Positions 1 to 64,000 of a DNA stretch of 64,000 bases are shown here, piece after piece. The DNA comes from Pseudomonas rubra. GTDB taxonomy: Bacteria > Pseudomonadota > Gammaproteobacteria > Pseudomonadales > Pseudomonadaceae. The translations under genes and the position numbers were made by a program. The notes under the pieces were generated by a model, which searched no databases, was not told the origin of the DNA, and saw only the letters and a list, made by a program, of their open reading frames with translations. The stretch is taken from positions 62,001 to 126,000 of the forward strand of contig NZ_JAMDGZ010000015.1 in the NCBI RefSeq assembly GCF_028656935.1. The letters run 5' to 3'. The first letter of the stretch is position 1. Each line of letters starts with the position of its first letter.

Positions 1-284
1 TGCTGATCACCCGCTACCACCCGGAGCGCGTCAGCCAGGGCGAAATGCTCGGCGTCGAAGACGTCAAGGAAATCCTCTCGGTGGCCCTGCTGGGCGTGAT
101 CCCCGAATCCCAGGCGGTGCTCAAGGCATCCAACCAGGGCGTGCCGGTGATCCTTGACGACCAGAGCGACGCTGGCCAGGCCTATAGCGATACCGTTGAC
201 CGTCTGCTGGGCAAAAACGTGGAACATCGGTTCCTTGATGTGAAGAAGAAGGGATTCTTCGAGCGCCTGTTTGGAGGCAACTAA
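1..284 (+). CDS. minD: Septum site-determining ATPase MinD, C-terminal part
   Basis: The reading frame enters from outside the window (first full codon at 3) and ends at 284, giving about 93 C-terminal residues of MinD, the membrane-bound ParA-type ATPase that recruits MinC to block division at the poles. Visible are the LITRY...GEMLGVEDV segment, the LLGVIPE strand typical of MinD, and the basic amphipathic membrane-targeting helix at the C-terminus (KKKGFFERLFGG). minE follows after 3 bases, the usual minCDE order; minC and the Walker A region lie outside the window. Confidence 0.97.
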   Translation, partial: LITRYHPERVSQGEMLGVEDVKEILSVALLGVIPESQAVLKASNQGVPVILDDQSDAGQAYSDTVDRLLGKNVEHRFLDVKKKGFFERLFGGN

Positions 285-287
285 CCA

Positions 288-542
288 ATGAACCTTTTTG
301 ACTTCTTTCGTGCCAGCAAAAAAGTAAGCACCGCCTCGGTCGCGAAAGAGCGTCTACAGATCATCGTGGCGCACGAGCGCGGTCAGCGCAGTACTCCGGA
401 CTACCTGCCAGCCCTGCAGAAGGAACTGGTGGAAGTGATCCGCAAGTACGTCAACATCGGCTCCGATGATGTGCAGGTCGCTCTGGAAAACCAGGGCAGC
501 TGCTCGATCCTGGAACTCAACATCACCCTGCCCGATCGCTGA
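288..542 (+). CDS. minE: Cell division topological specificity factor MinE
   Basis: An 84-residue protein of normal MinE length. The N-terminal half carries the membrane/MinD-interacting stretch ([11 protein letters not shown], then the [11 protein letters not shown] anti-MinCD helix), and the C-terminal half is the topological specificity domain ending in LELNITLPD. MinE stimulates MinD ATPase and drives the pole-to-pole oscillation that places the septum at mid-cell. It starts 3 bases after minD and is surely cotranscribed. A perfect REP inverted pair follows the stop and probably marks the end of the operon. Confidence 0.97.
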
Positions 543-562
543 TCGGCACCTAGGGACCACCT

Positions 563-633
563 GTGGGAGCGGGCTTGCCCCGCGATAGCGATGTGACTGA
601 CCCATCGCTATCGCGGGGCAAGCCCGCTCCTAC
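563..633. repeat. REP inverted pair
   Basis: Two copies of the Pseudomonas REP unit (GGAGCGGGCTTGCCCCGCGA) face each other with arms of about 28 bases that match perfectly. The pair forms a long hairpin between minE and the pseudouridine synthase gene. Such units are multicopy in fluorescent pseudomonads and may limit transcript decay or read-through. Confidence 0.9.
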
Positions 634-651
634 CTGTTTTTGGAACACGCA

Positions 652-1287
652 ATGCCGCTGTCCAACGTTCACATCCTGCATGAAGATGCCGCCATCCTGG
701 TGATCAACAAGCCGACCCTGCTGCTGTCCGTGCCAGGCCGGGCCGAAGACAACAAGGATTGCCTGATCACCCGCCTGCAGGAAAACGGCTACCCCGACGC
801 CCTGATCGTCCATCGACTTGACTGGGAAACCTCGGGGATCATCCTCCTGGCCCGCGACGCCGACAGCCACCGCGAGCTGTCGCGGCAGTTTCACGACCGC
901 GAGACCGAGAAAGCCTATACCGCCTTGTGCTGGGGCCAACCGGCGCTGGACAGCGGCAGCATCGACCTGCCGCTGCGCTATGACCCGCCAACCAAGCCGC
1001 GGCACGTGGTCGACCATGAACAGGGCAAGCATGCCCTGACCTTCTGGCGCATCGTCGAGCGCTGTGGCGATCATTGCCGGGTCGAGCTGACGCCGATCAC
1101 CGGGCGCTCGCATCAGTTGCGCGTGCACATGCTGTCGATCGGTCATCCGCTGCTGGGTGATCGCCTGTATGCCTATCCTGAGGCGCTGGCGGCCCATGAG
1201 CGGCTGTGCCTGCATGCGAGCATGCTGAGCTTTACCCATCCGGTTAGCGGTGAGCGCCTGCGCTTCGAGTGTCCGGCGCCGTTCTAA
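652..1287 (+). CDS. RluA-family pseudouridine synthase
   Basis: A 211-residue RNA pseudouridine synthase of the RluA/RsuA superfamily, converting uridine to pseudouridine in rRNA or tRNA. The catalytic motif HRLDWETSG is at residues 54-62 with Asp57 as the expected nucleophile; the early INKP motif (18-21) and GRSHQLRVHM further on are family hallmarks. There is no S4 domain. The ATG at 652 is preferred to a TTG 12 bases upstream because a GGAA lies 7 bases before it. The compact length fits the RluA-like proteins found after minE in pseudomonads. Its exact target base cannot be read from the sequence. Confidence 0.88.
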   Translation: MPLSNVHILHEDAAILVINKPTLLLSVPGRAEDNKDCLITRLQENGYPDALIVHRLDWETSGIILLARDADSHRELSRQFHDRETEKAYTALCWGQPALDSGSIDLPLRYDPPTKPRHVVDHEQGKHALTFWRIVERCGDHCRVELTPITGRSHQLRVHMLSIGHPLLGDRLYAYPEALAAHERLCLHASMLSFTHPVSGERLRFECPAPF

Positions 1288-1298
1288 GAACGCGTCGC

Positions 1299-1377
1299 CC
1301 CCAATCGCTGGCAAGCCAGCTCCCACAGGTACTGCACACATCAGACCTTGTGGGAGCTGGCTTGCCAGCGATTGGGA
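1299..1377. repeat. REP inverted pair, second sequence type
   Basis: Inverted pair of a second REP family (CAATCGCTGGCAAGCCAGCT) with a spacer of about 25 bases. The same type recurs at 7321-7394. It lies between the pseudouridine synthase and the aminopeptidase gene. Confidence 0.85.
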
Positions 1378-1435
1378 CCACACAAATCCCCAGCCAACTA
1401 GGCTAAACTCGCGCCACTGCTGTCTGGAGTGACCT

Positions 1436-2725
1436 ATGCGCGATGCACTGAATCAAGGCCTGATCGACTTCCTCAAGGCCTCCCCTACGCCGTTCCATGC
1501 CACCGCCGCCCTGGCTCAGCGCCTCGATGCCGCCGGTTACCAGCGCCTGGACGAGCGCGACAGCTGGGCCACCGTGGCCGGCGGTCGCTACTACCTGACC
1601 CGCAACGATTCCTCGATCATCGCCTTCAAGCTCGGCCGTCACTCGCCGTTGCTCGACGGTATCCGCCTGGTCGGCGCCCACACCGACAGCCCGTGCCTGC
1701 GGGTCAAGCCGCAGCCCGAACTGCAGCGCCAGGGTTTCTGGCAACTGGGCGTGGAAGTCTACGGCGGCGCCCTGCTCGCACCGTGGTTCGACCGTGACCT
1801 GTCGCTGGCCGGGCGGGTAACCTTCCGCCGTGACGGCAAGGTTGAAAGCCAGCTGGTCGACTTCAAGCTGCCGATCGCGGTGATTCCAAACCTTGCGATC
1901 CACCTCAACCGCACCGCCAACGAAGGTTGGACGATCAATCCGCAGACCGAGCTGCCGCCGATCCTGGCCCAGGTCGCCGGTGACGAGCGCGTGGACTTTC
2001 GCGCCCTGCTCACCGAGCAACTGGCCCGCGAACACGGCCTGAACGCCGACGTGGTGCTGGACTACGAGCTGAGCTTCTACGACACCCAGAGCGCCGCCCT
2101 GATCGGCTTGCATGGCGAATTCATCGCTGGCGCGCGCCTGGACAACCTGCTGTCCTGCTATGCCGGCCTACAGGCGCTGCTGAGCGCTGACAGCGATGAA
2201 ACCTGCGTACTGGTATGCAACGACCACGAAGAGGTCGGCTCCTGCTCAGCCTGTGGCGCCGACGGCCCGATGCTCGAGCAAACCCTGCGCCGCCTGCTGC
2301 CTGAGGGTGACGACTTCGTCCGGGCCATCCAGCGCTCGCTGCTGGTTTCGGCCGACAACGCCCACGGCGTGCACCCCAACTACGCCGACAAACACGACGG
2401 CAACCACGGGCCCAAGCTCAATGCCGGCCCGGTGATCAAGGTCAACAACAACCAGCGCTACGCCACCAACAGCGAAACCGCCGGGTTCTTCCGCCACCTG
2501 TGCATGGCCGAGGAAGTGCCGGTGCAGAGCTTCGTGGTGCGCAGCGACATGGGCTGCGGCTCGACCATCGGCCCGATCACCGCCAGCCACCTGGGCGTAC
2601 GCACCGTCGATATCGGCCTGCCGACCTTCGCCATGCACTCGATTCGCGAACTGTGCGGCAGCCATGACCTGGCACACCTGGTCAAGGTGCTGACGGCGTT
2701 CTATCGCAGTCGCGATTTGCCTTGA
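1436..2725 (+). CDS. apeB: M18-family metalloaminopeptidase
   Basis: A 429-residue cytosolic zinc aminopeptidase of family M18 (aspartyl/aminopeptidase I type, usually annotated ApeB in Pseudomonas). Metal-binding motifs are visible in order: GAHTDSP with His82 and Asp84, the RLDNLLS aspartate, DHEEVGS with the paired glutamates, and a C-terminal MHS(I)REL histidine region. These enzymes form large tetrahedral dodecamers that trim N-terminal residues from peptides. The start is supported by GGAG about 8 bases upstream. It is flanked by REP elements on both sides, suggesting a single-gene unit. Confidence 0.93.
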
Positions 2726-2730
2726 CGCAC

Positions 2731-2780
2731 GCATCGCGGGGCAAGCCCGCTCCTACACTGTGGGAGCGGGCCTGACCCCG
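2731..2780. repeat. REP inverted pair, partly degenerate
   Basis: GCATCGCGGGGCAAGCCCGC followed within about 10 bases by an inverted, degenerate partner (GTGGGAGCGGGCCTGACCCC). It sits just after the aminopeptidase stop. Confidence 0.8.
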
Positions 2781-2848
2781 ATCAACCCCCTGCCCGGCGA
2801 ATCCCGCTATGCTTGAGCCATAACTCTCAAGCACAAGGACCTTGCCGC

Positions 2849-3013
2849 ATGTCAGCCTTCTCATCCCTGTTCCTTCCGGTCATCGCCGGCCTGATCCTGC
2901 TGACCGTGGGCTTCAACCTGCGCGATCGCAATATCGGCGTGCTGATGATGTGGATCGGCACCCTGGGCATGATTGGCATCATGTGCTGGAAGATCCTCGA
3001 GAAACTCAACTGA
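2849..3013 (+). CDS. Small inner-membrane protein, unknown function
   Basis: A 54-residue protein starting at the ATG of MSAFSSLFLP, chosen over a longer in-frame ORF because a purine-rich AAGGA lies just upstream. It has two hydrophobic segments (about residues 6-20 and 27-46) joined by a short polar loop (NLRDRNIG), so it is probably a two-helix inner-membrane protein. I do not recognise a named family. It ends 48 bases before the MscS-type channel gene on the same strand and may be cotranscribed with it. Confidence 0.65.
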   Translation: MSAFSSLFLPVIAGLILLTVGFNLRDRNIGVLMMWIGTLGMIGIMCWKILEKLN

Positions 3014-3061
3014 CAAATACACTACACTCGGGCGATTGATCGTTTTGAGGTTGATTGTCCG

Positions 3062-5221
3062 GTGCCTGCCTTTTTCCGCGTTGTTCTGTTGCTCCTGCCT
3101 TTGCTCTTCGTTGCCCCGGCGCACGCCGCAGGCTTGCCGGGCTTGCTCGGTGGCGGCGGCAAGGCGCAGCCTGAAGCCACAGAACCCCTGGGCCAGTCGC
3201 TGGACGAGGTGATCAAGACTCTGGAGAACGACCAGCAACGCAGCAAACTGCTGGCCGACCTGAAAAAACTGCGCGATAGCAGCAAGCAGGCGCAACCCAG
3301 CGTCGAGCAAGGTGTGCTGGGCCTGATCGGCAGCACCTTCAACGAGCTGGAGAAACAGTTCAGTGGCGAGGCCAGCCCCTTCAATCGCTGGAGCCGCGAA
3401 CTGGAACTGGCGCAGATCGAGTTCGACGCCCGCCTGGTGCCCTGGCACGAATGGCCGCCAATCCTGTTTGGCTTTGCCGCGATCATCGCCCTCTGGAGCC
3501 TGCTGGCCTATGCCCTGAACTGGGCTGGCCACCAGCTACGCCTGCGCTTTGGCCTCACCGAAGAACTGCCGCAGCATCCGCGCACCTGGGACCTGGTGCG
3601 CTTCGCCCTGCGCAAGCTCGGGCCCTGGTTGGTCGCGCTGGTGATCACCGTGTACCTGAGCTTCGCCCTGCCCTCGTCCCTGGGCAAGTCGATGGCGATG
3701 GTCCTGGCTTATGCGCTGGTGGTCGGCACCTGCTTCTCGGCGATCTGCGTCATCGCCTTCTCTCTGCTCGACGGCCCGCACCGCCACCGCGCCTTGCACA
3801 TTCTTCGCCACCAGGCGTTTCGCCCGCTGTGGCTGATCGGCAGCTTCGCCGCCTTTGGCGAGGCCATGAACGATCCGCGCATGGCCAGCGCCCTGGGTGA
3901 TCACCTTGCGCACACCCTGGCGACCCTGGCCAACATCCTTGCCGGGCTGTCCACCGGGCTGTTCATCCTGCGTTTTCGCCGCCCTATCGCCCACCTGATC
4001 CGCAACCAGCCGCTGTCCCGGCGCCTGACCCGACGGGCGCTGAGCGACACCATCGAAATCCTCGGCACCTTCTGGTACCTGCCCGCGCTGGTGCTGGTGG
4101 CGATCTCGCTGTTCGCCACGTTCATTTCCGCCGGCGACACCAGCACTGCCCTGCGCCAGTCGCTGATGTGCACGGTGCTGGTGATTCTGTGCATGGTCAT
4201 CAATGGCCTGGTCCGTCGCCATGCACTCAAGCCGCAGCGGGCCAACCGCCGCCAGGCGGTGTACTCGGAACGCTTGAAGAGCTTCAGCTACACCCTGGTG
4301 CACCTGGTTATCTGGCTGGTGTTCATCGAACTGGGCCTGCGCGTCTGGGGCTTTTCGCTGATCGGTTTTGCCGAAGGCGAAGGCCATGAAGTGGCGGTGC
4401 GACTGCTTGGCCTGGCTGGCACCCTGATCGCCGCCTGGCTGGTGTGGATCCTCGCCGATACCGCCGTGCACCACGCCCTCACCCGCTCGCGCAAAGGCCT
4501 GGCCAATGCCCGCGCACAAACCATGATGCCGCTGATCCGCAACGTGCTGTTCGTGGCGATTTTCATCATCGCGGTGATCGTCGCCCTGGCCAACATGGGC
4601 ATGAACGTCACCCCGTTGCTGGCGGGTGCCGGTGTCATCGGCCTGGCCATCGGTTTTGGCGCGCAGTCGCTGGTCGCCGACCTGATCACCGGGCTGTTCA
4701 TCATCATTGAAGATTCCCTGGCCATCGACGACTACGTCGATGTCGGCGGCCACCTGGGCACGGTCGAGGGCCTGACCATCCGCACCGTGCGCCTGCGCGA
4801 TATCGACGGTATCGTCCACACCATTCCGTTCAGCGAAATCAAAAGCATCAAGAACTACTCCCGCGAGTTCGGCTACGCGATCTTTCGGGTGGCCATTCCG
4901 CACAGCATGAACATCGACCAGGCGATCAGCCTGATCCGCGATGTCGGGCAGAAGATGCGCAACGATCCGTTGATGCGCCGCAATATCTGGTCGCCGCTGG
5001 AGCTGCAGGGCGTGGAGAGTTTCGAGTCGGGCTCGGCGATTCTGCGCGCACGTTTCAAAACCGCGCCGATCAAGCAGTGGGAAGTGTCGCGGGCGTTCAA
5101 CCTGGCGCTCAAGCGTCAGCTCGATGAGGCTGGCCTGGACCTGGCCACTCCGCGCCTGAGTGTGCAGGTCATCACCGCCGACGCCAGCACGCCGTTCAGC
5201 GAAAGCCCGCCCAAGGCCTAA
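3062..5221 (+). CDS. Large MscS-family mechanosensitive ion channel
   Basis: A 719-residue membrane protein of the small-conductance mechanosensitive channel family. A GTG-initiated signal peptide (LLLLPLLFVAPAHA) precedes a periplasmic region rich in charged residues, then about ten hydrophobic segments. The MscS pore helix and beta domain are clear near residues 515-570 (AGAGVIGLAIGFGAQSLVAD then LITGLFIIIED and DDYVDVGG). The cytosolic C-terminal cage domain follows. Extra N-terminal helices place it with the longer YbdG/YnaI/MscK-like members, which release solutes on hypo-osmotic shock. The gene converges with the GntR repressor gene, overlapping it by 4 bases. Confidence 0.92.
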   Translation: MPAFFRVVLLLLPLLFVAPAHAAGLPGLLGGGGKAQPEATEPLGQSLDEVIKTLENDQQRSKLLADLKKLRDSSKQAQPSVEQGVLGLIGSTFNELEKQFSGEASPFNRWSRELELAQIEFDARLVPWHEWPPILFGFAAIIALWSLLAYALNWAGHQLRLRFGLTEELPQHPRTWDLVRFALRKLGPWLVALVITVYLSFALPSSLGKSMAMVLAYALVVGTCFSAICVIAFSLLDGPHRHRALHILRHQAFRPLWLIGSFAAFGEAMNDPRMASALGDHLAHTLATLANILAGLSTGLFILRFRRPIAHLIRNQPLSRRLTRRALSDTIEILGTFWYLPALVLVAISLFATFISAGDTSTALRQSLMCTVLVILCMVINGLVRRHALKPQRANRRQAVYSERLKSFSYTLVHLVIWLVFIELGLRVWGFSLIGFAEGEGHEVAVRLLGLAGTLIAAWLVWILADTAVHHALTRSRKGLANARAQTMMPLIRNVLFVAIFIIAVIVALANMGMNVTPLLAGAGVIGLAIGFGAQSLVADLITGLFIIIEDSLAIDDYVDVGGHLGTVEGLTIRTVRLRDIDGIVHTIPFSEIKSIKNYSREFGYAIFRVAIPHSMNIDQAISLIRDVGQKMRNDPLMRRNIWSPLELQGVESFESGSAILRARFKTAPIKQWEVSRAFNLALKRQLDEAGLDLATPRLSVQVITADASTPFSESPPKA

Positions 5222-5931
5222 CCAGCTTCGGCCTTGATGCGAATCGCATCATGGCGCCAATACTCCAGGTCACAGTCGATCAGCCGCCCGTGCTGGTCGC
5301 TGTTGATCCGGGTGATGTGCAGCCCGGGGCTGCCAGCCGAGACCTTGAGCGCCAACGCCGCAGCCACTGGCAAGGCAGTCGGCAAAATCTCGAAGCGCAC
5401 GCGGCCGTACTCGATGCCGTAATGGCCGGCATACAGCTCGGTCAGCGACCGGCTCAAGTCGTGCTCAAGAATGCCGGGGAAGTACTCCGGGTTCAGGTAG
5501 TGCTCGGCATACAGCACCGCACGCCCGTCGATTCGCCGTAGCCGGCAGATCTGGATCACGCTCGACAGCGGCGCCAGTTGCAACCGTGCGCACACCGATG
5601 CCGCCGCTGGCAGCAGGCGCGCCGACAGCAGCTCGGTGCGCGCCTCGCGGCCCTGGGCGCGGACCATGGCGTGAAAGTGGCTGCGCTCGATCAGGTCGTA
5701 GGTCAGGCGCTGCGGCGCGACAAACCAGCCGCGCCGCTCCTCGCGGTAAATCAGCCCACGGGCCTCCAGTTGCACCAGCGCCTCACGCAGGGTGATGCGC
5801 GTGGTGTCGAACACCTCGCTAAGCTTGCGTTCGGCCGGCAGTTTGCAGCCGGGCGACAACAGGCCGTGTTCGATCTGCTCCTGCAGGGCATGACAGATGG
5901 CTGTTACTGCACGCTGTGGCAGTGGCTGCAT
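5218..5931 (-). CDS. GntR/HutC-family transcriptional regulator (UTRA domain)
   Basis: A 237-residue regulator: winged helix-turn-helix at about residues 5-75 (GCKLPAERKLSEVFDTTRIT, then LREALVQLEARGLI) and a UTRA ligand-binding domain from about 90 to the end. The ATG at 5931 is preferred to an adjacent TTG. It is divergent from the ABC importer operon starting at 6224, the usual arrangement for a local repressor. Two dre-like palindromes lie in the intergenic region. UTRA domains bind small effectors such as sugar phosphates, urocanate or phosphonates; the effector here is not readable. Control of the neighbouring transport operon is inferred. Confidence 0.9.
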   Translation of the reverse strand: MQPLPQRAVTAICHALQEQIEHGLLSPGCKLPAERKLSEVFDTTRITLREALVQLEARGLIYREERRGWFVAPQRLTYDLIERSHFHAMVRAQGREARTELLSARLLPAAASVCARLQLAPLSSVIQICRLRRIDGRAVLYAEHYLNPEYFPGILEHDLSRSLTELYAGHYGIEYGRVRFEILPTALPVAAALALKVSAGSPGLHITRINSDQHGRLIDCDLEYWRHDAIRIKAEAG

Positions 5932-5945
5932 CAAAGGTTACCTAT

Positions 5946-5959
5946 CTGGACTAGTCCAG
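5946..5959. promoter_or_regulatory. Candidate GntR operator, site 1
   Basis: Perfect 14-base palindrome CTGGACTAGTCCAG, 14 bases upstream of the GntR start codon. It matches the dre operator of HutC-subfamily GntR regulators (TTGGTCTAGACCAA) at 10 of 14 positions, including the central CTAG. Likely an autoregulatory site; inferred. Confidence 0.6.
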
Positions 5960-6144
5960 CTCCGCAAACGCACCCAATTGGCGCCTTCAGGGCTATGAGA
6001 ATAGTGCAAGCCTAGGCAACTCAGATGAATGCCAGATGACAGCCAGGGTGGTCTACGCTTGATTTTCAGGGGCGAAAACCCTGGCCGGCAGCGAGCCTGG
6101 ACATCAAATTGTCATGCAACAGGCCTACCTTGGCTCAGGTATTG

Positions 6145-6158
6145 CTGACCTAGACCAA
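6145..6158. promoter_or_regulatory. Candidate GntR operator, site 2
   Basis: CTGACCTAGACCAA matches the dre consensus TTGGTCTAGACCAA at 11 of 14 positions, with the right half-site exact. It lies 65 bases before the binding-protein gene, where a repressor could block the importer promoter. Inferred from sequence similarity only. Confidence 0.5.
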
Positions 6159-6223
6159 CCGAACCGCAACAACGTCCAACAACACCTTTTGCGTTTTGCA
6201 CGGCACCCATCAAGGAGCTTCGG

Positions 6224-7288
6224 ATGAAACAGCTTTTTCTGGCGTCACTGTTAGGCTCGAGTATCGCTTTCTGCACAGCGGCCATGGCCGCCGACACTGA
6301 CCTTGCGGCCCTTGAGGACGCCGCCCGCAAGGAAGGCACGGTCAACAGCGTGGGCATGCCCGATGCCTGGGCCAACTGGAAAGGCACCTGGGAGGACCTT
6401 GCGAAAAAATACGGCCTCAAGCACATGGACACCGACATGAGCTCGGCCCAGGAAGTAGCCAAGTTCGATGCCGAAAAAGACAACGCCAGTGCCGACATCG
6501 GTGACGTCGGCGCCGCCTTCGGCCCGATCGCCGTGGCCAAGGGCGTGACCCAGCCGTACAAGCCAAGCACCTGGGAGCAGGTCCCGGACTGGGCCAAGGA
6601 CAAGGACGGCCACTGGGCCCTGGCCTATACCGGCACCATCGCCTTCATCATCAACAAGCAGTTGGTGAAGGAAGCCGACATGCCGAAAACCTGGCATGAC
6701 CTGGAAAAGGGCAAGTACAAGGTCGCCATCGGTGACGTCGGTACCGCCGCCCAGGCCGCCAACGGTGTGCTGGCCGCCGCCATTGCCTACAAGGGCGACG
6801 AGAAGAACATCGAACCGGGCCTGCAACTGTTCACCAAGCTGGCGCAGCAGAAGCGCCTGTCGCTGGCCAACCCGACTATCCAGACCCTGGAGAAGGGCGA
6901 AATCGAAGTCGGCGTGGTCTGGGACTTCAACGGCCTGAGCTACCGCCAGCAGATCGACCCGAGCCGCTTCGAAGTGTTGATCCCGTCTGACGGCTCGGTG
7001 ATTTCCGGCTACACCACCATCATCAACAAGTACGCGAAAAACCCCAACGCCGCCAAGCTGACCCGCGAGTACATCTTCAGCGATGCCGGGCAGATCAACC
7101 TGGCCAAGGGGCACGCCCGGCCGATCCGTGCCGAGCACCTGAAACTGCCGGCCGATGTACAGGCCAAGCTGCTGCCTAACGAGCAATACAAGGCCGTACA
7201 GCCGATCAAGGATGCAGCAGCGTGGGAAGCGACCTCCAAGGCACTGCCGCAGAAGTGGCAGGAGCAAGTGATCATCGAGATGGAGTGA
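6224..7288 (+). CDS. Periplasmic ABC substrate-binding protein
   Basis: A 354-residue extracellular solute-binding protein, first gene of the importer operon. A signal peptide (MKQLFLASLLGSSIAFCTAAMA, cleavage before ADT) leads into a family-1/6-type binding fold like that of Fe(III), thiamine, polyamine and 2-aminoethylphosphonate binding proteins. An AAGGAG ribosome site precedes the ATG. Ligand contacts cannot be assigned by eye. The link with a phosphodiesterase-like gene and a HAD phosphatase suggests a phosphorylated or phosphonate-type ligand, which is inference. A REP pair separates it from the next gene. Confidence 0.88.
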   Translation: MKQLFLASLLGSSIAFCTAAMAADTDLAALEDAARKEGTVNSVGMPDAWANWKGTWEDLAKKYGLKHMDTDMSSAQEVAKFDAEKDNASADIGDVGAAFGPIAVAKGVTQPYKPSTWEQVPDWAKDKDGHWALAYTGTIAFIINKQLVKEADMPKTWHDLEKGKYKVAIGDVGTAAQAANGVLAAAIAYKGDEKNIEPGLQLFTKLAQQKRLSLANPTIQTLEKGEIEVGVVWDFNGLSYRQQIDPSRFEVLIPSDGSVISGYTTIINKYAKNPNAAKLTREYIFSDAGQINLAKGHARPIRAEHLKLPADVQAKLLPNEQYKAVQPIKDAAAWEATSKALPQKWQEQVIIEME

Positions 7289-7320
7289 TCTGTTTGGGGG
7301 TGTCAGGCAGCCCCTGCAGC

Positions 7321-7394
7321 CCCCAATCGCTGGCAAGCCAGCTCCCACAAGGTCCGGAGTATGCAGTACCTGTGGGAGCTGGCTTGCCAGCGAT
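7321..7394. repeat. REP inverted pair inside the ABC operon
   Basis: Same sequence type as 1299-1377 (CAATCGCTGGCAAGCCAGCT and its inverse). It lies between the binding-protein gene and the downstream enzyme gene, where it could stabilise the upstream message so that the binding protein is made in excess. Confidence 0.85.
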
Positions 7395-7421
7395 GAGGTC
7401 AGCCACAATTGCGGAGTCCCT

Positions 7422-8228
7422 ATGAACCACAACGTCATCCTGGTCCTGCTCGATGGCCTCAACCATCAGGTCGCGCACCACGCCATGGGCCATCTGCACG
7501 CCTATGTCGAAGCCGACCGCGCCGCGCTGTACCGGCTCGAATGCGAGCTGCCGTCATTGTCGCGGCCGCTGTACGAATGCATCCTCACCGGCGTCGCCCC
7601 GATCGACAGCGGCATCGTCCATAACAACGTCAATCGCCTGTCCAACCAGCGCAGCGTGTTCCACTACGCCCGCGAAGCCGGTCTGGGCACGGCAGCGGCG
7701 GCTTATCACTGGATCAGCGAGCTGTACAACCGCTCGCCCTTCGACCCGCTGCGTGACCGTCACACCCATGCCCCCAAGCTGCCGATCCAGCACGGGCTGT
7801 TCTACTACGCCGACCATTACCCGGATTCGCACCTGTTCGCCGACGCTGAGTACCTGCGCCGCCGTCATGCACCGAACTTCCTCCTGGTGCACCCGATGAA
7901 CATCGACGACGCCGGCCACCGCCATGGCCTGGACAGCAGCCAGTACCGCAACAGCGCGCGCAGCGCCGATATCCTCCTGGCCGACTACCTGCGCACCTGG
8001 CTCGAAGAGGGTTACCAGGTCCTGGTCACCGCCGACCACGGCATGAACAACGACCGCTCGCACAACGGTCTGCTGGCCGAAGAGCGTGAAGTACCGCTGT
8101 TTGTCTTCGGTGAGGCGTTCAGCCTCGACCCCGCCGCCAAGCCGCTGCAAACCGAACTGTGCGGCACCCTCTGCGAACTGCTCGGCGTGCCTCACGACAA
8201 ACCGGTCTGCCGGGAGCTGCTCAAGTGA
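7422..8228 (+). CDS. Alkaline-phosphatase-superfamily phosphodiesterase/phosphatase
   Basis: A 268-residue enzyme of the nucleotide pyrophosphatase/phosphodiesterase branch of the alkaline phosphatase superfamily. Metal and nucleophile motifs are visible: LLDGL with Asp11, PSLSRP with a Ser47 at the position usually held by the Thr/Ser nucleophile, a central NIDDAGHRHG, TADHGM, and a late SHNG histidine. There is no signal peptide, so it should act in the cytoplasm on imported substrate. It is shorter than phosphonoacetate hydrolases (about 400 residues). The stop overlaps the first permease start (GTGA), indicating translational coupling to the transporter. The substrate is unknown. Confidence 0.82.
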   Translation: MNHNVILVLLDGLNHQVAHHAMGHLHAYVEADRAALYRLECELPSLSRPLYECILTGVAPIDSGIVHNNVNRLSNQRSVFHYAREAGLGTAAAAYHWISELYNRSPFDPLRDRHTHAPKLPIQHGLFYYADHYPDSHLFADAEYLRRRHAPNFLLVHPMNIDDAGHRHGLDSSQYRNSARSADILLADYLRTWLEEGYQVLVTADHGMNNDRSHNGLLAEEREVPLFVFGEAFSLDPAAKPLQTELCGTLCELLGVPHDKPVCRELLK

Positions 8229-9067
8229 ATTCGATCAAGCGCGGCAAATGGCTGGCCCTGCTCTGCCTGCTGCCTTTCGCAGTGTTTTTCATCATCTTCC
8301 AGATCGCCCCGCTGGCCTGGGTCATGCTCCACAGCGTGCAGGTGGAATCGAGCTGGGGCCTGGACAACTTCAGCAAGGTGTTCAATTCGAAGTTCTACCG
8401 CCAGGCGATCCAGCACAGCCTGGAAATCAGCTTCTGGTCGAGCCTGTTCGGCATCCTGATCGCGATCCTCGGCAGCTACTCGTTGCGCCGGGTCGACTCG
8501 CGCCTGCGCGACTTCGTCAACGCCTTCGCCAACATGACCAGCAACTTCTCCGGGGTACCGCTGGCCTTCGCCTTCATCATCCTGCTCGGCTTTAACGGCG
8601 CGTTGACCCTGCTGCTCAAGCAGGCCGGGATCATCGAAGACTTCAACCTCTACTCCAAGACCGGCCTGATCATCCTCTACACCTATTTCCAGATCCCGCT
8701 GGGCGTTCTGCTGCTGTACCCGGCCTTCGACGCCCTGCGCGAAGACTGGCGCGAGTCGGCCGAGCTGCTGGGCGCCAACGCCTGGCAATACTGGCGACTG
8801 ATCGGCCTGCCCGTGCTGACACCAGCGCTGCTGGGCACCTTCGTGATCCTTCTGGCCAACGCCCTGGGCGCTTACGCCACGGTGTATGCGCTGACCACCG
8901 GTAACTTTAACGTACTGCCGATCCGCATCGCCGCGCTGGTGGCCGGCGACATCTCGCTGGACCCGAACCTGGCCAGCGCCCTGGCGGTCATCCTGGTCGG
9001 GCTGATGACCCTGGTGACCGTTGTCCATCAATGGCTTTTGAAGCGGAGCTACCATGTCGCGCGCTGA
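8225..9067 (+). CDS. ABC transporter permease, first subunit
   Basis: A 280-residue inner-membrane permease with about six hydrophobic segments; the first is LLCLLPFAVFFIIFQIAPLA near the N-terminus. The coupling-helix EAA-type motif ESAELLGANAWQYWRLIGLP is about residues 178-197, the site that contacts the ATPase. A GTG start overlapping the previous stop by 4 bases is chosen over a longer in-frame ORF inside the enzyme gene. It is similar to PotB/PhnU-type permeases. Confidence 0.9.
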   Translation: MNSIKRGKWLALLCLLPFAVFFIIFQIAPLAWVMLHSVQVESSWGLDNFSKVFNSKFYRQAIQHSLEISFWSSLFGILIAILGSYSLRRVDSRLRDFVNAFANMTSNFSGVPLAFAFIILLGFNGALTLLLKQAGIIEDFNLYSKTGLIILYTYFQIPLGVLLLYPAFDALREDWRESAELLGANAWQYWRLIGLPVLTPALLGTFVILLANALGAYATVYALTTGNFNVLPIRIAALVAGDISLDPNLASALAVILVGLMTLVTVVHQWLLKRSYHVAR

Positions 9068-9851
9068 ACCGGGCACTTCGCCGCTGTACCACCGCCTGGT
9101 GGTCTACCTGCTGTTCATCATCCTCCTGCTGCCGCTGGCCGGCACCCTGCTCTACTCGCTGGCCACCAGTTGGTCGGCCACCCTGCTGCCCAGTGGCCTG
9201 ACCTTCAAATGGTACCTGGCACTGTGGAGCGACCCGCGTTTTCTTGCCGCGTTCGGCCAGTCACTGCTGGTCTGCGTCGGCGCCCTGCTACTGTCGGTGC
9301 TGCTGATCTTGCCGCTGCTGTTCGTGGTGCATTACCACTTTCCGCGGCTCGACGCGCTGATGAACATTCTGATCCTGCTGCCCTTTGCGGTGCCGCCGGT
9401 GGTGTCGTCAGTGGGCCTGCTGCAGCTGTATGGCTCCGGGCCCATGGCCATGGTCGGTACGCCGTGGATTCTGATCGGCTGCTACTTCACCGTGGCCCTG
9501 CCGTTCATGTACCGGGCGATCACCAACAACCTGCAGGCGATCAACCTGCGCGACTTGATGGACGCGGCCCAACTGCTCGGCGCCAGCACCTTCCAGGCCG
9601 CCTTTCTGGTGGTGCTGCCGAACCTGCGCAAGGGACTGATGGTCGCCCTGCTGCTGTCGTTCTCGTTCCTGTTCGGCGAGTTCGTGTTCGCCAACCTGCT
9701 GGTCGGCACCCGCTACGAAACCCTGCAGGTGTACCTCAACAACATGCGCAACAGCAGTGGCCACTTCAACAGTGCCCTGGTGGTTTCCTATTTCCTCTTC
9801 GTGCTGGTGCTGACCTGGGCCGCCAACCGCCTGAACAAGGACAAGTCCTGA
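9054..9851 (+). CDS. ABC transporter permease, second subunit
   Basis: A 265-residue inner-membrane permease, partner of the preceding subunit, which it overlaps by 14 bases. It has about six membrane segments and an EAA-type coupling motif (LMDAAQLLGASTFQAAFLVV) around residues 163-182. It is related to PotC/PhnV-type subunits. The two permeases and the ATPase downstream should form the membrane complex that receives ligand from the 6224-7288 binding protein. Confidence 0.9.
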   Translation: MSRAEPGTSPLYHRLVVYLLFIILLLPLAGTLLYSLATSWSATLLPSGLTFKWYLALWSDPRFLAAFGQSLLVCVGALLLSVLLILPLLFVVHYHFPRLDALMNILILLPFAVPPVVSSVGLLQLYGSGPMAMVGTPWILIGCYFTVALPFMYRAITNNLQAINLRDLMDAAQLLGASTFQAAFLVVLPNLRKGLMVALLLSFSFLFGEFVFANLLVGTRYETLQVYLNNMRNSSGHFNSALVVSYFLFVLVLTWAANRLNKDKS

Positions 9852-9852
9852 T

Positions 9853-10842
9853 ATGAGCTTTGTCAGCGTACAGAACCTGCAAAAAAGCTATGCCGCAAGC
9901 CCGGTGTTCAACGACATCAACTGCCAGATCGAACGCGGCGAATTCGTCACCCTGCTCGGCCCGTCCGGTTGCGGTAAATCCACCCTGCTGCGCTGCATCG
10001 CCGGGCTGACCGCGGTGGACAGCGGGCGCATCCTGCTCGATGGCAACGACCTGGTGCCGCTGAGCCCGCAAAAACGCGGGATCGGCATGGTGTTCCAGAG
10101 CTACGCGCTGTTCCCTAATATGACCGTCGAACAGAACGTCGCCTTCGGCCTGCGCATGCAGAAGGTCAACCGCGACGACAGCCAGGCGCGAGTGCGCGAA
10201 GTGCTGCAACTGGTCGAGCTGCAAGACTTTGCCCGCCGCTACCCGCACCAGCTCTCCGGCGGCCAGTGCCAGCGCGTGGCCCTGGCCCGTTCGCTGGTGA
10301 CCCGCCCTCGCCTGCTATTGCTCGACGAACCGCTATCGGCACTGGATGCGCGCATTCGCAAGCACCTGCGCGAACAGATCCGCGCCATCCAGCGCGAACT
10401 GGGCCTGACCACCATTTTCGTCACCCATGACCAGGAAGAAGCGCTGACCATGTCTGACCGCATCTTCCTCATGAACCAGGGCCGCATCGTCCAGAGTGGC
10501 GATGCCGAAACCCTCTATACCGCGCCGGTGGACGTGTTTGCCGCAGGTTTTATCGGCAACTACAACCTGCTCGATGCCGACAGCGCCAGCCGCTTGCTGC
10601 AGCGCCCGGTAAACAGCCGCCTGGCGATCCGCCCGGAAGCCATCGCCCTGAGCCTTTCCGGCGAGCTGGAGGGGCTGGTACGCAGCCACAGCCTGCTAGG
10701 CAACGTGATCCGCTACCGCATCGAAGCACGCGGGGTAGAATTGCTGGTCGATGTGCTCAACCGCTCGTCCGCCGACCTGCACCCGGACGGCCAGCGGGTA
10801 TCCTTGTCGATCGATCCCACCGCCCTCTGCGAAGTCGCCTGA
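9853..10842 (+). CDS. ABC transporter ATP-binding subunit
   Basis: A 329-residue ATPase of the PotA/PhnT/FbpC type. Walker A GPSGCGKST is at residues 36-44, the signature LSGGQ near 135, Walker B LLLLDEP near 155, and the switch histidine in FVTHDQEEA. A C-terminal regulatory extension of roughly 90 residues resembles the TOBE domain of this subfamily. It starts one base after the second permease stop. It powers the importer, and the operon continues into a HAD phosphatase. Confidence 0.93.
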   Translation: MSFVSVQNLQKSYAASPVFNDINCQIERGEFVTLLGPSGCGKSTLLRCIAGLTAVDSGRILLDGNDLVPLSPQKRGIGMVFQSYALFPNMTVEQNVAFGLRMQKVNRDDSQARVREVLQLVELQDFARRYPHQLSGGQCQRVALARSLVTRPRLLLLDEPLSALDARIRKHLREQIRAIQRELGLTTIFVTHDQEEALTMSDRIFLMNQGRIVQSGDAETLYTAPVDVFAAGFIGNYNLLDADSASRLLQRPVNSRLAIRPEAIALSLSGELEGLVRSHSLLGNVIRYRIEARGVELLVDVLNRSSADLHPDGQRVSLSIDPTALCEVA

Positions 10843-10867
10843 GGGTTGCACAGGAGTTTTTCTGAAC

Positions 10868-11521
10868 ATGGCACTCGCGATTTTCGATCTGGATGAAACC
10901 CTGATCCACGGTGACTGCGCCACGCTCTGGAGCGAACAGATGGGCCGCTTGGGCTGGGTCGATCCAGCGTCGTTCATGGGTAAGAACAACGAACTGATGG
11001 ACGCCTACAGCCATGGCAAGTTGCGCATGGAGGACTACATGGCCTTCAGCCTGGAGCCGCTGATTGGCCGTACACCAGAGGAAGTCGAGCACTTGGTCGG
11101 CCCCTGGGTCGAAGACTTCATCGAACCGATCATCTTCTCTGACGCGACCCGCACCATTGCCGCCCACCGCAAGGCCGGCGACCGGATCCTGGTGATTTCC
11201 GCCTCCGGTACCCACCTGGTGGGGCCGATTGCCGAACGCCTGGGTATCGATGAGATTCTCGGCATTGAGCTTGAGGTTGAACGGGGTGTTTATACCGGTA
11301 GGACAAGCAGTGTGCTGACCTACCGCGAGGGCAAGATCATCCGTTTGCTGGAGTGGCTGGATCAGGAGGAAGAGAATCTGGAAGGCGCAAGCTTCTACTC
11401 GGATTCACGCAACGATTTGCCGTTGTTGCTGAAGGTGGATTTCCCGCATGTGGTCAATCCGGATCCGGTGTTGCGTGAGCATGCCGAGAAGGCTGGCTGG
11501 CCGATTCACACCTGGGCCTGA
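10868..11521 (+). CDS. HAD-IB (SerB-like) phosphatase
   Basis: A 217-residue haloacid dehalogenase-superfamily hydrolase, subfamily IB. Motif I is FDLDETL with Asp7 (nucleophile) and Asp9 (acid/base); motif II is the serine in ISASGT; motif III/IV is SDSRNDLPLL. The fold type includes phosphoserine and phosphoethanolamine phosphatases. The ATG at 10868 is chosen because motif I starts immediately and AGGAG lies upstream. It follows the ABC ATPase by 25 bases and probably belongs to the operon, so it may dephosphorylate a product of the imported compound; that is inference. Confidence 0.87.
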   Translation: MALAIFDLDETLIHGDCATLWSEQMGRLGWVDPASFMGKNNELMDAYSHGKLRMEDYMAFSLEPLIGRTPEEVEHLVGPWVEDFIEPIIFSDATRTIAAHRKAGDRILVISASGTHLVGPIAERLGIDEILGIELEVERGVYTGRTSSVLTYREGKIIRLLEWLDQEEENLEGASFYSDSRNDLPLLLKVDFPHVVNPDPVLREHAEKAGWPIHTWA

Positions 11522-11530
11522 GGTCAAACC

Positions 11531-11561
11531 CGCTCCTGTAGGAGCGGGCTTGCCCCGCGAT
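11531..11561. repeat. Single REP unit with abutting inverted fragment
   Basis: CGCTCCTGTAGGAGCGGGCT then TGCCCCGCGAT: a REP unit whose start forms a short hairpin with the preceding CGCTCC. Its 3' end abuts the nested inverted-repeat element at 11564. Confidence 0.75.
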
Positions 11562-11563
11562 GA

Positions 11564-11718
11564 GCATCGGTATCTACACATCTCTAGCGAGTCAGCCAAT
11601 TGGCTCTTGATAGGCGTGCTTATCCAGCCTCGCCACATCAACTGGATAAGCACACATGCGCAGACCAACCCTGAGTCCTCTTCATAGATCAGGATTAGAG
11701 ATGTGTAGATACCGATGC
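11564..11718. mobile_element. Palindromic MITE-like element, 155 bases
   Basis: The ends are perfect 23-base inverted repeats (11564-11586 and 11696-11718, starting GCATCGGTATCTACACATCT). Inside are a 12-base perfect inverted repeat with a 14-base loop (11616-11627 and 11642-11653, GTGCTTATCCAG) and a 12-base palindrome (11594-11605, AGCCAATTGGCT). CGCGATGA before and CGCGATCA after form an imperfect 8-base direct repeat like a target-site duplication. No coding capacity is seen. A non-autonomous transposon next to a REP is the best guess; a folded regulatory RNA is the alternative. Confidence 0.55.
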
Positions 11719-11731
11719 CGCGATCAGCGGT

Positions 11732-12694
11732 TTACACCAGACTCTCGTCGATCACCAACACCAGCTTGCCCGCCACCTGATTGCTGGCAAGTTCGGCAAA
11801 CGCCGCTTCAGCGTCCTTGATCAGGAAAGCCTTGGCCAGTTGCGGCTTAAGCCGGCCTTCACTGAACAGCGGCCACACCTGCTGGCCAAGATCGCTGAGC
11901 AGGTCAGCCTTGAACTGATCATCACGGGTACGCAAGGTCGAGCCCAGCACCTGCACGCGCTTGCTCAGCAGTTGCGCCAGGTCCAGCTCGGCCGTGCGCC
12001 CGCCCATCAGGCCGATGATCACCCAGCGGCCGTCGCGGGCCAGCAGCTTGAGGTTGAGCTCGGCATAGTTGGCACCCACCGGATCGAGGATCACGTTGAA
12101 CGGGGCAAGCTCGTTCAGGCCGTTGAGATCATCGCCGCGTACCACCCCGCCGCTGGCCCCCAGCGCTTCACAATAGGCCAGCCTTTCAGCCGAACCGACG
12201 CTGACCCAGCACGGGCTGCCAAAGGCCTTGCACAGCTGGATCGCCGCCGAGCCGACGCCGCTGGCACCGGCATGCAGCAATACCTTTTCACCCGGCTTGA
12301 GCCCGGCCAGCTGAAACACATTGAGCCAGGCGGTGGCATACACCTCGGGAATTGCCGCCGCTTCCTGCAGGCTCAAACCTTCGGGCACCGGCAGCACGTG
12401 GCGGCCGTCGACCACCACCTCTTCGGCCATGCCGCCACCGGCGAGCAAGGCACAAACCCGGTCGCCGATTTGCCAGGACGAACCGGCACCGACTTCACTG
12501 ATAACACCCGAGCACTCCAGGCCGAGAAACTCGCTGGCCCCCGCCGGTGGTGGGTAAAGCCCGGCACGTTGCAGCAGGTCGGCACGATTGAGGCCGGCGG
12601 CGGCCACGCGAATTCGTACTTGACCGATATCGCAAGTTGGACTTGTCGTCGCAACCCACTCCACATGTCCGTCAACGCCTTGCAATGCCTTCAC
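11732..12694 (-). CDS. NAD(P)H:quinone oxidoreductase, PIG3-like MDR family
   Basis: A 320-residue medium-chain dehydrogenase/reductase of the zinc-free quinone oxidoreductase (QOR/PIG3) type. The GroES-like N-terminal domain contains RADLLQRAGLYPPP and GLECSGVI; the Rossmann nucleotide-binding motif is HAGASGVGSAAIQL around residues 141-154. The four structural zinc cysteines of alcohol dehydrogenases are absent, as expected for quinone reductases. It is predicted to reduce quinones or enones using NADPH in the cytoplasm. It is divergent from prc. Confidence 0.92.
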   Translation of the reverse strand: MKALQGVDGHVEWVATTSPTCDIGQVRIRVAAAGLNRADLLQRAGLYPPPAGASEFLGLECSGVISEVGAGSSWQIGDRVCALLAGGGMAEEVVVDGRHVLPVPEGLSLQEAAAIPEVYATAWLNVFQLAGLKPGEKVLLHAGASGVGSAAIQLCKAFGSPCWVSVGSAERLAYCEALGASGGVVRGDDLNGLNELAPFNVILDPVGANYAELNLKLLARDGRWVIIGLMGGRTAELDLAQLLSKRVQVLGSTLRTRDDQFKADLLSDLGQQVWPLFSEGRLKPQLAKAFLIKDAEAAFAELASNQVAGKLVLVIDESLV

Positions 12695-12721
12695 AGTGCC
12701 TCCATAGTTGAGTCATGACTG

Positions 12722-12751
12722 AGCCCGGGTGCTTGTAGCCCCGGGCTTTTT
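12722..12751 (+). terminator. Intrinsic terminator-like hairpin pointing toward prc
   Basis: AGCCCGGG, a 10-base loop, CCCGGGCT, then five T. It lies between the divergent qor and prc genes and points toward prc, although no plus-strand gene ends just before it. It could end antisense transcription from qor or act as an attenuator in a prc leader. Confidence 0.6.
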
Positions 12752-12802
12752 GCATTATGCGTCCGGTTTTCATGGAACCGGCGAATCCAAAGACGGCCTA
12801 AT

Positions 12803-14923
12803 ATGCGTGATCAATTGTCCCTACGTCGAATCAGCATGAAGCATTTACTGCCAAGCACCACCCTCGCCCTGTTGATCGGTCTGGGCAGTCTGCCGCTGGC
12901 GGGCAATGTATTGGCCGCCAATAGCTGGGACAAACTCCAGCCTGACCGCGACGAAGTGGTCGCCAGCCTCAACGTGGTCGAGCTGCTCAAGCGCCACCAC
13001 TACAGCAAGCCGCCGCTCAATGATGCGCGCTCGGTGATCATCTACGACAGCTACCTGAAACTCCTCGACCCTGCGCGCAGCTATTTCCTGGCCAGCGATA
13101 TCGCCGAGTTCGATAAGTGGAAGACCCAGTTCGACGATTTCCTCAAGAGCGGTAATCTCGACCCTGGCTTCACCATCTACAAGCGCTACCTGGACCGGGT
13201 CAAATCGCGTCTGGACTTCGCCCTGGCTGAACTGGGCAAAGGCGTCGACAACTTCGACTTCACCACCAAGGAGACCTTGCTGATCGACCGCAAGGACGCG
13301 CCGTGGATGAAGAACCAGGCCGAGCTCGACGACCTCTGGCGCAAACGCGTCAAGGATGAAGTGCTGCGCCTGAAGATCGCCGGCAAAGAGCCCAAGGCGA
13401 TCCAGGAACTGCTGACCAAGCGCTACAAGAATCAGCTCACACGCCTGGACCAGACCCGCGCCGAAGACATCTTCCAGGCCTACATCAACACCTTTGCCCA
13501 ATCTTACGACCCGCACACCAATTACCTGTCGCCCGACAACGCGGAAAACTTCGATATCAACATGAGCCTGTCGCTCGAAGGTATCGGCGCCGTGCTGCAA
13601 AGCGACAACGACCAGGTCAAGATCGTGCGCCTGGTGCCGGCCGGCCCTGCCGCCAAGACCAAGCTGGTGGCGCCGGCCGACAAGATCATCGGCGTGGCCC
13701 AGGGCAACAAGGAAATGGTCGATGTGATCGGCTGGCGCCTGGATGAAGTGGTCAAGCTGATCCGCGGGCCGAAAGGCTCGGTGGTGCGCCTGGAAATCAT
13801 CCCGGCCAGCAACGCGCCAAACGACCAGACCACCAAGATCGTGCCGATCACCCGTGAGGCAGTGAAACTCGAAGAGCAGGCGGCGAAAAAGTCGGTGCTC
13901 AAGCTCAAGCAGGACGGGCGCGACTACAAGCTCGGGATCATCGAGATCCCGGCCTTCTACCTGGACTTCAAGGCCTTCCGTGCCGGCGATCCGGAGTACA
14001 AGAGCACCACCCGCGATGTGAAGAAACTGCTCACCGAACTGCAGAAGGAAAAAGTCGACGGCGTGGTCATCGACCTGCGCAACAACGGCGGCGGCTCGCT
14101 GCAGGAAGCCACCGAGCTGACCAGCCTGTTCATCGACAAGGGCCCGACGGTGCTGGTGCGCAACAGCGACGGCCGCGTCGACGTGCTCGAAGACGAAAAC
14201 AGCGGCGCTTTCTACAAAGGTCCGCTGGCCCTGGTGGTCAACCGCCTGTCCGCCTCGGCCTCGGAGATTTTCGCTGGCGCCATGCAGGACTATCATCGTG
14301 CGCTGATCCTCGGCGGGCAGACCTTCGGCAAAGGCACCGTGCAGACCATTCAGCCGCTCAATCATGGCGAACTGAAGCTGACCCTGGCCAAGTTCTACCG
14401 GGTATCCGGACAGAGCACCCAGCACCAGGGCGTGCTGCCGGACATCGATTACCCCTCAATCATCGACACCAAGGAAATCGGCGAAAGCGCCCTGCCTGAA
14501 GCCATGCCGTGGGACACCATCCGCCCGGCGATCAAGCCTGCGGTCGACCCGTTCAAGCCGTTCCTGGCCCAGCTCAAGGCCCGTCACGACACCCGTACGG
14601 CCAAGGATCCGGAGTTCGTGTACATCCGCGACCGCCTGGCGCTGACCCAGAAGCTGATGAACGAGAAGACTGTCAGCCTCAATGAAGCCGACCGTCGTGC
14701 CCAGCATGCCGACATCGAAAGCAAGCAACTGGCGCTGGAGAACACCCGACGCAAGGCCAAGGGCGAAGAGCCGCTCAAGGAACTGAAGAAGGAAGACGAA
14801 GACGCGCTGCCGGTGGAGCCGGATGACACCAAGCCCGAAGACGACGCCTACCTGAAGGAGTCCGGGCTGATCCTGCTGGATTACCTGGGCCTGAATTCGC
14901 AGGTGGCCAGGAACAACCCGTAA
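12803..14923 (+). CDS. prc: Carboxy-terminal processing (tail-specific) protease Prc/AlgO
   Basis: A 706-residue periplasmic serine protease of family S41. A signal peptide ends near VLAANS; a helical TSP N-terminal domain follows, then a PDZ domain (SLEGIGAVLQSDNDQVKIVR, about residues 250-340), and the protease core with the Ser485/Lys510 dyad (LSASASEIF and TFGKGTVQ, 25 residues apart as in E. coli Prc). A C-terminal helical domain completes it. The P. aeruginosa counterpart, AlgO, degrades truncated MucA and affects alginate control. A second in-frame ATG at 12836 would leave an equally good signal peptide. A strong terminator follows. Confidence 0.95.
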   Translation: MRDQLSLRRISMKHLLPSTTLALLIGLGSLPLAGNVLAANSWDKLQPDRDEVVASLNVVELLKRHHYSKPPLNDARSVIIYDSYLKLLDPARSYFLASDIAEFDKWKTQFDDFLKSGNLDPGFTIYKRYLDRVKSRLDFALAELGKGVDNFDFTTKETLLIDRKDAPWMKNQAELDDLWRKRVKDEVLRLKIAGKEPKAIQELLTKRYKNQLTRLDQTRAEDIFQAYINTFAQSYDPHTNYLSPDNAENFDINMSLSLEGIGAVLQSDNDQVKIVRLVPAGPAAKTKLVAPADKIIGVAQGNKEMVDVIGWRLDEVVKLIRGPKGSVVRLEIIPASNAPNDQTTKIVPITREAVKLEEQAAKKSVLKLKQDGRDYKLGIIEIPAFYLDFKAFRAGDPEYKSTTRDVKKLLTELQKEKVDGVVIDLRNNGGGSLQEATELTSLFIDKGPTVLVRNSDGRVDVLEDENSGAFYKGPLALVVNRLSASASEIFAGAMQDYHRALILGGQTFGKGTVQTIQPLNHGELKLTLAKFYRVSGQSTQHQGVLPDIDYPSIIDTKEIGESALPEAMPWDTIRPAIKPAVDPFKPFLAQLKARHDTRTAKDPEFVYIRDRLALTQKLMNEKTVSLNEADRRAQHADIESKQLALENTRRKAKGEEPLKELKKEDEDALPVEPDDTKPEDDAYLKESGLILLDYLGLNSQVARNNP

Positions 14924-14995
14924 AACGGTGACGGCAAAATAATGTGACCGCGCATCATTGCGTCATCAAATAGTCATCAGACTGTCGTGAAATAA

Positions 14996-15031
14996 GGGGC
15001 TGAGCGCCGCAAGTGCTCAGCCCCTTTTTTT
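14996..15031 (+). terminator. Rho-independent terminator of prc
   Basis: A ten-base perfect stem (GGGGCTGAGC and GCTCAGCCCC) with a 9-base loop is followed by seven T. It lies 73 bases after the prc stop and separates prc from the EAL-domain gene. Confidence 0.9.
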
Positions 15032-15046
15032 CAAGGTAGCCCTGCC

Positions 15047-16825
15047 ATGACCGTCAACGAACAGCTCAGCGCGTTGAGCACCATCCTGGCTCAAAGCGGC
15101 TTGCACAGCCTGTTCCAACCCATCGTCTGCCTGTCCGAACGGCGCATCTTCGGCTACGAGGCGTTGAGCCGCGGCCCTTCCAACAGCCCCCTGCACTCGC
15201 CGCTCAACCTGTTTGCCGTGGCCCGCCAGGCCGGGCGCCTGACCGAGCTGGAAGCAGCCTGTCGCGAGAGCGCCTGCCGGCGCTTCAGCCAGCAGAACCT
15301 GGCAGGCAAGCTGTTCCTCAACGTCTCGCCCGAATCCCTGCTTGAGCCGCACTATCAGTCCGGGCGCACCCTGAAGATGCTCCACGAGCTTGGTGTGCCG
15401 CCCAGCCGAGTCGTGATCGAACTCACCGAACAGACGCCGACCGACGACTTCCAACTGCTGTTCAACGCCCTGCACCATTACCGCGACATGGGCTTTTCCA
15501 TCGCCCTCGACGACCTGGGTGCTGGCTATTCGAGCCTGCGCCTGTGGTCGGAGCTGCGCCCTGACTACGTCAAGATCGACCGTCACTTCATCGATGGCAT
15601 TCACCTGGATGGGCTCAAGCGCGAGTTCGTCGGCTCGATCCTGCAGATCGCCCGGGCGTCGCGCGCCCAGGTGATTGCCGAAGGTATCGAGCTGGCCGAA
15701 GAGCTCAAGGTGCTGACCGAGATGGGCGTCGACCTGGTCCAGGGCTACTTGCTCGGCCGCCCGCAGGAACTGGCGACGCGGGAGGTGCAGGGCCTGCTTG
15801 GGCAGCCGCCACAGGTGCTGCAGAGCCTCAATGAAGACAGCACCACCCTTGCCGCCCTGCTGATCGAGCAACCTGCCGTGAACCGCGACGCCCCTACGCC
15901 GCAGGTGCTCGAACTGTTCCGCAGCCAGGCCAATCTCAACTCCCTGGCGGTGCTCGATCAAGCCCGGCAACCGTGCGGCATCGTTCATCGCCATTCGCTC
16001 TCCGATGCCCTGCTCAAGCCGTTTGCCACCGAACTGTTCGCACGCAAGCCGATCAGCCGCTTGATGAGCGATGATTTTCTCGCGGTGGACCTGGGCCAGT
16101 CACTGCAACAGGTCAGCCGCCTGCTCACCAGCCGCGCCCGGCAGCGCATCGAAGAGGATTTCATCATCACCCACAACGGCTGCTACCTGGGCCTGGGGCG
16201 GGTGATCGACGTGCTCAAGCTGATCACCGAGCAGAAGATCCAGCAAGCCCGCTACGCCAACCCGCTGACCCTGCTGCCGGGCAACGTGCCGATCCAGCAG
16301 TGCCTGACCCGCCTGTTGCAACAGCAGCGGGCGGCAACGATCTGCTACGTGGACATCGACAGCTTCAAGCCATTCAACGATATCTACGGTTATGCCCGCG
16401 GCGATGAAGTGCTGCTATGCCTGGCCCAGTGCCTGAACGAACGGGTCGACTCCAGCCGGGATTTCGTCGGCCACATCGGCGGCGACGATTTCATGCTGGT
16501 GCTGGGGTCGGAGGATTGGCAACAGCGTCTGCAGCTGTTGCTGGAAGACTTTCAGAAGCAGTGCCGACGCTTCTACCGTGCCGAACACTTGCAGGCAGGG
16601 TGTTTCATTGCCAGCGACCGCCAGGGTCAGCGCCAGACGTTTGCCCTGTTGTCGCTGTCGATCGGCGTGGTGCGTTTGCACCCGCAGGCCTGCGCCGGGC
16701 TCGATGCCGGGCGGCTGGCCGAACTGGCGTCACAGGCCAAGCATCAGGCCAAGGATGTGCCTGGGCACAGCCTGTACCTGATCGATACTGCGCCCGCCGC
16801 TCAGGCTTCTTCGTGTTCGGGGTAG
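15047..16825 (+). CDS. EAL-CBS-GGDEF-type cyclic-di-GMP protein
   Basis: A 592-residue signalling protein with the order EAL (1-240), a CBS pair (about 275-390) and a diguanylate cyclase-like domain (about 405-575). The EAL domain keeps its catalytic set: EAL at 38-40, NVSPE, ELTEQ, DDLGAGYSS, KIDRHF, AEGIE and QGYLLG, so phosphodiesterase activity is likely. The cyclase motif is GGDDF at 478-482 rather than GG(D/E)EF, so cyclase activity is doubtful and a GTP-sensing role is possible. No membrane segment is seen. The CBS pair probably binds an adenyl nucleotide. The end overlaps the convergent gene at 16801 by 25 bases. Confidence 0.9.
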   Translation: MTVNEQLSALSTILAQSGLHSLFQPIVCLSERRIFGYEALSRGPSNSPLHSPLNLFAVARQAGRLTELEAACRESACRRFSQQNLAGKLFLNVSPESLLEPHYQSGRTLKMLHELGVPPSRVVIELTEQTPTDDFQLLFNALHHYRDMGFSIALDDLGAGYSSLRLWSELRPDYVKIDRHFIDGIHLDGLKREFVGSILQIARASRAQVIAEGIELAEELKVLTEMGVDLVQGYLLGRPQELATREVQGLLGQPPQVLQSLNEDSTTLAALLIEQPAVNRDAPTPQVLELFRSQANLNSLAVLDQARQPCGIVHRHSLSDALLKPFATELFARKPISRLMSDDFLAVDLGQSLQQVSRLLTSRARQRIEEDFIITHNGCYLGLGRVIDVLKLITEQKIQQARYANPLTLLPGNVPIQQCLTRLLQQQRAATICYVDIDSFKPFNDIYGYARGDEVLLCLAQCLNERVDSSRDFVGHIGGDDFMLVLGSEDWQQRLQLLLEDFQKQCRRFYRAEHLQAGCFIASDRQGQRQTFALLSLSIGVVRLHPQACAGLDAGRLAELASQAKHQAKDVPGHSLYLIDTAPAAQASSCSG

Positions 16826-17172
16826 CTGTACTCGAACACCCGCACCACTTCTGAGGCATGCCAGGACGCCGCGGCCATGCCGTCGGACGGGCCGGAAAAA
16901 CGCCCCAGGCGCTCGACGCATTCGAAGAAGCCGGTACGCGGCAAACGGCTGGCACCCTGGCTGATCACCAGTGAACTGCGCAGAGGCTGCTCGGCGCGGG
17001 CGTCCAGCGCCGCCAGGTGCTCCAGGGCTGCGGTCAGGGTCTGCATGGCTGGGCTGGGCAATTGCAGGCGCTCAAGCAGCGCGCGATAGGTCAGCAAGTG
17101 GCGCTGGCGGCGGGCAACGTCCAGCTCGCCGAGCAGGCCATCCCAGTGCTGGCGGCTGATGCGCACGCTCAC
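16801..17172 (-). CDS. Hypothetical protein coupled to an Xre regulator
   Basis: A 123-residue soluble protein I do not recognise. The N-terminal half is predicted helical and rich in Leu/Ala/Arg (RHLLTYRALLERLQLP), the C-terminal half more mixed (LVISQGASRLPRTGFFECVE). Its start overlaps the stop of the upstream Xre gene by 4 bases (ATGA), so the two are translationally coupled. In such pairs one partner is often an antitoxin and the other a toxin, but no toxin motif is visible here. It seems to be part of the conserved pseudomonad neighbourhood between the EAL protein and FKBP. Confidence 0.75.
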   Translation of the reverse strand: MSVRISRQHWDGLLGELDVARRQRHLLTYRALLERLQLPSPAMQTLTAALEHLAALDARAEQPLRSSLVISQGASRLPRTGFFECVERLGRFSGPSDGMAAASWHASEVVRVFEYSYPEHEEA

Positions 17173-17507
17173 GACGGCTCGCTCCAGCCAACCACTCCCA
17201 GCTCCCAGGCCAGGCTGCGGCGGATCGCGGCATCCGGCTGGCGTTCACCGTTTTCGATCAGTGCCAGGTACACCGGACTGATACCGACACTGCGCGCCAA
17301 CTGCTCCGGCGCCAGGCCCTTGCCCTCGCGCAAACGCGTAAGCTCGCTAAAAGGCGGCAAGCTGGCGATGTCCGGGGCACTGGAGACTGTGTTTGCGACG
17401 GCAACCGGTTCGCCTTGCCCGGCAGCCTTAAGCAAGGCCTGGTACTGCTCCCAGGGAACAACCGCGTACTCGGGTTGACCGTCTCGGCTGATGACCTGAA
17501 TACCCAT
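17169..17507 (-). CDS. Xre-family helix-turn-helix protein, antitoxin-like
   Basis: A 112-residue protein with two parts. The N-terminal 30 residues (MGIQVISRDGQPEYAVVPWE) resemble the strand-helix start of Phd/YefM-type proteins. Residues 50-105 are an Xre/Cro helix-turn-helix (LREGKGLAPEQLARSVGIS then PVYLALIENGERQP). Two inverted repeats immediately upstream (17524-17540 and 17545-17561) are candidate autoregulatory operators. It is first gene of a two-gene unit with the hypothetical at 16801. Resemblance to antitoxins is inferred from size, layout and promoter operators, not from a recognised family. Confidence 0.82.
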   Translation of the reverse strand: MGIQVISRDGQPEYAVVPWEQYQALLKAAGQGEPVAVANTVSSAPDIASLPPFSELTRLREGKGLAPEQLARSVGISPVYLALIENGERQPDAAIRRSLAWELGVVGWSEPS

Positions 17508-17523
17508 TACAACCCCCTTGTAG

Positions 17524-17540
17524 GATTACGATATGTAATC
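17524..17540. promoter_or_regulatory. Candidate Xre operator 1
   Basis: Inverted repeat GATTAC-N5-GTAATC, 17 bases upstream of the Xre gene start at 17507. Arms are perfect and the spacing suits a dimeric HTH protein. Confidence 0.5.
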
Positions 17541-17544
17541 GGTA

Positions 17545-17561
17545 GGCATAATCCTTATGCC
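17545..17561. promoter_or_regulatory. Candidate Xre operator 2
   Basis: Inverted repeat GGCATAA-TCC-TTATGCC, 4 bases from operator 1. The sequence differs from site 1, so it may bind the same protein weakly or simply form part of an AT-rich promoter. Confidence 0.4.
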
Positions 17562-17605
17562 AATTATATTACCAGCCAACCAGGGTGTGCAGGGGGACGA
17601 TGTGA

Positions 17606-18046
17606 TCAGCTTTTTTCCTGTTCCAGACGCAGGGCTTCAGGGGTGTCGGGCAGGCGCTCGACCACCCGCAGTTTTTCCGGTGCCTGACGGCTGCGCCAGG
17701 CGCTGAAAGCCACCAGTTCATCGGACACGGCTTTCATCACCCAGGCCAGCACGGCGATGTCATCGAGCAAGCCCACGCCCAACAACCAGTCGGGAATCGC
17801 GTCCAGCGGGCTGACAAAATACAGCAGCCCCGCCACCACGGTGATCAGCGCCTTAGTGCTGATGGTTCGGTACTCGCCGCGCCACCAGGCCAGGCACAGG
17901 GCCTGCATCAGGCGCACATCCTCGCGCAGTTTGCCCAGCCGTGGGCCTTTGCGCGCCACGGCAAAAATCAGCGCCGGCAGGCGCCCACGACTGAGCAGAC
18001 GCTCGGCCAATGGCAGAAATCGAGCGAAATTCCACGGTGCTTTCAT
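17606..18046 (-). CDS. DUF1232 (YkvA-like) membrane protein
   Basis: A 146-residue protein. The core is the DUF1232 segment LITVVAGLLYFVSPLDAIPD then WLLGVGLLDDIAVLAW, with the diagnostic YFVSPLDAIPD and LGVGLLDD patterns, and one or two membrane helices. The function of the family is unknown. The ATG at 18046 is chosen because GGAGG lies six bases upstream; a longer in-frame ORF would translate through the DnaA-box palindrome at 18072-18102. No other gene seems to belong to its unit. Confidence 0.88.
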   Translation of the reverse strand: MKAPWNFARFLPLAERLLSRGRLPALIFAVARKGPRLGKLREDVRLMQALCLAWWRGEYRTISTKALITVVAGLLYFVSPLDAIPDWLLGVGLLDDIAVLAWVMKAVSDELVAFSAWRSRQAPEKLRVVERLPDTPEALRLEQEKS

Positions 18047-18071
18047 ACGGCCTCCAGGGCCAGTGCCAAGG

Positions 18072-18102
18072 AAGGTTATCCACAATAATTGTGGATAACC
18101 TT
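18072..18102. promoter_or_regulatory. Head-to-head pair of consensus DnaA boxes
   Basis: A 31-base perfect palindrome around one central base. Each arm carries the strict DnaA box TTATCCACA (18076-18084 on plus, 18090-18098 on minus). It lies 26 bases upstream of the DUF1232 start codon, within its probable promoter or leader. DnaA binding is inferred from the motif; a simple hairpin role is also possible. Confidence 0.6.
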
Positions 18103-18282
18103 GTGAACAGAGCTCAGTTTCAGGCTCAAGGCGCCCGCCCGGCAAGGGTCCGGGTTAAATCGGGCGTTTTTTACACACCTGTTTCAATTGCGCAAACGTT
18201 TTGTCTGTTGCGCCCTGATTCATCGCCACGCAGTTTTTCAGACCTTGCCTGGCGATCAGGGTTCGCTCACAGCCATAAACAA

Positions 18283-18308
18283 CAACGCCCCGTCGAGACG
18301 GGGCGTTG
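18283..18308 (-). terminator. Terminator of the FKBP gene
   Basis: Arms of twelve bases (CAACGCCCCGTC and its inverse) with a tight loop, 17 bases after the FKBP stop, followed on the minus strand by the T-rich TTGTTT. Confidence 0.75.
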
Positions 18309-18324
18309 CAGGGATCAGCCAGCC

Positions 18325-19047
18325 TTACTCGGCAGCAGGATCGGCATCAGCCTTGGCCTGGTCCTTGATACCCAGCAGTTCGAGCTCGAACACCAGCACC
18401 GAGTTAGCCGGGATCATCGGGCTCGGGCTTTGGGCGCCGTAGGCCAGGTCGGACGGGATGTACAGCTTGTACTTCTCACCCACGTGCATCAGTTGCAGGC
18501 CTTCGACCCAACCCGGGATCACGCCGCTGACCGGCAGGTCGATCGGGCTGCCACGCTCGACGGAGCTGTCGAAGACCTTGCCATCGACCAGCTTGCCTTC
18601 GTAGTGGACGGTGACCACGTCAGTCGGCTTTGGCTGGGCGCCGTCGGCCTTCTTGATCACTTCGTACTGCAGGCCCGAAGCGGTGGTGACCACGCCAGCC
18701 TTCTTGCCGTTTTCTTCAAGGAACTTCTTGCCCGAAGCGGCCGACTCTTCGCTCATCTTGACCAGGCGCTCTTCAGCGCGCTTCTGCAAGGCGGCGAAGG
18801 CTTCAACCAGCTCTTCGTCCTTGATCTTCTGTTCTTTCTTGCCGACAGCATCTTCGATACCTTGAGCGACAGCTTTCGAATCAAGGTCGTCCATGCCTTC
18901 CTGAGCCAGGCTCTTGCCCATGTTCAGGCCAATACCGTAGGAGGCTTTTTGTGCCGGGGTCTTCAGCTCGACGCTGGTCTGCGAATCGCAACCCGCCAGT
19001 ACCAGGCTAACCAGGGCAACCGCAGCCGCCAACCGATGCTGTTTCAT
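18325..19047 (-). CDS. FKBP-type peptidyl-prolyl isomerase lipoprotein
   Basis: A 240-residue FkpA/Mip-like isomerase that assists folding of exported proteins. A lipoprotein signal peptide ends in LVLAGC (lipidated Cys20). An N-terminal helical dimerisation domain (about 30-125) contains IGLNMGKSLAQEG and is rich in Lys/Glu. The C-terminal FKBP domain (about 135-230) contains VTVHYEGKLVDG, FDSS, VIPGWVEGLQLM and VFELELLGI. Starting at 19047 is supported by AAGGAAA upstream and the signal peptide. Location is predicted to be a membrane-anchored periplasmic dimer. Confidence 0.94.
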   Translation of the reverse strand: MKQHRLAAAVALVSLVLAGCDSQTSVELKTPAQKASYGIGLNMGKSLAQEGMDDLDSKAVAQGIEDAVGKKEQKIKDEELVEAFAALQKRAEERLVKMSEESAASGKKFLEENGKKAGVVTTASGLQYEVIKKADGAQPKPTDVVTVHYEGKLVDGKVFDSSVERGSPIDLPVSGVIPGWVEGLQLMHVGEKYKLYIPSDLAYGAQSPSPMIPANSVLVFELELLGIKDQAKADADPAAE

Positions 19048-19322
19048 GCTATTTCCTTGTTCATGCGCCAATAGGGCAATCGAGTAAAGCCGCGAGCTTA
19101 TCAGGCGGCCACGACCAATGGCTACCGGCATGAGAGCAAGAAAACCCGGATAAGTTCAGCCAGATTAAACCTTCTTCATCCTCCACTGCAGCCAGTGGCC
19201 AGTATTGACGGGAGCAGGCGCTTGGGCAAATCCGTCGATGAGGTTTTGTAGCAGTTTGTATCGATGCAACTCAGTAGGCGGTTATCATCCCCGACAGCGA
19301 AGCAGCGGCAAGGACAGCAGCA

Positions 19323-20048
19323 ATGTGGGACGGCAGGGTCACCTTCAGCGACTACTGGTTCGGCTACGTGGGCCACAGCGAGGATTCCTCGGCCCACAGC
19401 CATGTGGCCATCCAGCTGTGCGTCGGCATTCACGGCCCGGTGCAGGTCGAATTCGAGCAGCACAGCCTGCAGGGCGCCGGCGTCATCATCGGGCCCTTCG
19501 TCAAACACCGCTCAGTTCGACAAGCACAGCCGCTGGCATTTTTGTTCATCTACCCCGAGTCCCCTCTGGGGCGTGCACTCAACGCCCAGTTGCCTCTCAA
19601 TGGCAGCGCCATGGCCAGCCAGGCGATCGTCGACTGTTTTGCCCAGCAACGCAGCATCGAACAGACCGTAACAGCGCTCAACCGCACCCTTGGCAGCGCA
19701 GCCGATTTCGACCCGCGCCTGGCCTGCGCCTTGTCCTTGTTGCGCGAGGATTGCGACGGCAGCGGTGCGGTCGCGCGCGCTGCCGAAGCAGTCGGGCTGT
19801 CCAGCCCGCGCCTGCGCCACGTGGCCACTCGCGACATGGGCGTGCCGCTGTCGCAATGGATCATCTGGCGCAAGCTTGTGCGCGCCGGGCACGCCCTGGC
19901 CGCCGGCCACAGCTTGAGTGAAGCCGCCCTGGACGGCGGTTTTGCCGACCAGGCACACCTGAGCCGAATGATGCGGCGCATGCTCGGTCTGTCTCCCGCG
20001 CAAGCTGCGGCGGTGCTGACGCGCACAAGCGATTCGTTCAATACCTGA
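19323..20048 (+). CDS. AraC-family transcriptional regulator
   Basis: A 241-residue regulator with an N-terminal cupin-like sensing region (histidines in SAHSHVAIQL) and a C-terminal AraC double helix-turn-helix from about residue 140 (VARAAEAVGLSSPRLRHVAT, then LSEAALDGGFADQAHLSRMM). The ATG at 19323 has AGGA upstream. It lies 51 bases before a tripartite efflux operon on the same strand, so it probably activates or is cotranscribed with it. The effector is unknown. Confidence 0.9.
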   Translation: MWDGRVTFSDYWFGYVGHSEDSSAHSHVAIQLCVGIHGPVQVEFEQHSLQGAGVIIGPFVKHRSVRQAQPLAFLFIYPESPLGRALNAQLPLNGSAMASQAIVDCFAQQRSIEQTVTALNRTLGSAADFDPRLACALSLLREDCDGSGAVARAAEAVGLSSPRLRHVATRDMGVPLSQWIIWRKLVRAGHALAAGHSLSEAALDGGFADQAHLSRMMRRMLGLSPAQAAAVLTRTSDSFNT

Positions 20049-20099
20049 TTGCCTGCAATCGCCATGCTCGGCCCCTCTTGATCATTTGGGGCACCGTTC

Positions 20100-21161
20100 A
20101 TGGGCAAGCCTAACTACTTGAAACTGGCGGTCTGTAGCGCCGTCATAGGCGGCCTGGCGCTGCTCGGCTGGCAACGCTGGGAATACGCCCGGCAGTACGT
20201 CAGCACCGATAACGCCGAGGTCGAAGGCATCATCGTACCCATCCGCGCCAGGCTCTCGGGCACCGTTGTCAACGTGCCGGTGCAGCACAACAGCGCGGTG
20301 GCCAGCGGCGACTTGTTGCTGCAACTGCGCGATGACGAATACCTGCAGCAAAGCCACAAGGCCCAGGCGGCTTTGGACGGGCTGCGGGCGGCCACCGGCA
20401 GCCAGGGCGCACCCGGGCTGCTGGATAGCCAGGCACGCAGCGCCGCGGCCAACAGCCAGGCCGCCGCCGCGACCATCGGCCAGCTCGCGGCCGGCCTCGA
20501 ACAAGCCCGCAGCGACTACCAGCGCGCCCAGCGCCTGGCCGTGCAGGGGGTGCTCAGCCACCAGGAACTGGAAGCGGCCAAGGCCCGTTTCGCCGCCCTT
20601 GGCCATCAGTTGCAAGGCGCCCGCAACAACGCCCGGGCCGCAGCCCAGGGCAGCCTGGCGCAGCAGGCTGCGCTGAACCTGGAAAACTTTCGCATCGAGG
20701 CTGCCCAGGCTGACCTTGAGCTGTCGCGGATTCGCTTGCAGGACACCCGTCTGCACGCACCGCTAAGCGGCATTGTGGCCGACAAGCACGTCGAGCCCGG
20801 GCAGTTCGTGGTCGCAGGGCAGAAGTTGTTGAGCCTGGTCGCCACCGAGCAGTTGTGGGTGGTGGCCAATTTCAAGGAGACCCAGATCGGCCGGGTACGG
20901 GTTGGCCAGCCTGCACGTATCACCCTCGACGCGTTCCCCGATACGGTGTTCCTGGGCCGTGTACAAAGCCTGGTGCCGGCCACCGGTTCACGCTTCTCAT
21001 TGCTGCCGCAGGAAAACGCCAGCGGCAACTTCACTAAAGTGGTCCAGCGCCTGCAGGCGCGGATCGAGCTGGAGCAGGTTGCCCAGCCATACCAAGCCGC
21101 CCTGCGCCAGGGCATGAGCGCACTGGTCGAGGTCGACACCGCTGATGAGCACAGGTTATGA
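20100..21161 (+). CDS. HlyD/EmrA-family membrane fusion protein
   Basis: A 353-residue periplasmic adaptor. A single N-terminal anchor helix (VCSAVIGGLALLG, about 11-23) is followed by a lipoyl/barrel-sandwich half (ARLSGTVVNVPVQHNSAVAS), a long alpha-helical coiled-coil hairpin (about 85-205, many Ala/Gln repeats), the second lipoyl half (LHAPLSGIVADKHVEPG) and a beta-barrel (LWVVANFKETQIGRVRVGQP). EmrA-type adaptors link an MFS pump to an outer-membrane channel. It overlaps the next gene by 4 bases. The substrate is not predictable. Confidence 0.92.
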   Translation: MGKPNYLKLAVCSAVIGGLALLGWQRWEYARQYVSTDNAEVEGIIVPIRARLSGTVVNVPVQHNSAVASGDLLLQLRDDEYLQQSHKAQAALDGLRAATGSQGAPGLLDSQARSAAANSQAAAATIGQLAAGLEQARSDYQRAQRLAVQGVLSHQELEAAKARFAALGHQLQGARNNARAAAQGSLAQQAALNLENFRIEAAQADLELSRIRLQDTRLHAPLSGIVADKHVEPGQFVVAGQKLLSLVATEQLWVVANFKETQIGRVRVGQPARITLDAFPDTVFLGRVQSLVPATGSRFSLLPQENASGNFTKVVQRLQARIELEQVAQPYQAALRQGMSALVEVDTADEHRL

Positions 21162-22714
21162 AGTCGCCCTGGCTGGTCGCCTTCAGCGTGACCTTGATCT
21201 CGATGATGGAGTTACTTGACGTCACCATCGTCAACGTCGCCATTCCCAGCCTGATGGGCAATTTTGGCGCCTCGGTGGATGAAATCTCCTGGGTCTCGAC
21301 CGGCTACATCGTCGCCAACGTGGTGATCCTCCCGGCCAGCGGCTGGCTGTCGGCCTGGTTCGGCCGGCGCAACTACTACCTGGTGTCCTCGGCCCTGTTC
21401 GTGCTCGCCTCGCTGGGCTGCGCGATGTCCAGCGAGCTCTGGCAACTGGTAGCCATGCGGATCATCCAGGGCCTGGCCGGCGGTGGCTTGCTGGGTATCT
21501 CCCAGGCGATCATCTACGACGTGTTCCCCAAGGAAAAGGTCAGCACTGGCCTGGCCCTGTACGGGGTCGGGGTAATGATGGGACCGACCCTTGGGCCCTC
21601 GGTGGGCGGTTACCTGATTGATGAATTCTCCTGGCACTGGATATTTCTGATCAACCTGCCGATCGGCGCTGTGGCGATCCTTCTGTCGTGGCTCTGCGTG
21701 CATGACTCGATCAACGAGAAACGCCCACAAAGCATCGACTACATCGGCTTCGCCCTGCTCGCCCTGGGCGTAGGCAGCCTGCAGATCATGCTCGAGCGTG
21801 GCGAACACTGGGACTGGCTGGAGTCGGACCTGACCCTCGCCTGCCTGCTACTGGGCAGCTTCAGCCTGCTGGCGTTCTTCTACTGGGAACAGCGCGTGGC
21901 CACCCCCATCGTCAACATGGCGCTGTTTCGCAACCGCGAGTTCCTCCTGGGTTCGATCTGTGCCTTTTGCGTTGGCTTCGGCTTGTACAGCACGCTGTTC
22001 ATGGTGCCCTTGCTGCTGCAGACGCTATTGGAGCAAAGCGCGTACCAGAGCGGCATGGTGATTTTCCCCGGGGCCCTGGCCAGCGCCGTAAGCACCCTGG
22101 TGATCGGCAAGCTGTCTCAGGAAAACAAGATTGATGAGCGGCTGTTCGTCAGCATCGGCATCCTGATTTACGGCTATGCGATGTACCTGCACACCCAGTT
22201 CACCCTGCAGAGCACCCCCGACAGCCTGTACTGGCCGCTGATCATCCGTGGGCTGGGCCTGGGCATGATCTTCGTGCCGCTGACCAACCTGGCCATGCGG
22301 CCACTGCCACCGGCACTGCTGGCTGTGGGCTCAGGCGTGCTCAACCTGATGCGTCAGTTGGGCGGCAGTGTCGGCATCGCCATCGCCGCCAGCTTGCTCG
22401 GGCGCTGGTCCTGGGCACGCTACCGGCAACTGTCGGAGCAGGTCAGCGAAGCGCGACTGGGCAGCCACAGTGGCTGGCAAGCACCGTCTCTCGATAGCGC
22501 CAATGCACAGTTCGATCCCCTGCTGCTGGCGCTGCGCGAAACCCACACCCAGGCGCAGATGCTCGGTTTCAGCATGCTCTTCGGCCTGCTCGGCGCGGTG
22601 ATGCTGATCGGTGTGCCGATGGTCCTGCTGATGCGCAACCCCAAACGAATCGCTCAACCAGAACAGGAAGCCTTGCCGTGCTCGAACGACGCTCGCCAAT
22701 CCTCGCAAGCCTGA
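21158..22714 (+). CDS. DHA2-family MFS drug efflux pump, EmrB-like
   Basis: A 518-residue proton-driven transporter with about 14 membrane segments. The DHA2 signatures include LDVTIVNVAIPSL in helix 1 and the motif C-like GVGVMMGPTLGPSVGGYLID in helix 5. It overlaps the adaptor gene by ATGA and the outer-membrane gene by 37 bases, so all three are translated from one message as an EmrAB-TolC-like complex spanning both membranes. The substrate is unknown; typical ones are hydrophobic drugs, detergents or siderophore-like compounds. Confidence 0.93.
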   Translation: MKSPWLVAFSVTLISMMELLDVTIVNVAIPSLMGNFGASVDEISWVSTGYIVANVVILPASGWLSAWFGRRNYYLVSSALFVLASLGCAMSSELWQLVAMRIIQGLAGGGLLGISQAIIYDVFPKEKVSTGLALYGVGVMMGPTLGPSVGGYLIDEFSWHWIFLINLPIGAVAILLSWLCVHDSINEKRPQSIDYIGFALLALGVGSLQIMLERGEHWDWLESDLTLACLLLGSFSLLAFFYWEQRVATPIVNMALFRNREFLLGSICAFCVGFGLYSTLFMVPLLLQTLLEQSAYQSGMVIFPGALASAVSTLVIGKLSQENKIDERLFVSIGILIYGYAMYLHTQFTLQSTPDSLYWPLIIRGLGLGMIFVPLTNLAMRPLPPALLAVGSGVLNLMRQLGGSVGIAIAASLLGRWSWARYRQLSEQVSEARLGSHSGWQAPSLDSANAQFDPLLLALRETHTQAQMLGFSMLFGLLGAVMLIGVPMVLLMRNPKRIAQPEQEALPCSNDARQSSQA

Positions 22715-24027
22715 TGGCCCTGGTACTGCTCGGCAGCAGCCAACTGACCCGGGCTGATGACCTCTACCAGCTCTACCGCAACGCCCTGGCCCATGACATG
22801 AAATACGCCGCAGCCCTCGAACAGCAACGTGCCAGCAACGAGAAAGAACCCCAGGGCCGTGCCCTGCTGTTGCCCAACCTGTCACTTGAAGGGGGCGCCG
22901 CCTGGGTTGATCGCGAAGACAGTGGCGCGACCACACGCAACCGCGACAACTCCAATGCCTACGCACTGGTGCTGATCCAGCCGCTGCTGCGATGGCAGAA
23001 CGTGATCGGCCATGAGCAGAGCAAAGCCCTGGTACTGGCCGGCGAGATCAGCCTGCAGGTCGCCCGCCAGGACCTGATGCTGCGGGTCGCCGCCGCCTAC
23101 TTCGACCTGCTGCTGGGCGAAGACCTGCTCGCCACCAGCCGCCAGCAGGTGCGCACCCTGCAGGAGCAACGCAGCAAGGCTGAACGCTTCTACCAGGCTG
23201 GATCCGGTACCGAAAGCGAGGTGCAACGCATCCAGGCCCGCTACGACCTGGCCTATGCCCGGCAGATGGCTGCGCACAACGCCGTGCAGTTGCACCAGCA
23301 AACCCTGGCGCAGTTGACCGGCAGCACACCGGCGTCGCTGGCCCGGCTCGCCCCCCAGGTGCGCTTCGAAGGCCCGCAACCGTCGCTGATCGACACCTGG
23401 GCCGAGCAGGCGCAACAACACAACCTCAAGGTCCAGGCGGCGCAGATCAAGCGCCTGGTGGCAGAAAAGGAAATCGACAGGCAGCAGGCCGGGCATCTGC
23501 CCACGCTCGACCTGGTGGCCGCTCACGGGCGCTTTGCCTCGGTGGGCGGCAGCCTGTACGACGTCACCCTGCCCGAAGAAAAGTACACCCAGACGGTGGT
23601 CGGCGTGCAGCTCAGCCTGCCGTTGTACGCCGGTGGCGGCACCACCAGCCGTACCCGCGAAGCCCGCGCCTTGCACGCAGTAGCCCTGGATGAAGTCGAG
23701 GACGCGCGCCGCGAGGCCGACCTGTTGGCGCGCCAGGCCTACTTGACCCTGACCAACGGCATCAGCCAGTACACGGCGCTGCAACAGGCACTGCGTTCAA
23801 GCCAGAGCAACCTGAGCTCGACCACCCGCGCCTTCGAGGCCGGCGCCCGGATCAGTGCCGATGTGCTGGACGCCGAGCAGCAGGTGACCCAGACCGAGCA
23901 GCAACTGGCCGAACAGCGTTATTCAATCGTACTGGCCCAGCTCAAGCTGCTGGCCGCCAGCGGCAGCCTCGGCGATGCCGGCCTGCAAGAAATCAACGCG
24001 CTGTTGTCAGCGGGCACTCAAGGGTAG
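22678..24027 (+). CDS. TolC-family outer-membrane efflux protein
   Basis: A 449-residue outer-membrane channel. The GTG start at 22678 (AGGAAG upstream) gives a proper signal peptide MLERRSPILASLMALVLLGS; an ATG at 22714 would remove the basic N-terminus. Repeated helical OEP units are visible (DLYQLYRNALAHDMKYAAAL, and the matching second half ADVLDAEQQVTQTEQQLAEQ), and KYTQTVVGVQLSLPLYAGGG is a typical beta-strand segment. It is more like the type I-secretion TolC branch than the lipoprotein OprM branch, since no lipobox cysteine is present. It converges with the LysR gene, overlapping 10 bases. Confidence 0.92.
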   Translation: MLERRSPILASLMALVLLGSSQLTRADDLYQLYRNALAHDMKYAAALEQQRASNEKEPQGRALLLPNLSLEGGAAWVDREDSGATTRNRDNSNAYALVLIQPLLRWQNVIGHEQSKALVLAGEISLQVARQDLMLRVAAAYFDLLLGEDLLATSRQQVRTLQEQRSKAERFYQAGSGTESEVQRIQARYDLAYARQMAAHNAVQLHQQTLAQLTGSTPASLARLAPQVRFEGPQPSLIDTWAEQAQQHNLKVQAAQIKRLVAEKEIDRQQAGHLPTLDLVAAHGRFASVGGSLYDVTLPEEKYTQTVVGVQLSLPLYAGGGTTSRTREARALHAVALDEVEDARREADLLARQAYLTLTNGISQYTALQQALRSSQSNLSSTTRAFEAGARISADVLDAEQQVTQTEQQLAEQRYSIVLAQLKLLAASGSLGDAGLQEINALLSAGTQG

Positions 24028-24950
24028 TGGCCGTCTCGGTACTGCGCCGCGACTTCGCGCAAAACCTCGCACAGCCATTGCGCCGGCAAAGCCAGGGGCA
24101 AGGCGGCGTTGCTGCATATGCCGACCGAGCCGCCCGGCTCGCTGACACCCAGGTCCAGCTCGCACAGTTCGCCGCGGCTGAGATCGACCCGCACTGCATC
24201 GCGCGGTGCGACCCAGAGCGCATCGCTGCCCTGCACATAACGGCGGCTGAGGGCCGGCGACAGGGTTTCCAGGCGTTGCGCAGGTTGCTCGATCGCGCAC
24301 TGCACGAACAGGCTGTCGGCGTGCTTGCGGATGGTCGTGCCGGCCAATGGCAACACCAGCGGGTAGCGCCCGACCTGGCTGCGCTCGATCGGCTGACGGC
24401 CGAGCAAGGGGTGACCCGGGCGCACCACCAGCGACATCGACTCGCTGTACAGGTGCTCGAACAGCAACCCCTGGATCTGCGGGCTGTCGGTCATGCGCCC
24501 GATCACCAGGTCCAGCTCACCCACGTGCAACTGCCCCAGCAGGTGTGCACTGGGGCCGGTAGCGACGCTGACCACCAGGGCCGCATGGCGCTGGTGCAAG
24601 CGGCATAGCACTTCGGGCATCAGCAGGCTTTCGACGGTCGACAGCACGCCAACGCGCACCTGGGGCGGCGCGTGCTCTTCACCGCGCAGCGTACTCACTC
24701 CTTCACGCAACGCCTGCACACTGGGGCCGGCGTAGCGCATGAAACGCACCCCGGCCGGGGTCAGCTCGACGCCCTGCTTGCTACGCTCGAACAGCCGTGT
24801 CTGCAGCAGGTCTTCGAGTTCCTTGAGGGTTTTGGAGATGGCCGGCTGACTGATCGCCATGGCATCGGCAGCCTTAGCGAAACTGCCCTGGCGGGCAATT
24901 TCGAGAAAGCACAGCAGGTGACGGAATTTGATCCGGGTATCGAGGTTCAT
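24018..24950 (-). CDS. LysR-family transcriptional regulator, PcaQ/GbpR-like
   Basis: A 310-residue LysR-type regulator. The N-terminal winged helix is IKFRHLLCFLEIARQGSFAK then AADAMAISQPAISKTLKELE, a pattern close to PcaQ, GbpR and similar regulators of aromatic or sugar catabolism. The C-terminal effector domain begins near residue 95 (VRVGVLSTVESLLMPEVL). It is transcribed toward the efflux operon, so a link with the pump is possible but not shown. Its own promoter overlaps the REP cluster near 24977. Confidence 0.88.
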   Translation of the reverse strand: MNLDTRIKFRHLLCFLEIARQGSFAKAADAMAISQPAISKTLKELEDLLQTRLFERSKQGVELTPAGVRFMRYAGPSVQALREGVSTLRGEEHAPPQVRVGVLSTVESLLMPEVLCRLHQRHAALVVSVATGPSAHLLGQLHVGELDLVIGRMTDSPQIQGLLFEHLYSESMSLVVRPGHPLLGRQPIERSQVGRYPLVLPLAGTTIRKHADSLFVQCAIEQPAQRLETLSPALSRRYVQGSDALWVAPRDAVRVDLSRGELCELDLGVSEPGGSVGICSNAALPLALPAQWLCEVLREVAAQYRDGHYP

Positions 24951-24976
24951 TGCGCGAGTTTATCGCAGTTCGGGTG

Positions 24977-25066
24977 GGTGGGAGCGGCGATGCGGCGCCC
25001 CGACTTGCCCCGCGATAGCATTCAGCCAGTCACCTCGCATCGCGGGGCAAGCCCGCTCCCACTCCA
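24977..25066. repeat. REP pair; outer copy encodes the NirD tail
   Basis: Two REP-type units in inverse orientation separated by about 20 bases: a variant with GGCGATGCGGCGCCCCGACT and a standard GCATCGCGGGGCAAGCCCGC. The standard copy lies inside the nirD reading frame, adding AGLPRDAR to the C-terminus. The variant copy recurs inverted at 43804-43839. Confidence 0.85.
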
Positions 25067-25428
25067 CCCCACCCCAACTCCACCTGCTCACCACTGATCC
25101 GCACCGGCCACACCTGCAGCGCCTGCTGCGGGTCCTCCAGGCAACGCCCATCGTGCAAACAGAAATGCTGCTTGTACAACGGCGCCGCCACTACCAGCTC
25201 GCCCTTGAGCTCGCCGATCAGCCCGCGACCAATCACATTGGCCCCGGACCTGGGGTCATGGTTATCCACGGCAAACACAGGCGTGGGCTGCCCGGGCAGG
25301 TAGAACAGCGCCACCTGACGGTCATCGAACCACACCACCACCCCGGACTGGGCGACCAGATCGGCGCGGGTGCAGACCGTCTGCCATTGTTGCGCCTGAA
25401 CAGCTACTGCAGCGTTGGACTGGCTCAT
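25030..25428 (-). CDS. nirD: Nitrite reductase small subunit NirD
   Basis: A 132-residue Rieske-like small subunit of the cytoplasmic NADH-dependent nitrite reductase, which makes ammonium from nitrite with NirB. The body is typical NirD (TVCTRADLVAQSGVVVW, YKQHFCLHDGRCLEDP, VWPVRISGEQVEL). NirD proteins lack the Rieske cluster ligands, and here the expected Cys/His set is incomplete too. The last 15 or so residues are read from a REP element and are unlikely to be functional. Its start codon overlaps the nirB stop by 1 base (TGATG). Confidence 0.93.
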   Translation of the reverse strand: MSQSNAAVAVQAQQWQTVCTRADLVAQSGVVVWFDDRQVALFYLPGQPTPVFAVDNHDPRSGANVIGRGLIGELKGELVVAAPLYKQHFCLHDGRCLEDPQQALQVWPVRISGEQVELGWGGVGAGLPRDAR

Positions 25429-27986
25429 CAGAGCACCTCCTCGGTGGTCGGGATCAGGTGAAGTTCACCAGCAGCAATGGGCCGGCGCTGGCCGCGCTCG
25501 CGGACAAAGTGCACACCCGGATCCGGGCGCTGGTCGTTGACGAAGGTGCGAAAGCGCTTGAGCTTGTCGGGGTCTTTCAGGGCGTTGGCCCACTCGCATT
25601 CATAGCGATCGACCACCAGTTGCATCTGTGCTTCCAGCTCTGCCCCCAGGCCCAGGCTGTCGTCGAGGACCACTTGCTTGAGGTAGTCCAGCCCGCCCTC
25701 CAGGCTTTCACGCCACACCGAGGTGCGCTGCAGTTTGTCGGCGGTGCGGATGTAGAACATCAGCACGCGATCGATGATGCGGATCAGGCTGGCATCGTCC
25801 AGGTCGGTTGCGAACAGTTCGGCATGCCGCGGGCGCATGCCGCCGTTGCCGCAGATGTACAGGTTCCAGCCCTTCTCGGTGGCGATCACGCCGATGTCCT
25901 TGCTTTGCGCCTCGGCGCATTCGCGGGTACAGCCGGACACCGCGAACTTGAGCTTGTGCGGCGAACGCAGGCCCTTGTAGCGGTCTTCCAGGGTCAGGGC
26001 CATGCCCACGCTGTCCTGCACGCCGTAGCGGCACCAGGTGCTGCCGACGCAGGATTTCACCGTGCGTGTCGATTTGCCGTAGGCGTGGCCGGTCTCGAAG
26101 CCTGCGGCAATCAGCTCGGCCCAGATCTCGGGCAGTTCATGCAACTGGGCGCCGAACAGGTCGATGCGCTGGCCACCGGTGATCTTGGTGTAGAGGTCGT
26201 ACTTTTTCGCCACTTCGCCAATGACGATCAGTTTCTCGGGGGTGATCTCGCCGCCGGGAATCCGCGGCACCACCGAGTAGGTGCCGTTTTTCTGCATATT
26301 GGCCATGAAGGTGTCGTTGGTGTCCTGCAGCGGTACCAGCGACGGCTCCATGATCGGCTGGTTCCAGCACGAGGCTAGGATCGAGCCGACCGTGGGTTTG
26401 CAGATGTCGCAGCCGACATGGCCACGACCGTGCCTGGCCAGCATTTCGTCGAAGCTGACAATGCCTTCGACCTGCACCAGGGCGTACAACTCCTGACGGG
26501 TGTAGGCGAAGTGTTCGCACAGGCTCTTGTCGACGCTGACACCACGGGCGATCAGTTCGTGTTCGAAGACTTGCTTGAGCAACGCCGCACACCCGCCGCA
26601 ACCTGTGCAGGCCTTGGTCTGCTGCTTGAGCTCGGCAAGCTCGCCGCAACCGCTGTCGATGGCCGCGCAGATCGCGCCCTTGCTGACGTTGTGGCACGAG
26701 CAAATGGTCGCGCTGGCGGGCAAGGCATCGGCGCCCAACGCCGGCGCCCCGGCCGATTGCGGCAGGATCAGCGCGGCCGGATCGGCGGGCAAGGCAATGG
26801 CGTTCTGCACGTACTGCAGCAGGGTGTCGTAATAGCTGTTGTCGCCGACCAGCACCGCGCCGATCACCCGTTTGCCGCTGGCATCGACCACCAGGCGGCG
26901 GTAGGCCGACGCTGCTTCGTCGATAAAGCGATAGCTGCGCGCACCCGGCGTGGCGCCATGGGCATCACCAATGGAGCCGACATCAACGCCCAGCAGCTTG
27001 AGCTTGGTCGACATGTCGGCACCGGTGAAACTGCCCGCGTCTTCACCGGCCAGCGCCGCCGCCACGTTGCGCGCCATGCTGTAGCCCGGTGCGACCAGGC
27101 CGAAGACACTGCCATTCCAGGACGCGCATTCGCCGATGGCAAAGATGCGTGGGTCGCTGCTGCGACAGCCACTGTCGATCACCACCCCGCCGCGCGGCGC
27201 GACTTCCAGGCCACTGCTGCGGCCCAGGGCATCCTGCGGGCGGATACCGGCGGAGAACACGATCAGGTCGGTCTCGAGAAACTCGCCACCGTCGAAGTTC
27301 ATCCGGTAGCGATACGCCTCACCGGCAACGATCGATTGGGTCGCCCGCGCCAGGTGCACGCCAACCCCCAGGGCTTCGATCTGTGCGCGCAAGGCCGCGC
27401 CGCCCTCCGCATCCAGTTGCACCGGCATCAGGCGTGGGGCGAACTCCACCACGTGGGCTTGCAGGCCCAGCGACTTCAAGGCATTGGCCGCCTCCAGGCC
27501 CAGCAGGCCACCACCGACCACCACGCCACGACGGGCACCGCTGGCGGCGGCGCGAATGGCATCGAGATCATCGAGGGTGCGATAGACCAGGCGCGCCGCG
27601 CCGTGCGAGCCTTCGATCGGCGGCACGAACGGATAGGAGCCAGTCGCCAGAACCAGCTGATCGTAGGGGTAGCGCCCGGCGGCAGTGACCACCTCACAAC
27701 GCTTGCGATCAATCTCCAGCACCGGCTCGCCCAGGTGCAGGTGAATACCGTGCCCGGCATACAAATTGGCCTCGCCCAGCGCCAACGCTTCGGCATCACT
27801 GCCGGTGAAATACTCCGACAGGTGCACGCGGTCATAGGCGCGCTGGCGCTCCTCACCGAATACACGCACCTCGAAGCGGCCCAGGGCTGCACGTTCGATC
27901 AGTTGCTCGATGCAGTGATGACCGACCATGCCGTTGCCGATGATGATCAGCTGTTGCCGCGTTGCGATGCTGGTAAACCCATTCAT
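25428..27986 (-). CDS. nirB: Nitrite reductase large subunit NirB
   Basis: An 852-residue assimilatory NAD(P)H nitrite reductase. Order: FAD/NAD-binding reductase (1-400, with IIGNGMVGHHCIEQL and GVVVGGGLLGLEAANALKSL), a BFD-like 2Fe-2S domain (about 425-490, CSCHNVSKG then CTGCGGC), and the siroheme/4Fe-4S sulfite-reductase-like part with SCVGSTWCRYG and SGCTRECAEAQ supplying the cluster cysteines. It catalyses six-electron reduction of nitrite to ammonium in the cytoplasm. A sigma-54 promoter (28152-28169) and a terminator hairpin (28052-28085) precede it, so it can be controlled separately from nasA. Confidence 0.96.
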   Translation of the reverse strand: MNGFTSIATRQQLIIIGNGMVGHHCIEQLIERAALGRFEVRVFGEERQRAYDRVHLSEYFTGSDAEALALGEANLYAGHGIHLHLGEPVLEIDRKRCEVVTAAGRYPYDQLVLATGSYPFVPPIEGSHGAARLVYRTLDDLDAIRAAASGARRGVVVGGGLLGLEAANALKSLGLQAHVVEFAPRLMPVQLDAEGGAALRAQIEALGVGVHLARATQSIVAGEAYRYRMNFDGGEFLETDLIVFSAGIRPQDALGRSSGLEVAPRGGVVIDSGCRSSDPRIFAIGECASWNGSVFGLVAPGYSMARNVAAALAGEDAGSFTGADMSTKLKLLGVDVGSIGDAHGATPGARSYRFIDEAASAYRRLVVDASGKRVIGAVLVGDNSYYDTLLQYVQNAIALPADPAALILPQSAGAPALGADALPASATICSCHNVSKGAICAAIDSGCGELAELKQQTKACTGCGGCAALLKQVFEHELIARGVSVDKSLCEHFAYTRQELYALVQVEGIVSFDEMLARHGRGHVGCDICKPTVGSILASCWNQPIMEPSLVPLQDTNDTFMANMQKNGTYSVVPRIPGGEITPEKLIVIGEVAKKYDLYTKITGGQRIDLFGAQLHELPEIWAELIAAGFETGHAYGKSTRTVKSCVGSTWCRYGVQDSVGMALTLEDRYKGLRSPHKLKFAVSGCTRECAEAQSKDIGVIATEKGWNLYICGNGGMRPRHAELFATDLDDASLIRIIDRVLMFYIRTADKLQRTSVWRESLEGGLDYLKQVVLDDSLGLGAELEAQMQLVVDRYECEWANALKDPDKLKRFRTFVNDQRPDPGVHFVRERGQRRPIAAGELHLIPTTEEVL

Positions 27987-28051
27987 ACCCGATCCTCACT
28001 CAAGGCCATTCACGGTGGCTTTGCTGCTGGGGGCCAACCCCGAAAAACAAA

Positions 28052-28085
28052 AAAGGCGCCTGGAGCCGAAGCTCCAGGCGCCTTT
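28052..28085 (-). terminator. Leader terminator (attenuator) upstream of nirB
   Basis: Fifteen-base perfect arms closed by a UUCG tetraloop (GGAGC-TTCG-GCTCC at the top) and followed on the minus strand by TTTTTTGTTTTT. It lies 66 bases before the nirB start and downstream of its sigma-54 promoter, so nirB expression must pass it: an attenuator, or a nasA terminator that nirB reads through. Confidence 0.8.
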
Positions 28086-28151
28086 GCCTGGTCGTTTTTG
28101 TAGTCCCGGTTGCGAATCGCCATTGACCCGCGAGGACGTTGTCACTCTGTA

Positions 28152-28169
28152 AAGCAGGTAGTGTGCCAA
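28152..28169 (-). promoter_or_regulatory. Sigma-54 promoter of nirB
   Basis: Minus-strand TTGGCACACTACCTGCTT matches the -24/-12 consensus TTGGCACG-N4-TTGCTT, with GG and GC exactly 10 bases apart. The predicted start near 28140 gives a leader of about 150 bases. NtrC control is the expected input for assimilatory genes. Confidence 0.75.
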
Positions 28170-28260
28170 CTGCCAAAGCCTTTTAAACCGGGGCTTGCAC
28201 AGTATTCACCCTGGCCAATATCGACCCAGGCTGGTGCAGGGCTCCCCCTTATGGGGCACG

Positions 28261-31200
28261 TCAGTAGACGTCGCGAAGGTAGCGCTTGGCCCGGCTCAGT
28301 TCGCCGACATAGGCCTCGGCCCGTTCCACACTCATGCCACCGTATTGATGCACAACCTGCTTGAGCGCCGCATCGACATCCCTGGCCATGCGTTCAGCAT
28401 CACCACAGATGTAAAAATGCCCACCTTCTTCGAGCCAGCGCCACAGCTCGGCACCCTGTTCGAGCATGCGTTGCTGCACGTATATTTTCTGCGCCTGGTC
28501 GCGAGAGAACGCGGTATCCAGACGGGTCAGGTGACCGTCGCGCTGCCAGGCCAGCAGCTCGTCGCGGTAGTAAAAATCGGTGGCGGCTTGCTGCTCACCG
28601 AACAGTAGCCAGTTGCGCCCTGTGGCCCCTTGTGCCTGACGCTCCTGAAGGAACGCCCTGAACGGCGCCACCCCCGTACCCGGGCCGACCATGATCACTG
28701 GCGCAGTGCTGTCGCCAGGCAGGCGGAAGTGGGACGTCGGCTGGGTGAAAATGTCTACTCGGCCGGGCTCGCTGCGATCAGCCAGGTAGGTCGAGCACAC
28801 GCCCTTGCGCTGGCTGTAACGCACGGTGGAAACCGTCAGGTGGACTTGATCCGGGTGCAGCATCTGGCTCGAACTGATCGAGTACAGCCGTGGCTGCAAG
28901 GGCTTGAGCAGGCTCAGCCAGGTATCCAGGCTCAGTTGGGGCTTGCACAGGTGCACCAGGTCAATCAGTTGCTTGCCCCACAGCCAGGCCTTGAGCGCCG
29001 CCTTGTTGTGCGGCGCAAGCAACTCGCGCAGCTGTGTATCGCCAAGCGCGAAGGCCTCGAGCAACGGCGCGGTGATACGAGCGATCTCCAGATGTTCCTG
29101 CAGTGCATCGGCCAGCGGCATGTCGGCCTGGCCCTTGAGGCTGACGCTGCGGCTGCCATCGAAGCGGGTCGCCGTGAGCAGTTCGTCGACCAGTGCCGGG
29201 CAGTTACGCGGCCATACACCCAGGGCGTCGCCGGCCTGGTAAGTGAAGCCGCTTTGGCCCAGGTCGAACACCAACTGGCGGGTTTCCTTGACCGCGCCGG
29301 GACCGTTGAGCAGGCGGTTGCCGACCAGGGTGGTTGCCAACGGCCTGGTTTTGCTGAAGCCGGTGTTAGTTGGCACTGGCACTGGTGCTTCAAGCAACAA
29401 CTGACCATGGCCCAGCTTGCCCAGCAACGCCTGCAGCCATTGCCCGGCCGGCTCATTGAAGTCGCCTTCGCAATCGACCCGCTCAAGCAAGCGCTCGGCC
29501 CCCAGTTCTGCCAGACGCTGATCGAGCTTGCGACCAAAACCGCAAAACTGCTCGTAGCTGGAATCCCCCAGGGCCAGCACCGCATAGGGCAAGCCGGCGC
29601 AGCGTTGGGAATGCTCGCCATGCAGGCCGCGCCAGAACGCCGCGCCGCTGTCCGGTGCATCACCGTCGCCAAAGGTACTGGCAATCAGCAGCAGGCTGGC
29701 GGGGCTGTCCAGTTGTTCCAGGGCCAGGTCTTGCATACAGCTCAAATGCACCGGCAAACCGACCTGGCGCAGGCGCTCGGCACACTGCTCGGCCAGGGCC
29801 TGGCCATTGCCGGTTTGCGAGGCCCACAGCAGCAGGTGCTTGTCCTGCACCGACACGGGCTGATGGTCGAGCTGGGTGGCATCAATGCGCTCGCCTGCGA
29901 CTCGGCTCAAGGCTACCGTGCAATACTTGAAGGCCGGTTGCAGCGACAGCGGATCGACCGCGTCGCTGGTGACCGCGTTGATCGCCAAATGGTCGCCATA
30001 GACGTCATTCCAGTGAAACGGTGCAAAGCAGTTGCCCGGCAGCACTCGCGTGGTAATCAGTGCCGGCAGCAGCGCCTGCCCGCGCCGTGAGCGCACCTGC
30101 ACTTGGTCCTTCTCCACGATGCCCAGGCGTTGCGCATCTTCAGGGTGAATTTCCACGAAGGGCCCCGGGTCAAGCTTGTTCAGCGCCGCCACCTTGCCGG
30201 TCTTGGTCAGGGTGTGCCACTGGTGCTGGACCCGGCCAGTGTTGAGCACCAGCGGGAAGTCAGCATCTGGTCGTTCGGCGGCCGGCAGGCACGGCCGGGC
30301 AAAAAAACGCGCCTTGCCACTGTCGGTGGGGAAGGCAATCGCCGGGGCCTCACCGTACGCATCGCGCAGCAGGGCCTGGCTGCGGCCATCGTTACGATAG
30401 CGCAGCGGGCTGCGGTCGTCGGCGCGTCCTGGCTCACATGGCCACTGCTGCGGCGCCTTGCGCAAGCGGGTGTAGCTGACCCCGCGCACGTCGTAACCGG
30501 TGGCCGGGTTCCAGGCCTGGCGCAGCTCGTCGAACACCGCCTCGGCACTGGCGTAGCTGAAAGCCTCGGCGTAGCCCATGGCGCAGGCCACGCGGGCGAT
30601 GATCTGCCAGTCGGGCAGGCTCTCGCCCGGCGCCTGGACGGCCTGGTTCATCAGGGTCAGGTTGCGCTCGGAGTTGACCATCACGCCCTCGCCTTCGGCC
30701 CACAGTGCCGCCGGCAGCAGAATATCGGCGTAGCGGTTGGTCTCGGTGTCGAGGAAAGCATCCTGGGCAATCACCAGTTGCGCCGCCTGTAAGCCGTCAA
30801 TCACCTGCTGGCGGTTGGCGACGCTGGCCACCGGGTTGCTGCAGATGATCCAGCAGGCTTTGACCTGCCCACTGGCCAGGTTTCCGAACAGCGCCACGGT
30901 ACCGTCACCGGCTTCGCTGCGCAGGCTGCCGGCTGGGATCTGCCAGAGCTGCTCGACAAACGCCCGGTCTGCCGCCACCAATGCCGAGCGCTGCCCAGGC
31001 AAACCCGGGCCCATATAACCCATTTCGCGCCCGCCCATGGCATTGGGCTGCCCGGTCAGCGAGAACGGTCCGCTGCCCGGCCGGCAGATAGCGCCGGTGG
31101 CCAGGTGCAGGTTGCACAGGGCGTTAGTTTGCCAGGTGCCATGGATGCTCTGGTTCAGGCCCATGGTCCAGCAGCTCATCCACTGCGGCGCGCGGCCAAT

Positions 31201-32046
31201 CCACTGCGCAGCCTGGCGGATATCGGCTTCGTGCAGGCCGGTGATGGCGGCGACCCGCTGCGGCGTGTAGTCAGCTAGAAAAGCCGGCATGGCGTCCCAG
31301 CCTTCGGTGTAGCGCTGGATGAAATCGGCGTCGCACTGGCCGTTTTCCAGCAACAGATGGAGCAGGCCATTGAGCAGCGCCAGGTCGGTGCCCGGCTTGA
31401 TCTGCAAGAACAGGTCGGCCTTGTCGGCAGTAGCGTTTTGCCTGGGGTCGACGACGATCAGCCGGGCCCCGGCCTTGAGCCGGTCGAGCAGGCGCAAAAA
31501 CAGGATCGGGTGACAGTCGGCCATGTTCGCGCCGATCACCAGGAACACCTCGGCGTGGTCAAAGTCCTGGTAACTGCCCGGCGGCCCGTCGGCGCCCAGG
31601 GACAGTTTGTAACCGCTGCTGGCGCTGGCCATGCACAACCGCGAGTTGGACTCGATATGCCGGCTGCGGACAAAGCCCTTGGCCAGCTTGTTGATCAGGT
31701 ACTGGGCCTCCAGGGACATTTGCCCGGAGACATAAAAACCCAGGGCGTCGGGCCCATGCTCATCGATAATCGCCCGCAAACGCAGGGCTGCCTGCTCGAT
31801 GGCGGTATCGATGCCGCCCTGCACCGGGTCGCGCTGACGCAGGTCACGCACATAAGCATGCTCCATGCGCCCGGACTCGCGCAGCGGTTGATGAGCGGTC
31901 AGGCCCTTGGTGCACAAGCGGCCAAAATTGCTGGGGTGCTGCTTATCACCAGTGACCTTGGTCACCCGCCCGTCTTCGACGCTCATGACGATGCCACAAC
32001 CGACGCCACAATACGGGCACACACTGCGCACGCTGGTGCTGCTCAT
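28261..32046 (-). CDS. nasA: Assimilatory nitrate reductase fused to a diflavin reductase
   Basis: A 1261-residue fusion. Residues 1-705 are a molybdopterin nitrate reductase: an N-terminal 4Fe-4S motif CPYCGVGC (Cys10, 13, 17) plus the later LCTKG cysteine, the MopB core, and the dinucleotide-binding domain. From about 735 a flavodoxin domain (LLLWASQTGNGQALAEQC) is followed by an FAD/NADPH module (VGPGTGVAPFRAFLQERQ, YICGDAERMA) like CysJ/cytochrome P450 reductase. The fusion should pass NADPH electrons directly to nitrate reduction without a separate NasB/NasC. The start is backed by AGGAGGT. Such fusions occur in pseudomonads. Confidence 0.94.
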   Translation of the reverse strand: MSSTSVRSVCPYCGVGCGIVMSVEDGRVTKVTGDKQHPSNFGRLCTKGLTAHQPLRESGRMEHAYVRDLRQRDPVQGGIDTAIEQAALRLRAIIDEHGPDALGFYVSGQMSLEAQYLINKLAKGFVRSRHIESNSRLCMASASSGYKLSLGADGPPGSYQDFDHAEVFLVIGANMADCHPILFLRLLDRLKAGARLIVVDPRQNATADKADLFLQIKPGTDLALLNGLLHLLLENGQCDADFIQRYTEGWDAMPAFLADYTPQRVAAITGLHEADIRQAAQWIGRAPQWMSCWTMGLNQSIHGTWQTNALCNLHLATGAICRPGSGPFSLTGQPNAMGGREMGYMGPGLPGQRSALVAADRAFVEQLWQIPAGSLRSEAGDGTVALFGNLASGQVKACWIICSNPVASVANRQQVIDGLQAAQLVIAQDAFLDTETNRYADILLPAALWAEGEGVMVNSERNLTLMNQAVQAPGESLPDWQIIARVACAMGYAEAFSYASAEAVFDELRQAWNPATGYDVRGVSYTRLRKAPQQWPCEPGRADDRSPLRYRNDGRSQALLRDAYGEAPAIAFPTDSGKARFFARPCLPAAERPDADFPLVLNTGRVQHQWHTLTKTGKVAALNKLDPGPFVEIHPEDAQRLGIVEKDQVQVRSRRGQALLPALITTRVLPGNCFAPFHWNDVYGDHLAINAVTSDAVDPLSLQPAFKYCTVALSRVAGERIDATQLDHQPVSVQDKHLLLWASQTGNGQALAEQCAERLRQVGLPVHLSCMQDLALEQLDSPASLLLIASTFGDGDAPDSGAAFWRGLHGEHSQRCAGLPYAVLALGDSSYEQFCGFGRKLDQRLAELGAERLLERVDCEGDFNEPAGQWLQALLGKLGHGQLLLEAPVPVPTNTGFSKTRPLATTLVGNRLLNGPGAVKETRQLVFDLGQSGFTYQAGDALGVWPRNCPALVDELLTATRFDGSRSVSLKGQADMPLADALQEHLEIARITAPLLEAFALGDTQLRELLAPHNKAALKAWLWGKQLIDLVHLCKPQLSLDTWLSLLKPLQPRLYSISSSQMLHPDQVHLTVSTVRYSQRKGVCSTYLADRSEPGRVDIFTQPTSHFRLPGDSTAPVIMVGPGTGVAPFRAFLQERQAQGATGRNWLLFGEQQAATDFYYRDELLAWQRDGHLTRLDTAFSRDQAQKIYVQQRMLEQGAELWRWLEEGGHFYICGDAERMARDVDAALKQVVHQYGGMSVERAEAYVGELSRAKRYLRDVY

Positions 32047-32075
32047 CGGCCTACCTCCTGATTGCGCAAACAAAA

Positions 32076-32126
32076 AGGCGCCCTGCTGCCCCGGCTTGTG
32101 CAAACAAGCGGGGCAACACGGCGCCT
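32076..32126 (-). terminator. Leader terminator of nasA
   Basis: On the minus strand, AGGCGCC-type arms (32120-32126 and 32076-32082) enclose a second stem with a six-base loop (TTTGCA) and are followed by five T, 30 bases before the nasA start. With the hairpin at 32140-32159 it forms an attenuator of the Nas leader type. Confidence 0.75.
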
Positions 32127-32139
32127 TTGTCGTGAACGG

Positions 32140-32159
32140 GGCAATCTGCGTTGATTGCC
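32140..32159 (-). promoter_or_regulatory. ANTAR-type hexaloop hairpin in the nasA leader
   Basis: Minus strand GGCAATC-AACGCA-GATTGCC: a seven-base stem and a six-base loop with A at position 1 and G at position 4, the known recognition features of ANTAR antiterminators such as NasR/NasT. It sits at the very 5' end of the predicted nasA transcript, just before the terminator. Confidence 0.7.
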
Positions 32160-32173
32160 GGATACTCAAGCTG

Positions 32174-32191
32174 TAGCAAGGGCCGCGCCAG
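32174..32191 (-). promoter_or_regulatory. Sigma-54 promoter of nasA
   Basis: Minus-strand CTGGCGCGGCCCTTGCTA fits YTGGCACG-N4-TTGCW with one mismatch and the strict GG-N10-GC spacing. The predicted start is near 32164. Upstream at 32246-32290 lie TGCACC-type half-sites (e.g. TGCACCA at 32266-32272) that could bind NtrC. Confidence 0.75.
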
Positions 32192-32366
32192 AATCGACCA
32201 GGCCTTGCTGTGCGGAGCTCAGGTGTTCAAGCGCGGCTGGCAGGCTGCACCGCATTGGGACCGCTTGCACCATTGCATGGCATTTGCCGCGCGCCGCGCG
32301 GCTCTCTACAATCCGCGCCATTACGGCCGGCACCCGCACACTCCTCTACCGGCCCCGGAGTTTTTC

Positions 32367-33062
32367 ATGGAAGAAATCGAGCAGCACTGGCTGTACGCCC
32401 TTTCCGCCCCCATGGCCGCCCTCAACGGCGCCAGCTACACCGCTGCGACCTACTTCGAGACCTACGACGAAGATGAAACCGACCTGAAAAAATGGTGGGG
32501 CATCAACAATCGCCAGGAGTTGCTGAACATGCTCAGCATGGCCGACACCGGCCACGCCCTGGAGCTCAAGGACGCCTACTGGCAAGCTGCGCGCCGCCTA
32601 CCCAGCGAATGGCCGCAGGTGCTTGAAGCGCTGACCCCGCGCAAGTGCATCCAGTACGAGTTCGCCCGGCGCACCCTCGCCGACTGCGGCCAGGGCGGCG
32701 TGCGCGCCTGGGACCTGGGGCGCATGGGTTACCTGCTACGTGCCGGCTTGCGCAAGGGTTACCTGTCCATCGATGAAAGCCACTGGCTGCAAGGCCGCCT
32801 GGCCCTGCGTGCCCGGCACTACTACAACAGCTGGGACCGCTACCTGGCCGGCTACCTGTTTGGCAAGGCGCTATGGAACTGCTCCAGCGCCAGCGACGAA
32901 GAACTGGCCCAGAGCCTGGAGCGCCAAGGCAGCGAGCACTGGAACCGCTGCATCATGATGAACCTGAGCGATGACGCCCTGGGCTTTTTCGCCAGTATTC
33001 CCTGGGACCTGCCGCTGAACCTGCCGGAACGCCCCGACACCCTGCAAGGAGGCTGGGCATGA
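32367..33062 (+). CDS. DUF1266 protein of a chaperone gene cluster
   Basis: A 231-residue cytoplasmic protein of the DUF1266 family, recognised by WWGINNRQELLNMLSMADTG and AWDLGRMGYLLRAGLRKGYL followed by the Trp-rich SWDRYLAGYLFGKALW. The function is unknown. The ATG at 32367 (GGAG upstream) is chosen over a longer ORF. Its stop overlaps the J-protein start by 4 bases. In E. coli, as I recall, DUF1266 proteins YbeR and YbeU sit beside djlB, djlC and hscC, so the association is conserved across families. Confidence 0.87.
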   Translation: MEEIEQHWLYALSAPMAALNGASYTAATYFETYDEDETDLKKWWGINNRQELLNMLSMADTGHALELKDAYWQAARRLPSEWPQVLEALTPRKCIQYEFARRTLADCGQGGVRAWDLGRMGYLLRAGLRKGYLSIDESHWLQGRLALRARHYYNSWDRYLAGYLFGKALWNCSSASDEELAQSLERQGSEHWNRCIMMNLSDDALGFFASIPWDLPLNLPERPDTLQGGWA

Positions 33063-35758
33063 GCTGTTGGATTCGCCTGGGCATCGAGCCGACCAACGAC
33101 CCCGATGTCATCCGCGGCGCGTACCGCGCGCTGTTGCCGCAACACCACCCGGAAACCGATCCGCAAGGTTTCCAGGCCCTGCGCGAAGCCTACGAGCACG
33201 CCCTGCGCCTGGCCCGCGACGAGCAGGATGAGATCCCTGAGTTCCCTGAGCACGACGAGCCCAGACCTGCGCGCAATGCCCTGATCGAACAGACCATGAG
33301 CGACTTCGCCAAGCTGCTCGCCGACCCACGCCTGCGCTTCGACCCGCCAGCCTGGCAGGCCTTCATCGATGGCTTCAGCACCCTGACCCTGGGCGACCAG
33401 GAGCAGATCAGCTGGCACCTGATGTACAAGCTGATGGAAACCGGCCCGTTGTCGCACGCCTGCGCGCAACTGATGGCCCGTCACCTGGGCTGGGAAAACG
33501 AAGTGCTGCGCCTGGAAGATCCGCGCCAGGCCGACGAATTCCTCGAACGCATCAGCGAGCCGGACCCGTTCGACACCCGTGTGATGAAGCACTGGTCGGC
33601 AGAGGCGCAGGTTGAAGCCCTGTGGTTCGCCAGGAACCTGGATTACCTCTACCACACCCGGCCGCTGTTCGAGTTCGAAAGCTTTGTCACCCTGCACACC
33701 TGCGTGCCTTTGCCGGATGACCAGGCCTATATCCACAGCCTGCTGGTCAAGCTGTGCCAGGCCGGCATCGGCAGCCCGACCTTCTTTACCATGGTCGCCG
33801 AGCAACAACGCCAGGCACCGGACGATATCGACCTGCTGTACATGCTCGCCTGCCAGGCCAGCGACACCGATCAGGAAGAACTCGCCCGCCAGTGCTGGAC
33901 CCGCCTGTGGCGTGAACACCAGCACCCGGAAGCCGGACGCTGGTTGCTCAACCTGTGCGCCCAGCATCAACCGCAGCGCCTGCCACTGTTGATCCAAGCC
34001 CTGGACCGCCTGGAGCCAGTGCACGCATGGCCGCAAGACCTGAGCGATCCAGCGCAGATCTGGGGCAGCCCGTCGCAACGCCCGGAAACCCTGACTCGCT
34101 GGTTCGAAGCCGCACGTGACGAGTACCCGGGTATCGCTGGCGAGTTCATCAAATGGCGCCTGGACGGCAAAGACGAACTGCCGCTGCTGGCCTGGTTGCT
34201 CGACGACCAGCCGGACCGCCAACTGCACCGTCTGTACCGCCACGCCTGGGCCCTGCACCGTGGTGACAGCGGCCTGCTGCGGCAGATCCTGGACGAGCCG
34301 CTGGGTGATGACCCGCTGGACCTGCTGATCATTGAAGGCTTCAAGTACCAGGCCGAGCAACAGTTGCGCTGGCTCGAGCAGTCGCCGCTGGCCCTGGCCT
34401 TGACCGCCTTCATCAACAGCCCTTCGGCGCAGCCGCAACTGCCCGAGGTACTCTGCGATGGCAGCGGCCTGGCGGTCGCCCGTGACTGGCTACGGCGGGT
34501 GCGCAGCTACCCGGCCGCCACCCTGCCGAAACTGACCGCACGGATCAAACCGGCCAACCTGATGCCGACGCCCTTCGCCGTGCAGCTGCTTTCGGACCTC
34601 GCCGAAGCTGGTATCGAACTGCCGCGCCCGCCTGCCGACGACGGCCTGTGGACCTGGCACCGGCAGAACCTGTACATGCTTGCCCTGGTCGAGCAGCCAG
34701 AGCGCTGGCTGGCGATGGCGCCGGTGCAACTGCTGGCCAGCCTGCCGTACCCGGCCGAGCATCCGTTCAGCGGGCTGCAACAGTTGCTCCTGCAACTGCG
34801 CCAACAGCAAGGCAACGCCGACGGCCTGCTCGGCTGGCTGGACGACAACGATCCATTGCAAGCGTTTATCGGAGAGCGTCTGCTCACCGTGCAGCAAGCC
34901 CTGGACAGCAGCAAGCTGCCCAGCAACCTGAAGCTGTACGCCTGCCTGGAAAACGACCCGCGGGCCTTTGACGATGACGTGCTGGGCCTGATGGTGCTGT
35001 GCGGCGTCCTCTATCATGACCCGAGCCTGAGTGCCGAACAGCACGGCAGCCTGCTGCGGCGTATCTCCACCATGACCTGTCCGGAAGCCTGGTTCGAACC
35101 GTTTCGCAGCGGCCTGATCAAGGGCGAGCCGGTGCGCCCGCCGCGCAAGGTGCTTGAAGAAGACGAGCTGATCAACAGCACGCTGTTCTACAGCATGCTC
35201 GATACCCTCAAGGACCTGGCGCGTTACGGCAGCGCCGGGGTACCGCGGGCCAAGGTGCTCAAGGAATTGCAACGGGGCAAGGATTACCCGGGCATGGACA
35301 CCGGGATTCGCGCAGCCCTGACCGCCCTGCTGTCGTGGTCCGAGCGTCTGTTACTGGCCAATGCCGGCAGCCAGCCGGTACCGGCCAGCCATGTGTGGAA
35401 GCTGGGCAGCCGCCTGGGCCGCAAGGGCTATGCCGTGCAAGTAGTCGGTAGTGTCATTCTCGGGCCGATCCTGACCCTGATGTCCGGCAGCATGGTTGAG
35501 CAGATCTTCTTCGGCCTGCTGTTCGTCGGCCTGCTCGGCAGCGCCACACTGCGTCGCCTGCACGATATTGGCCGGGGCATCCCGATGATGATCATCTTCG
35601 TGATGCTGATCCCGTTCCTGCACTTCTTGCCGCTGGTGCTGTTGCTCCTGCCAGGTGAACCGCTGCCCAACCGTTACGGCGTGCCACCCGTCAATCAGCC
35701 CCAGGACAACCTGCAGGGTGGCCTGCAAGCCGCCCTGCGGCGGCTCAACGGTCAGTAA
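33059..35758 (+). CDS. Large membrane-anchored J-domain protein
   Basis: An 899-residue protein. Residues 1-60 are a divergent J-domain: the HPD tripeptide that stimulates Hsp70 is HPE here (LLPQHHPETDP), followed by a normal helix III (FQALREAYEHAL). The long middle (80-750) is helical and Leu/Trp-rich with no recognised domain. The C-terminal 120 residues hold about three membrane helices and a DUF805-like motif (LRRLHDIGRGIP). It is coupled to the DUF1266 gene (ATGA) and converges with hscC (7-base overlap). It probably recruits HscC to a membrane site, like E. coli DjlB/DjlC, though it is about twice their length. Confidence 0.82.
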   Translation: MSCWIRLGIEPTNDPDVIRGAYRALLPQHHPETDPQGFQALREAYEHALRLARDEQDEIPEFPEHDEPRPARNALIEQTMSDFAKLLADPRLRFDPPAWQAFIDGFSTLTLGDQEQISWHLMYKLMETGPLSHACAQLMARHLGWENEVLRLEDPRQADEFLERISEPDPFDTRVMKHWSAEAQVEALWFARNLDYLYHTRPLFEFESFVTLHTCVPLPDDQAYIHSLLVKLCQAGIGSPTFFTMVAEQQRQAPDDIDLLYMLACQASDTDQEELARQCWTRLWREHQHPEAGRWLLNLCAQHQPQRLPLLIQALDRLEPVHAWPQDLSDPAQIWGSPSQRPETLTRWFEAARDEYPGIAGEFIKWRLDGKDELPLLAWLLDDQPDRQLHRLYRHAWALHRGDSGLLRQILDEPLGDDPLDLLIIEGFKYQAEQQLRWLEQSPLALALTAFINSPSAQPQLPEVLCDGSGLAVARDWLRRVRSYPAATLPKLTARIKPANLMPTPFAVQLLSDLAEAGIELPRPPADDGLWTWHRQNLYMLALVEQPERWLAMAPVQLLASLPYPAEHPFSGLQQLLLQLRQQQGNADGLLGWLDDNDPLQAFIGERLLTVQQALDSSKLPSNLKLYACLENDPRAFDDDVLGLMVLCGVLYHDPSLSAEQHGSLLRRISTMTCPEAWFEPFRSGLIKGEPVRPPRKVLEEDELINSTLFYSMLDTLKDLARYGSAGVPRAKVLKELQRGKDYPGMDTGIRAALTALLSWSERLLLANAGSQPVPASHVWKLGSRLGRKGYAVQVVGSVILGPILTLMSGSMVEQIFFGLLFVGLLGSATLRRLHDIGRGIPMMIIFVMLIPFLHFLPLVLLLLPGEPLPNRYGVPPVNQPQDNLQGGLQAALRRLNGQ

Positions 35759-37443
35759 CGCATGTCGTCCAGCGCCTCGATGAGGCGCTGGCGAGCGCCG
35801 GCGATCTCGCTCGACTCCTGGCCGGAAAGGATCGCGCTGAATTCGTTGAGCCAGTCACCGATCGCATCACGTTCAGCCCCCAGGCTCTGTGCCCAGGCCC
35901 TTTCCAGACGCGCCAGCAAGGTACGGTTGGGCAAGGCGTCGCGCGGGTGGATTTTCAGCCCGGCCAGGCGCTCATGGCTGGCTTGGCGCGCCGCTTCATC
36001 AAGCCCGGTGGGGCTGCGATCAATCACATGGCTGAACTGCTCGCCGGTGCCCGGCAAGGTGACATCGACCTCCAGCAGGCCATTGATGTCATAGCTAAAG
36101 CGCACATCCAGGCGCTGGATCTTGCCGTTCGGGGTCAGCGGGATCTTGAAGGAGTCGACAAAGATATTGTCTTCGACCCAGGGCCGTTCACCTTGGTAGA
36201 CGCGGATACCGATCACCTTCTGGTCAACGTGGGTGCTGTAGAACGGCTTGATCCGTGAGGTAGGGATCACGGTATTGCGGTCGATGATCGGCGCAAAGAT
36301 CTCGGTCTGGTATTCACCATCCATCGCGGCGATACCCAGGGTGTAGGGGCAGACATCGGTGAGGATCAACTCTTCGATCGCCGAATCGCGCGCCTTGCAC
36401 GCCGCCTGGGTGGCGGCACCGAGGGCAACAATGGTGTCCGGGTCGAGGTGGCGGTAAGGCAGGCGGCCAAACAGAGTGGAGACCATCTGCTGGATCACCG
36501 GCATGCGCGTGGCGCCACCGACCAGCACCAAGCTGTCAAGGTCGCTGGCACGCAGGCGGGCATCGCGCAGGGCCTGCTCGATCGGTGCACGAATGCGCGC
36601 CAGCAACGGCGCCCAGATCTGCTGCGCGCGGGCTTCATCGAGCGACCACTGGCGGCTGATGCCGTCACCGTTCCAGCTCAGGTGCTGCTCGCCCGCGCCC
36701 AGCTTGCATTTGAGCTGCTCGATGGCATCGGCAAGGCTGGCCAGGGCCTGGGGTGCAAGCATTGCAGGTTTGAGTTGCCAGTCTTGCAGGCAGGCCTGGA
36801 GCAAGGCGGCGGTAAAGTCTTCGCCACCGAGGAAGTTGTCGCCGGTCGAGGCATGCACCTCGATCAACGGCAGCGCGTATTCCAGCACCGTGACGTCAAA
36901 CGTGCCGCCACCGAGGTCGAAGATCAGCGTGCGTTCGAACTTCTGCTCGTGCAGGCCGTAGGCCATCGCGGCGGCAGTCGGTTCATTGATCAGGCGCTGG
37001 ACTTTTAGCCCGGCAAGTTCGGCGGCAAAGCTGGTGCGCTTACGCTGCTCGTCGCTGAAATAGGCCGGCACGGAAATCACCGCCTCGCTGATCGGGCAGC
37101 CGAGGAAGGCTTCGGCATCGGCCTTGAGGGCGCCAAGCACCAGCGCCGAAAGTTCTTCGGGGCTGAAGGCCTGCTCACCGAGGTTGATTTTTTTCTCGCT
37201 GCCCATGAAGCGCTTGAAGGCGGCGGCGGTGCGCTGCGGATGAGTGGTCAGGCGTGAGCGGGCGGCCTTGCCGACCAGGATGCTGCCGTCTTCATCGATG
37301 CTCACCACCGAAGGGGTGAGCATGTCGCCCAGGGCATTGGGAATCAGCTGGGCCCGGCCATCTTGCCAGACTGCCACCAGGCTGTTGGTGGTACCCAGGT
37401 CGATACCCAGCATTGGCGCCGGGGAAGTGCTTGCATCCTGCAT
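35752..37443 (-). CDS. hscC: HscC-type Hsp70 chaperone
   Basis: A 563-residue Hsp70 of the HscC group. The ATPase domain (1-375) has GIDLGTTNSLVAVW, NEPTAAAMAYG, FDLGGGTFDVTVL and VGGATRMPVIQ. The substrate domain begins around TDVCPYTLGIA and is followed by a short lid, so the protein is shorter than DnaK (about 640) and lacks the EEVD-like tail, as HscC does. It is convergent with the J-protein gene, which may supply its co-chaperone. The start MQDASTSP at 37443 is preferred to an upstream in-frame start. Its clients are unknown. Confidence 0.92.
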   Translation of the reverse strand: MQDASTSPAPMLGIDLGTTNSLVAVWQDGRAQLIPNALGDMLTPSVVSIDEDGSILVGKAARSRLTTHPQRTAAAFKRFMGSEKKINLGEQAFSPEELSALVLGALKADAEAFLGCPISEAVISVPAYFSDEQRKRTSFAAELAGLKVQRLINEPTAAAMAYGLHEQKFERTLIFDLGGGTFDVTVLEYALPLIEVHASTGDNFLGGEDFTAALLQACLQDWQLKPAMLAPQALASLADAIEQLKCKLGAGEQHLSWNGDGISRQWSLDEARAQQIWAPLLARIRAPIEQALRDARLRASDLDSLVLVGGATRMPVIQQMVSTLFGRLPYRHLDPDTIVALGAATQAACKARDSAIEELILTDVCPYTLGIAAMDGEYQTEIFAPIIDRNTVIPTSRIKPFYSTHVDQKVIGIRVYQGERPWVEDNIFVDSFKIPLTPNGKIQRLDVRFSYDINGLLEVDVTLPGTGEQFSHVIDRSPTGLDEAARQASHERLAGLKIHPRDALPNRTLLARLERAWAQSLGAERDAIGDWLNEFSAILSGQESSEIAGARQRLIEALDDMRY

Positions 37444-37531
37444 GTTCGATCTCTTGCTCAGAAGTGGGGCTGGCACGGAGAAAAACAGTAGCGTCCCAGC
37501 GTACTGGTGGATTCTGGACGAATTCCAGAAA

Positions 37532-37560
37532 CAAAAAAAGCGACCCTAAGGTCGCTTTCA
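37532..37560 (-). terminator. Terminator of the tRNA-Val/tRNA-Asp unit
   Basis: A nine-base stem AAAGCGACC/GGTCGCTTT with a 4-base loop, followed on the minus strand by a T-run. It lies about 40 bases beyond the tRNA-Asp 3' end and upstream of hscC. Confidence 0.8.
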
Positions 37561-37600
37561 TTGTTGCTTCAGGGTGTTCAGTGGGCCCTGAAGCTGAATA

Positions 37601-37677
37601 TGGCGCAGCGGACGGGACTCGAACCCGCGACCCCCGGCGTGACAGGCCGGTATTCTAACCGACTGAACTACCGCTGC
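37601..37677 (-). tRNA. tRNA-Asp (GTC)
   Basis: 77 bases including an encoded CCA. The seven-base acceptor stem GCAGCGG/CCGCTGC is perfect. The anticodon loop CCTGTCACG reads GTC; D-loop TTCAGTCGGTTAGAA and T-loop GGGTTCGAGTCCC match bacterial tRNA-Asp. Confidence 0.97.
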
Positions 37678-37693
37678 GCTATACACTGAGAAG

Positions 37694-37769
37694 TGGTGGG
37701 TGATGACGGGATCGAACCGCCGACCCTCTGCTTGTAAGGCAGATGCTCTCCCAGCTGAGCTAATCACCC
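37694..37769 (-). tRNA. tRNA-Val (TAC)
   Basis: 76 bases with CCA encoded. Acceptor stem GGGTGAT/ATCACCC; anticodon loop CCTTACAAG gives TAC; T-arm GGCGGTTCGATCCCGTC. Nearly identical to E. coli tRNA-Val. It is first in the two-tRNA transcript, 16 bases before tRNA-Asp. Confidence 0.97.
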
Positions 37770-37789
37770 TTCGTCTCGGTGTGGCGCGC

Positions 37790-37818
37790 ATTCTACGGAG
37801 CACCGAACACTCTGGCAA
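37790..37818 (-). promoter_or_regulatory. Sigma-70 promoter of the tRNA unit
   Basis: Minus strand: -35 TTGCCA (37813-37818), 17-base spacer, -10 TAGAAT (37790-37795), then a GC-rich discriminator GCGCGCC typical of stringently controlled stable-RNA promoters. An A/T-rich UP-like tract lies just upstream (37825-37842). Confidence 0.8.
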
Positions 37819-37929
37819 GCACTTTTTTAAAAAAATTTTTCAGGCGTTCCAAAGACTTAGCGGTGCTTGGCCTGAAGCGTCCGCTCGGAGTTTAATGCCC
37901 TCCTTATGTGTTGAGGAGAGATTCACCCC

Positions 37930-38850
37930 ATGTGGTTCAAAAACCTGCTGACCTACCGCCTGACCCAGGACATCCCGTTCGACCCCGAGGCACTGGAAAC
38001 CGCCCTGGCCAGCAAGCCGGCTCGCCCTTGCGCCAGCCAGGAGTTGACCACCTATGGCTTCGTCGCCCCGTTCGGCAAAGGTGAAGATGCACCGCTGGTG
38101 CATGTCAGCGGTGACTTCCTGCTGATCGCCGCACGTAAAGAAGAACGCATCCTGCCGGGCAGCGTGGTGCGCGATGCCGTTAAAGAGAAGATCGACGAGA
38201 TCGAAGCCGAGCAGATGCGCAAGGTCTATAAGAAGGAGCGCGACCAGATCAAGGACGAGATCATCCAGGCCTTCCTGCCGCGCGCCTTTATTCGTCGCTC
38301 GATGATCTTCGCCGCCATCGCCCCCAAGCAAGGCCTGATCCTGGTCAACTCGGCCAGCGCCAAGCGCGCCGAAGACCTGCTGTCGACCCTGCGTGAAGTG
38401 ATGGGCTCACTGCCCGTGCGTCCGGTGACGGTGAAGATCGCCCCGAGCGCGACCATGACCGACTGGGTCAAGACCCAGCAAGCAGCGCCTGACTTCTATG
38501 TGCTGGATGAGTGCGAGCTGCGCGACACCCACGAAGACGGCGGCATCGTTCGCTGCAAGCGCCAGGACCTGACCAGCGACGAGATCCAGTTGCACCTGGG
38601 CACCGGCAAGGTAGTCACGCAACTGTCGCTGGCCTGGCAGGACAAACTGTCGTTCGTGCTCGACGACAAGATGGTCATCAAGCGCCTGCGCTTTGAAGAA
38701 CTGCTGCAGGACCAGGCCGAAGAAGATGGCGGCGACGAGGCCCTGGGCCAGCTCGATGCCAGCTTCACCCTGATGATGCTGACCTTTGGCGAGTTCCTGC
38801 CGGCGCTGTTCGAGGCGTTGGGTGGGGAGGAGATTCCCCAGGGGATCTAA
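37930..38850 (+). CDS. rdgC: Recombination-associated protein RdgC
   Basis: A 306-residue RdgC, a ring-shaped dimer that binds double-stranded DNA non-specifically and limits RecA filament action. Family features include the N-terminal [12 protein letters not shown], the [20 protein letters not shown] strand region, [19 protein letters not shown] and the acidic tail ([14 protein letters not shown]). Length is normal. The gene stands alone, divergent from the tRNA genes, with a repeat-rich possible terminator after it (38856-38936). Confidence 0.96.
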
Positions 38851-38855
38851 CGCTG

Positions 38856-38936
38856 TAAGCGACAAGCTTCAAGCTGCAAGAAAGAGCAGACCTGTGCACA
38901 ATCCGCTTTATCTTGCAGCTTGCAGCTTGTAGCTTA
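38856..38936. repeat. Imperfect inverted repeat of CAAGCTGCAAG type
   Basis: TAAGCGACAAGCTTCAAGCT (38856 on) and its imperfect inverse (38912-38936), with 30 bases between. This AAGCTGCAAG-rich palindrome is a common intergenic repeat in pseudomonads and may end rdgC transcription. Confidence 0.7.
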
Positions 38937-38944
38937 TGCCCCCT

Positions 38945-38993
38945 GTGAGGACGGCCTCACGACGCACCGCGTGACCATTTCGGGGACGGCCCC
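38945..38993 (+). promoter_or_regulatory. Guanidine-II (mini-ykkC) riboswitch
   Basis: Two short hairpins with ACGG loops: GTGAGG-ACGG-CCTCAC (38945-38960) and GGGG-ACGG-CCCC (38982-38993), separated by 21 bases. Tandem ACGR-loop hairpins define guanidine-II riboswitches, in which guanidinium makes the loops kiss and frees the ribosome site. The GGAG of the next gene is 11 bases after the second hairpin. Confidence 0.9.
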
Positions 38994-39014
38994 ATCACTT
39001 GATGGAGACTCTGC

Positions 39015-39332
39015 ATGTCCTGGATCATCCTGTTTTTCGCCGGCCTGTTCGAAGTTGGCTGGGCCGTCGGCCTGAAATACACCGACGGCTTTTCCCGCCC
39101 GCTGCCCACCGTCCTGACCATCGGCGCCATGGTCATCAGCCTCGGCCTGCTGGGCTTGGCCATGAAGGAATTGCCACTGGGCACCGCCTATGCGATCTGG
39201 ACCGGGGTCGGTGCCGTCGGCACGGTGATCGCCGGGATCATCCTGTTCGGCGAATCCATGGCCCTGGTGCGCCTGATCAGCGTCGCGCTGATCATCTGCG
39301 GTCTGGTCGGGCTCAAGGTCAGCGCCAGCTGA
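39015..39332 (+). CDS. gdx: Guanidinium exporter Gdx (SugE subfamily SMR)
   Basis: A 105-residue small multidrug resistance protein with four membrane helices. [18 protein letters not shown] carries the essential glutamate (Glu13) in helix 1, and [16 protein letters not shown] is the Gdx/SugE-type helix 3 pattern. Gdx members form dual-topology dimers exporting guanidinium in exchange for protons. The guanidine-II riboswitch directly upstream makes the substrate assignment strong. The ribosome site GGAG is 8 bases from the start. Confidence 0.94.
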
Positions 39333-39347
39333 CCCTGCCCCGCCCCT

Positions 39348-41228
39348 TCAGCGTGAGTCGCCGCGCAATGCGCTGACCCGCTCACGCAGCAACGCCGGCT
39401 CTGCCGCCTCTACCGGAACGGCAGAACCGGCCACCAGGGTCACCCGCGACCACAAGCGGCGGAAAAAGCCCTTGGCCGGATCGCGGCTGAAGAAACTCCC
39501 CCACAAGCCCTGCAACGCCATCGGGATCACCGGCACCGGGGTCTGCTCGAGGATCCGGCTCAGGCCACCCTTGAACTCGTCGATTTCACCGTTACTGGTC
39601 AACTTGCCTTCGGGGAAGATGCACACCAGCTCGCCATCAGCCAGGTACGCGGCAATCTGCTTGAACGCCCGCTCATAGGTGTCGGCGTCTTCACCGCGCC
39701 CGGCAATCGGGATCGCCCCGGCGGTGCGGAAGATGAAGTTGAGCACCGGCAAACGGTAAATCTTGTAGTACATGACGAAGCGAATCGGCCGACGCACCGC
39801 GCCACCAATCAACAGCGCATCGACGAACGACACATGGTTGCACACCAACAGCGCCGCGCCCTGGTCGGGAATCTGCTGCAGGTCGCGGTGTTCGACGCGG
39901 TACATGGAATGGCTGAGCAGCCAGATCATGAAGCGCATGGTGAACTCGGGGACGATGCGGAAGATATAGAAATTCACCGCAATGTTGAGCAGCGACACCA
40001 CCAGGAACAGCTGCGGGATGGTCAGCTCAAGGAAACTCAACAGCACCACACTGAAGATCGCCGAAATCACCATGAACAGCGCGTTGAGGATATTGTTGGC
40101 GGCAATCACCCGCGAACGTTGATCCTCCGGGGTACGCGACTGGATCAGTGCATACAGCGGCACGATATAGAAGCCGCCAAACACGCCCAGGCCAAGAATC
40201 GCCCCCAGCACCCACCAGGCCTGGGCGATACCCAGCACGGCCAGCCAGTCATAGGGCGCCGCAGCGGGCAGGATCTCGCCGGAGTGCCACCACCAGAGCA
40301 AGCCGAACAGGCTCAGGCCGAAGGAGCCGAACGGCACCAGGCCGATTTCCACCTTGTGCCCGCTCATGCGCTCGCACAGCAGCGAACCGACGGCGATGCC
40401 CACCGAGAACAGGGTAAGAATCAGGGTGACCACGGTCTCGTCGCCATGCAGCCATTGCTGGGCGTAACCGGGAATCTGCGTCAGGTATACCGCACCGACG
40501 AACCAGAACCACGAATTGCCGACGATCGAGCGCGACACCGCTGGCGTTTGCTTCAGACCCAGGCGCAGGGTGGCGATGGTCTGGCTGGCGATGTTCCAGT
40601 TGATTTTCAGCTCTGGGGTGGCAGCTGCGGCACGCGGAATACTGCGGCTGGCCAAATAGCCCAGCACCGCCACCAGCACCACCGCCGACGAGGCCCAGAC
40701 ACCATAGTTGGCGCTGGACATCAGCACCCCGGCGCAGATAGTGCCAGCCAGGATGGCCAGGAAGGTGCCCATTTCCACCAGGCCGTTGCCGCCCACCAGC
40801 TCTTCTTCGCGCAGGGCCTGGGGCATGATCGAGTACTTCACCGGGCCGAACAGCGCCGAATGCGTGCCCATGCCGAACAGCGCCAACAGCATCAGCATCG
40901 GCATCTGGGTCATGATGCCAATAGCGCCGACTGCCATGATCGCGATCTCGGCCAGCTTGATCACGCGGATCAAAGCGTCCTTGGCGTACTTCTCACCAAA
41001 CTGCCCGGCCAGGGCCGAGAACAGGAAGAACGGCAGGATGAACATCAAGGCGCAGGCATTGACCCACAAGGTGCCATCCTGGCCGTTGGCGCTGGCAAGC
41101 TTGTAGAGAAACAGCAGAATGACCGACTGCTTGAACAGGTTGTCGTTGAACGCACCCAGCGACTGGGTAACGAAGAACGGCAAAAAGCGCCGTTTGCCAA
41201 GCAGGCTGAATTGTGAAGAGTGACTCAT
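39348..41228 (-). CDS. LplT-like MFS transporter fused to PlsC-type acyltransferase
   Basis: A 626-residue fusion. Residues 1-410 are a 12-helix MFS of the lysophospholipid transporter LplT type (FFVTQSLGAFNDNLFKQSVI). From about 420 a 1-acylglycerophosphate acyltransferase domain carries NHVSFVDALLI (HX4D catalytic motif) and FPEGKLTSNGEI. The product should flip lysophospholipids inward and reacylate them, repairing membrane lipids. It resembles E. coli LplT plus the acyltransferase half of Aas but lacks the acyl-ACP synthetase domain. The start MSHSSQF at 41228 is preferred to an in-frame upstream start. Confidence 0.9.
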   Translation of the reverse strand: MSHSSQFSLLGKRRFLPFFVTQSLGAFNDNLFKQSVILLFLYKLASANGQDGTLWVNACALMFILPFFLFSALAGQFGEKYAKDALIRVIKLAEIAIMAVGAIGIMTQMPMLMLLALFGMGTHSALFGPVKYSIMPQALREEELVGGNGLVEMGTFLAILAGTICAGVLMSSANYGVWASSAVVLVAVLGYLASRSIPRAAAATPELKINWNIASQTIATLRLGLKQTPAVSRSIVGNSWFWFVGAVYLTQIPGYAQQWLHGDETVVTLILTLFSVGIAVGSLLCERMSGHKVEIGLVPFGSFGLSLFGLLWWWHSGEILPAAAPYDWLAVLGIAQAWWVLGAILGLGVFGGFYIVPLYALIQSRTPEDQRSRVIAANNILNALFMVISAIFSVVLLSFLELTIPQLFLVVSLLNIAVNFYIFRIVPEFTMRFMIWLLSHSMYRVEHRDLQQIPDQGAALLVCNHVSFVDALLIGGAVRRPIRFVMYYKIYRLPVLNFIFRTAGAIPIAGRGEDADTYERAFKQIAAYLADGELVCIFPEGKLTSNGEIDEFKGGLSRILEQTPVPVIPMALQGLWGSFFSRDPAKGFFRRLWSRVTLVAGSAVPVEAAEPALLRERVSALRGDSR

Positions 41229-41307
41229 CGTCCGTGTACCTGAGTGGGGCTTTGTTATTGGATACGCGCAGGCCGCACAAAGCCACAAACACTCAGGTAA
41301 ATGCAAT

Positions 41308-42453
41308 CTACTTGTTCAGGCCGGCAATGCAGGGCGACACGAACAGCTCGCCATGCCAGGCACCGCGCAGGGTCAGGGCGGTCACCAGCAGCCACAGCGC
41401 CGCCAACGCCACCACCAGCACCATGCCCATGTCATGGAAGAAACCCAAACCCAGCCAGGCCGCCAGTTTCAGGGTGGCCAGGGTGTACACCCCCAACGGG
41501 AAGGTGAAGCCCCACCAGCCGAGGTTGAACGGCATGCCGTGGCGGATGTAGCGCAGGGTGATCAGCACGGCAGTGAGCAACCACCACAAGCCGGCCCCCC
41601 ACAGTACAATGCCGGCGATCAGGCCCAGGCCACGGGCAATCTCGCCCAGGTTGCCGAGGCCATTGGCCGCGAAGATCGCCGGGGCTTCGCCGCCGAGCAG
41701 GAGCATACCCAGGGCACCGGTACCGATCGGCCCCAGGGCCAGCCAGCTCGACGCGGCCATGTTGGCTTGGGGCAATTTGTGCAGGGCCATGCGCAGCATG
41801 AGAATGGTGAGGATGCTGAACGCCACCGGCAACGACACCGCCCACAATACATAGCTGGTGATCAGCACCTGAAACTGCGCGTGCGCATCCACCAGGTGCG
41901 GCGCCAACAGGCCGCCACTGGCGGCGGCAACTTCCGCAGCCACCACCGGCAGCAACCATACAGCTGTCATCTGATCGATGCTGTGTTCCTGGCGGGTGAA
42001 CATCAGGTAGGGAATGGCTACGCCGCACAACAGCGCCAGACCAACGTCGAACCACCACAGCGCCTCGACCCAGGGCAAGATGCCCTCGCCCCAGCGATTG
42101 ATGCCGAACACCAGGCAGCCATTGAGGATGGTCGCAAGGCCCATGGGAATGGTGCCGAAGAACATCGACACGGTGGAATGGGCAAAGATCCGCCGCGCTT
42201 CATCAAAGAACAGCACCCAACGCGCGGTGTACAGCAAGGTAAACAGCACGAACAAGCCGATGGTCAGCAACCACAGCGATTCGGCCAGGCTGTGCAGGCT
42301 CGGCACATTGACCTGCGCCAGGGCCAGGGCGAGTACCCCGGTGCCCATGGTGGCGGCGAACCAGTTGGGGGTGAACTGACGGATCACTTCACGCGGGTGC
42401 GCCAGCTGGCTCAGCGGGCGTAATGGCGAGGTGCGGGTTTGGCTGCAAGGCAT
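41308..42453 (-). CDS. TDT/SLAC1-family transporter (TehA-like)
   Basis: A 381-residue inner-membrane protein with about ten hydrophobic helices, of the tellurite-resistance/dicarboxylate (TDT, SLAC1) family of anion channels and exporters. The N-terminal FTPNWFAATMGTGVLALALA and the internal MFFGTIPMGLATI are family patterns. Possible substrates include C4-dicarboxylates, sulfite or tellurite-related anions; the sequence does not decide. It is divergent from the MFS gene at 42617 across an AT-rich 163-base region with inverted repeats. A short stretch separates its stop from the LplT-PlsC gene. Confidence 0.86.
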   Translation of the reverse strand: MPCSQTRTSPLRPLSQLAHPREVIRQFTPNWFAATMGTGVLALALAQVNVPSLHSLAESLWLLTIGLFVLFTLLYTARWVLFFDEARRIFAHSTVSMFFGTIPMGLATILNGCLVFGINRWGEGILPWVEALWWFDVGLALLCGVAIPYLMFTRQEHSIDQMTAVWLLPVVAAEVAAASGGLLAPHLVDAHAQFQVLITSYVLWAVSLPVAFSILTILMLRMALHKLPQANMAASSWLALGPIGTGALGMLLLGGEAPAIFAANGLGNLGEIARGLGLIAGIVLWGAGLWWLLTAVLITLRYIRHGMPFNLGWWGFTFPLGVYTLATLKLAAWLGLGFFHDMGMVLVVALAALWLLVTALTLRGAWHGELFVSPCIAGLNK

Positions 42454-42536
42454 GATGAATTCTCCTGTCCTCCGGTGAGGTTGGTTTCATCTTATGCCTT
42501 GAAAATATATCTATATAACGGGTAATTTCTCTATCT

Positions 42537-42597
42537 GTTATCGGTTTTGCAGATATACCGATTCCATCGCTCAAGGCGTATGCTCGGCACCGATAAC
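42537..42597. promoter_or_regulatory. Inverted repeat in the divergent TDT/MFS promoter region
   Basis: Perfect nine-base arms GTTATCGGT (42537-42545) and ACCGATAAC (42589-42597), with a second ACCGAT at 42557-42562. Placed between divergent genes in AT-rich DNA, this suggests a shared operator, but no regulator gene is adjacent. Confidence 0.4.
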
Positions 42598-42616
42598 AAC
42601 AAGGACGTGGTCAACA

Positions 42617-43801
42617 ATGCTCACCGCTTTCAAAGGCTACTCGGCTCAGGTTCGCCTGCTGCTGGTCACTACCTTCATCCTCACCTTGGCCCGTGCGATC
42701 ACCCTGCCCTACCTGGTGGTCTACCTTGCGCAGAACTTCGCCCTGGACGTCAGCGGTATCGGCCTGATGATCGGCGGTGCGCTGATCGTCGCGTCATTGC
42801 TGAGCCTGTACGGCGGCTACCTGATCGATACCCTGCGCAGCTACACGGTGATCATCGCCGCGACCCTGACGTTCACCCTGGCCTTTTTCGGCGCCGTGGC
42901 CAGCCGCGAGCTGAGCCTGTTCTTCATCTGCCTGGTGCTGATCAACCTGGCGCTGGCGGTGGTGGATATCGCCGCCAAGGCCGGCTTCTGCGCACTGCTA
43001 CCGCTGGATGAGCGCAGCGAAGTGTTCTCGATCAAATACACCCTGAGCAACGTCGCCTACGCGGTCGGCCCCTTCGTCGGCGTGGCGCTGGTGCTGATGG
43101 ACGATCACCTGCCGTTCTTGCTCTCGGCGCTGCTGGGCCTGGCCATGTGCCTGAGCTACCGGCGCTGGGGCGAGCGCTCGGCAGCGGCACGGGTCGAAGG
43201 CAACGAGCAGGCCGGTTTTCTTAGCGTCGGCGTACAACTGGTAAAGGATCGCCGGCTGATCTGCTTCACCCTCGGCGGCGCCCTCAGCGCCGTGGTGTTC
43301 GGCCAGTTCACCGCCTACCTGTCGCAATACCTGGTGGTCACCAGCAGCGCCAGCGAGGCGGCGCGCTACATCAGCTACCTGGTGGCCACTAACGCGGTGA
43401 CGGTGATTGCCCTGCAGTATGTGATTGGCCGGCGTATCAGCAGCCGTCAGTTGATGCCCTGGCTGATGGCCGGGATGGCGTTGTTCCTGGTCGGCCTGCT
43501 GGGTTTCTCGCTGGCGCAAACGCTGCTGGTCTGGTGCCTGGCGATGGTGGTGTTCACCCTGGGCGAGATCATCGTCATCCCGGCCGAGTATATGTTCATC
43601 GACAGCATTGCCCCGGAACATCTGCGCGGCGTGTATTACGGCGCACAGAACCTGTCCAACCTCGGCGCGGCGCTGGGCCCGGTGATCTGCGGCTTTGCCC
43701 TGGCGCACCTGATGCCAGTGGTAACTTTTTACCTGTTGATTCTGTCGGTGCTGCTGGCGGCACTGTTTTACTACCTGGGGGCTCGGCGAACGCCACAGTA
43801 A
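42617..43801 (+). CDS. MFS transporter, MdtH-like
   Basis: A 394-residue major facilitator with about 12 helices. The region ARAITLPYLVVYLAQNFALD and the loop motif YGGYLIDTLRSY resemble the MdtH/YcaD group of drug exporters. The substrate is unknown. AACAACAA directly before the GGA ribosome site (42595-42602) is a perfect CA motif, as bound by Hfq/Crc in pseudomonads, so translation may be catabolite-repressed. It is followed by a REP unit and a hairpin. Confidence 0.88.
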   Translation: MLTAFKGYSAQVRLLLVTTFILTLARAITLPYLVVYLAQNFALDVSGIGLMIGGALIVASLLSLYGGYLIDTLRSYTVIIAATLTFTLAFFGAVASRELSLFFICLVLINLALAVVDIAAKAGFCALLPLDERSEVFSIKYTLSNVAYAVGPFVGVALVLMDDHLPFLLSALLGLAMCLSYRRWGERSAAARVEGNEQAGFLSVGVQLVKDRRLICFTLGGALSAVVFGQFTAYLSQYLVVTSSASEAARYISYLVATNAVTVIALQYVIGRRISSRQLMPWLMAGMALFLVGLLGFSLAQTLLVWCLAMVVFTLGEIIVIPAEYMFIDSIAPEHLRGVYYGAQNLSNLGAALGPVICGFALAHLMPVVTFYLLILSVLLAALFYYLGARRTPQ

Positions 43802-43803
43802 AG

Positions 43804-43896
43804 CATCGCGGGGCAAGTCGGGGCGCCGCATCGCCGCTCACACACGGATCTCGCCAGCTTTTAAAAAGCTCTCTCGCCTGGCACCAGGCGAGAGTG
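43804..43896 (+). repeat. Variant REP unit and downstream hairpin
   Basis: 43804-43839 is the reverse complement of the variant REP at 24982-25016 over about 35 bases. At 43873-43896 a perfect eleven-base stem (CTCTCGCCTGG and its inverse) forms a tight hairpin that may terminate the MFS transcript; no T-run follows. The rest up to 44073 holds no visible gene. Confidence 0.7.
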
Positions 43897-44073
43897 CGTG
43901 TCGAGGCCAAAAAAACTGGCGATGGCGGTGAGGCGCAGGCCTTGGGATGGAGTAAAGCCTGCGACGCTCTGCCACTGCGACCTTCGTCGGCGCTGACGAA
44001 GCCTCGGCGGCGTGCCAGACTGATTGATCGAGGTTCGCTGTCAGGCTGAATCACCTTTTGTTTCGGAGTTGTC

Positions 44074-47000
44074 ATGTCGCTGTCCAGTGGGCTGATCGCC
44101 GTGGTCGCCCTGGCCTATATGGCCATCATGTTCGCCATCGCCTTCTACGGCGATCGCCGCAGCACGCCGTTGCCGCCGCGCCTGCGTGCCTGGGTGTACA
44201 GCCTGTCGCTGGCGGTGTACTGCACCAGCTGGACCTTCTTCGGCGCCGTCGGCCAGGCCGCCGAACAACTCTGGGCGTTTCTGCCGATCTACCTGGGCCC
44301 GGTGCTGTTGCTGCTGTTCGCGCCCTGGGTGCTGCAGAAGATGGTGCTGATCAGCAAACAGGAAAACATCACCTCGATCGCCGACTTCATCGCCGCCCGC
44401 TACGGCAAGTCCCAGAGCCTGGCGGTGGTGGTGGCGCTGATCTGCCTGATCGGCGTGCTGCCCTATATTGCCCTGCAGCTCAAAGGCATCGTGCTCGGCG
44501 TCAACCTGCTGATCGGCGCTGGCGCCGACGCCACCGGCAGCCGCGTACAAGACACCGCGCTAGTGGTCTCGCTGGTGCTGGCACTGTTCTCGATCGTCTT
44601 TGGTACCCGCAGCCTGGACGTCACCGAGCACCACCGCGGCATGGTCCTGGCCATTGCCTTCGAGTCGCTGGTCAAGCTGCTGGCGTTTCTCGCCGTCGGC
44701 GCCTTCGTCACCTTCGGCCTGTTCAACGGTTTTGAAGACCTGTTCAGCAAGGCGCAACTGGCGCCGCGCCTGGAAGGCTTCTGGAGCGAGACCATCAACT
44801 GGCCGTCGATGATCGTGCAGACCGGGGTGGCGATGATGGCGATCATCTGCCTGCCACGACAATTCCACGTCACCGTGGTGGAGAACATCGAACCCCAGGA
44901 CCTGCGCCTGGCGCGCTGGGTGTTCCCGATATACCTGATCCTCGCCGCGCTGTTCGTGGTGCCGATCGCCCTGGCCGGGCAGATGCTGTTGCCTGACTCG
45001 GTGCTGCCCGACTCCTTCGTCATCAGCCTGCCACTGGCCGAAGCCCATCCGGCGTTGGCGCTGCTTGCGTTCATCGGCGGTGCCTCGGCGGCCACCGGCA
45101 TGGTCATCGTCGAGGCCGTGGCGCTGTCGACCATGGTTTCCAACGACATGCTGCTGCCCTGGCTGCTACGGCGTAACAATGCCGAGCGGCCGTTCGAGGT
45201 CTTCCGCCACTGGATGCTCTCGGTGCGCCGGGTCACCATCGTCGTCATCCTTTTGCTGGCTTATGTGAGCTACCGCTTGCTCGGTTCCACCGCCAGCCTT
45301 GCGACCATCGGCCAGGTCGCCTTTGCCGCCGTGACCCAACTGACCCCGGCCATGCTCGGTGCGCTGTACTGGAAGCAGGCCAACCGACGTGGGGTGTTCG
45401 CAGGCCTGGCTGCCGGGGTGTTCCTGTGGTTCTACACCCTGGTGCTGCCGATTGCCGCCCACAGCCTGGGCTGGCCGCTGGAGCTGTTCCCAGGCCTGGC
45501 CTGGCTGCACGGCAACCCGCTGAACTTGCCGATCACCCCGTTGACCCAAGGTGTGGTGCTGTCGCTGGCGGGTAACTTCACCCTGTTTGCCTGGGTGTCG
45601 ATTCTCTCGCGCACCCGGGTGTCCGAACACTGGCAGGCCGGGCGCTTCATCGGCCAGCAGACCAGCGCACGGCCGAACAGCCGTTCGCTGTTGGCGGTGC
45701 AGATCGACGACCTGCTGCACCTGGCCGCACGTTTTGTTGGCGAGGAACGCGCGCGGCAGAGCTTCATCCGTTTTGCCTACCGCCAGGGCAAAGGCTTCAA
45801 CCCCAACCAGAACGCCGATGGCGACTGGATCGAGCACACCGAGCGCCTGCTCGCCGGCGTACTCGGCGCCTCATCGACCCGTGCGGTGGTCAAGGCGGCC
45901 ATTGAAGGCCGCGACATGCAACTCGAGGACGTGGTGCGCATCGCCGACGAAGCCTCGGAGGTCCTGCAGTTCAACCGCGCCCTGCTGCAAGGGGCGATCG
46001 AGAACATCAGCCAGGGTATCAGCGTGGTCGACCAGTCGCTGCGCCTGGTGGCCTGGAACCGCCGCTACCTGGAACTGTTCAATTACCCCGACGGGTTGAT
46101 CAGCGTCGGCCGGCCGATTGCCGACATCATCCGTTACAACGCCGAGCGCGGCCTGTGCGGCCCGGGCGAGGCCCAGGTGCATGTCGCCAGGCGCCTGCAC
46201 TGGATGCGCCAGGGCCGGGCGCATACGTCCGAGCGCTTGTTCCCCAACGGCCGGGTGATTGAGCTGATTGGCAACCCGATGCCCGGCGGCGGCTTCGTCA
46301 TGAGCTTTACCGACATCACCCCGTTCCGCGAAGCCGAACAGGCCCTCAAGGGCGCCAACGAGAGCCTGGAGCAACGTGTCGCCGAGCGCACCCATGAATT
46401 GTCGCAATTGAACCAGGCGCTCACCGAAGCCAAGAGCCACGCCGAAGCTGCCAACCAGTCCAAGACTCGTTTCCTCGCCGCCGTCAGCCACGACCTGATG
46501 CAGCCGCTAAACGCCGCGCGCTTGTTCTCGGCGGCGCTCTCGCATCAAGGCGAAGGCCTGACGGCCGATGCCCAGCAACTGGTCCAGCACATGGACAGTT
46601 CGCTGCGTTCGGCCGAAGAACTGATCAGTGACCTGCTGGATATCTCGCGCCTGGAAAACGGCAAGATCACCCCAGACACCAAGCCCTTCGTCCTCAATGA
46701 GCTGTTCGACGCCCTGGGGGCCGAATTCAAGGTCCTGGCCCAGCAGCAAGGCCTGGATTTCCGCCTGCGCGGCAGCCGCCTGCGGGTGCAGAGCGACATG
46801 AAACTGCTGCGGCGGATTTTGCAGAACTTCCTCACCAACGCCTTCCGCTATGGCAAGAGCCCGATCCTGCTTGGCGTACGCCGTCAGCAAGAGCGGCTGT
46901 GGCTGGAAGTGTGGGACCGCGGCAGCGGCATCGCCGATGACAAGCTGCAGGTGATTTTCGAGGAGTTCAAACGCCTGGACAGCCACCAGACCCGCGCGGA

Positions 47001-47550
47001 AAAAGGCCTGGGCCTGGGCCTGGCGATCGCTGACGGCCTGTGCAAGGTACTTGGGCATCCGCTTGAGGTGCAGTCGTGGCCAGGCAAGGGCAGCGTGTTC
47101 CGTGTCAGCGTGCCGCTGGCTACGGCACCAGCCGCTGCGGTAGTGAGCCCCGCCGAACAGGCCGGGCAGCCGCTGGCGGGCCTGCAGGTGCTGTGTGTCG
47201 ATAACGAAGACAGCATCCTCATCGGCATGAACAGCCTGCTCAGCCGCTGGGGATGCCAGGTGTCCACCGCGCGCAACCGCGCAGAATGCGAATCCTTGCT
47301 GGCAAACGGCCTGCGCCCGCACCTGGCACTGGTCGACTACCACCTTGACGATGGCGAGGTCGGTACCGAACTGATGGCCTGGCTACGCACCCGCCTCGGC
47401 GAGCCGGTACCCGGGGTGGTGATCAGCGCCGACGGACGCACTGAGATGGTTGCCCAGGTGCATGCCGCCGGCCTCGACTACCTGGCCAAGCCGGTCAAGC
47501 CGGCGGCCTTGCGCGCCCTGCTCAATCGGCATCTGAGCCTGGTCCAGTAA
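44074..47550 (+). CDS. mxtR: SSS-type hybrid sensor histidine kinase MxtR/CrbS
   Basis: An 1158-residue hybrid kinase. Residues 1-500 form a sodium:solute symporter-like domain with about 13 helices (TSWTFFGAVGQAAEQLW). A PAS-type domain follows (about 640-760, GISVVDQSLRLVAWNRRYLE), then a coiled coil, the HisKA box AVSHDLMQPLNAARLF with His806, an ATPase domain (DRGSGIADDK, GLGLGLAIADGL), and a receiver with Asp1088 (LALVDYHLDDGEVG). The architecture matches MxtR/CrbS, whose response regulator (ErdR/CrbR) activates acetate and alcohol metabolism genes. Its 3' end overlaps the convergent rmuC gene by 29 bases. Confidence 0.9.
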   Translation: MSLSSGLIAVVALAYMAIMFAIAFYGDRRSTPLPPRLRAWVYSLSLAVYCTSWTFFGAVGQAAEQLWAFLPIYLGPVLLLLFAPWVLQKMVLISKQENITSIADFIAARYGKSQSLAVVVALICLIGVLPYIALQLKGIVLGVNLLIGAGADATGSRVQDTALVVSLVLALFSIVFGTRSLDVTEHHRGMVLAIAFESLVKLLAFLAVGAFVTFGLFNGFEDLFSKAQLAPRLEGFWSETINWPSMIVQTGVAMMAIICLPRQFHVTVVENIEPQDLRLARWVFPIYLILAALFVVPIALAGQMLLPDSVLPDSFVISLPLAEAHPALALLAFIGGASAATGMVIVEAVALSTMVSNDMLLPWLLRRNNAERPFEVFRHWMLSVRRVTIVVILLLAYVSYRLLGSTASLATIGQVAFAAVTQLTPAMLGALYWKQANRRGVFAGLAAGVFLWFYTLVLPIAAHSLGWPLELFPGLAWLHGNPLNLPITPLTQGVVLSLAGNFTLFAWVSILSRTRVSEHWQAGRFIGQQTSARPNSRSLLAVQIDDLLHLAARFVGEERARQSFIRFAYRQGKGFNPNQNADGDWIEHTERLLAGVLGASSTRAVVKAAIEGRDMQLEDVVRIADEASEVLQFNRALLQGAIENISQGISVVDQSLRLVAWNRRYLELFNYPDGLISVGRPIADIIRYNAERGLCGPGEAQVHVARRLHWMRQGRAHTSERLFPNGRVIELIGNPMPGGGFVMSFTDITPFREAEQALKGANESLEQRVAERTHELSQLNQALTEAKSHAEAANQSKTRFLAAVSHDLMQPLNAARLFSAALSHQGEGLTADAQQLVQHMDSSLRSAEELISDLLDISRLENGKITPDTKPFVLNELFDALGAEFKVLAQQQGLDFRLRGSRLRVQSDMKLLRRILQNFLTNAFRYGKSPILLGVRRQQERLWLEVWDRGSGIADDKLQVIFEEFKRLDSHQTRAEKGLGLGLAIADGLCKVLGHPLEVQSWPGKGSVFRVSVPLATAPAAAVVSPAEQAGQPLAGLQVLCVDNEDSILIGMNSLLSRWGCQVSTARNRAECESLLANGLRPHLALVDYHLDDGEVGTELMAWLRTRLGEPVPGVVISADGRTEMVAQVHAAGLDYLAKPVKPAALRALLNRHLSLVQ

Positions 47551-49030
47551 GGGCGCTGGCGGCCAGCGGGTCGCCTTCGCTCATGGCCCGTTCGAGCAGG
47601 TCGGCAGGCAGGCTCTTGCTGGCCCGGGCGCCCAGCAGCTTGAGCTGCTCGCTACGACTGATCAGGTTGCCACGGCCTTCGCAGAGCTTGTTACGCGCGG
47701 CGCTGTAGGCTTTGTCGACCTGCTGCAGGCGGTTGCCCAACTCGTCCAGGTCCTGGATGAACAGCACGAACTTGTCATACAGCCAACCGGCGCGCTCGGC
47801 GATTTCCCGGGCATTCTGGCTCTGGCGCTCCTGCTTCCACAAACTGTCGATCACCCGCAGGGTGGCCAACAGCGTGGTCGGGCTGACGATGACGATCTGG
47901 CGGTCAAAGGCTTCCTGAAACAGGTTCGGTTCGGCCTGCAGGGCCGCTGAAAACGCCGCTTCAATGGGTACGAAGAGCAGGACGAAATCCAGGCTGTGCA
48001 GGCCTTCGAGGCGGTTGTAGTCCTTGCCGGACAGGCCTTTGACATGATTGCGCAGCGACAGCACATGTTGCTTGAGCGCGGCCTGGGCGATCTCGCTGTC
48101 GTCAGCGGCAATGTATTGCTGGTAGGCGGTGAGACTGACCTTGGAGTCGACCACTACCTGCTTGTCGCCCGGCAACATAATCAGCACGTCAGGCTGGAAA
48201 CGCTCGCCATCGGCGCTCTTGAGGCTGACCTGAGTCTGGTACTCGCGCCCCTTCTCCAGCCCGGCGTGCTCCAGCACCCGCTCCAGAATCAGCTCGCCCC
48301 AGTTGCCCTGGGTCTTCTGGCCCTTGAGCGCCTGGGTCAGGTTGGTGGCTTCATCGCTCAGGCGCAAATTAAGCTGCTGCAGGCGCTCCAGCTCCTTGGC
48401 CAGCGAGAAGCGTTCGCGAGCTTCTTGCTGATAGCTGTCTTCTACGCGCTTTTCGAAGGCCTGGATGCGCTCCTTGAGCGGATCGAGCAATTGCCCCAGG
48501 TGCTGCTGGCTGGTCTGGGCAAATCGCTGTTCACGCTCATCGAAGATTTTCGTCGCCATCTCGGCGAATTGCGCGCGCAGTTCATCACGCGAGCCCTGCA
48601 GATCGTCGAGGCGCTGCTGGTGACTGTCCTGCTGTTCTCGCAGTTCGGCGCTCAGGCCCGCACACTGGGCATCCAGGCGGCGTAACTCGGCTTCACGGGC
48701 GGCGCGTTCGAGCTGCCAGGCGTGAGCGGCGTCGCGGGTTTCGTCGCGATCGATCTGCAACAACTCCAGCTCGCGGGCCTGGGCAGCCAGGGTGGCCTGC
48801 TTGGTGGTGTTGGCCTGGCTCAGATCGCTGATTTCATCCCGACTGGCATCCAGTTGGGCGAGCAGGCCTTCCTGAGCCAGTTGCACACTGCTCAAACGCT
48901 CTTCGAGCAAGGCGGCTTCAGCCTGGCGTGCACTCAGGCGCCGCTGCACCTGAAACACCAGCCCCAGGCACGGCACCACGGCCACCACGACACCCAGCAC
49001 AATGCTGGTCAGATCCACTGCCATCGCCAC
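47522..49030 (-). CDS. rmuC: DNA recombination protein RmuC
   Basis: A 502-residue RmuC-family protein. An N-terminal membrane anchor (LTSIVLGVVVAVVPCLGLVF) leads into a long coiled coil (about 30-210, rich in Glu/Gln/Arg). The conserved nuclease-like core contains GNWGELILERVLEHAGLEKG, FQPDVLIMLPGDKQVVVDSK and LDFVLLFVPIEAAFSAAL, consistent with a PD-(D/E)XK fold. RmuC restrains recombination at inverted repeats in E. coli. The GTG at 49030 has AAGGGGG six bases upstream and is preferred to the ATG at 49024. Confidence 0.93.
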   Translation of the reverse strand: MAMAVDLTSIVLGVVVAVVPCLGLVFQVQRRLSARQAEAALLEERLSSVQLAQEGLLAQLDASRDEISDLSQANTTKQATLAAQARELELLQIDRDETRDAAHAWQLERAAREAELRRLDAQCAGLSAELREQQDSHQQRLDDLQGSRDELRAQFAEMATKIFDEREQRFAQTSQQHLGQLLDPLKERIQAFEKRVEDSYQQEARERFSLAKELERLQQLNLRLSDEATNLTQALKGQKTQGNWGELILERVLEHAGLEKGREYQTQVSLKSADGERFQPDVLIMLPGDKQVVVDSKVSLTAYQQYIAADDSEIAQAALKQHVLSLRNHVKGLSGKDYNRLEGLHSLDFVLLFVPIEAAFSAALQAEPNLFQEAFDRQIVIVSPTTLLATLRVIDSLWKQERQSQNAREIAERAGWLYDKFVLFIQDLDELGNRLQQVDKAYSAARNKLCEGRGNLISRSEQLKLLGARASKSLPADLLERAMSEGDPLAASALTGPGSDAD

Positions 49031-49092
49031 TGCGATCCCCCTTGACCAACAATCAACGGCTCAGCTTATCAGCCTTGGGCCTGTATCCGTAT

Positions 49093-49521
49093 TCAGGCGT
49101 GAGGCAGTAGCTTGAGCAGATGCACGGCTTCCTGCGAGCCCTGGGCCGCGGCCTGTTCCAGCCAGTAACGGCCCTGGGCGGGCTCGTTCAGTTGCCCCTG
49201 GGCGCACAGGCGACCGTATTCGAGCTGAGCCCGACGATCACCGGCACGCGCCGCCTGGCGCAGCAGTTCATGGCCGATACGGCGGTCACGGGCGTTGCCG
49301 CAGTCACGGCAGAGCATCTGCCCCAATCGGCTCTGGGCCACCACAACGCCCTGGCGTGCCGGCTGCTTGAGCAGGCGCCCGGCAAAGTGCTTGACGTTGG
49401 GGTTGTCACCCAGGCGCGGGCTGTCGAGCAACCACAAGGCAACCTTCAAGGAGAAGCGCTTGGGCTCGGGCAGAGGTGTCTGGGCAGCAGAGGCAAGGAG
49501 GGTTTTGGAGCGAAACTTCAT
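49093..49521 (-). CDS. Sel1/TPR-like repeat protein
   Basis: A 142-residue protein with two to three Sel1-like repeats (AQSRLGQMLCRDCGNARDRR, IGHELLRQAARAGDRRAQLE, then YGRLCAQGQLNEPAQGRYWL). Such repeats scaffold protein-protein contacts. The start MKFRSKTLL at 49521 is chosen; an upstream in-frame start looks spurious. No clear signal peptide. The gene follows the long non-coding gap and precedes rmuC on the same strand, 62 bases apart. Its partner is unknown. Confidence 0.8.
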   Translation of the reverse strand: MKFRSKTLLASAAQTPLPEPKRFSLKVALWLLDSPRLGDNPNVKHFAGRLLKQPARQGVVVAQSRLGQMLCRDCGNARDRRIGHELLRQAARAGDRRAQLEYGRLCAQGQLNEPAQGRYWLEQAAAQGSQEAVHLLKLLPHA

Positions 49522-50491
49522 AAAAAAACAGCGAAGGCAACTCGAGAGGCGCGCCACTCTACTCCATTTTTCCAACAATGGCCCGGTGCTTTTCGGCACT
49601 TTTTTCAAAATATTTCAGCGCTTTATTCTTGACGTCAATACAGGTTTTTTCTCCCCGCCAGAAGTCTGTCGATGGATTGTCGGACAGGGCATCAAAAGCT
49701 GGCACGCCCGTCCTAGAGCAAGCGCCTGGGACAATCCACAGAAGCTGTGGATAACTCGGTGGACAACCCCCTAAACCACCCCGCAAACCCCTATGGAATG
49801 GGGGCTCCAGTCAAACTGTCGATTTTTTCACCAGCTAAAATAAGTGTTTTTTTTCATTGACTTAAGGCAACAGCCAAGTCATTGGCAAGCCGCTCGTGGG
49901 TTGTTGCAGCGCTGTAACAGCGGCTGCTCCAAGTGTGCACAACTGCCCTCGAACGAGGCACTTCCCTGCACGAAATTGGCACGTTCCCCGCCTCGCGACG
50001 CAACCAGGCCAATGAAAAACCCCTTCACAGAGACCCTGGAACGCGACATACTGATCGGCTCGCCAGACAAAAATCCGTCAGGCTTGCCAAGACCAGAAAA
50101 ACGCTGTAGTCTTGCCGCCGTTAGTACCAAGCTGAAAGTCAATTCTGGCCAAAGCAGTCCTTACAGTGTCCTGCTCCTCACTTTGGAGAGGCCTGTTGAA
50201 AACAGGACCGGCCCACTCGATGGTTCCCCAGGTAAATCACTTCTTACTCTGACCGAACCAACCTGCAGATTGATCAGGATCTTCACCCAGCGGCATTGAA
50301 CCCGACCCTGGCGTGTTGCCTGTCCTCTGACGTACCTACCAGTCAGCCCCAGCGCCACAAGATAAATGCGCCCAAAACTGGCTGCCCTGTTCCAGTCAGG
50401 TTCTGCGCACCGGCTTAAATGCCCGCGTTACTGGAACGTTTTATATGTGCACGGATCCAAACCGTGTCTATTGCAGGAACATCTAATAACT
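49522..50491. other. Long intergenic stretch with no convincing gene
   Basis: About 970 bases lower in GC than the surroundings. No ORF here has usual Pseudomonas codon use; the longest (49844-50299) is judged spurious. It contains an inverted pair of DnaA-like boxes (49734-49754) and a hairpin with CACGG/CCGTG arms around 50450. It may hold a leader or non-coding RNA for the 74-residue gene downstream, but I cannot show one. Confidence 0.5.
49734..49754. promoter_or_regulatory. Inverted DnaA-box-like pair
   Basis: ATCCACAG-AAG-CTGTGGAT: perfect eight-base arms. The right arm extends to TGTGGATAA (49746-49754), a consensus DnaA box on the minus strand; the left arm (CAATCCACA) is two bases off. 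It resembles the perfect pair at 18072-18102. Confidence 0.4.
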
Positions 50492-50716
50492 ATGAATCAC
50501 TCTATCCATACTCAGGCTGCCATTCGCACCCTTTCCCAGGCATTTGCCCCTCTGAACTGCTTGATCCTGGCGTCGCGCAAAGGCGGCTTCAGCTTCACCC
50601 TGGTCAACGAGCACGGCATTGCCCGTCACAGCGAGCGCCTGTACCCGGAGCAATACTCCGAAGCCGAGCCGCTGCAGGCCGTCATCGAGCGCACCCGTCA
50701 GGCCCTGGTGGCCTGA
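50492..50716 (+). CDS. Small hypothetical protein, 74 residues
   Basis: A 74-residue soluble protein, MNHSIHTQAAIRTLSQAFAP followed by LNCLILASRKGGFSFTLVNE and a helical C-terminus ending in VIERTRQALVA. It looks like a small alpha/beta protein conserved in pseudomonads, but I recognise no named family. The ATG at 50492 is preferred to a longer frame reading in from 50366. A strong terminator follows 24 bases after the stop, supporting a real single-gene transcript with a long leader. Confidence 0.72.
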   Translation: MNHSIHTQAAIRTLSQAFAPLNCLILASRKGGFSFTLVNEHGIARHSERLYPEQYSEAEPLQAVIERTRQALVA

Positions 50717-50740
50717 CCCGCACGACACTGCAAACGCTCA

Positions 50741-50767
50741 AGCCCCGCCCTCTGGCGGGGCTTTTTT
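50741..50767 (+). terminator. Rho-independent terminator
   Basis: Perfect nine-base stem AGCCCCGCC/GGCGGGGCT with loop CTCT, followed by TTTTTT. It ends the transcript of the 74-residue gene. Confidence 0.92.
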
Positions 50768-50972
50768 ATGTCCGCAGAAGCGGGCTTGCGTAATTGCTAC
50801 ACGGCATATGAGCTATAACTAAAAGCCGTAAATGTTTTAAAAACAGACCTTTACAGGGTGAATATGACACTACACTTCAACTCAAGCGACACAGGTCGCT
50901 TCCGGCGGGCCTGACCGACTCACCAGCTGCCAAGCTCCAGCGTCCGCCGGCCAATTACAGTTCGAGGGCATC

Positions 50973-51455
50973 ATGGGTATCGCCGCGAGCGAGTTGAGCC
51001 AGTTTGTCATTCGTCCGACCCTGATCTACCTGGGTCGTCATTGCCCAAGCGCCGAAGCCCTGCTGCTCGGTGTCGCCGCCAGCCAGTCAGCACTGGGCTC
51101 AGCCCTGCACGACCGTCGCGGCCATGGCCTGTACCGTATCGGCGAACTACGCCACCAAAGCCTCTGGGACCAGTTCCTGGCCCGCGACCCGGACCTTGCC
51201 AGCCTGGTGCGCGGCCTGGCCAGCCAACATGCATTCCTCAGCGGCCCGCACCTGGAGCTGACGGTCAACCTGCGCTACGCCACCGCCATTGCCTGGATGC
51301 TCATCGAAGAACAAGCACCCAAACTCCCCGCCGCCGACGATTTGTTGGGCCTGGCACGCATCTGGCGACAAACCTTCCAACCCCAGGGACGCCTGCGCGA
51401 TTTCACCTGCGCCTGGCAAACCTGCATCGCTCCTGTGACTCTTCAGGCCTGCTGA
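50973..51455 (+). CDS. Hypothetical protein, 160 residues
   Basis: A 160-residue cytoplasmic protein, helical, with conserved-looking features LIYLGRHCPSAEALLLGVAA and LRYATAIAWMLIEEQAPKLP. The repeated helices and its Ala/Leu/Arg content hint at a phage-like or peptidoglycan-hydrolase-associated family, but I cannot name one. The start at 50973 has GAGGG about 6 bases upstream. It stands between two terminators and so is probably transcribed alone. Confidence 0.72.
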   Translation: MGIAASELSQFVIRPTLIYLGRHCPSAEALLLGVAASQSALGSALHDRRGHGLYRIGELRHQSLWDQFLARDPDLASLVRGLASQHAFLSGPHLELTVNLRYATAIAWMLIEEQAPKLPAADDLLGLARIWRQTFQPQGRLRDFTCAWQTCIAPVTLQAC

Positions 51456-51601
51456 CAGTCACTGCATTCCATAATTGGAAAATCTCGGTCATTTTGGTCG
51501 GATTGTCCTACAAAACCGCTCTATCTCCTGCGATACAGCCTATAGCGCTGCGGGCGAAATATTGGTAATTTTCGCCCCGGAGATCTCAAGGAGTTCTAAT
51601 A

Positions 51602-52882
51602 ATGAAAAAAGTAATGCTCAAAACCTCTCTCGGCCTCGCCGTCACTCTCGCCTCGACTCAACTGTTCGCCAGCGGCTTCGCCCTCAACGAACAAAGCGTC
51701 AGTGGCATGGGCACAGGTTTCGCAGGTCGTTCTTCTTCTGCCGATGATGCCAGCACCGTGTTCGGCAACCCTGCCGGCATGTCCCGCCTCAAACGCGAAC
51801 AAGTCACTGCCGGCGGCGCTGCCATCATCGCCAAGTCCGATATCAGCGGCAGCGGCACTTTCGGCGGCAGCAACGACGGCGACATGGTTCCAGTCGTCGG
51901 CGTACCGATGGGTTTCTACGTCAAACCTATCGACGACCACTGGGCGTTCGGCTTCGGCATGTATGTGCCGTTCGGCCTGGTAACCGACTATGAGAACGGC
52001 TTTGCCGGCCGCTACTTCGGCAACAAGAGCGAAGTCCAGGTCGTCACCCTGCAACCGACCATCAGCTATGCCTTCAACGACAAGGTCTCGATCGGTTTCG
52101 GCCCGACCATCAACCGTATCGATGGCACCCTGGAGTCGGCTGCGCTGAACCGCGCCTCCCCGGGCAGAAATGACGGCAAGGTCAAGATTTCCGGTGATGA
52201 CACCGCCATCGGCTACAACATCGGTGTGCTGGTCCAGGCAACGGACAGCACCCGTGTAGGCCTGACCTATCACTCGATGGTCGACTACAAGCTTGAAGGT
52301 GACACCAAGATCAGCGGTTCCGGCTTCGGCCCATTTAACGGCAGCAAGTTTGACGCCACGCTGAAGATCAAAACACCGGAATCGGTCGACTTCTCCGTCA
52401 CCCACGAACTGGATGCCAACTGGACACTGTATGTCGGTAGCACCTGGACGCGCTGGAGCCGCCTGGAAGCCATCACCGTCAACAACGAAGGTGTTCCTGC
52501 CGCTCTGGCACCTGCCCTGGGCCAGATCAGCGAAGAACAGAACTGGCACGATACCTGGGCCCACGCCATTGGTGCAGCCTACAAGCTGAACAAGGAATGG
52601 ACCCTGCGCGCCGGCTTCAGCGTCGACCAGGCCCCTACCAACAACGCCAACCGCTCGCCACGCATCCCGACCGGCGACCGCAAGGTGTTCAGCCTCGGTG
52701 CCGGCTGGAGCCCGAACGACGACATGACTGTCGACCTTGCTTATTCCTACCTGATGGAAGAAGACGTCAAGGTTAGCCAGAACACCTCCCCAACCGATCC
52801 AGCGCACTTCAAAGGCTCCTACAACGCCAAGTACGAAAACAGCGCTCACGGCCTGGGTGCATCGCTCACCTACCGCTTCTGA
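51602..52882 (+). CDS. FadL/OmpP1-family outer-membrane transporter
   Basis: A 426-residue 14-strand beta-barrel of the FadL/TodX family, importing long-chain fatty acids or aromatic hydrocarbons. A signal peptide (LKTSLGLAVTLASTQLFA) is followed by the hatch motif SGFALNEQSVSGMGTGFAGR and then NPAGMSRL, which are diagnostic. The last residues LGASLTYRF end with the C-terminal aromatic needed for BAM assembly. AAGGAG lies nine bases before the start. A terminator follows. Confidence 0.95.
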   Translation: MKKVMLKTSLGLAVTLASTQLFASGFALNEQSVSGMGTGFAGRSSSADDASTVFGNPAGMSRLKREQVTAGGAAIIAKSDISGSGTFGGSNDGDMVPVVGVPMGFYVKPIDDHWAFGFGMYVPFGLVTDYENGFAGRYFGNKSEVQVVTLQPTISYAFNDKVSIGFGPTINRIDGTLESAALNRASPGRNDGKVKISGDDTAIGYNIGVLVQATDSTRVGLTYHSMVDYKLEGDTKISGSGFGPFNGSKFDATLKIKTPESVDFSVTHELDANWTLYVGSTWTRWSRLEAITVNNEGVPAALAPALGQISEEQNWHDTWAHAIGAAYKLNKEWTLRAGFSVDQAPTNNANRSPRIPTGDRKVFSLGAGWSPNDDMTVDLAYSYLMEEDVKVSQNTSPTDPAHFKGSYNAKYENSAHGLGASLTYRF

Positions 52883-52900
52883 GTGATTGCATGCTGCACA

Positions 52901-52928
52901 AAAAAACCGCCGATCCTGGCGGTTTTTT
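52901..52928. terminator. Bidirectional terminator between fadL-like gene and GPx
   Basis: AAAACCGCC-N6-GGCGGTTTT with A-run before and T-run after, so it can work for both the convergent outer-membrane gene and the glutathione peroxidase gene. Confidence 0.88.
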
Positions 52929-52952
52929 CATGCCCGCTGAGCGGCGCTGCGC

Positions 52953-53504
52953 TCAGGGCTGGGAAGCGATGGCCTTCTCGATCGCCGCCGTGAACGCCGG
53001 ATCATCCGGCTTGGTCAGGCTGGTGAAACTAGCCACCACCTTGCCTTGGCGATCGACCACGTACTTGTAGAAATTCCACTTCGGCGCGCTGCTCTGGCTG
53101 GCCAGCTCCTTGAACAGCGGCGTAGCGTCAGCGCCGCGCACCGGCTGAGCTTTGGTCATGGTAAAAGTCACGCCGTAGTTGGCGTAACAGACCTTGGCTG
53201 TTTTCTCGACATCGGCGTCTTCCTGCTTGAAGTCATTGGAGGGCACCCCGAGCATTTCCAGGCCCTGCTCGTGGTACTCCTTGTAGACACTCTCGAGCCC
53301 TTCGAACTGCGGAGCAAAGCCGCAATAACTGGCAGTGTTGACCACCACCAGTGGCTTGCCGGCAAAGCGTTCGCAGAGATCAATCTGCTCCTTGCCACGC
53401 AGTTCCGGCAGCGTGCCCTTGAGCACAGCCGGGCAATCGGCGGCCAGGGCATTGGCAGCGGCGGCCAGGGTCAATAGCGGAACCAACATCCAGCGTGTGC
53501 GCAT
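52953..53504 (-). CDS. Periplasmic glutathione peroxidase-like protein
   Basis: A 183-residue thiol peroxidase of the GPx family. A signal peptide ends in ANALAADC. The peroxidatic cysteine is in [10 protein letters not shown], the position of selenocysteine in animal enzymes; the catalytic Gln is replaced in the usual place by FAPQFEGL context, and [14 protein letters not shown] gives the Trp-Asn pair. It lacks a strong second cysteine at the usual distance except Cys in KVCYANYG, a candidate resolving residue. It likely detoxifies peroxides in the periplasm using thioredoxin-like donors. Confidence 0.9.
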
Positions 53505-53546
53505 CTTCTCTCTCCCTCGATCGTGCCTGGAGAAATCAGAGTACTC

Positions 53547-53669
53547 CTAGCACACGCTCATGCCCAACTGCATCAATGCAAGACCACCCTCATGCCAACC
53601 CCACCAGGCCAGCGCCAGCAGCAACAGTGCGGCAAGGCCAAGCAAGGTGCGAATCGCCACAGAGCTCAT
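53547..53669 (-). CDS. 40-residue membrane miniprotein coupled to the MFS pump
   Basis: A short reading frame MSSVAIRTLLGLAALLLLAL, then AWWGWHEGGLALMQLGMSVC. It has one hydrophobic helix (about residues 8-24) with an aromatic WWGW belt. Its ATG overlaps the stop of the MFS gene (53666) by 4 bases (ATGA), the arrangement of translational coupling. It may be a small accessory subunit of the pump. It is not long enough for certainty, but membrane-helix composition and coupling argue for a real gene. Confidence 0.55.
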   Translation of the reverse strand: MSSVAIRTLLGLAALLLLALAWWGWHEGGLALMQLGMSVC

Positions 53670-54868
53670 GCCGCTTGCGCCTGCAAGCGTGCTACCGGGC
53701 GCTCGCGTACCGGCCAGTTGAGCGCGGCAGCGAGCAGGCTGAGCAGGATGGAAATCTGCCAGACCAGGTCGTAGTTGCCCGTCTGGTCATACACCACCCC
53801 GCCCAGCCAGCCACCGAGAAAGGCACCCAACTGGTGGAACAGGAAGACGATGCCGCCCAGCATCGACAAGTTACGCACACCGAACAAGGTGGCGACGGTG
53901 CCATTGGTCAAGGGCACGGTCGACAGCCACAGCAGGCCCATGGCGATGCCGAACAGGTAGGCGCTGAATGCGGTGATAGGCGCCCACAGGAACAGTACGA
54001 TGACCACTGCGCGCAACAGGTACAGAGCGGTCAAAAGGCGCGGCTTGGACATGCGCCCGCCGAGCCAGCCGGCGGTGTAGGTGCCGACGATATTGAACAG
54101 CCCGACCAGCGCCAGCACCGTGGTACCGATGGTGGCGGGCAGGTGCTGGTCGACCAGGTAGGCCGGCAGGTGCACGCCGATGAACACCACCTGGAAGCCA
54201 CAGACGAAAAAGCCCAGGGCCAGCAACCAGAAGCCCGAATGCGAGCAGGCCTCGCGCAGGGCCTGCCCCAGCGTCTGCTCGTTGCCTTCGCTGGGCAAAG
54301 GACGATCACGCAGCAAACCCACCAGCGGCACGATAAAGGCCACCAGCAAACCCAGCACCAGCAATGCGGCCGACCACCCGAGCCAGCCGATCAGGCCCAG
54401 GGTGCCAGGCAGCATGGCGAACTGGCCGAAGGAGCCTGCGGCGCTGGCTATGCCCATGGCCATGCTGCGTTTCTCTGCCGGCACAGCCCGGCCGACCACC
54501 CCCAGAATCACCGAGAATGACGTGCCCGACAGGCCGATACCGATCAACAGGCCGGCACTGAGCGACAGACTAAGGGGCGAGTCGGACATGCCCATCAGCA
54601 CCAGGCCGACGGCATAGAGAACACCACCGACCAGCACCACTTTGGCCGCGCCCAAGCGATCAGCCAGAGCCCCGGCAAACGGCTGGGCCAGACCCCAGAT
54701 CAGGTTCTGCAGGGCAATGGCAAAAGCGAACACCCCGCGACCCCAGCCAAAGTCGGCACTCATCGGCGCGAGGAACAGGCCAAAGCCATGCCGCACACCC
54801 AGCGACAACGCCAGGATCAGTGCCGCCCCGAGGAGAATCCACCCGCTGGTTCGCCATACCGATGTCAT
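53666..54868 (-). CDS. MFS transporter under MarR control
   Basis: A 400-residue 12-helix major facilitator (GVRHGFGLFLAPMSADFGWG near the start, AGALADRLGAAKVVLVGG for motif A). It resembles the nitrate/cyanate-like or oxalate:formate branch of MFS exporters rather than drug/H+ antiporters. It lies 64 bases downstream of a marR gene on the same strand, with a perfect 16-base palindrome in the gap. AACAACAA overlaps the start codon (54868-54875), a possible Hfq/Crc site. The substrate is unknown. Confidence 0.88.
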   Translation of the reverse strand: MTSVWRTSGWILLGAALILALSLGVRHGFGLFLAPMSADFGWGRGVFAFAIALQNLIWGLAQPFAGALADRLGAAKVVLVGGVLYAVGLVLMGMSDSPLSLSLSAGLLIGIGLSGTSFSVILGVVGRAVPAEKRSMAMGIASAAGSFGQFAMLPGTLGLIGWLGWSAALLVLGLLVAFIVPLVGLLRDRPLPSEGNEQTLGQALREACSHSGFWLLALGFFVCGFQVVFIGVHLPAYLVDQHLPATIGTTVLALVGLFNIVGTYTAGWLGGRMSKPRLLTALYLLRAVVIVLFLWAPITAFSAYLFGIAMGLLWLSTVPLTNGTVATLFGVRNLSMLGGIVFLFHQLGAFLGGWLGGVVYDQTGNYDLVWQISILLSLLAAALNWPVRERPVARLQAQAA

Positions 54869-54899
54869 TGTTGTTGTCTCCAGAATGCCGCAAGGTTAT

Positions 54900-54915
54900 G
54901 CGGGTATATACCCGC
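54900..54915. promoter_or_regulatory. MarR operator, site 1
   Basis: Perfect 16-base palindrome GCGGGTATATACCCGC in the 64-base gap between marR and the MFS gene. Its near copy upstream of marR supports a MarR site. Confidence 0.7.
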
Positions 54916-54932
54916 TTATAATCGTTAGAAAC

Positions 54933-55337
54933 TCAGGCCAGCATCTCCAGCAGGCGCACCAGTTCGTCGCGCTGGCCTTCGCCGAGCGTCTGAATCAAGT
55001 CGCTCTGCGCCTGCTCCCAGGCAGGTTCTGCCGCCTGCAGCCGGGCCCTGCCCTGCTCGCTGAGCAGGACGATGCGATTGCGCAGGTCTTGCCCTTCGGC
55101 CAGAGCCACCAGGCCATCGGCTTCCAGCACCCGCAGGTTGCGCCCCAGGGTGCTGCGATCCAGACCCATGGCTTCAGCCAGGGTGGAAATACTCGGTTGA
55201 TCCAGACGGCGCAGGTGGCGCAGCAGGGAAAACTGCGCGACATTGATCCCGAAGCCTTCAAGGGCTTCGTCGTAGTGTCGGCTCACCCCGCGGGCGGCAC
55301 GACGCAGGTGGGTGCAGATGCATTCGCTGGTCAACAT
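54933..55337 (-). CDS. MarR-family transcriptional regulator
   Basis: A 134-residue winged-helix repressor. The core is VAQFSLLRHLRRLDQPSIST followed by LAEAMGLDRSTLGRNLRVLE (recognition helix) and a wing with DLRNRIVLL. The ATG at 55337 is preferred over an upstream GTG/ATG that would overlap its operator. It is flanked by operators at 55341-55356 and 54900-54915, implying autorepression and control of the downstream MFS gene. The inducing ligand is unknown. Confidence 0.92.
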   Translation of the reverse strand: MLTSECICTHLRRAARGVSRHYDEALEGFGINVAQFSLLRHLRRLDQPSISTLAEAMGLDRSTLGRNLRVLEADGLVALAEGQDLRNRIVLLSEQGRARLQAAEPAWEQAQSDLIQTLGEGQRDELVRLLEMLA

Positions 55338-55340
55338 AAT

Positions 55341-55356
55341 GCGTGTATATACCCGC
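55341..55356. promoter_or_regulatory. MarR operator, site 2
   Basis: GCGTGTATATACCCGC, one mismatch from the perfect palindrome at 54900-54915, placed just before the marR start codon. Confidence 0.68.
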
Positions 55357-55388
55357 ACCTGGGCAACTGCAAGCCTTTTGTTAAACGC

Positions 55389-56117
55389 TTACAGCACCAG
55401 GGCGAGCAGGACCGTCAGCTCCAGCAGCTCCAGCAGCGCCCCGGCGGTATCACCGGTGGTACCGCCCAGGCGACGCACCATCAAGCGCCGCAGCCAGGCG
55501 AAGACCAGTGTGGCCACTGCCAGCACCCACAGCCCTTCGAGCCCTGCCAGCAACCCACAAAGCAATGCGCTGGCCAGCAGCACGAACGTGCCCGCCCTAC
55601 GCGGCAAGTGGTCAGCAAGCGCCTGGCCCAGCCCCCCGCTACGCACATACGGCGTGCAGAGGAACAAGCCCAGCAGCGCCGCACGCCCGATCAGCGGCGC
55701 AAGCAACAGCAGCAGCCCCTCACCACGCTCGACCAGCGCCAGCAAGGCACAGAACTTGAGCAGCAGCACCAACACCAGGGTAACCACGGCAATCGGCCCG
55801 CTGCGCGGGTCTTTCATGATCAGCAGGGTGCGTTCGCGATCACCGAAACCACCCAACCAGGCATCGGCGCTGTCGGCCAGGCCATCCAGGTGCAAAGCGC
55901 CGCTGAGCAGCACCCAGACACTGAGCAGCAGCGCAGCGTGGAGCAGCAACGGACTGCCCGCCAGCAGCGCGTTCAGCCCCCAGAGCACTGCCCCGAACAA
56001 CAGCCCCACCAACGGGTAGCACAGCAACGAGCGGCCCATTTGCTCCGGCGCCGGCATGCCCGTCAGGCGCACCGGCAAGCTACTGAGAAACTGCAGGGCA
56101 ATCCAGAAGGGCAGCAT
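55389..56117 (-). CDS. cobS: Adenosylcobinamide-GDP ribazoletransferase CobS
   Basis: A 242-residue inner-membrane enzyme (cobalamin synthase, CobV in the Pseudomonas nomenclature) joining adenosylcobinamide-GDP to alpha-ribazole. It has about six hydrophobic helices and the conserved acidic motif LHLDGLADSADAWLGG (about residues 60-75). The start MLPFWIALQFL at 56117 is chosen: it lies one base after the phosphatase stop. It is the last gene of the cob series; a marR gene follows in the same direction. Confidence 0.93.
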   Translation of the reverse strand: MLPFWIALQFLSSLPVRLTGMPAPEQMGRSLLCYPLVGLLFGAVLWGLNALLAGSPLLLHAALLLSVWVLLSGALHLDGLADSADAWLGGFGDRERTLLIMKDPRSGPIAVVTLVLVLLLKFCALLALVERGEGLLLLLAPLIGRAALLGLFLCTPYVRSGGLGQALADHLPRRAGTFVLLASALLCGLLAGLEGLWVLAVATLVFAWLRRLMVRRLGGTTGDTAGALLELLELTVLLALVL

Positions 56118-56118
56118 C

Positions 56119-56688
56119 TCAGGCCACCTCACGCAGACCGCCATCCGCCGAAAGCGCCAGGCGATGCAAGGCACCGTGGGCCACTTCGACCTGCAGCAAC
56201 TGTTCACGGGGCAAGCCACGGGCGCTGGCCAGCAGCAGCCGCATCACGCCACCATGGGTAACCAGCAGCAGGTGCTTGCCGGCATGTGCCTGGTACAAGT
56301 CGCCGATGGCCTGCAAGACTCGTTCGGAGAAAGCCGCCACTGGCTCGCCGCCTGGCGGTGTGTAAGTGTAGGGGTCCGCCCAGAATTGGCCGAGTTCGGC
56401 TTCGTGGGTGAGCATCAGGTCTGCCGCACTACGCCCTTCCCACTCACCAAAATGCAGCTCTTGCAGCCCCGGCGCCAGGTGCATTGGCAGATTCAACTGC
56501 GCGCTCAGTTCTTCGGCAAAGCGGGCACAGCGCTGCAAGGGTGAGCTGACCAGCGCATCCCAAGGGCCACCAGCCTTCACCGCTGCGCGCATCTGCGCCC
56601 AGCCCTTGGCGGTCAGGGCATCGTCGAGGCTGCCGCGCAGGCCGCCGCCCAGTTCGGTTTCACCGTGGCGCAGCAGGTCGATGATCAT
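56119..56688 (-). CDS. cobC: Alpha-ribazole phosphatase (histidine phosphatase family)
   Basis: A 189-residue phosphohistidine phosphatase. LLRHGETE has the catalytic His8 and Arg7; [11 protein letters not shown] supplies the acidic residue and VTHGGVM the second histidine. CobC-type enzymes remove the phosphate from alpha-ribazole-5-phosphate (or adenosylcobalamin-5-phosphate) in lower-ligand assembly. It overlaps cobT by 4 bases and precedes cobS by one base, which fixes its pathway role. The symbol follows Salmonella usage. Confidence 0.9.
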
Positions 56689-57740
56689 GCCGGGCGGTCC
56701 GCTACCGCAGCTTCTGCAAAGGTCGCCATCTGCCCGTGCAGGTCACAGGCCAGGCGCAACACCGGCACCGCCAGCGCCGCGCCACTGCCCTCGCCCAGGC
56801 GCAGGCCCAGCTCCAGCAGCGGCTCGGCGTCGAGCTCAGCGAGCACCCGGCGATGCCCCGGCTCGGCACCGCGATGACCAAACAGCAGCCAGTCGCGACA
56901 CCCCGGATTGATGTACGTGGCCACCAGAGCGGCGACCGTACAGATGAAGCCATCCACCAGCACGGCGACACCGGCCTGGGCGCAGCCCAGATAGGCACCG
57001 ACCAGCGCGGCGATCTCGAAGCCGCCAAAACAGAACAGGCGCTGCAGCGGGTCGTCGCCCAGCGCTGCATGCTGCTGCAATGCACGCTCGATAACCTCGG
57101 CCTTGTGCCGCACACCGGCGGCGTCCAGCCCGGTACCCGGACCGCTGAGCTCAGTCGCCGGACAGCCGAGCACGGCGCAAGCCAGGGCACTGGCGGCAGT
57201 GGTGTTGCCAATGCCCATCTCGCCGCCGATAAACAACCGGGCACCGCTGGCAGCCGCGCGCAAGGCACTCTCGCGCCCGCCCTGCAGGGCCAGTACACCT
57301 TGCTCGTAGCTCATCGCCGGCACCTGGGCGAAGTTCGCCGTGCCAGCGCCAAGGCGCAGGTGGCGTACCCCCGGCAGTTCCAGGGCCAGGTCGATGGTAC
57401 CCAGGTCGATCACTTCGAGCTGGGCACTCAGCTGGCGCGCCAGCACGCTGATGGCGGCGCCTCCGCTGACGAAGTTGTGCAGCATCTGCCCGGTCACCGC
57501 TTGCGGATAGGCCGAGATGCCTTCGGCGACCACGCCATGATCGCCGGCAAAGATCGCGATCCAGACCTGCTCAACGCTGGGTTTGAGCTGGCCTTGCAAA
57601 CCGGCCAATTGCACCGCCAGGTGCTCCAGGCGGCCCAGCGAGCCAGCCGGCTTGGTCAGTTGCTGTTGACGTGCCAGGGCCTGTTCGCGAACAGTCAGGT
57701 CAACAGGACGACAGGCTTCAAGCCACCAGGTTTGACTCAT
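56685..57740 (-). CDS. cobT: Nicotinate-nucleotide:dimethylbenzimidazole phosphoribosyltransferase
   Basis: A 351-residue CobT (CobU in P. denitrificans terms), making alpha-ribazole-5-phosphate from dimethylbenzimidazole and nicotinate mononucleotide. Motifs: [15 protein letters not shown] at the N-terminus, [35 protein letters not shown] and the C-terminal [11 protein letters not shown] with the catalytic glutamate. It overlaps both neighbours by 4 bases. The enzyme supplies the nucleotide loop with the product of the nearby bluB. Confidence 0.95.
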
Positions 57741-58258
57741 AGTGCAGGTCCTTTCAGGGTAAGCGGCAGGCCGGCGACGCTCAGCACCACGCGCTGGCAG
57801 CGCTCGGCGATGGCCTGGTGCAGCCAGCCGGCTTCATCGACGTAGCGGCGGGTCAACTCGCCCATGGGCACCACACCCAGGCCGGTTTCATTGCTGACCA
57901 GGATGATCTCACCCGGCAACTGCGCCAGGCAGTCGAGCAGCGCCGTGCGTTCAGCCACCAGGCGCTCGGGGTTGTCGAGCATCAGCAGGTTGGTCAGCCA
58001 CAAGGTCAGGCAGTCCACCAGCAGGCAGCGCTCGGCGCTGGCAGTGGCACGCAGCACATGGGCCAAGTGCAGCGGCTCTTCGATCAATGCCCACTGCGCC
58101 GGACGCCGCTCGCGGTGCAATTGCACCCGCGCGTTCATCTCGCCATCGAGCGGTTCGCTGGTGGCAATATAGGTGACGGCTAGGCCGCTGTGCTCGGCCA
58201 GTTGTTCGGCCAGGCGGCTCTTGCCCGAACGGGCGCCGCCAAGAATCAGGTTGAGCAT
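57737..58258 (-). CDS. cobP: Adenosylcobinamide kinase/guanylyltransferase
   Basis: A 173-residue bifunctional enzyme (CobP, equal to Salmonella CobU) that phosphorylates adenosylcobinamide and transfers GMP to it. The P-loop GGARSGKS is at residues 7-14; the guanylylation histidine is expected in the HRERRPAQW region (His49 or near), and [13 protein letters not shown] and [11 protein letters not shown] are typical. It overlaps cobT by 4 bases; one base separates it from cobQ. Confidence 0.95.
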
Positions 58259-58259
58259 G

Positions 58260-59714
58260 TCAGTTCAGTCCGCAGAGTTGGCGCAGGCGCGCGGTGTCCA
58301 GGTGCTGCTCGACCAGGTCGGCCAGGCGCTCGATGTCGCGCTCGCGCAGGGCGTGATAGTCGATCTGCTCGACCTCCTGCAGCCCGGCCCAGCGCAACAG
58401 TGCCGCGCAAGAGTGCGGAGCCTCGAACAGGCCATGCAGGTAGGTGGCAAGGACCTGCCCGTCAGCGCTGATGGCGCCATCGGCGCGGCCATCGTCCAGT
58501 TGCACCGCCGGTTGCTGCAGTGCCGGCCCCCGGGTCACCCCGGCATGAATCTCGTAGCCACTGATAGCTGCCTGTTCCAGCTGCAAGGTACCGGCGACAT
58601 TACGCAGCTGCTTCTGGGCCTCAAGCACGGTGACAAACTCCAGTAACCCCAGGCCATCACTGGCCCCCGCCGGCCCTTCCAGACCCAAGGGGTCTTCCAC
58701 CCGCTGGCCGAGCATCTGCAGCCCGCCGCAAATCCCCAGGACCTTGCCGCCATAACGCAGATGGCGACTGATCGCCTCGTCCCAACCACGCTCGCGCAAC
58801 TGCGCCAGATCGCCGCGCACGCTCTTGGAGCCGGGCAGGATGATCAGGTCGGCCGGCGGAATCGGCTGGCCGGGGCCAATGAACTGCAAATCGACCTGCG
58901 GGTGCAGGCGCAATGGATCGAAATCGGTGTGGTTGCTGATACGCGGCAGCACCGGCACTATGACCTTGAGCTGGCGTTCGGCCTTGATGCCCTGGCGCTG
59001 GTCGATGCCGTCCTCGGCTTCCAGGTGCAGGTCCATCACATAGGGCAGCACCCCCAGCACCGGCTTGCCGGTACGTTCTTCGAGCCAGTCCAGGCCTGGC
59101 TGAAGCAAGGCGATATCGCCACGAAAACGGTTGATGACAAAGCCTTTGACCCGCGCCTGCTCGCTTGGCGAGAGCAACTCCAGGGTGCCGACCAGGTGAG
59201 CGAAGACCCCGCCACGGTTGATGTCGGCAATCAGAATCACCGGGCAATCTACCGCCTCGGCAAAGCCCATGTTGGCGATGTCGCCGGCGCGCAGGTTGAT
59301 CTCGGCCGGCGAGCCCGCACCCTCGACCATCACCACCGGATAAGCCGCGCTCAGGCGCTGATGAGAGGCCAGTACGGCCTGCATGGCAATGACCTTGTAG
59401 TCGTGATAAGCCACGGCGTTCATGCTGGTGACCGCGCTTCCATGGACGATCACCTGGGCACCGGTGTCGCTGTTGGGCTTGAGCAGAACCGGGTTCATGT
59501 CGGTGTGCGGCGCCAGGCCAGCGGCCTGGGCCTGGACGGCCTGGGCCCGACCGATTTCGCCCCCGTCAGCGGTGACTGCGCTGTTGAGCGCCATGTTTTG
59601 CGGTTTGAACGGCACCACGGCCACGCCTTGACGCCGCAGCCAGCGGCACAGCGCAGTCACCAGGGTGCTTTTGCCGGCATCGGAGGTGGTGCCTTGCACC
59701 ATCAGGGTGGTCAT
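58260..59714 (-). CDS. cobQ: Cobyric acid synthase CobQ
   Basis: A 484-residue amidotransferase adding four amides (b, d, e, g) to adenosylcobyrinic a,c-diamide. The N-terminal dethiobiotin-synthetase-like ATPase has [20 protein letters not shown], with [20 protein letters not shown]. The C-terminal class I glutaminase has [10 protein letters not shown] with the nucleophilic cysteine (about residue 334). The first gene codon overlaps cobC-decarboxylase by 4 bases. Confidence 0.96.
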
Positions 59715-60703
59715 GGCTGTTCCTTGGTGTATTCGCTCAAAGCCTGGGCCAGGCGCTGGAAATCCGCTTCGCAGGCTGGCAGGCCGAAGCGCAGGCTGAG
59801 TGGTTGGCTGAACAGGCGCACAAGAATGCCGCGCCGGGCCATGAATTCATGCAGTTGCACCGCCTGCTCGGTAACCAGGTACTGGAACAGGTCGCAACTG
59901 CCATGAGGGGCAAAACCGGCCCCGCCGAGGATTGCGGCCAGACGCTGGCTGGCCGCGGCGCAACGGACAATCTGCTGCTGATGCGCGGTGCTATCGAGCA
60001 GGCAGGCCTGGCCAAGGATGCGGGTCGGACCGCTGATGGTCCAGGGCCCGAGCTGTTCGGCCAGCAGTTGCAACAGCTGGCGCTGCGCCAGGACAAACCC
60101 CAGGCGCACGCCGGCCAGGCCAAAGAACTTGCCGAACGAGCGCAGCACGATCAGCCCGGGGCGCTCGGCATGCGCGGCGATACTGTGCTGTGGGGTGTTG
60201 TCCATGAACGCTTCATCGACCAGCAACCAACCGCCACGGCGGGCCAGGCGCTCATGCCATTCCAGCAGTTGCTCGGCACCGATCAACTGCCCGGTGGGGT
60301 TGTTGGGGTTGACCACCACCAGCACGTCGAGGCTGTCGAGGTAGTAATCGACCTGCTCTTGCGACAATTCACGCACCCGGTGCCCCGCACGGCGCCAGCC
60401 TTCGGCGTGTTCGGCATAACAGGGCGACAGAACACCGACCGTGCCGGGGCGGCGCAGCCGTGGCAAGGCCTGGATTGCGGCCTGGGAACCGGCCACCGGC
60501 AGCAGTTGCTCGACCCGGTAATACACACAGGCCGCCTGTTCCAGACCATCGTCGGTTTCCGGCAAGCGTGCCCAGGCACGCAACGGAATCTCGGGGATTG
60601 CATAGGGCCAGGGGGCAATGCCGCTGGACAGGTCCAGCCAGTTTTCGCGGGAGATACCGTATTGCTGGACTGCGCGTTGCAGGCGACCACCGTGTTCAAG
60701 CAT
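59711..60703 (-). CDS. cobC: Threonine-phosphate decarboxylase-like protein CobC
   Basis: A 330-residue PLP enzyme of aminotransferase fold class I, making (R)-1-amino-2-propanol phosphate for the cobinamide side arm (Salmonella CobD, P. denitrificans CobC). LEHGGRL at the N-terminus, [10 protein letters not shown], and [16 protein letters not shown] with the Schiff-base lysine are visible. The start MLEHGG at 60703 is chosen over a longer ORF running through the next gene. It overlaps cobD by 8 bases. Confidence 0.93.
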
Positions 60704-61604
60704 AGAATTCAGCCCCCAGGCACAGCAACAGCAGCCACAACCACACACCCTGGCAGACCAGACGCCAGCCGCGCTCGATAGCCTCGGCATCGGCCTGTGG
60801 ACCTTCGCCCAGTTGCGGGCGCTCATGCAGCTCGCCGTGATACACCGCCGGGCCGCCCAGCTCGACGCCCAAGGCGCCGGCCCCGGCCGCCATCACCGGG
60901 CCGGCGTTGGGGCTGTCCCACAACGGCGCCTGGCGCCGCCAGCAACGCAGGGCCAGGCGGGTCTTGCCTAGCAGTGCGTAGGTCAATGCCACCAAGCGCG
61001 CCGGAATATAGTTGAGCAGGTCATCGATTTTCGCAGCGGCCCAGCCAAAACGCTCGAAGCGTTCATTACGATAGCCCCACATCGCGTCCAGGGTATTGCT
61101 CAGGCGGTAAAGCACCACCCCGGGGACACCGGCGACGACAAACCAGAACAACGCGGCGAACACCGCATCGCTGCCGTTCTCCAGCACCGATTCGGTGGCA
61201 GCGCGAGCCACGGCGGTTTCATCGAGCTCGCGGGTTTCACGGCTGACCAGATAGCCCACCCGCAGCCGGGCCTTTTCCAGATCACCCTGGCGCAAGGCCT
61301 CGGCCACTGGCGTCACGTGTTCGCCAAGGCTGCGCAGGCCCAAGGCGCAATACAGCGCCAGCACTTCAACCAGCCAGCCAATGTACGGCAGCCAGGACAG
61401 CAGCATGGCGAGGAAGGTTAGCGGCACCACGGCCAGGAACCAGGCCGTAACCCCATGACTGCGCCAGCCACGCCCGCCGGCATTGAAACGTTGCTCCAGG
61501 CGCGCAGCCATGCGCCCGAACGCTACCAGTGGATGCCGGCGTTTAGGCTCACCCAGCAGCCCATCCAGTGCCACCCCGGCCACCGTCAGCAAGGCCACAC
61601 TCAT
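60696..61604 (-). CDS. cobD: Adenosylcobinamide-phosphate synthase CobD/CbiB
   Basis: A 302-residue inner-membrane protein, CbiB family, attaching aminopropanol (phosphate) to cobyric acid. It has several hydrophobic helices and motifs [16 protein letters not shown] near the N-terminus, [20 protein letters not shown], and [20 protein letters not shown]. The start MSVALLT at 61604 shares its first base with the bluB stop (TGATG). It acts next to CobC (decarboxylase) and before CobP in the pathway. Confidence 0.94.
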
Positions 61605-62251
61605 CAAGACTCTCCCCACTGGTTCTCATACAACAATTCGTGCAGCGGCTGCGCCGTGGCCCAGCCCTCGAGCACCAGCATGGGCGCCGGGTAGAATTCT
61701 TGCACCGGGCCCAGGCACAGGATCGCCAGCGGCTTGGCGCCGGCCGGCATGCCCAACAGCGTGGCCAGAGCCTGGGGCTCGAACAGCGACACCCAGCCCA
61801 TCCCCAGGCCTTCGGCGCGGGCCGCCAGCCAGAGGTTCTGGATCGCACAGGACAGCGACGCCAGGTCCATTTCCGGCAAGGTGCGGCGGCCGAAGATATG
61901 CGCGTCGCGCTCATCCATCAGCGCAGCGACCAGCAGCTCGGCGCAGTCGTTGATGCCCTCGACCTTGAGTTTCATGAAGTCGTCTGAGCGCTCACCTAAC
62001 GCCTGCGCGGTGCGCAGCCGCTCCTCTTCGACCAGGGCCTGGATACCCTGGCGCAATTGCGGCTGGGTAATGCGAATAAACCGCCAGGGCTGCATCAGGC
62101 CGACGCTGGGGGCCTGATGCGCAGCCTCAAGCAGGCGGGCGAGCAACTCAGGGGCGACTTCGCCACCACTGAAGTGGCGCATATCACGGCGCTCGCCGAT
62201 GGCGCGGTAAACCGCAGCGCGCTCGGCTGCGCTAAAAGCATGTTCGTTCAT
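61604..62251 (-). CDS. bluB: 5,6-dimethylbenzimidazole synthase BluB
   Basis: A 215-residue flavin-destroying enzyme converting reduced FMN and oxygen into dimethylbenzimidazole, the lower ligand of B12. Nitroreductase-like FMN fold: [20 protein letters not shown] at the N-terminus and [17 protein letters not shown] (the BluB-specific loop). The ATG at 62251 overlaps the cobB stop by 4 bases and is preferred to a GTG two codons earlier. Its presence shows that an oxygen-dependent lower-ligand route is encoded with the assembly genes. Confidence 0.93.
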
Positions 62252-63543
62252 GGACACAACAGCGCCGCCGACGCCTGGGGGTTGGAAGCAAAGTAGAAAT
62301 GCACGTAGGAAGCGGTCAGCCGGCCGCGGCGGTACACCGCCTCGGCGCCCCGGCCACCGTTGGGGCTCTGGCCACGGGCAATCGGTTCAAGCTCGGTGCT
62401 GGTCAGCGAATGATGGTAGGTGTGCCCGCGCAGGGTGCCTTCCGGCAGCTCTACTGCTTGCAGGGCCAGGGCGGCCAGGCGCTTCTGCATCACCGCCTCG
62501 CCAGCCAGCAGGCCAAGCAGCTCGGCGCGCTCGCCGGCCACATCGGTCAGGGCATCGAGCAGGTAGAGCATGCCGCCGCATTCGGCGAGCAACGGTTTAC
62601 CGGCGTGATGGTGGGCGCGAATGGCGTCGAGCATCGGTGTGTTGGCAGCCAGCGCCTGGTGATGCAGCTCCGGGTAACCACCGGGCAGGTACAGGCTGTC
62701 GGCTGGCGGCAAGCTTGCGTCATGCAGCGGTGAGAAGAACGCCAGCTGCGCACCCATGCCGCGCAACAGGTCGAGGTTGGCACCATAGGTAAAGGCAAAG
62801 GCCTCGTCACGGGCAACCGCGATGCGCACGCCTTGCAGCAAAGGCTCGATGGCAACTTCACTCGGCGCTGCGAAACTCACCGCCGGCGGCAAGGCCGCAT
62901 CGCAGCTGGCGCCCAGGGCAGCTGCAGCCGCATCCAGGCGCGCATCGAGGTCGTTCAGCTCGCTGGCCTGGACCAGCCCCAGGTGGCGGCTCGGCAGCTC
63001 GATGCCGGTTTCACGCGACAACCCACCGTACCAGCGCAGCCCTTGGGTCAGGCTGCCTTCAAGCAACTGGGCATGGCGCAAGGTACCGACACGGTTGGCC
63101 AGCACCCCGGCAAACGGCAGGTCCGGCTGATAACGCGCCAGGCCCAGGGCCAGCGCACCGAAAGTCTGAGCCATGGCCGTGCCATCGATCACCGCCAGCA
63201 CCGGTACGCCAAAATGCCGGGCCAGGTCGGCGCTCGATGGCGTGCCATCGAACAAGCCCATGACCCCTTCAATCAGGATCAGGTCGGCCTCGGCCGCCGC
63301 TTCCCACAACAGCCGACGGCTCTCCTGCTCGCCGACCATCCACAGATCAAGCTGATACACCGGCGCGCCGCTGGCGCGCTCGAGGATCATCGGGTCGAGA
63401 AAGTCCGGGCCGCACTTGAATACCCGGACCTTGCGGCCCTGGTTGCGATGCAGGCGCGCCAGCGCGGCAGTCACCGTGGTCTTGCCCTGGCCGGACGCCG
63501 GTGCTGCGATCAGCACCGCCGGGCAATGGCGCGCATCACTCAT
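62248..63543 (-). CDS. cobB: Cobyrinic acid a,c-diamide synthase CobB
   Basis: A 431-residue glutamine amidotransferase (CbiA/CobB) for side chains a and c. The ATPase half has APASGQGKTTVTAALARLHR and FKCGPDFLDPMILERASG; the glutaminase half has LPGGYPELH and AECGGMLYLLDAL with the nucleophilic cysteine. It overlaps both cobO and bluB by 4 bases. In the aerobic pathway it acts on hydrogenobyrinic acid before cobalt insertion. Confidence 0.95.
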   Translation of the reverse strand: MSDARHCPAVLIAAPASGQGKTTVTAALARLHRNQGRKVRVFKCGPDFLDPMILERASGAPVYQLDLWMVGEQESRRLLWEAAAEADLILIEGVMGLFDGTPSSADLARHFGVPVLAVIDGTAMAQTFGALALGLARYQPDLPFAGVLANRVGTLRHAQLLEGSLTQGLRWYGGLSRETGIELPSRHLGLVQASELNDLDARLDAAAAALGASCDAALPPAVSFAAPSEVAIEPLLQGVRIAVARDEAFAFTYGANLDLLRGMGAQLAFFSPLHDASLPPADSLYLPGGYPELHHQALAANTPMLDAIRAHHHAGKPLLAECGGMLYLLDALTDVAGERAELLGLLAGEAVMQKRLAALALQAVELPEGTLRGHTYHHSLTSTELEPIARGQSPNGGRGAEAVYRRGRLTASYVHFYFASNPQASAALLCP

Positions 63544-64000
63544 AGTTCGACGCCCTTCTGGGCGCGAATGCCGGCCTGGAAGGCGTGCTTGATCATACCC
63601 ATTTCAGTGACGGTGTCGGCCAGTTCGATCATTTCATCCTTGGCCGCACGACCGGTGACAATCACATGCTGCATCGGCGGGCGGGCCTGCAGGTCGCTGA
63701 GCACCTGGTCCAGATCGAGGTAGCCATGTTTGAGGGCGATGTTCAGCTCATCGAGCAGCACAAAGGCGATCGACGGGTCCTGGAGCATCTGCCGCGACAC
63801 CGCCCAGGCGGCTTCGGCAGCGGCAATGTCGCGCTGGCGGTCCTGGGTTTCCCAGGTAAAGCCCTCGCCCATCACGTGGTAACGCACCTGCTCGGGGAAG
63901 CGCCGGAAGAACAGCTCTTCGCCGGTGCTGTTGCGGCCCTTGATGAACTGCACCACACCGCACTGCATGCCGTGGCCCATGGCCCGGGCGAGCATGCCGA
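63540..64000 (-). CDS. cobO: Cob(I)yrinic acid a,c-diamide adenosyltransferase, N-terminus cut off
   Basis: The C-terminal 153 or so residues of a CobO/BtuR-type corrinoid adenosyltransferase; the frame continues past the window end, so the P-loop and start are missing. Visible: GHGMQCGVVQFIKGRNSTGE, FVLLDELNIALKHGYLDLDQ, and VIVTGRAAKDEMIELADTVT. It transfers the 5'-deoxyadenosyl group of ATP to the cobalt. It overlaps cobB by 4 bases and is the first cob gene seen on this strand; any cobalamin riboswitch would be upstream, outside. Confidence 0.95.
   Translation of the reverse strand, partial: GMLARAMGHGMQCGVVQFIKGRNSTGEELFFRRFPEQVRYHVMGEGFTWETQDRQRDIAAAEAAWAVSRQMLQDPSIAFVLLDELNIALKHGYLDLDQVLSDLQARPPMQHVIVTGRAAKDEMIELADTVTEMGMIKHAFQAGIRAQKGVEL

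Follow-up and report, generated by a model that had tools for sequence, protein, structure and literature searches.

HscC is the least understood of the three Hsp70s of E. coli. In K-12 it is encoded at a locus where two gene pairs, ybeR-djlB and ybeU-djlC (djlC presumably being the gene also named hscD), each share a 4-bp overlap, with ybeT lying between them, and where djlC converges on hscC, i.e., two pairs of a DUF1266 gene and a J-protein gene for one hscC. Across 5426 E. coli genomes, hscC was counted in 4346, djlC in 4341 and ybeU in 4227 (totals only, a gene being counted as present when a genomic place covered at least 80% of it); because ybeU is found in 114–119 fewer genomes than djlC and hscC, an intact ybeU seems to be absent from some strains that retain hscC-djlC. 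The ATPase of HscC is reported to be stimulated by DjlC, which itself reportedly resides within the plasma membrane (PMC8215388, the latter citing Peschke 2018). According to reviews, cells become more sensitive to Cd2+ when they lack either HscC or both DjlB and DjlC, and the mechanism behind the Cd2+ and UV phenotypes of HscC was called unknown in a 2021 review.

The first result of our analysis is that, judged by homology, the module in our window (the whole 64,000-nucleotide stretch of Pseudomonas rubra DNA that was analysed) is the Pseudomonas form of this E. coli hscC-djlB-djlC locus. The E. coli parallel that the first-pass annotation had pointed to is thus real, and it goes further than resemblance since the two loci are homologous. 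By the same token, the suggestion that the window might hold an entirely undescribed system is ruled out: E. coli HscC with DjlB/DjlC is known, including the HPE motif and the membrane anchor. A description of DUF1266 as a constant third component was not found in the literature searched, although J-protein phylogenomics may already describe the DUF1266 link or HscC-linked variants of the J-motif. The proposal that DUF1266, J-protein and HscC form a recurring module is borne out, as the same trio is present in Pseudomonas, in E. coli K-12 and on a plasmid of Erwinia persicina.

The three genes are tightly packed, and their coordinates and both overlaps are as first described. The DUF1266 gene (32367..33062, + strand) encodes a 231-aa homologue of E. 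coli YbeR/YbeU, which matches Pfam PF06889 with an E value of 8.7e-28 (98.1 bits for a cut-off of 27) and is 36% identical to YbeU (84/231). Its stop codon overlaps the start of the J-protein gene by 4 bp, in an ATGA (33059..33062, + strand). The J-protein gene (33059..35758, + strand) encodes an 899-aa, giant homologue of DjlB/DjlC, and its 3' end shares 7 bp (35752–35758) with that of the convergent type I hscC (35752..37443, − strand; 563 aa).

The J-protein is of the DjlB/DjlC type, as it combines an HPE J-domain with N-terminal homology to these proteins (32% identity to DjlC over approximately the first 330 aa). HPE is found, in both the translation and the DNA, at the position of HPD in the J-domain (H30-P31-E32; 33146..33154, + strand). 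With HPE instead of HPD and a score of 18.6 bits for a Pfam cut-off of 27.8, the protein falls outside PF00226, and the J-domains of E. coli DjlB and DjlC are likewise under this cut-off (21.1 and 19.3 bits). The J-domain is followed by a middle region (aa 56–771; 33224..35371, + strand) that is predicted to be helical from the secondary structure of a low-confidence model. Within this region, most of aa 446–771 is missing in a natural 562-aa version of the protein at locus L037, as seen by BLASTP against the window protein. The C terminus is a putative DUF805-like membrane domain (aa 772–882; 35372..35704, + strand), in which a match to PF05656 (E 7.9e-9, aa 804–874) coincides with three hydrophobic segments identified by hydropathy (aa 792–810, 813–831 and 845–863). 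Profile and hydropathy thus both predict a C-terminal membrane anchor, which upholds the membrane link proposed in the first-pass annotation and is in keeping with the reported location of DjlC (PMC8215388). Among solved structures, the J-protein matched CbpA J-domains alone (E 0.05), and its AlphaFold2 model is too poor for fold or interface (pLDDT 42.8), as is that of DUF1266 (pLDDT 49.6).

HscC from the window matches the HSP70 profile with an E value of 1.4e-121 and is of the HscC type, as indicated by 55% identity to E. coli HscC and by its grouping in the tree. Its length is within the HscC range (~550–580 aa), and it displays deletions relative to DnaK: 23 of 26 positions are gapped at 76–101, 208–211 are gapped, and a 6-residue gap is placed at approximately DnaK 286–291, near the GrpE signature (290–295 in the numbering of a review, PMC8215388). 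E. coli HscC shows similar gaps at 76–101 and ~286–291 in the alignment, and the one type II HscC row that we inspected has the same gaps as the window protein.

The second result is a strict association between DUF1266 and one subtype of HscC. A survey of 199 Pseudomonas genomes revealed two HscC subtypes, with 35 type I and 61 type II copies, and both types in 9 genomes. At type I loci, a convergent DUF1266 gene lies 1.75–3.04 kb from hscC in 35/35 cases, the J-protein has HPE and not HPD in all 35, and the 4-bp overlap between DUF1266 and J-protein genes is present every time; overall, this overlap was detected at 36 of 37 loci tried, the 37th (Erwinia) having it per annotation. At type II loci, DUF1266 is found within 10 kb of hscC in 0/61 cases, and the J-protein has RPD in 59/61. 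All 35 DUF1266 matches of at least 86 bits in the 199 genomes are at type I hscC loci, and the other 13 (22–77 bits) are away from them. The co-occurrence predicted from the window alone therefore holds for type I, where the trio recurs without exception, and fails for type II, so that DUF1266 cannot serve as a general marker for HscC and is not part of HscC systems as a rule. A more common companion of HscC is an adjoining J-protein gene, whose J-motif was read in 124 of the 128 HscC loci fetched; the motif pattern has a fixed motif-to-F spacing and is blind to ordinary HPD J-domains, which were searched separately. HPE is not confined to type I, since genome G720 (locus L156) has an HPE J-protein without DUF1266 in the stretch read. 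The settings of the module vary, with an adjoining tRNA-Val/Asp in 5 and a nearby tRNA-Ala/Glu in 7 of 15 loci scanned; a contig scan with a single protein query recovered only 4 Pseudomonas loci. A phage or defence origin is not supported: the trio has no PADLOC match, DUF1266 and the J-protein have no match in PHROGs, and no relatives of DUF1266 were found in viral contigs.

Chance is ruled out as an explanation for this recurrence. However, type I loci are kin by descent and are not independent cases, and the HscC tree needs two changes, so that 35/35 does not represent 35 independent events. Type I HscC proteins fall into a single clade, which spans Pseudomonas, E. coli and the Erwinia plasmid and has an SH-aLRT of 100, in a tree with 13 type I rows in the clade, DnaK as outgroup and HscA absent. 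The DUF1266 proteins of type I loci likewise form a subfamily, i.e., one clade with YbeR/YbeU (support 99/99) in a tree from which two rows with very long branches (L063 and L164) were left out. The tie between DUF1266 and type I HscC is thus largely a single event inherited through one clade. One more locus with DUF1266 next to the J-protein of an HscC is that of G244, which probably arose separately; here the order is hscC, J-protein, DUF1266, on one strand throughout, and DUF1266 again adjoins the J-protein. Median identity to the window proteins is 49% for DUF1266, 52% for the J-protein and 76% for HscC (36 loci, L088 being left out), i.e., DUF1266 and the J-protein diverge at similar rates. 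All three genes are under purifying selection, which we claim only from the near relative L012 (dN/dS of 0.12 for DUF1266, 0.19 for the J-protein and 0.05 for HscC) and from L055 (0.29, 0.27 and 0.15, respectively); values for L058, L048 and L049 were set aside because of trimming or divergence, and these reach 0.70 for the J-protein and 0.91 for DUF1266 (over 18 aa), both in L048.

How might these components work together? The reading that we favor, at a probability of roughly 55%, is an HscC machine anchored in the membrane, in which the J-protein would have DUF1266 as its translationally coupled partner or modulator. The J-protein would be held in the inner membrane through its C-terminal DUF805-like segment, while its long helical scaffold would extend into the cytoplasm and collect clients, which may then be loaded at the membrane, and its HPE J-domain would trigger ATP hydrolysis in HscC, not in DnaK. 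DUF1266, made just ahead of the J-protein by virtue of the 4-bp stop/start overlap, would most likely be a soluble subunit that attaches to the J-protein and governs the timing or the target of HscC loading, in the manner of CbpM on CbpA. We infer a J-protein partner since DUF1266 tracks the J-protein and not HscC, as seen from the two DUF1266–J-protein pairs that accompany a single hscC in E. coli and from G244, where the adjacency persists despite the altered gene order. The strict linkage, the duplication of DUF1266 alongside the J-protein and the similar rates of change would fit equally well if DUF1266 were a client that needs the J-protein and HscC to fold or be delivered, its gene being kept with those of its chaperones, as for IscU, a client kept with HscA/HscB. 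That DUF1266 is a client nevertheless seems doubtful, because it has no hydrophobic segment by hydropathy, because family members elsewhere (solitary, doubled or fused to TPR) are at loci without HscC nearby, which suggests that the fold itself does not need HscC, and because a large J-protein scaffold would be odd for one small client.

Conservation within DUF1266 raises the further question of whether it is an enzyme with its own job that is merely co-transcribed with the J-protein. In an alignment of 37 sequences, 50 positions are invariant in all or all but one, including H63, C107, D116, R119, R144 and several tryptophans, and a table of transcripts annotates E. coli ybeU-hscD as "predicted tRNA ligase and chaperone" (PMC5797941). 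We consider this quite improbable, since DUF1266 has no match among solved structures (best E 0.92), no Pfam family other than PF06889 and no hit among NCBIfam families at E 0.1, the two TPR fusions seen hint at protein-protein contacts, and its strict association with a pair of chaperone genes would be left unexplained. Least likely, though by a small margin, is an action of DUF1266 on HscC, for example as a nucleotide-exchange or release factor replacing GrpE, which HscC is not expected to use: the gaps near the GrpE signature and at 76–101 would leave room for another factor, but the type II row has the same gaps and type II lacks DUF1266, a review argues that HscC should release nucleotide quickly unaided (PMC8215388), and E. 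coli has two DUF1266 proteins for a single HscC, each encoded next to a J-protein.

Another aspect of these loci concerns how HscC and its J-proteins recognize each other. In DnaK, R167 pairs with the HPD aspartate. The corresponding HscC residue is R with HPE partners, mostly K with RPD partners (in Pseudomonas), and T or S in five loci in which the J-motif has no acid, these five co-losses collapsing on the tree into no more than two events (a single clade, and L042). Strict covariation between the acid and position 167 is broken by Eleftheria (DPQ, R), Variovorax (DQG, R) and L127 (RPG, K). A bolder and at present unlikely scenario is that the HscC branch gave up the HPD code, its partners having HPE, RPD or no HPD-like motif and position 167 partly shifting with them, and that type I DUF1266 would be an obligate third subunit completing or gating a weak J-domain, which would make it a new class of J-protein regulator. 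These natural HPE, RPD and HPD-less partners make the reach of the HPD rule testable with natural protein pairs. The constant third component points to two E. coli genes, ybeR and ybeU, and provides a concrete hypothesis for the function of DUF1266, none having been found in the DUF1266 literature consulted.

Comparison with known systems highlights important similarities and differences. The window shares with E. coli hscC-djlB-djlC its gene order, orientation, 4-bp overlap, HPE motif and a membrane-anchored J-protein. The main differences are that DjlB and DjlC have 475 and 483 aa and one hydrophobic tail segment, whereas the window J-protein, with 899 aa and a three-segment DUF805-like domain, departs from this ~480-aa, single-tail-anchor form, and that E. 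coli has two DUF1266–J-protein pairs and djlC and hscC that do not overlap, whereas the window has one pair and a J-protein gene overlapping hscC. In Pseudomonas type II, HscC is approximately 50% identical to window HscC and a divergent J-protein adjoins it, which, where inspected, also has hydrophobic segments; however, the type II J-protein gene is downstream on the same strand without DUF1266, whereas that of type I is convergent, has HPE and comes with DUF1266. Since 9 genomes have both, the two types are not simple replacements for each other. In CbpA-CbpM, where cbpM adjoins cbpA, a small protein acts on one J-protein, which may be a functional analogy, drawn from gene order only. CbpM dimers form an inhibitory complex with CbpA J-domains, according to a figure legend (PMC8215388). 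No sequence relation of CbpM to DUF1266 was found (a Pfam scan gave DUF1266 alone), and the partner of CbpA is DnaK. HscA-HscB, in which the GrpE signature is reported lost (PMC8215388), is, like the window system, a dedicated Hsp70 with a dedicated J-protein, but window HscC scores far under the cut-off of the HscA model (376 versus 708.55 bits), which sets the two systems apart.

The three genes of the module at 32367-37443 are tightly packed, and the ATGA overlap and the convergence with hscC reported in the first-pass annotation are present. The DUF1266 gene (starting at 32367; 231 aa; Pfam E 8.7e-28) and the J-protein gene share the ATGA at 33059-33062, which holds the stop of the former and the start of the latter, and the 3' ends of the J-protein gene (899 aa, with a C-terminal DUF805 domain, Pfam E 7.9e-9) and of the convergent hscC (563 aa; Pfam HSP70, E 1.4e-121), which closes the module at 37443, have 7 bp in common. 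Directly past hscC lie tRNA-Asp and tRNA-Val (37601-37769). The J-domain carries HPE rather than HPD and scores 18.6 bits, below the Pfam cut-off of 27.8. Since the J-domains of E. coli DjlB and DjlC likewise fall under the cut-off, standard annotation can miss such J-proteins; the copy on an Erwinia plasmid is annotated as a "hypothetical protein." The J-protein of P. wadenswilerensis (L012) is 90% identical to that of the window. In another near relative, P. donghuensis HYS (L013, a draft genome taken to be G007), the J-protein matches in two pieces, residues 1-774 and 777-899, which may reflect either an error in the sequence or a genuine break.

The module, which had been put forward as a candidate for an undescribed system, is a member of a known one, because the E. 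coli locus is homologous; the parallel drawn in the first-pass annotation, of DUF1266 proteins beside djlB, djlC, and hscC, was correct. K-12 has, in order, ybeR-djlB, ybeT (on the opposite strand), ybeU-djlC, and then hscC, convergent, with 4-bp overlaps in both ybeR/djlB and ybeU/djlC. Window DUF1266 is 36% identical to YbeU, the J-protein 32% identical to DjlC across approximately its first 330 residues, and HscC 55% identical to its E. coli counterpart, and both DjlB and DjlC also carry HPE. The name hscD is presumably a synonym of djlC. In the literature, ybeU-djlC is described as one operon (PMC6469107), that operon is listed as ybeU-hscD (PMC5797941), and HPE is described as seemingly the sole tolerated replacement of HPD, tied to HscC, with the E. 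coli pair reading HPE (PMC13254874, a 2026 review). Among 5426 complete E. coli genomes searched by megablast, counting those in which a single place spans 80% or more of the gene, the totals form two sets—hscC (4346), djlC (4341), and ybeU (4227), then ybeR (3774) and djlB (3679)—although they are not cross-tabulated, and the last two may be too low owing to divergence. The whole stretch is present in 3635 genomes, and in some copies (matches H58, H64, H67, and H70) IS1 lies inside the match.

Co-occurrence of the three families had been proposed as a check, and in 199 Pseudomonas genomes it holds for one HscC subtype and fails for the other. HscC (E <= 1e-120) occurs in 85 genomes as 96 copies, which split cleanly by score against window HscC into 35 type I (868-1252 bits) and 61 type II copies (519-567 bits); 35 genomes have type I, 59 have type II, and nine have both. 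DUF1266 is found in 43 genomes, in 41 above the family cut-off. Every type I copy (35/35) has a convergent DUF1266 gene on the opposite strand, 1.75-3.04 kb off, whereas none of the 61 type II copies has one within 10 kb. The linked DUF1266 matches score 86.7-118.3 bits, and the 13 unlinked ones at most 77 bits. Of 37 loci tried (33 survey loci, L012, L014, L015, and Erwinia), 36 showed the 4-bp DUF1266/J-protein overlap, and Erwinia, the 37th, has it by annotation. The J-proteins of these loci measure 875-905 aa, except for that of L037 (562 aa), which aligns with residues 1-445 and 772-882 of the window protein but is missing most of the intervening stretch. Of 15 type I loci scanned, five, like the window, adjoin tRNA-Val/Asp, seven lie near tRNA-Ala or tRNA-Glu, and three have no tRNA in the stretch; these genes may mark sites of insertion. 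At type II loci (L089-L144, L031, L038, L039, L040, and L047), the J-gene shares the hscC strand and mostly encodes RPD, with two consecutive RPD J-genes at L039, L104, and L135, and RPD plus RLD at L132.

The J-motifs read beside HscC depart from HPD. Nine control J-proteins of one orthologue group, which we take to be CbpA-like, and E. coli DnaJ all have HPD, whereas it occurs in none of the 124 readable motifs among 128 fetched loci (the window not counted; L033, L126, L159, and L160 were not readable). Type I has HPE in 35/35 (for G007, read from L013), and type II has RPD in 59/61, with RPG once (L127) and none found once (L126), the J-gene being on the hscC strand. Besides these, we found GPE, RPE, NPE, KPE, DVE, DIE, DQE, DQV, DPA, DQA, DPQ, DQG, and GRT, the register of the D-Q type being set by the search pattern and possibly off by one. 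A separate search of the 128 loci for HPD J-domains within 4.5 kb of HscC gave one, at L033, in a gene located on the opposite flank of hscC. At L126, L159, and L160, no J-gene was read next to hscC; the last two loci come from a single genome (G831), whose two HscC copies lie on short contigs. According to PMC8215388, ATPase stimulation was lost in all systems tested once H or D of HPD was replaced (by Q or N), and D35 of HPD contacts R167 and Q378 of DnaK. The R167 position is R in 37/37 type I HscC, as in E. coli and Erwinia; across type II (the 61 copies and L030, from a sister genus) it is K in 54/62 and R in 8/62. Among 12 other rows, R is found in that of genome G244, and the other 11 have R (six), T (three), or S (two); 16 rows added later have R (15) or K (one). 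T or S goes with DQV, DQV, DPA, DQA, and GRT, and these five rows represent at most two events on the HscC tree; at these loci (L035, L042, L043, L044, and L045, family f23) the adjacent J-motif has no acidic third residue. A lockstep loss of that acid and of R167 is broken by Eleftheria (DPQ, R), Variovorax (DQG, R), and L127 (RPG, K).

How often did DUF1266 join HscC? In the HscC tree (52 rows, quick method), the 13 type I rows (Pseudomonas, Erwinia, and E. coli) group as a single clade (SH-aLRT 100) containing no row without DUF1266; in the DUF1266 tree (23 rows), a single clade (99/99) unites the 13 HscC-linked rows, with DUF1266 of G244 outside. Since both trees require two changes of the linkage label, the 35/35 reflects mainly one old association retained, together with a probable second joining. 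Taken by themselves, the strongly supported branches would be compatible with fewer than two changes, and 1% of 200 DUF1266 bootstrap trees need only one. The likely second joining of DUF1266 with an HscC J-protein, in G244, is one case on a long branch; its order (hscC, J-protein with GPE, DUF1266) differs from type I, and in both arrangements DUF1266 adjoins the J-protein. The samples taken beyond Pseudomonas partly overlap. Across the phylum (249 genomes), HscC (E <= 1e-120) and DUF1266 each occur in 10 genomes and together in five, linked in three (G000, G227, and G244) and on different contigs in G183 and G233. The family of G244 (160 genomes; E. coli HscC as query) has HscC in seven, DUF1266 in five, and both in G244 only. 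The class sample (303 genomes) has seven with HscC (E <= 1e-110) and seven with DUF1266. Two genomes, G000 and G867, have both, and in G867 they lie on two short contigs that give no indication of being linked.

Among plasmid records, 35 have HscC (E <= 1e-100) and 12 a YbeU-like DUF1266; 11 have both by accession (seven E. coli, several of them exceeding 1 million bases, and four Erwinia persicina). The other 24 HscC records show at most 50.6% identity to window HscC, and the match in the twelfth DUF1266 record stops 4 bases short of the record end. The E. persicina ML2-2023-5 plasmid carries the entire module (J-protein of 887 aa), and from this copy and the differing tRNA settings we infer that the module has moved as a unit. 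On the E. persicina Cp2 plasmid (L068:8678-11337), the J-protein is annotated as several short pieces, and the hscC match is in four.

DUF1266 also occurs in other settings. A second cassette, with no HscC in the stretch (G000:C9:13000-23000, i.e., L059; L066; L067), has genes for 785-aa, 409-aa, and 218-aa (DUF1266) proteins, arranged alike in three genomes that belong to two families, with identities of 48/61/54% between L059 and L067; Pfam gave nothing beyond a weak TPR match for the 785-aa and 409-aa family proteins of L059 and L066. One family of the same taxonomic order (L063, L064, and L065) has proteins of 760-821 aa that each contain two DUF1266 domains. DUF1266-TPR fusions in two genomes of one genus (L158:942-2186 and L163:3298-4512) hint at a role in protein-protein contacts. 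In the module, DUF1266 is soluble by hydropathy, its overlap with the J-gene is of the kind seen in translationally coupled genes, and in E. coli it is duplicated together with the J-protein. Median identity to the window over 36 loci is 49% for DUF1266, 52% for the J-protein, and 76% for HscC, and pairwise identities correlate at 0.917 (DUF1266-J-protein), 0.886 (J-protein-HscC), and 0.859 (DUF1266-HscC), values that differ little and share descent. The overlap, the joint duplication, and the like pace of divergence favor, at the sequence level, DUF1266 as a partner of the J-protein, which it may gate, aim, or inhibit, rather than of HscC. We found no tie to HscC in the accessible portions of the literature mentioning DUF1266, nor a DUF1266-HscC link in those on ybeU/ybeR/hscC/djl, cadmium, or HPE, although an earlier description is possible; PMC6935094 groups YbeR, DjlB, YbeU, and DjlC only as poorly characterized, with predicted host interactions.

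What is reported for E. coli suggests how the module might work. HscC is listed as slightly lowered under Cd (-0.45; PMC8651089), which gives no support for its induction by Cd, and overexpression of HscC is reported to reduce the activity of sigma70-dependent promoters, with the protein co-eluting with sigma70 (PMC3861889). Strains lacking hscC, or both djlB and djlC, are more sensitive to Cd2+ (PMC8215388). On a P. oryzihabitans plasmid (L167), hscC and an RPD J-gene adjoin copper/heavy-metal regulatory genes, a single case whose setting fits this phenotype. The source for that phenotype also reports that HscC is stimulated by DjlC, not by DnaJ, CbpA, or HscB, and that DjlC is located in the plasma membrane (PMC8215388). 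Together with the anatomy of the proteins, these E. coli reports suggest that a membrane-bound J-protein would load HscC onto clients at the membrane.
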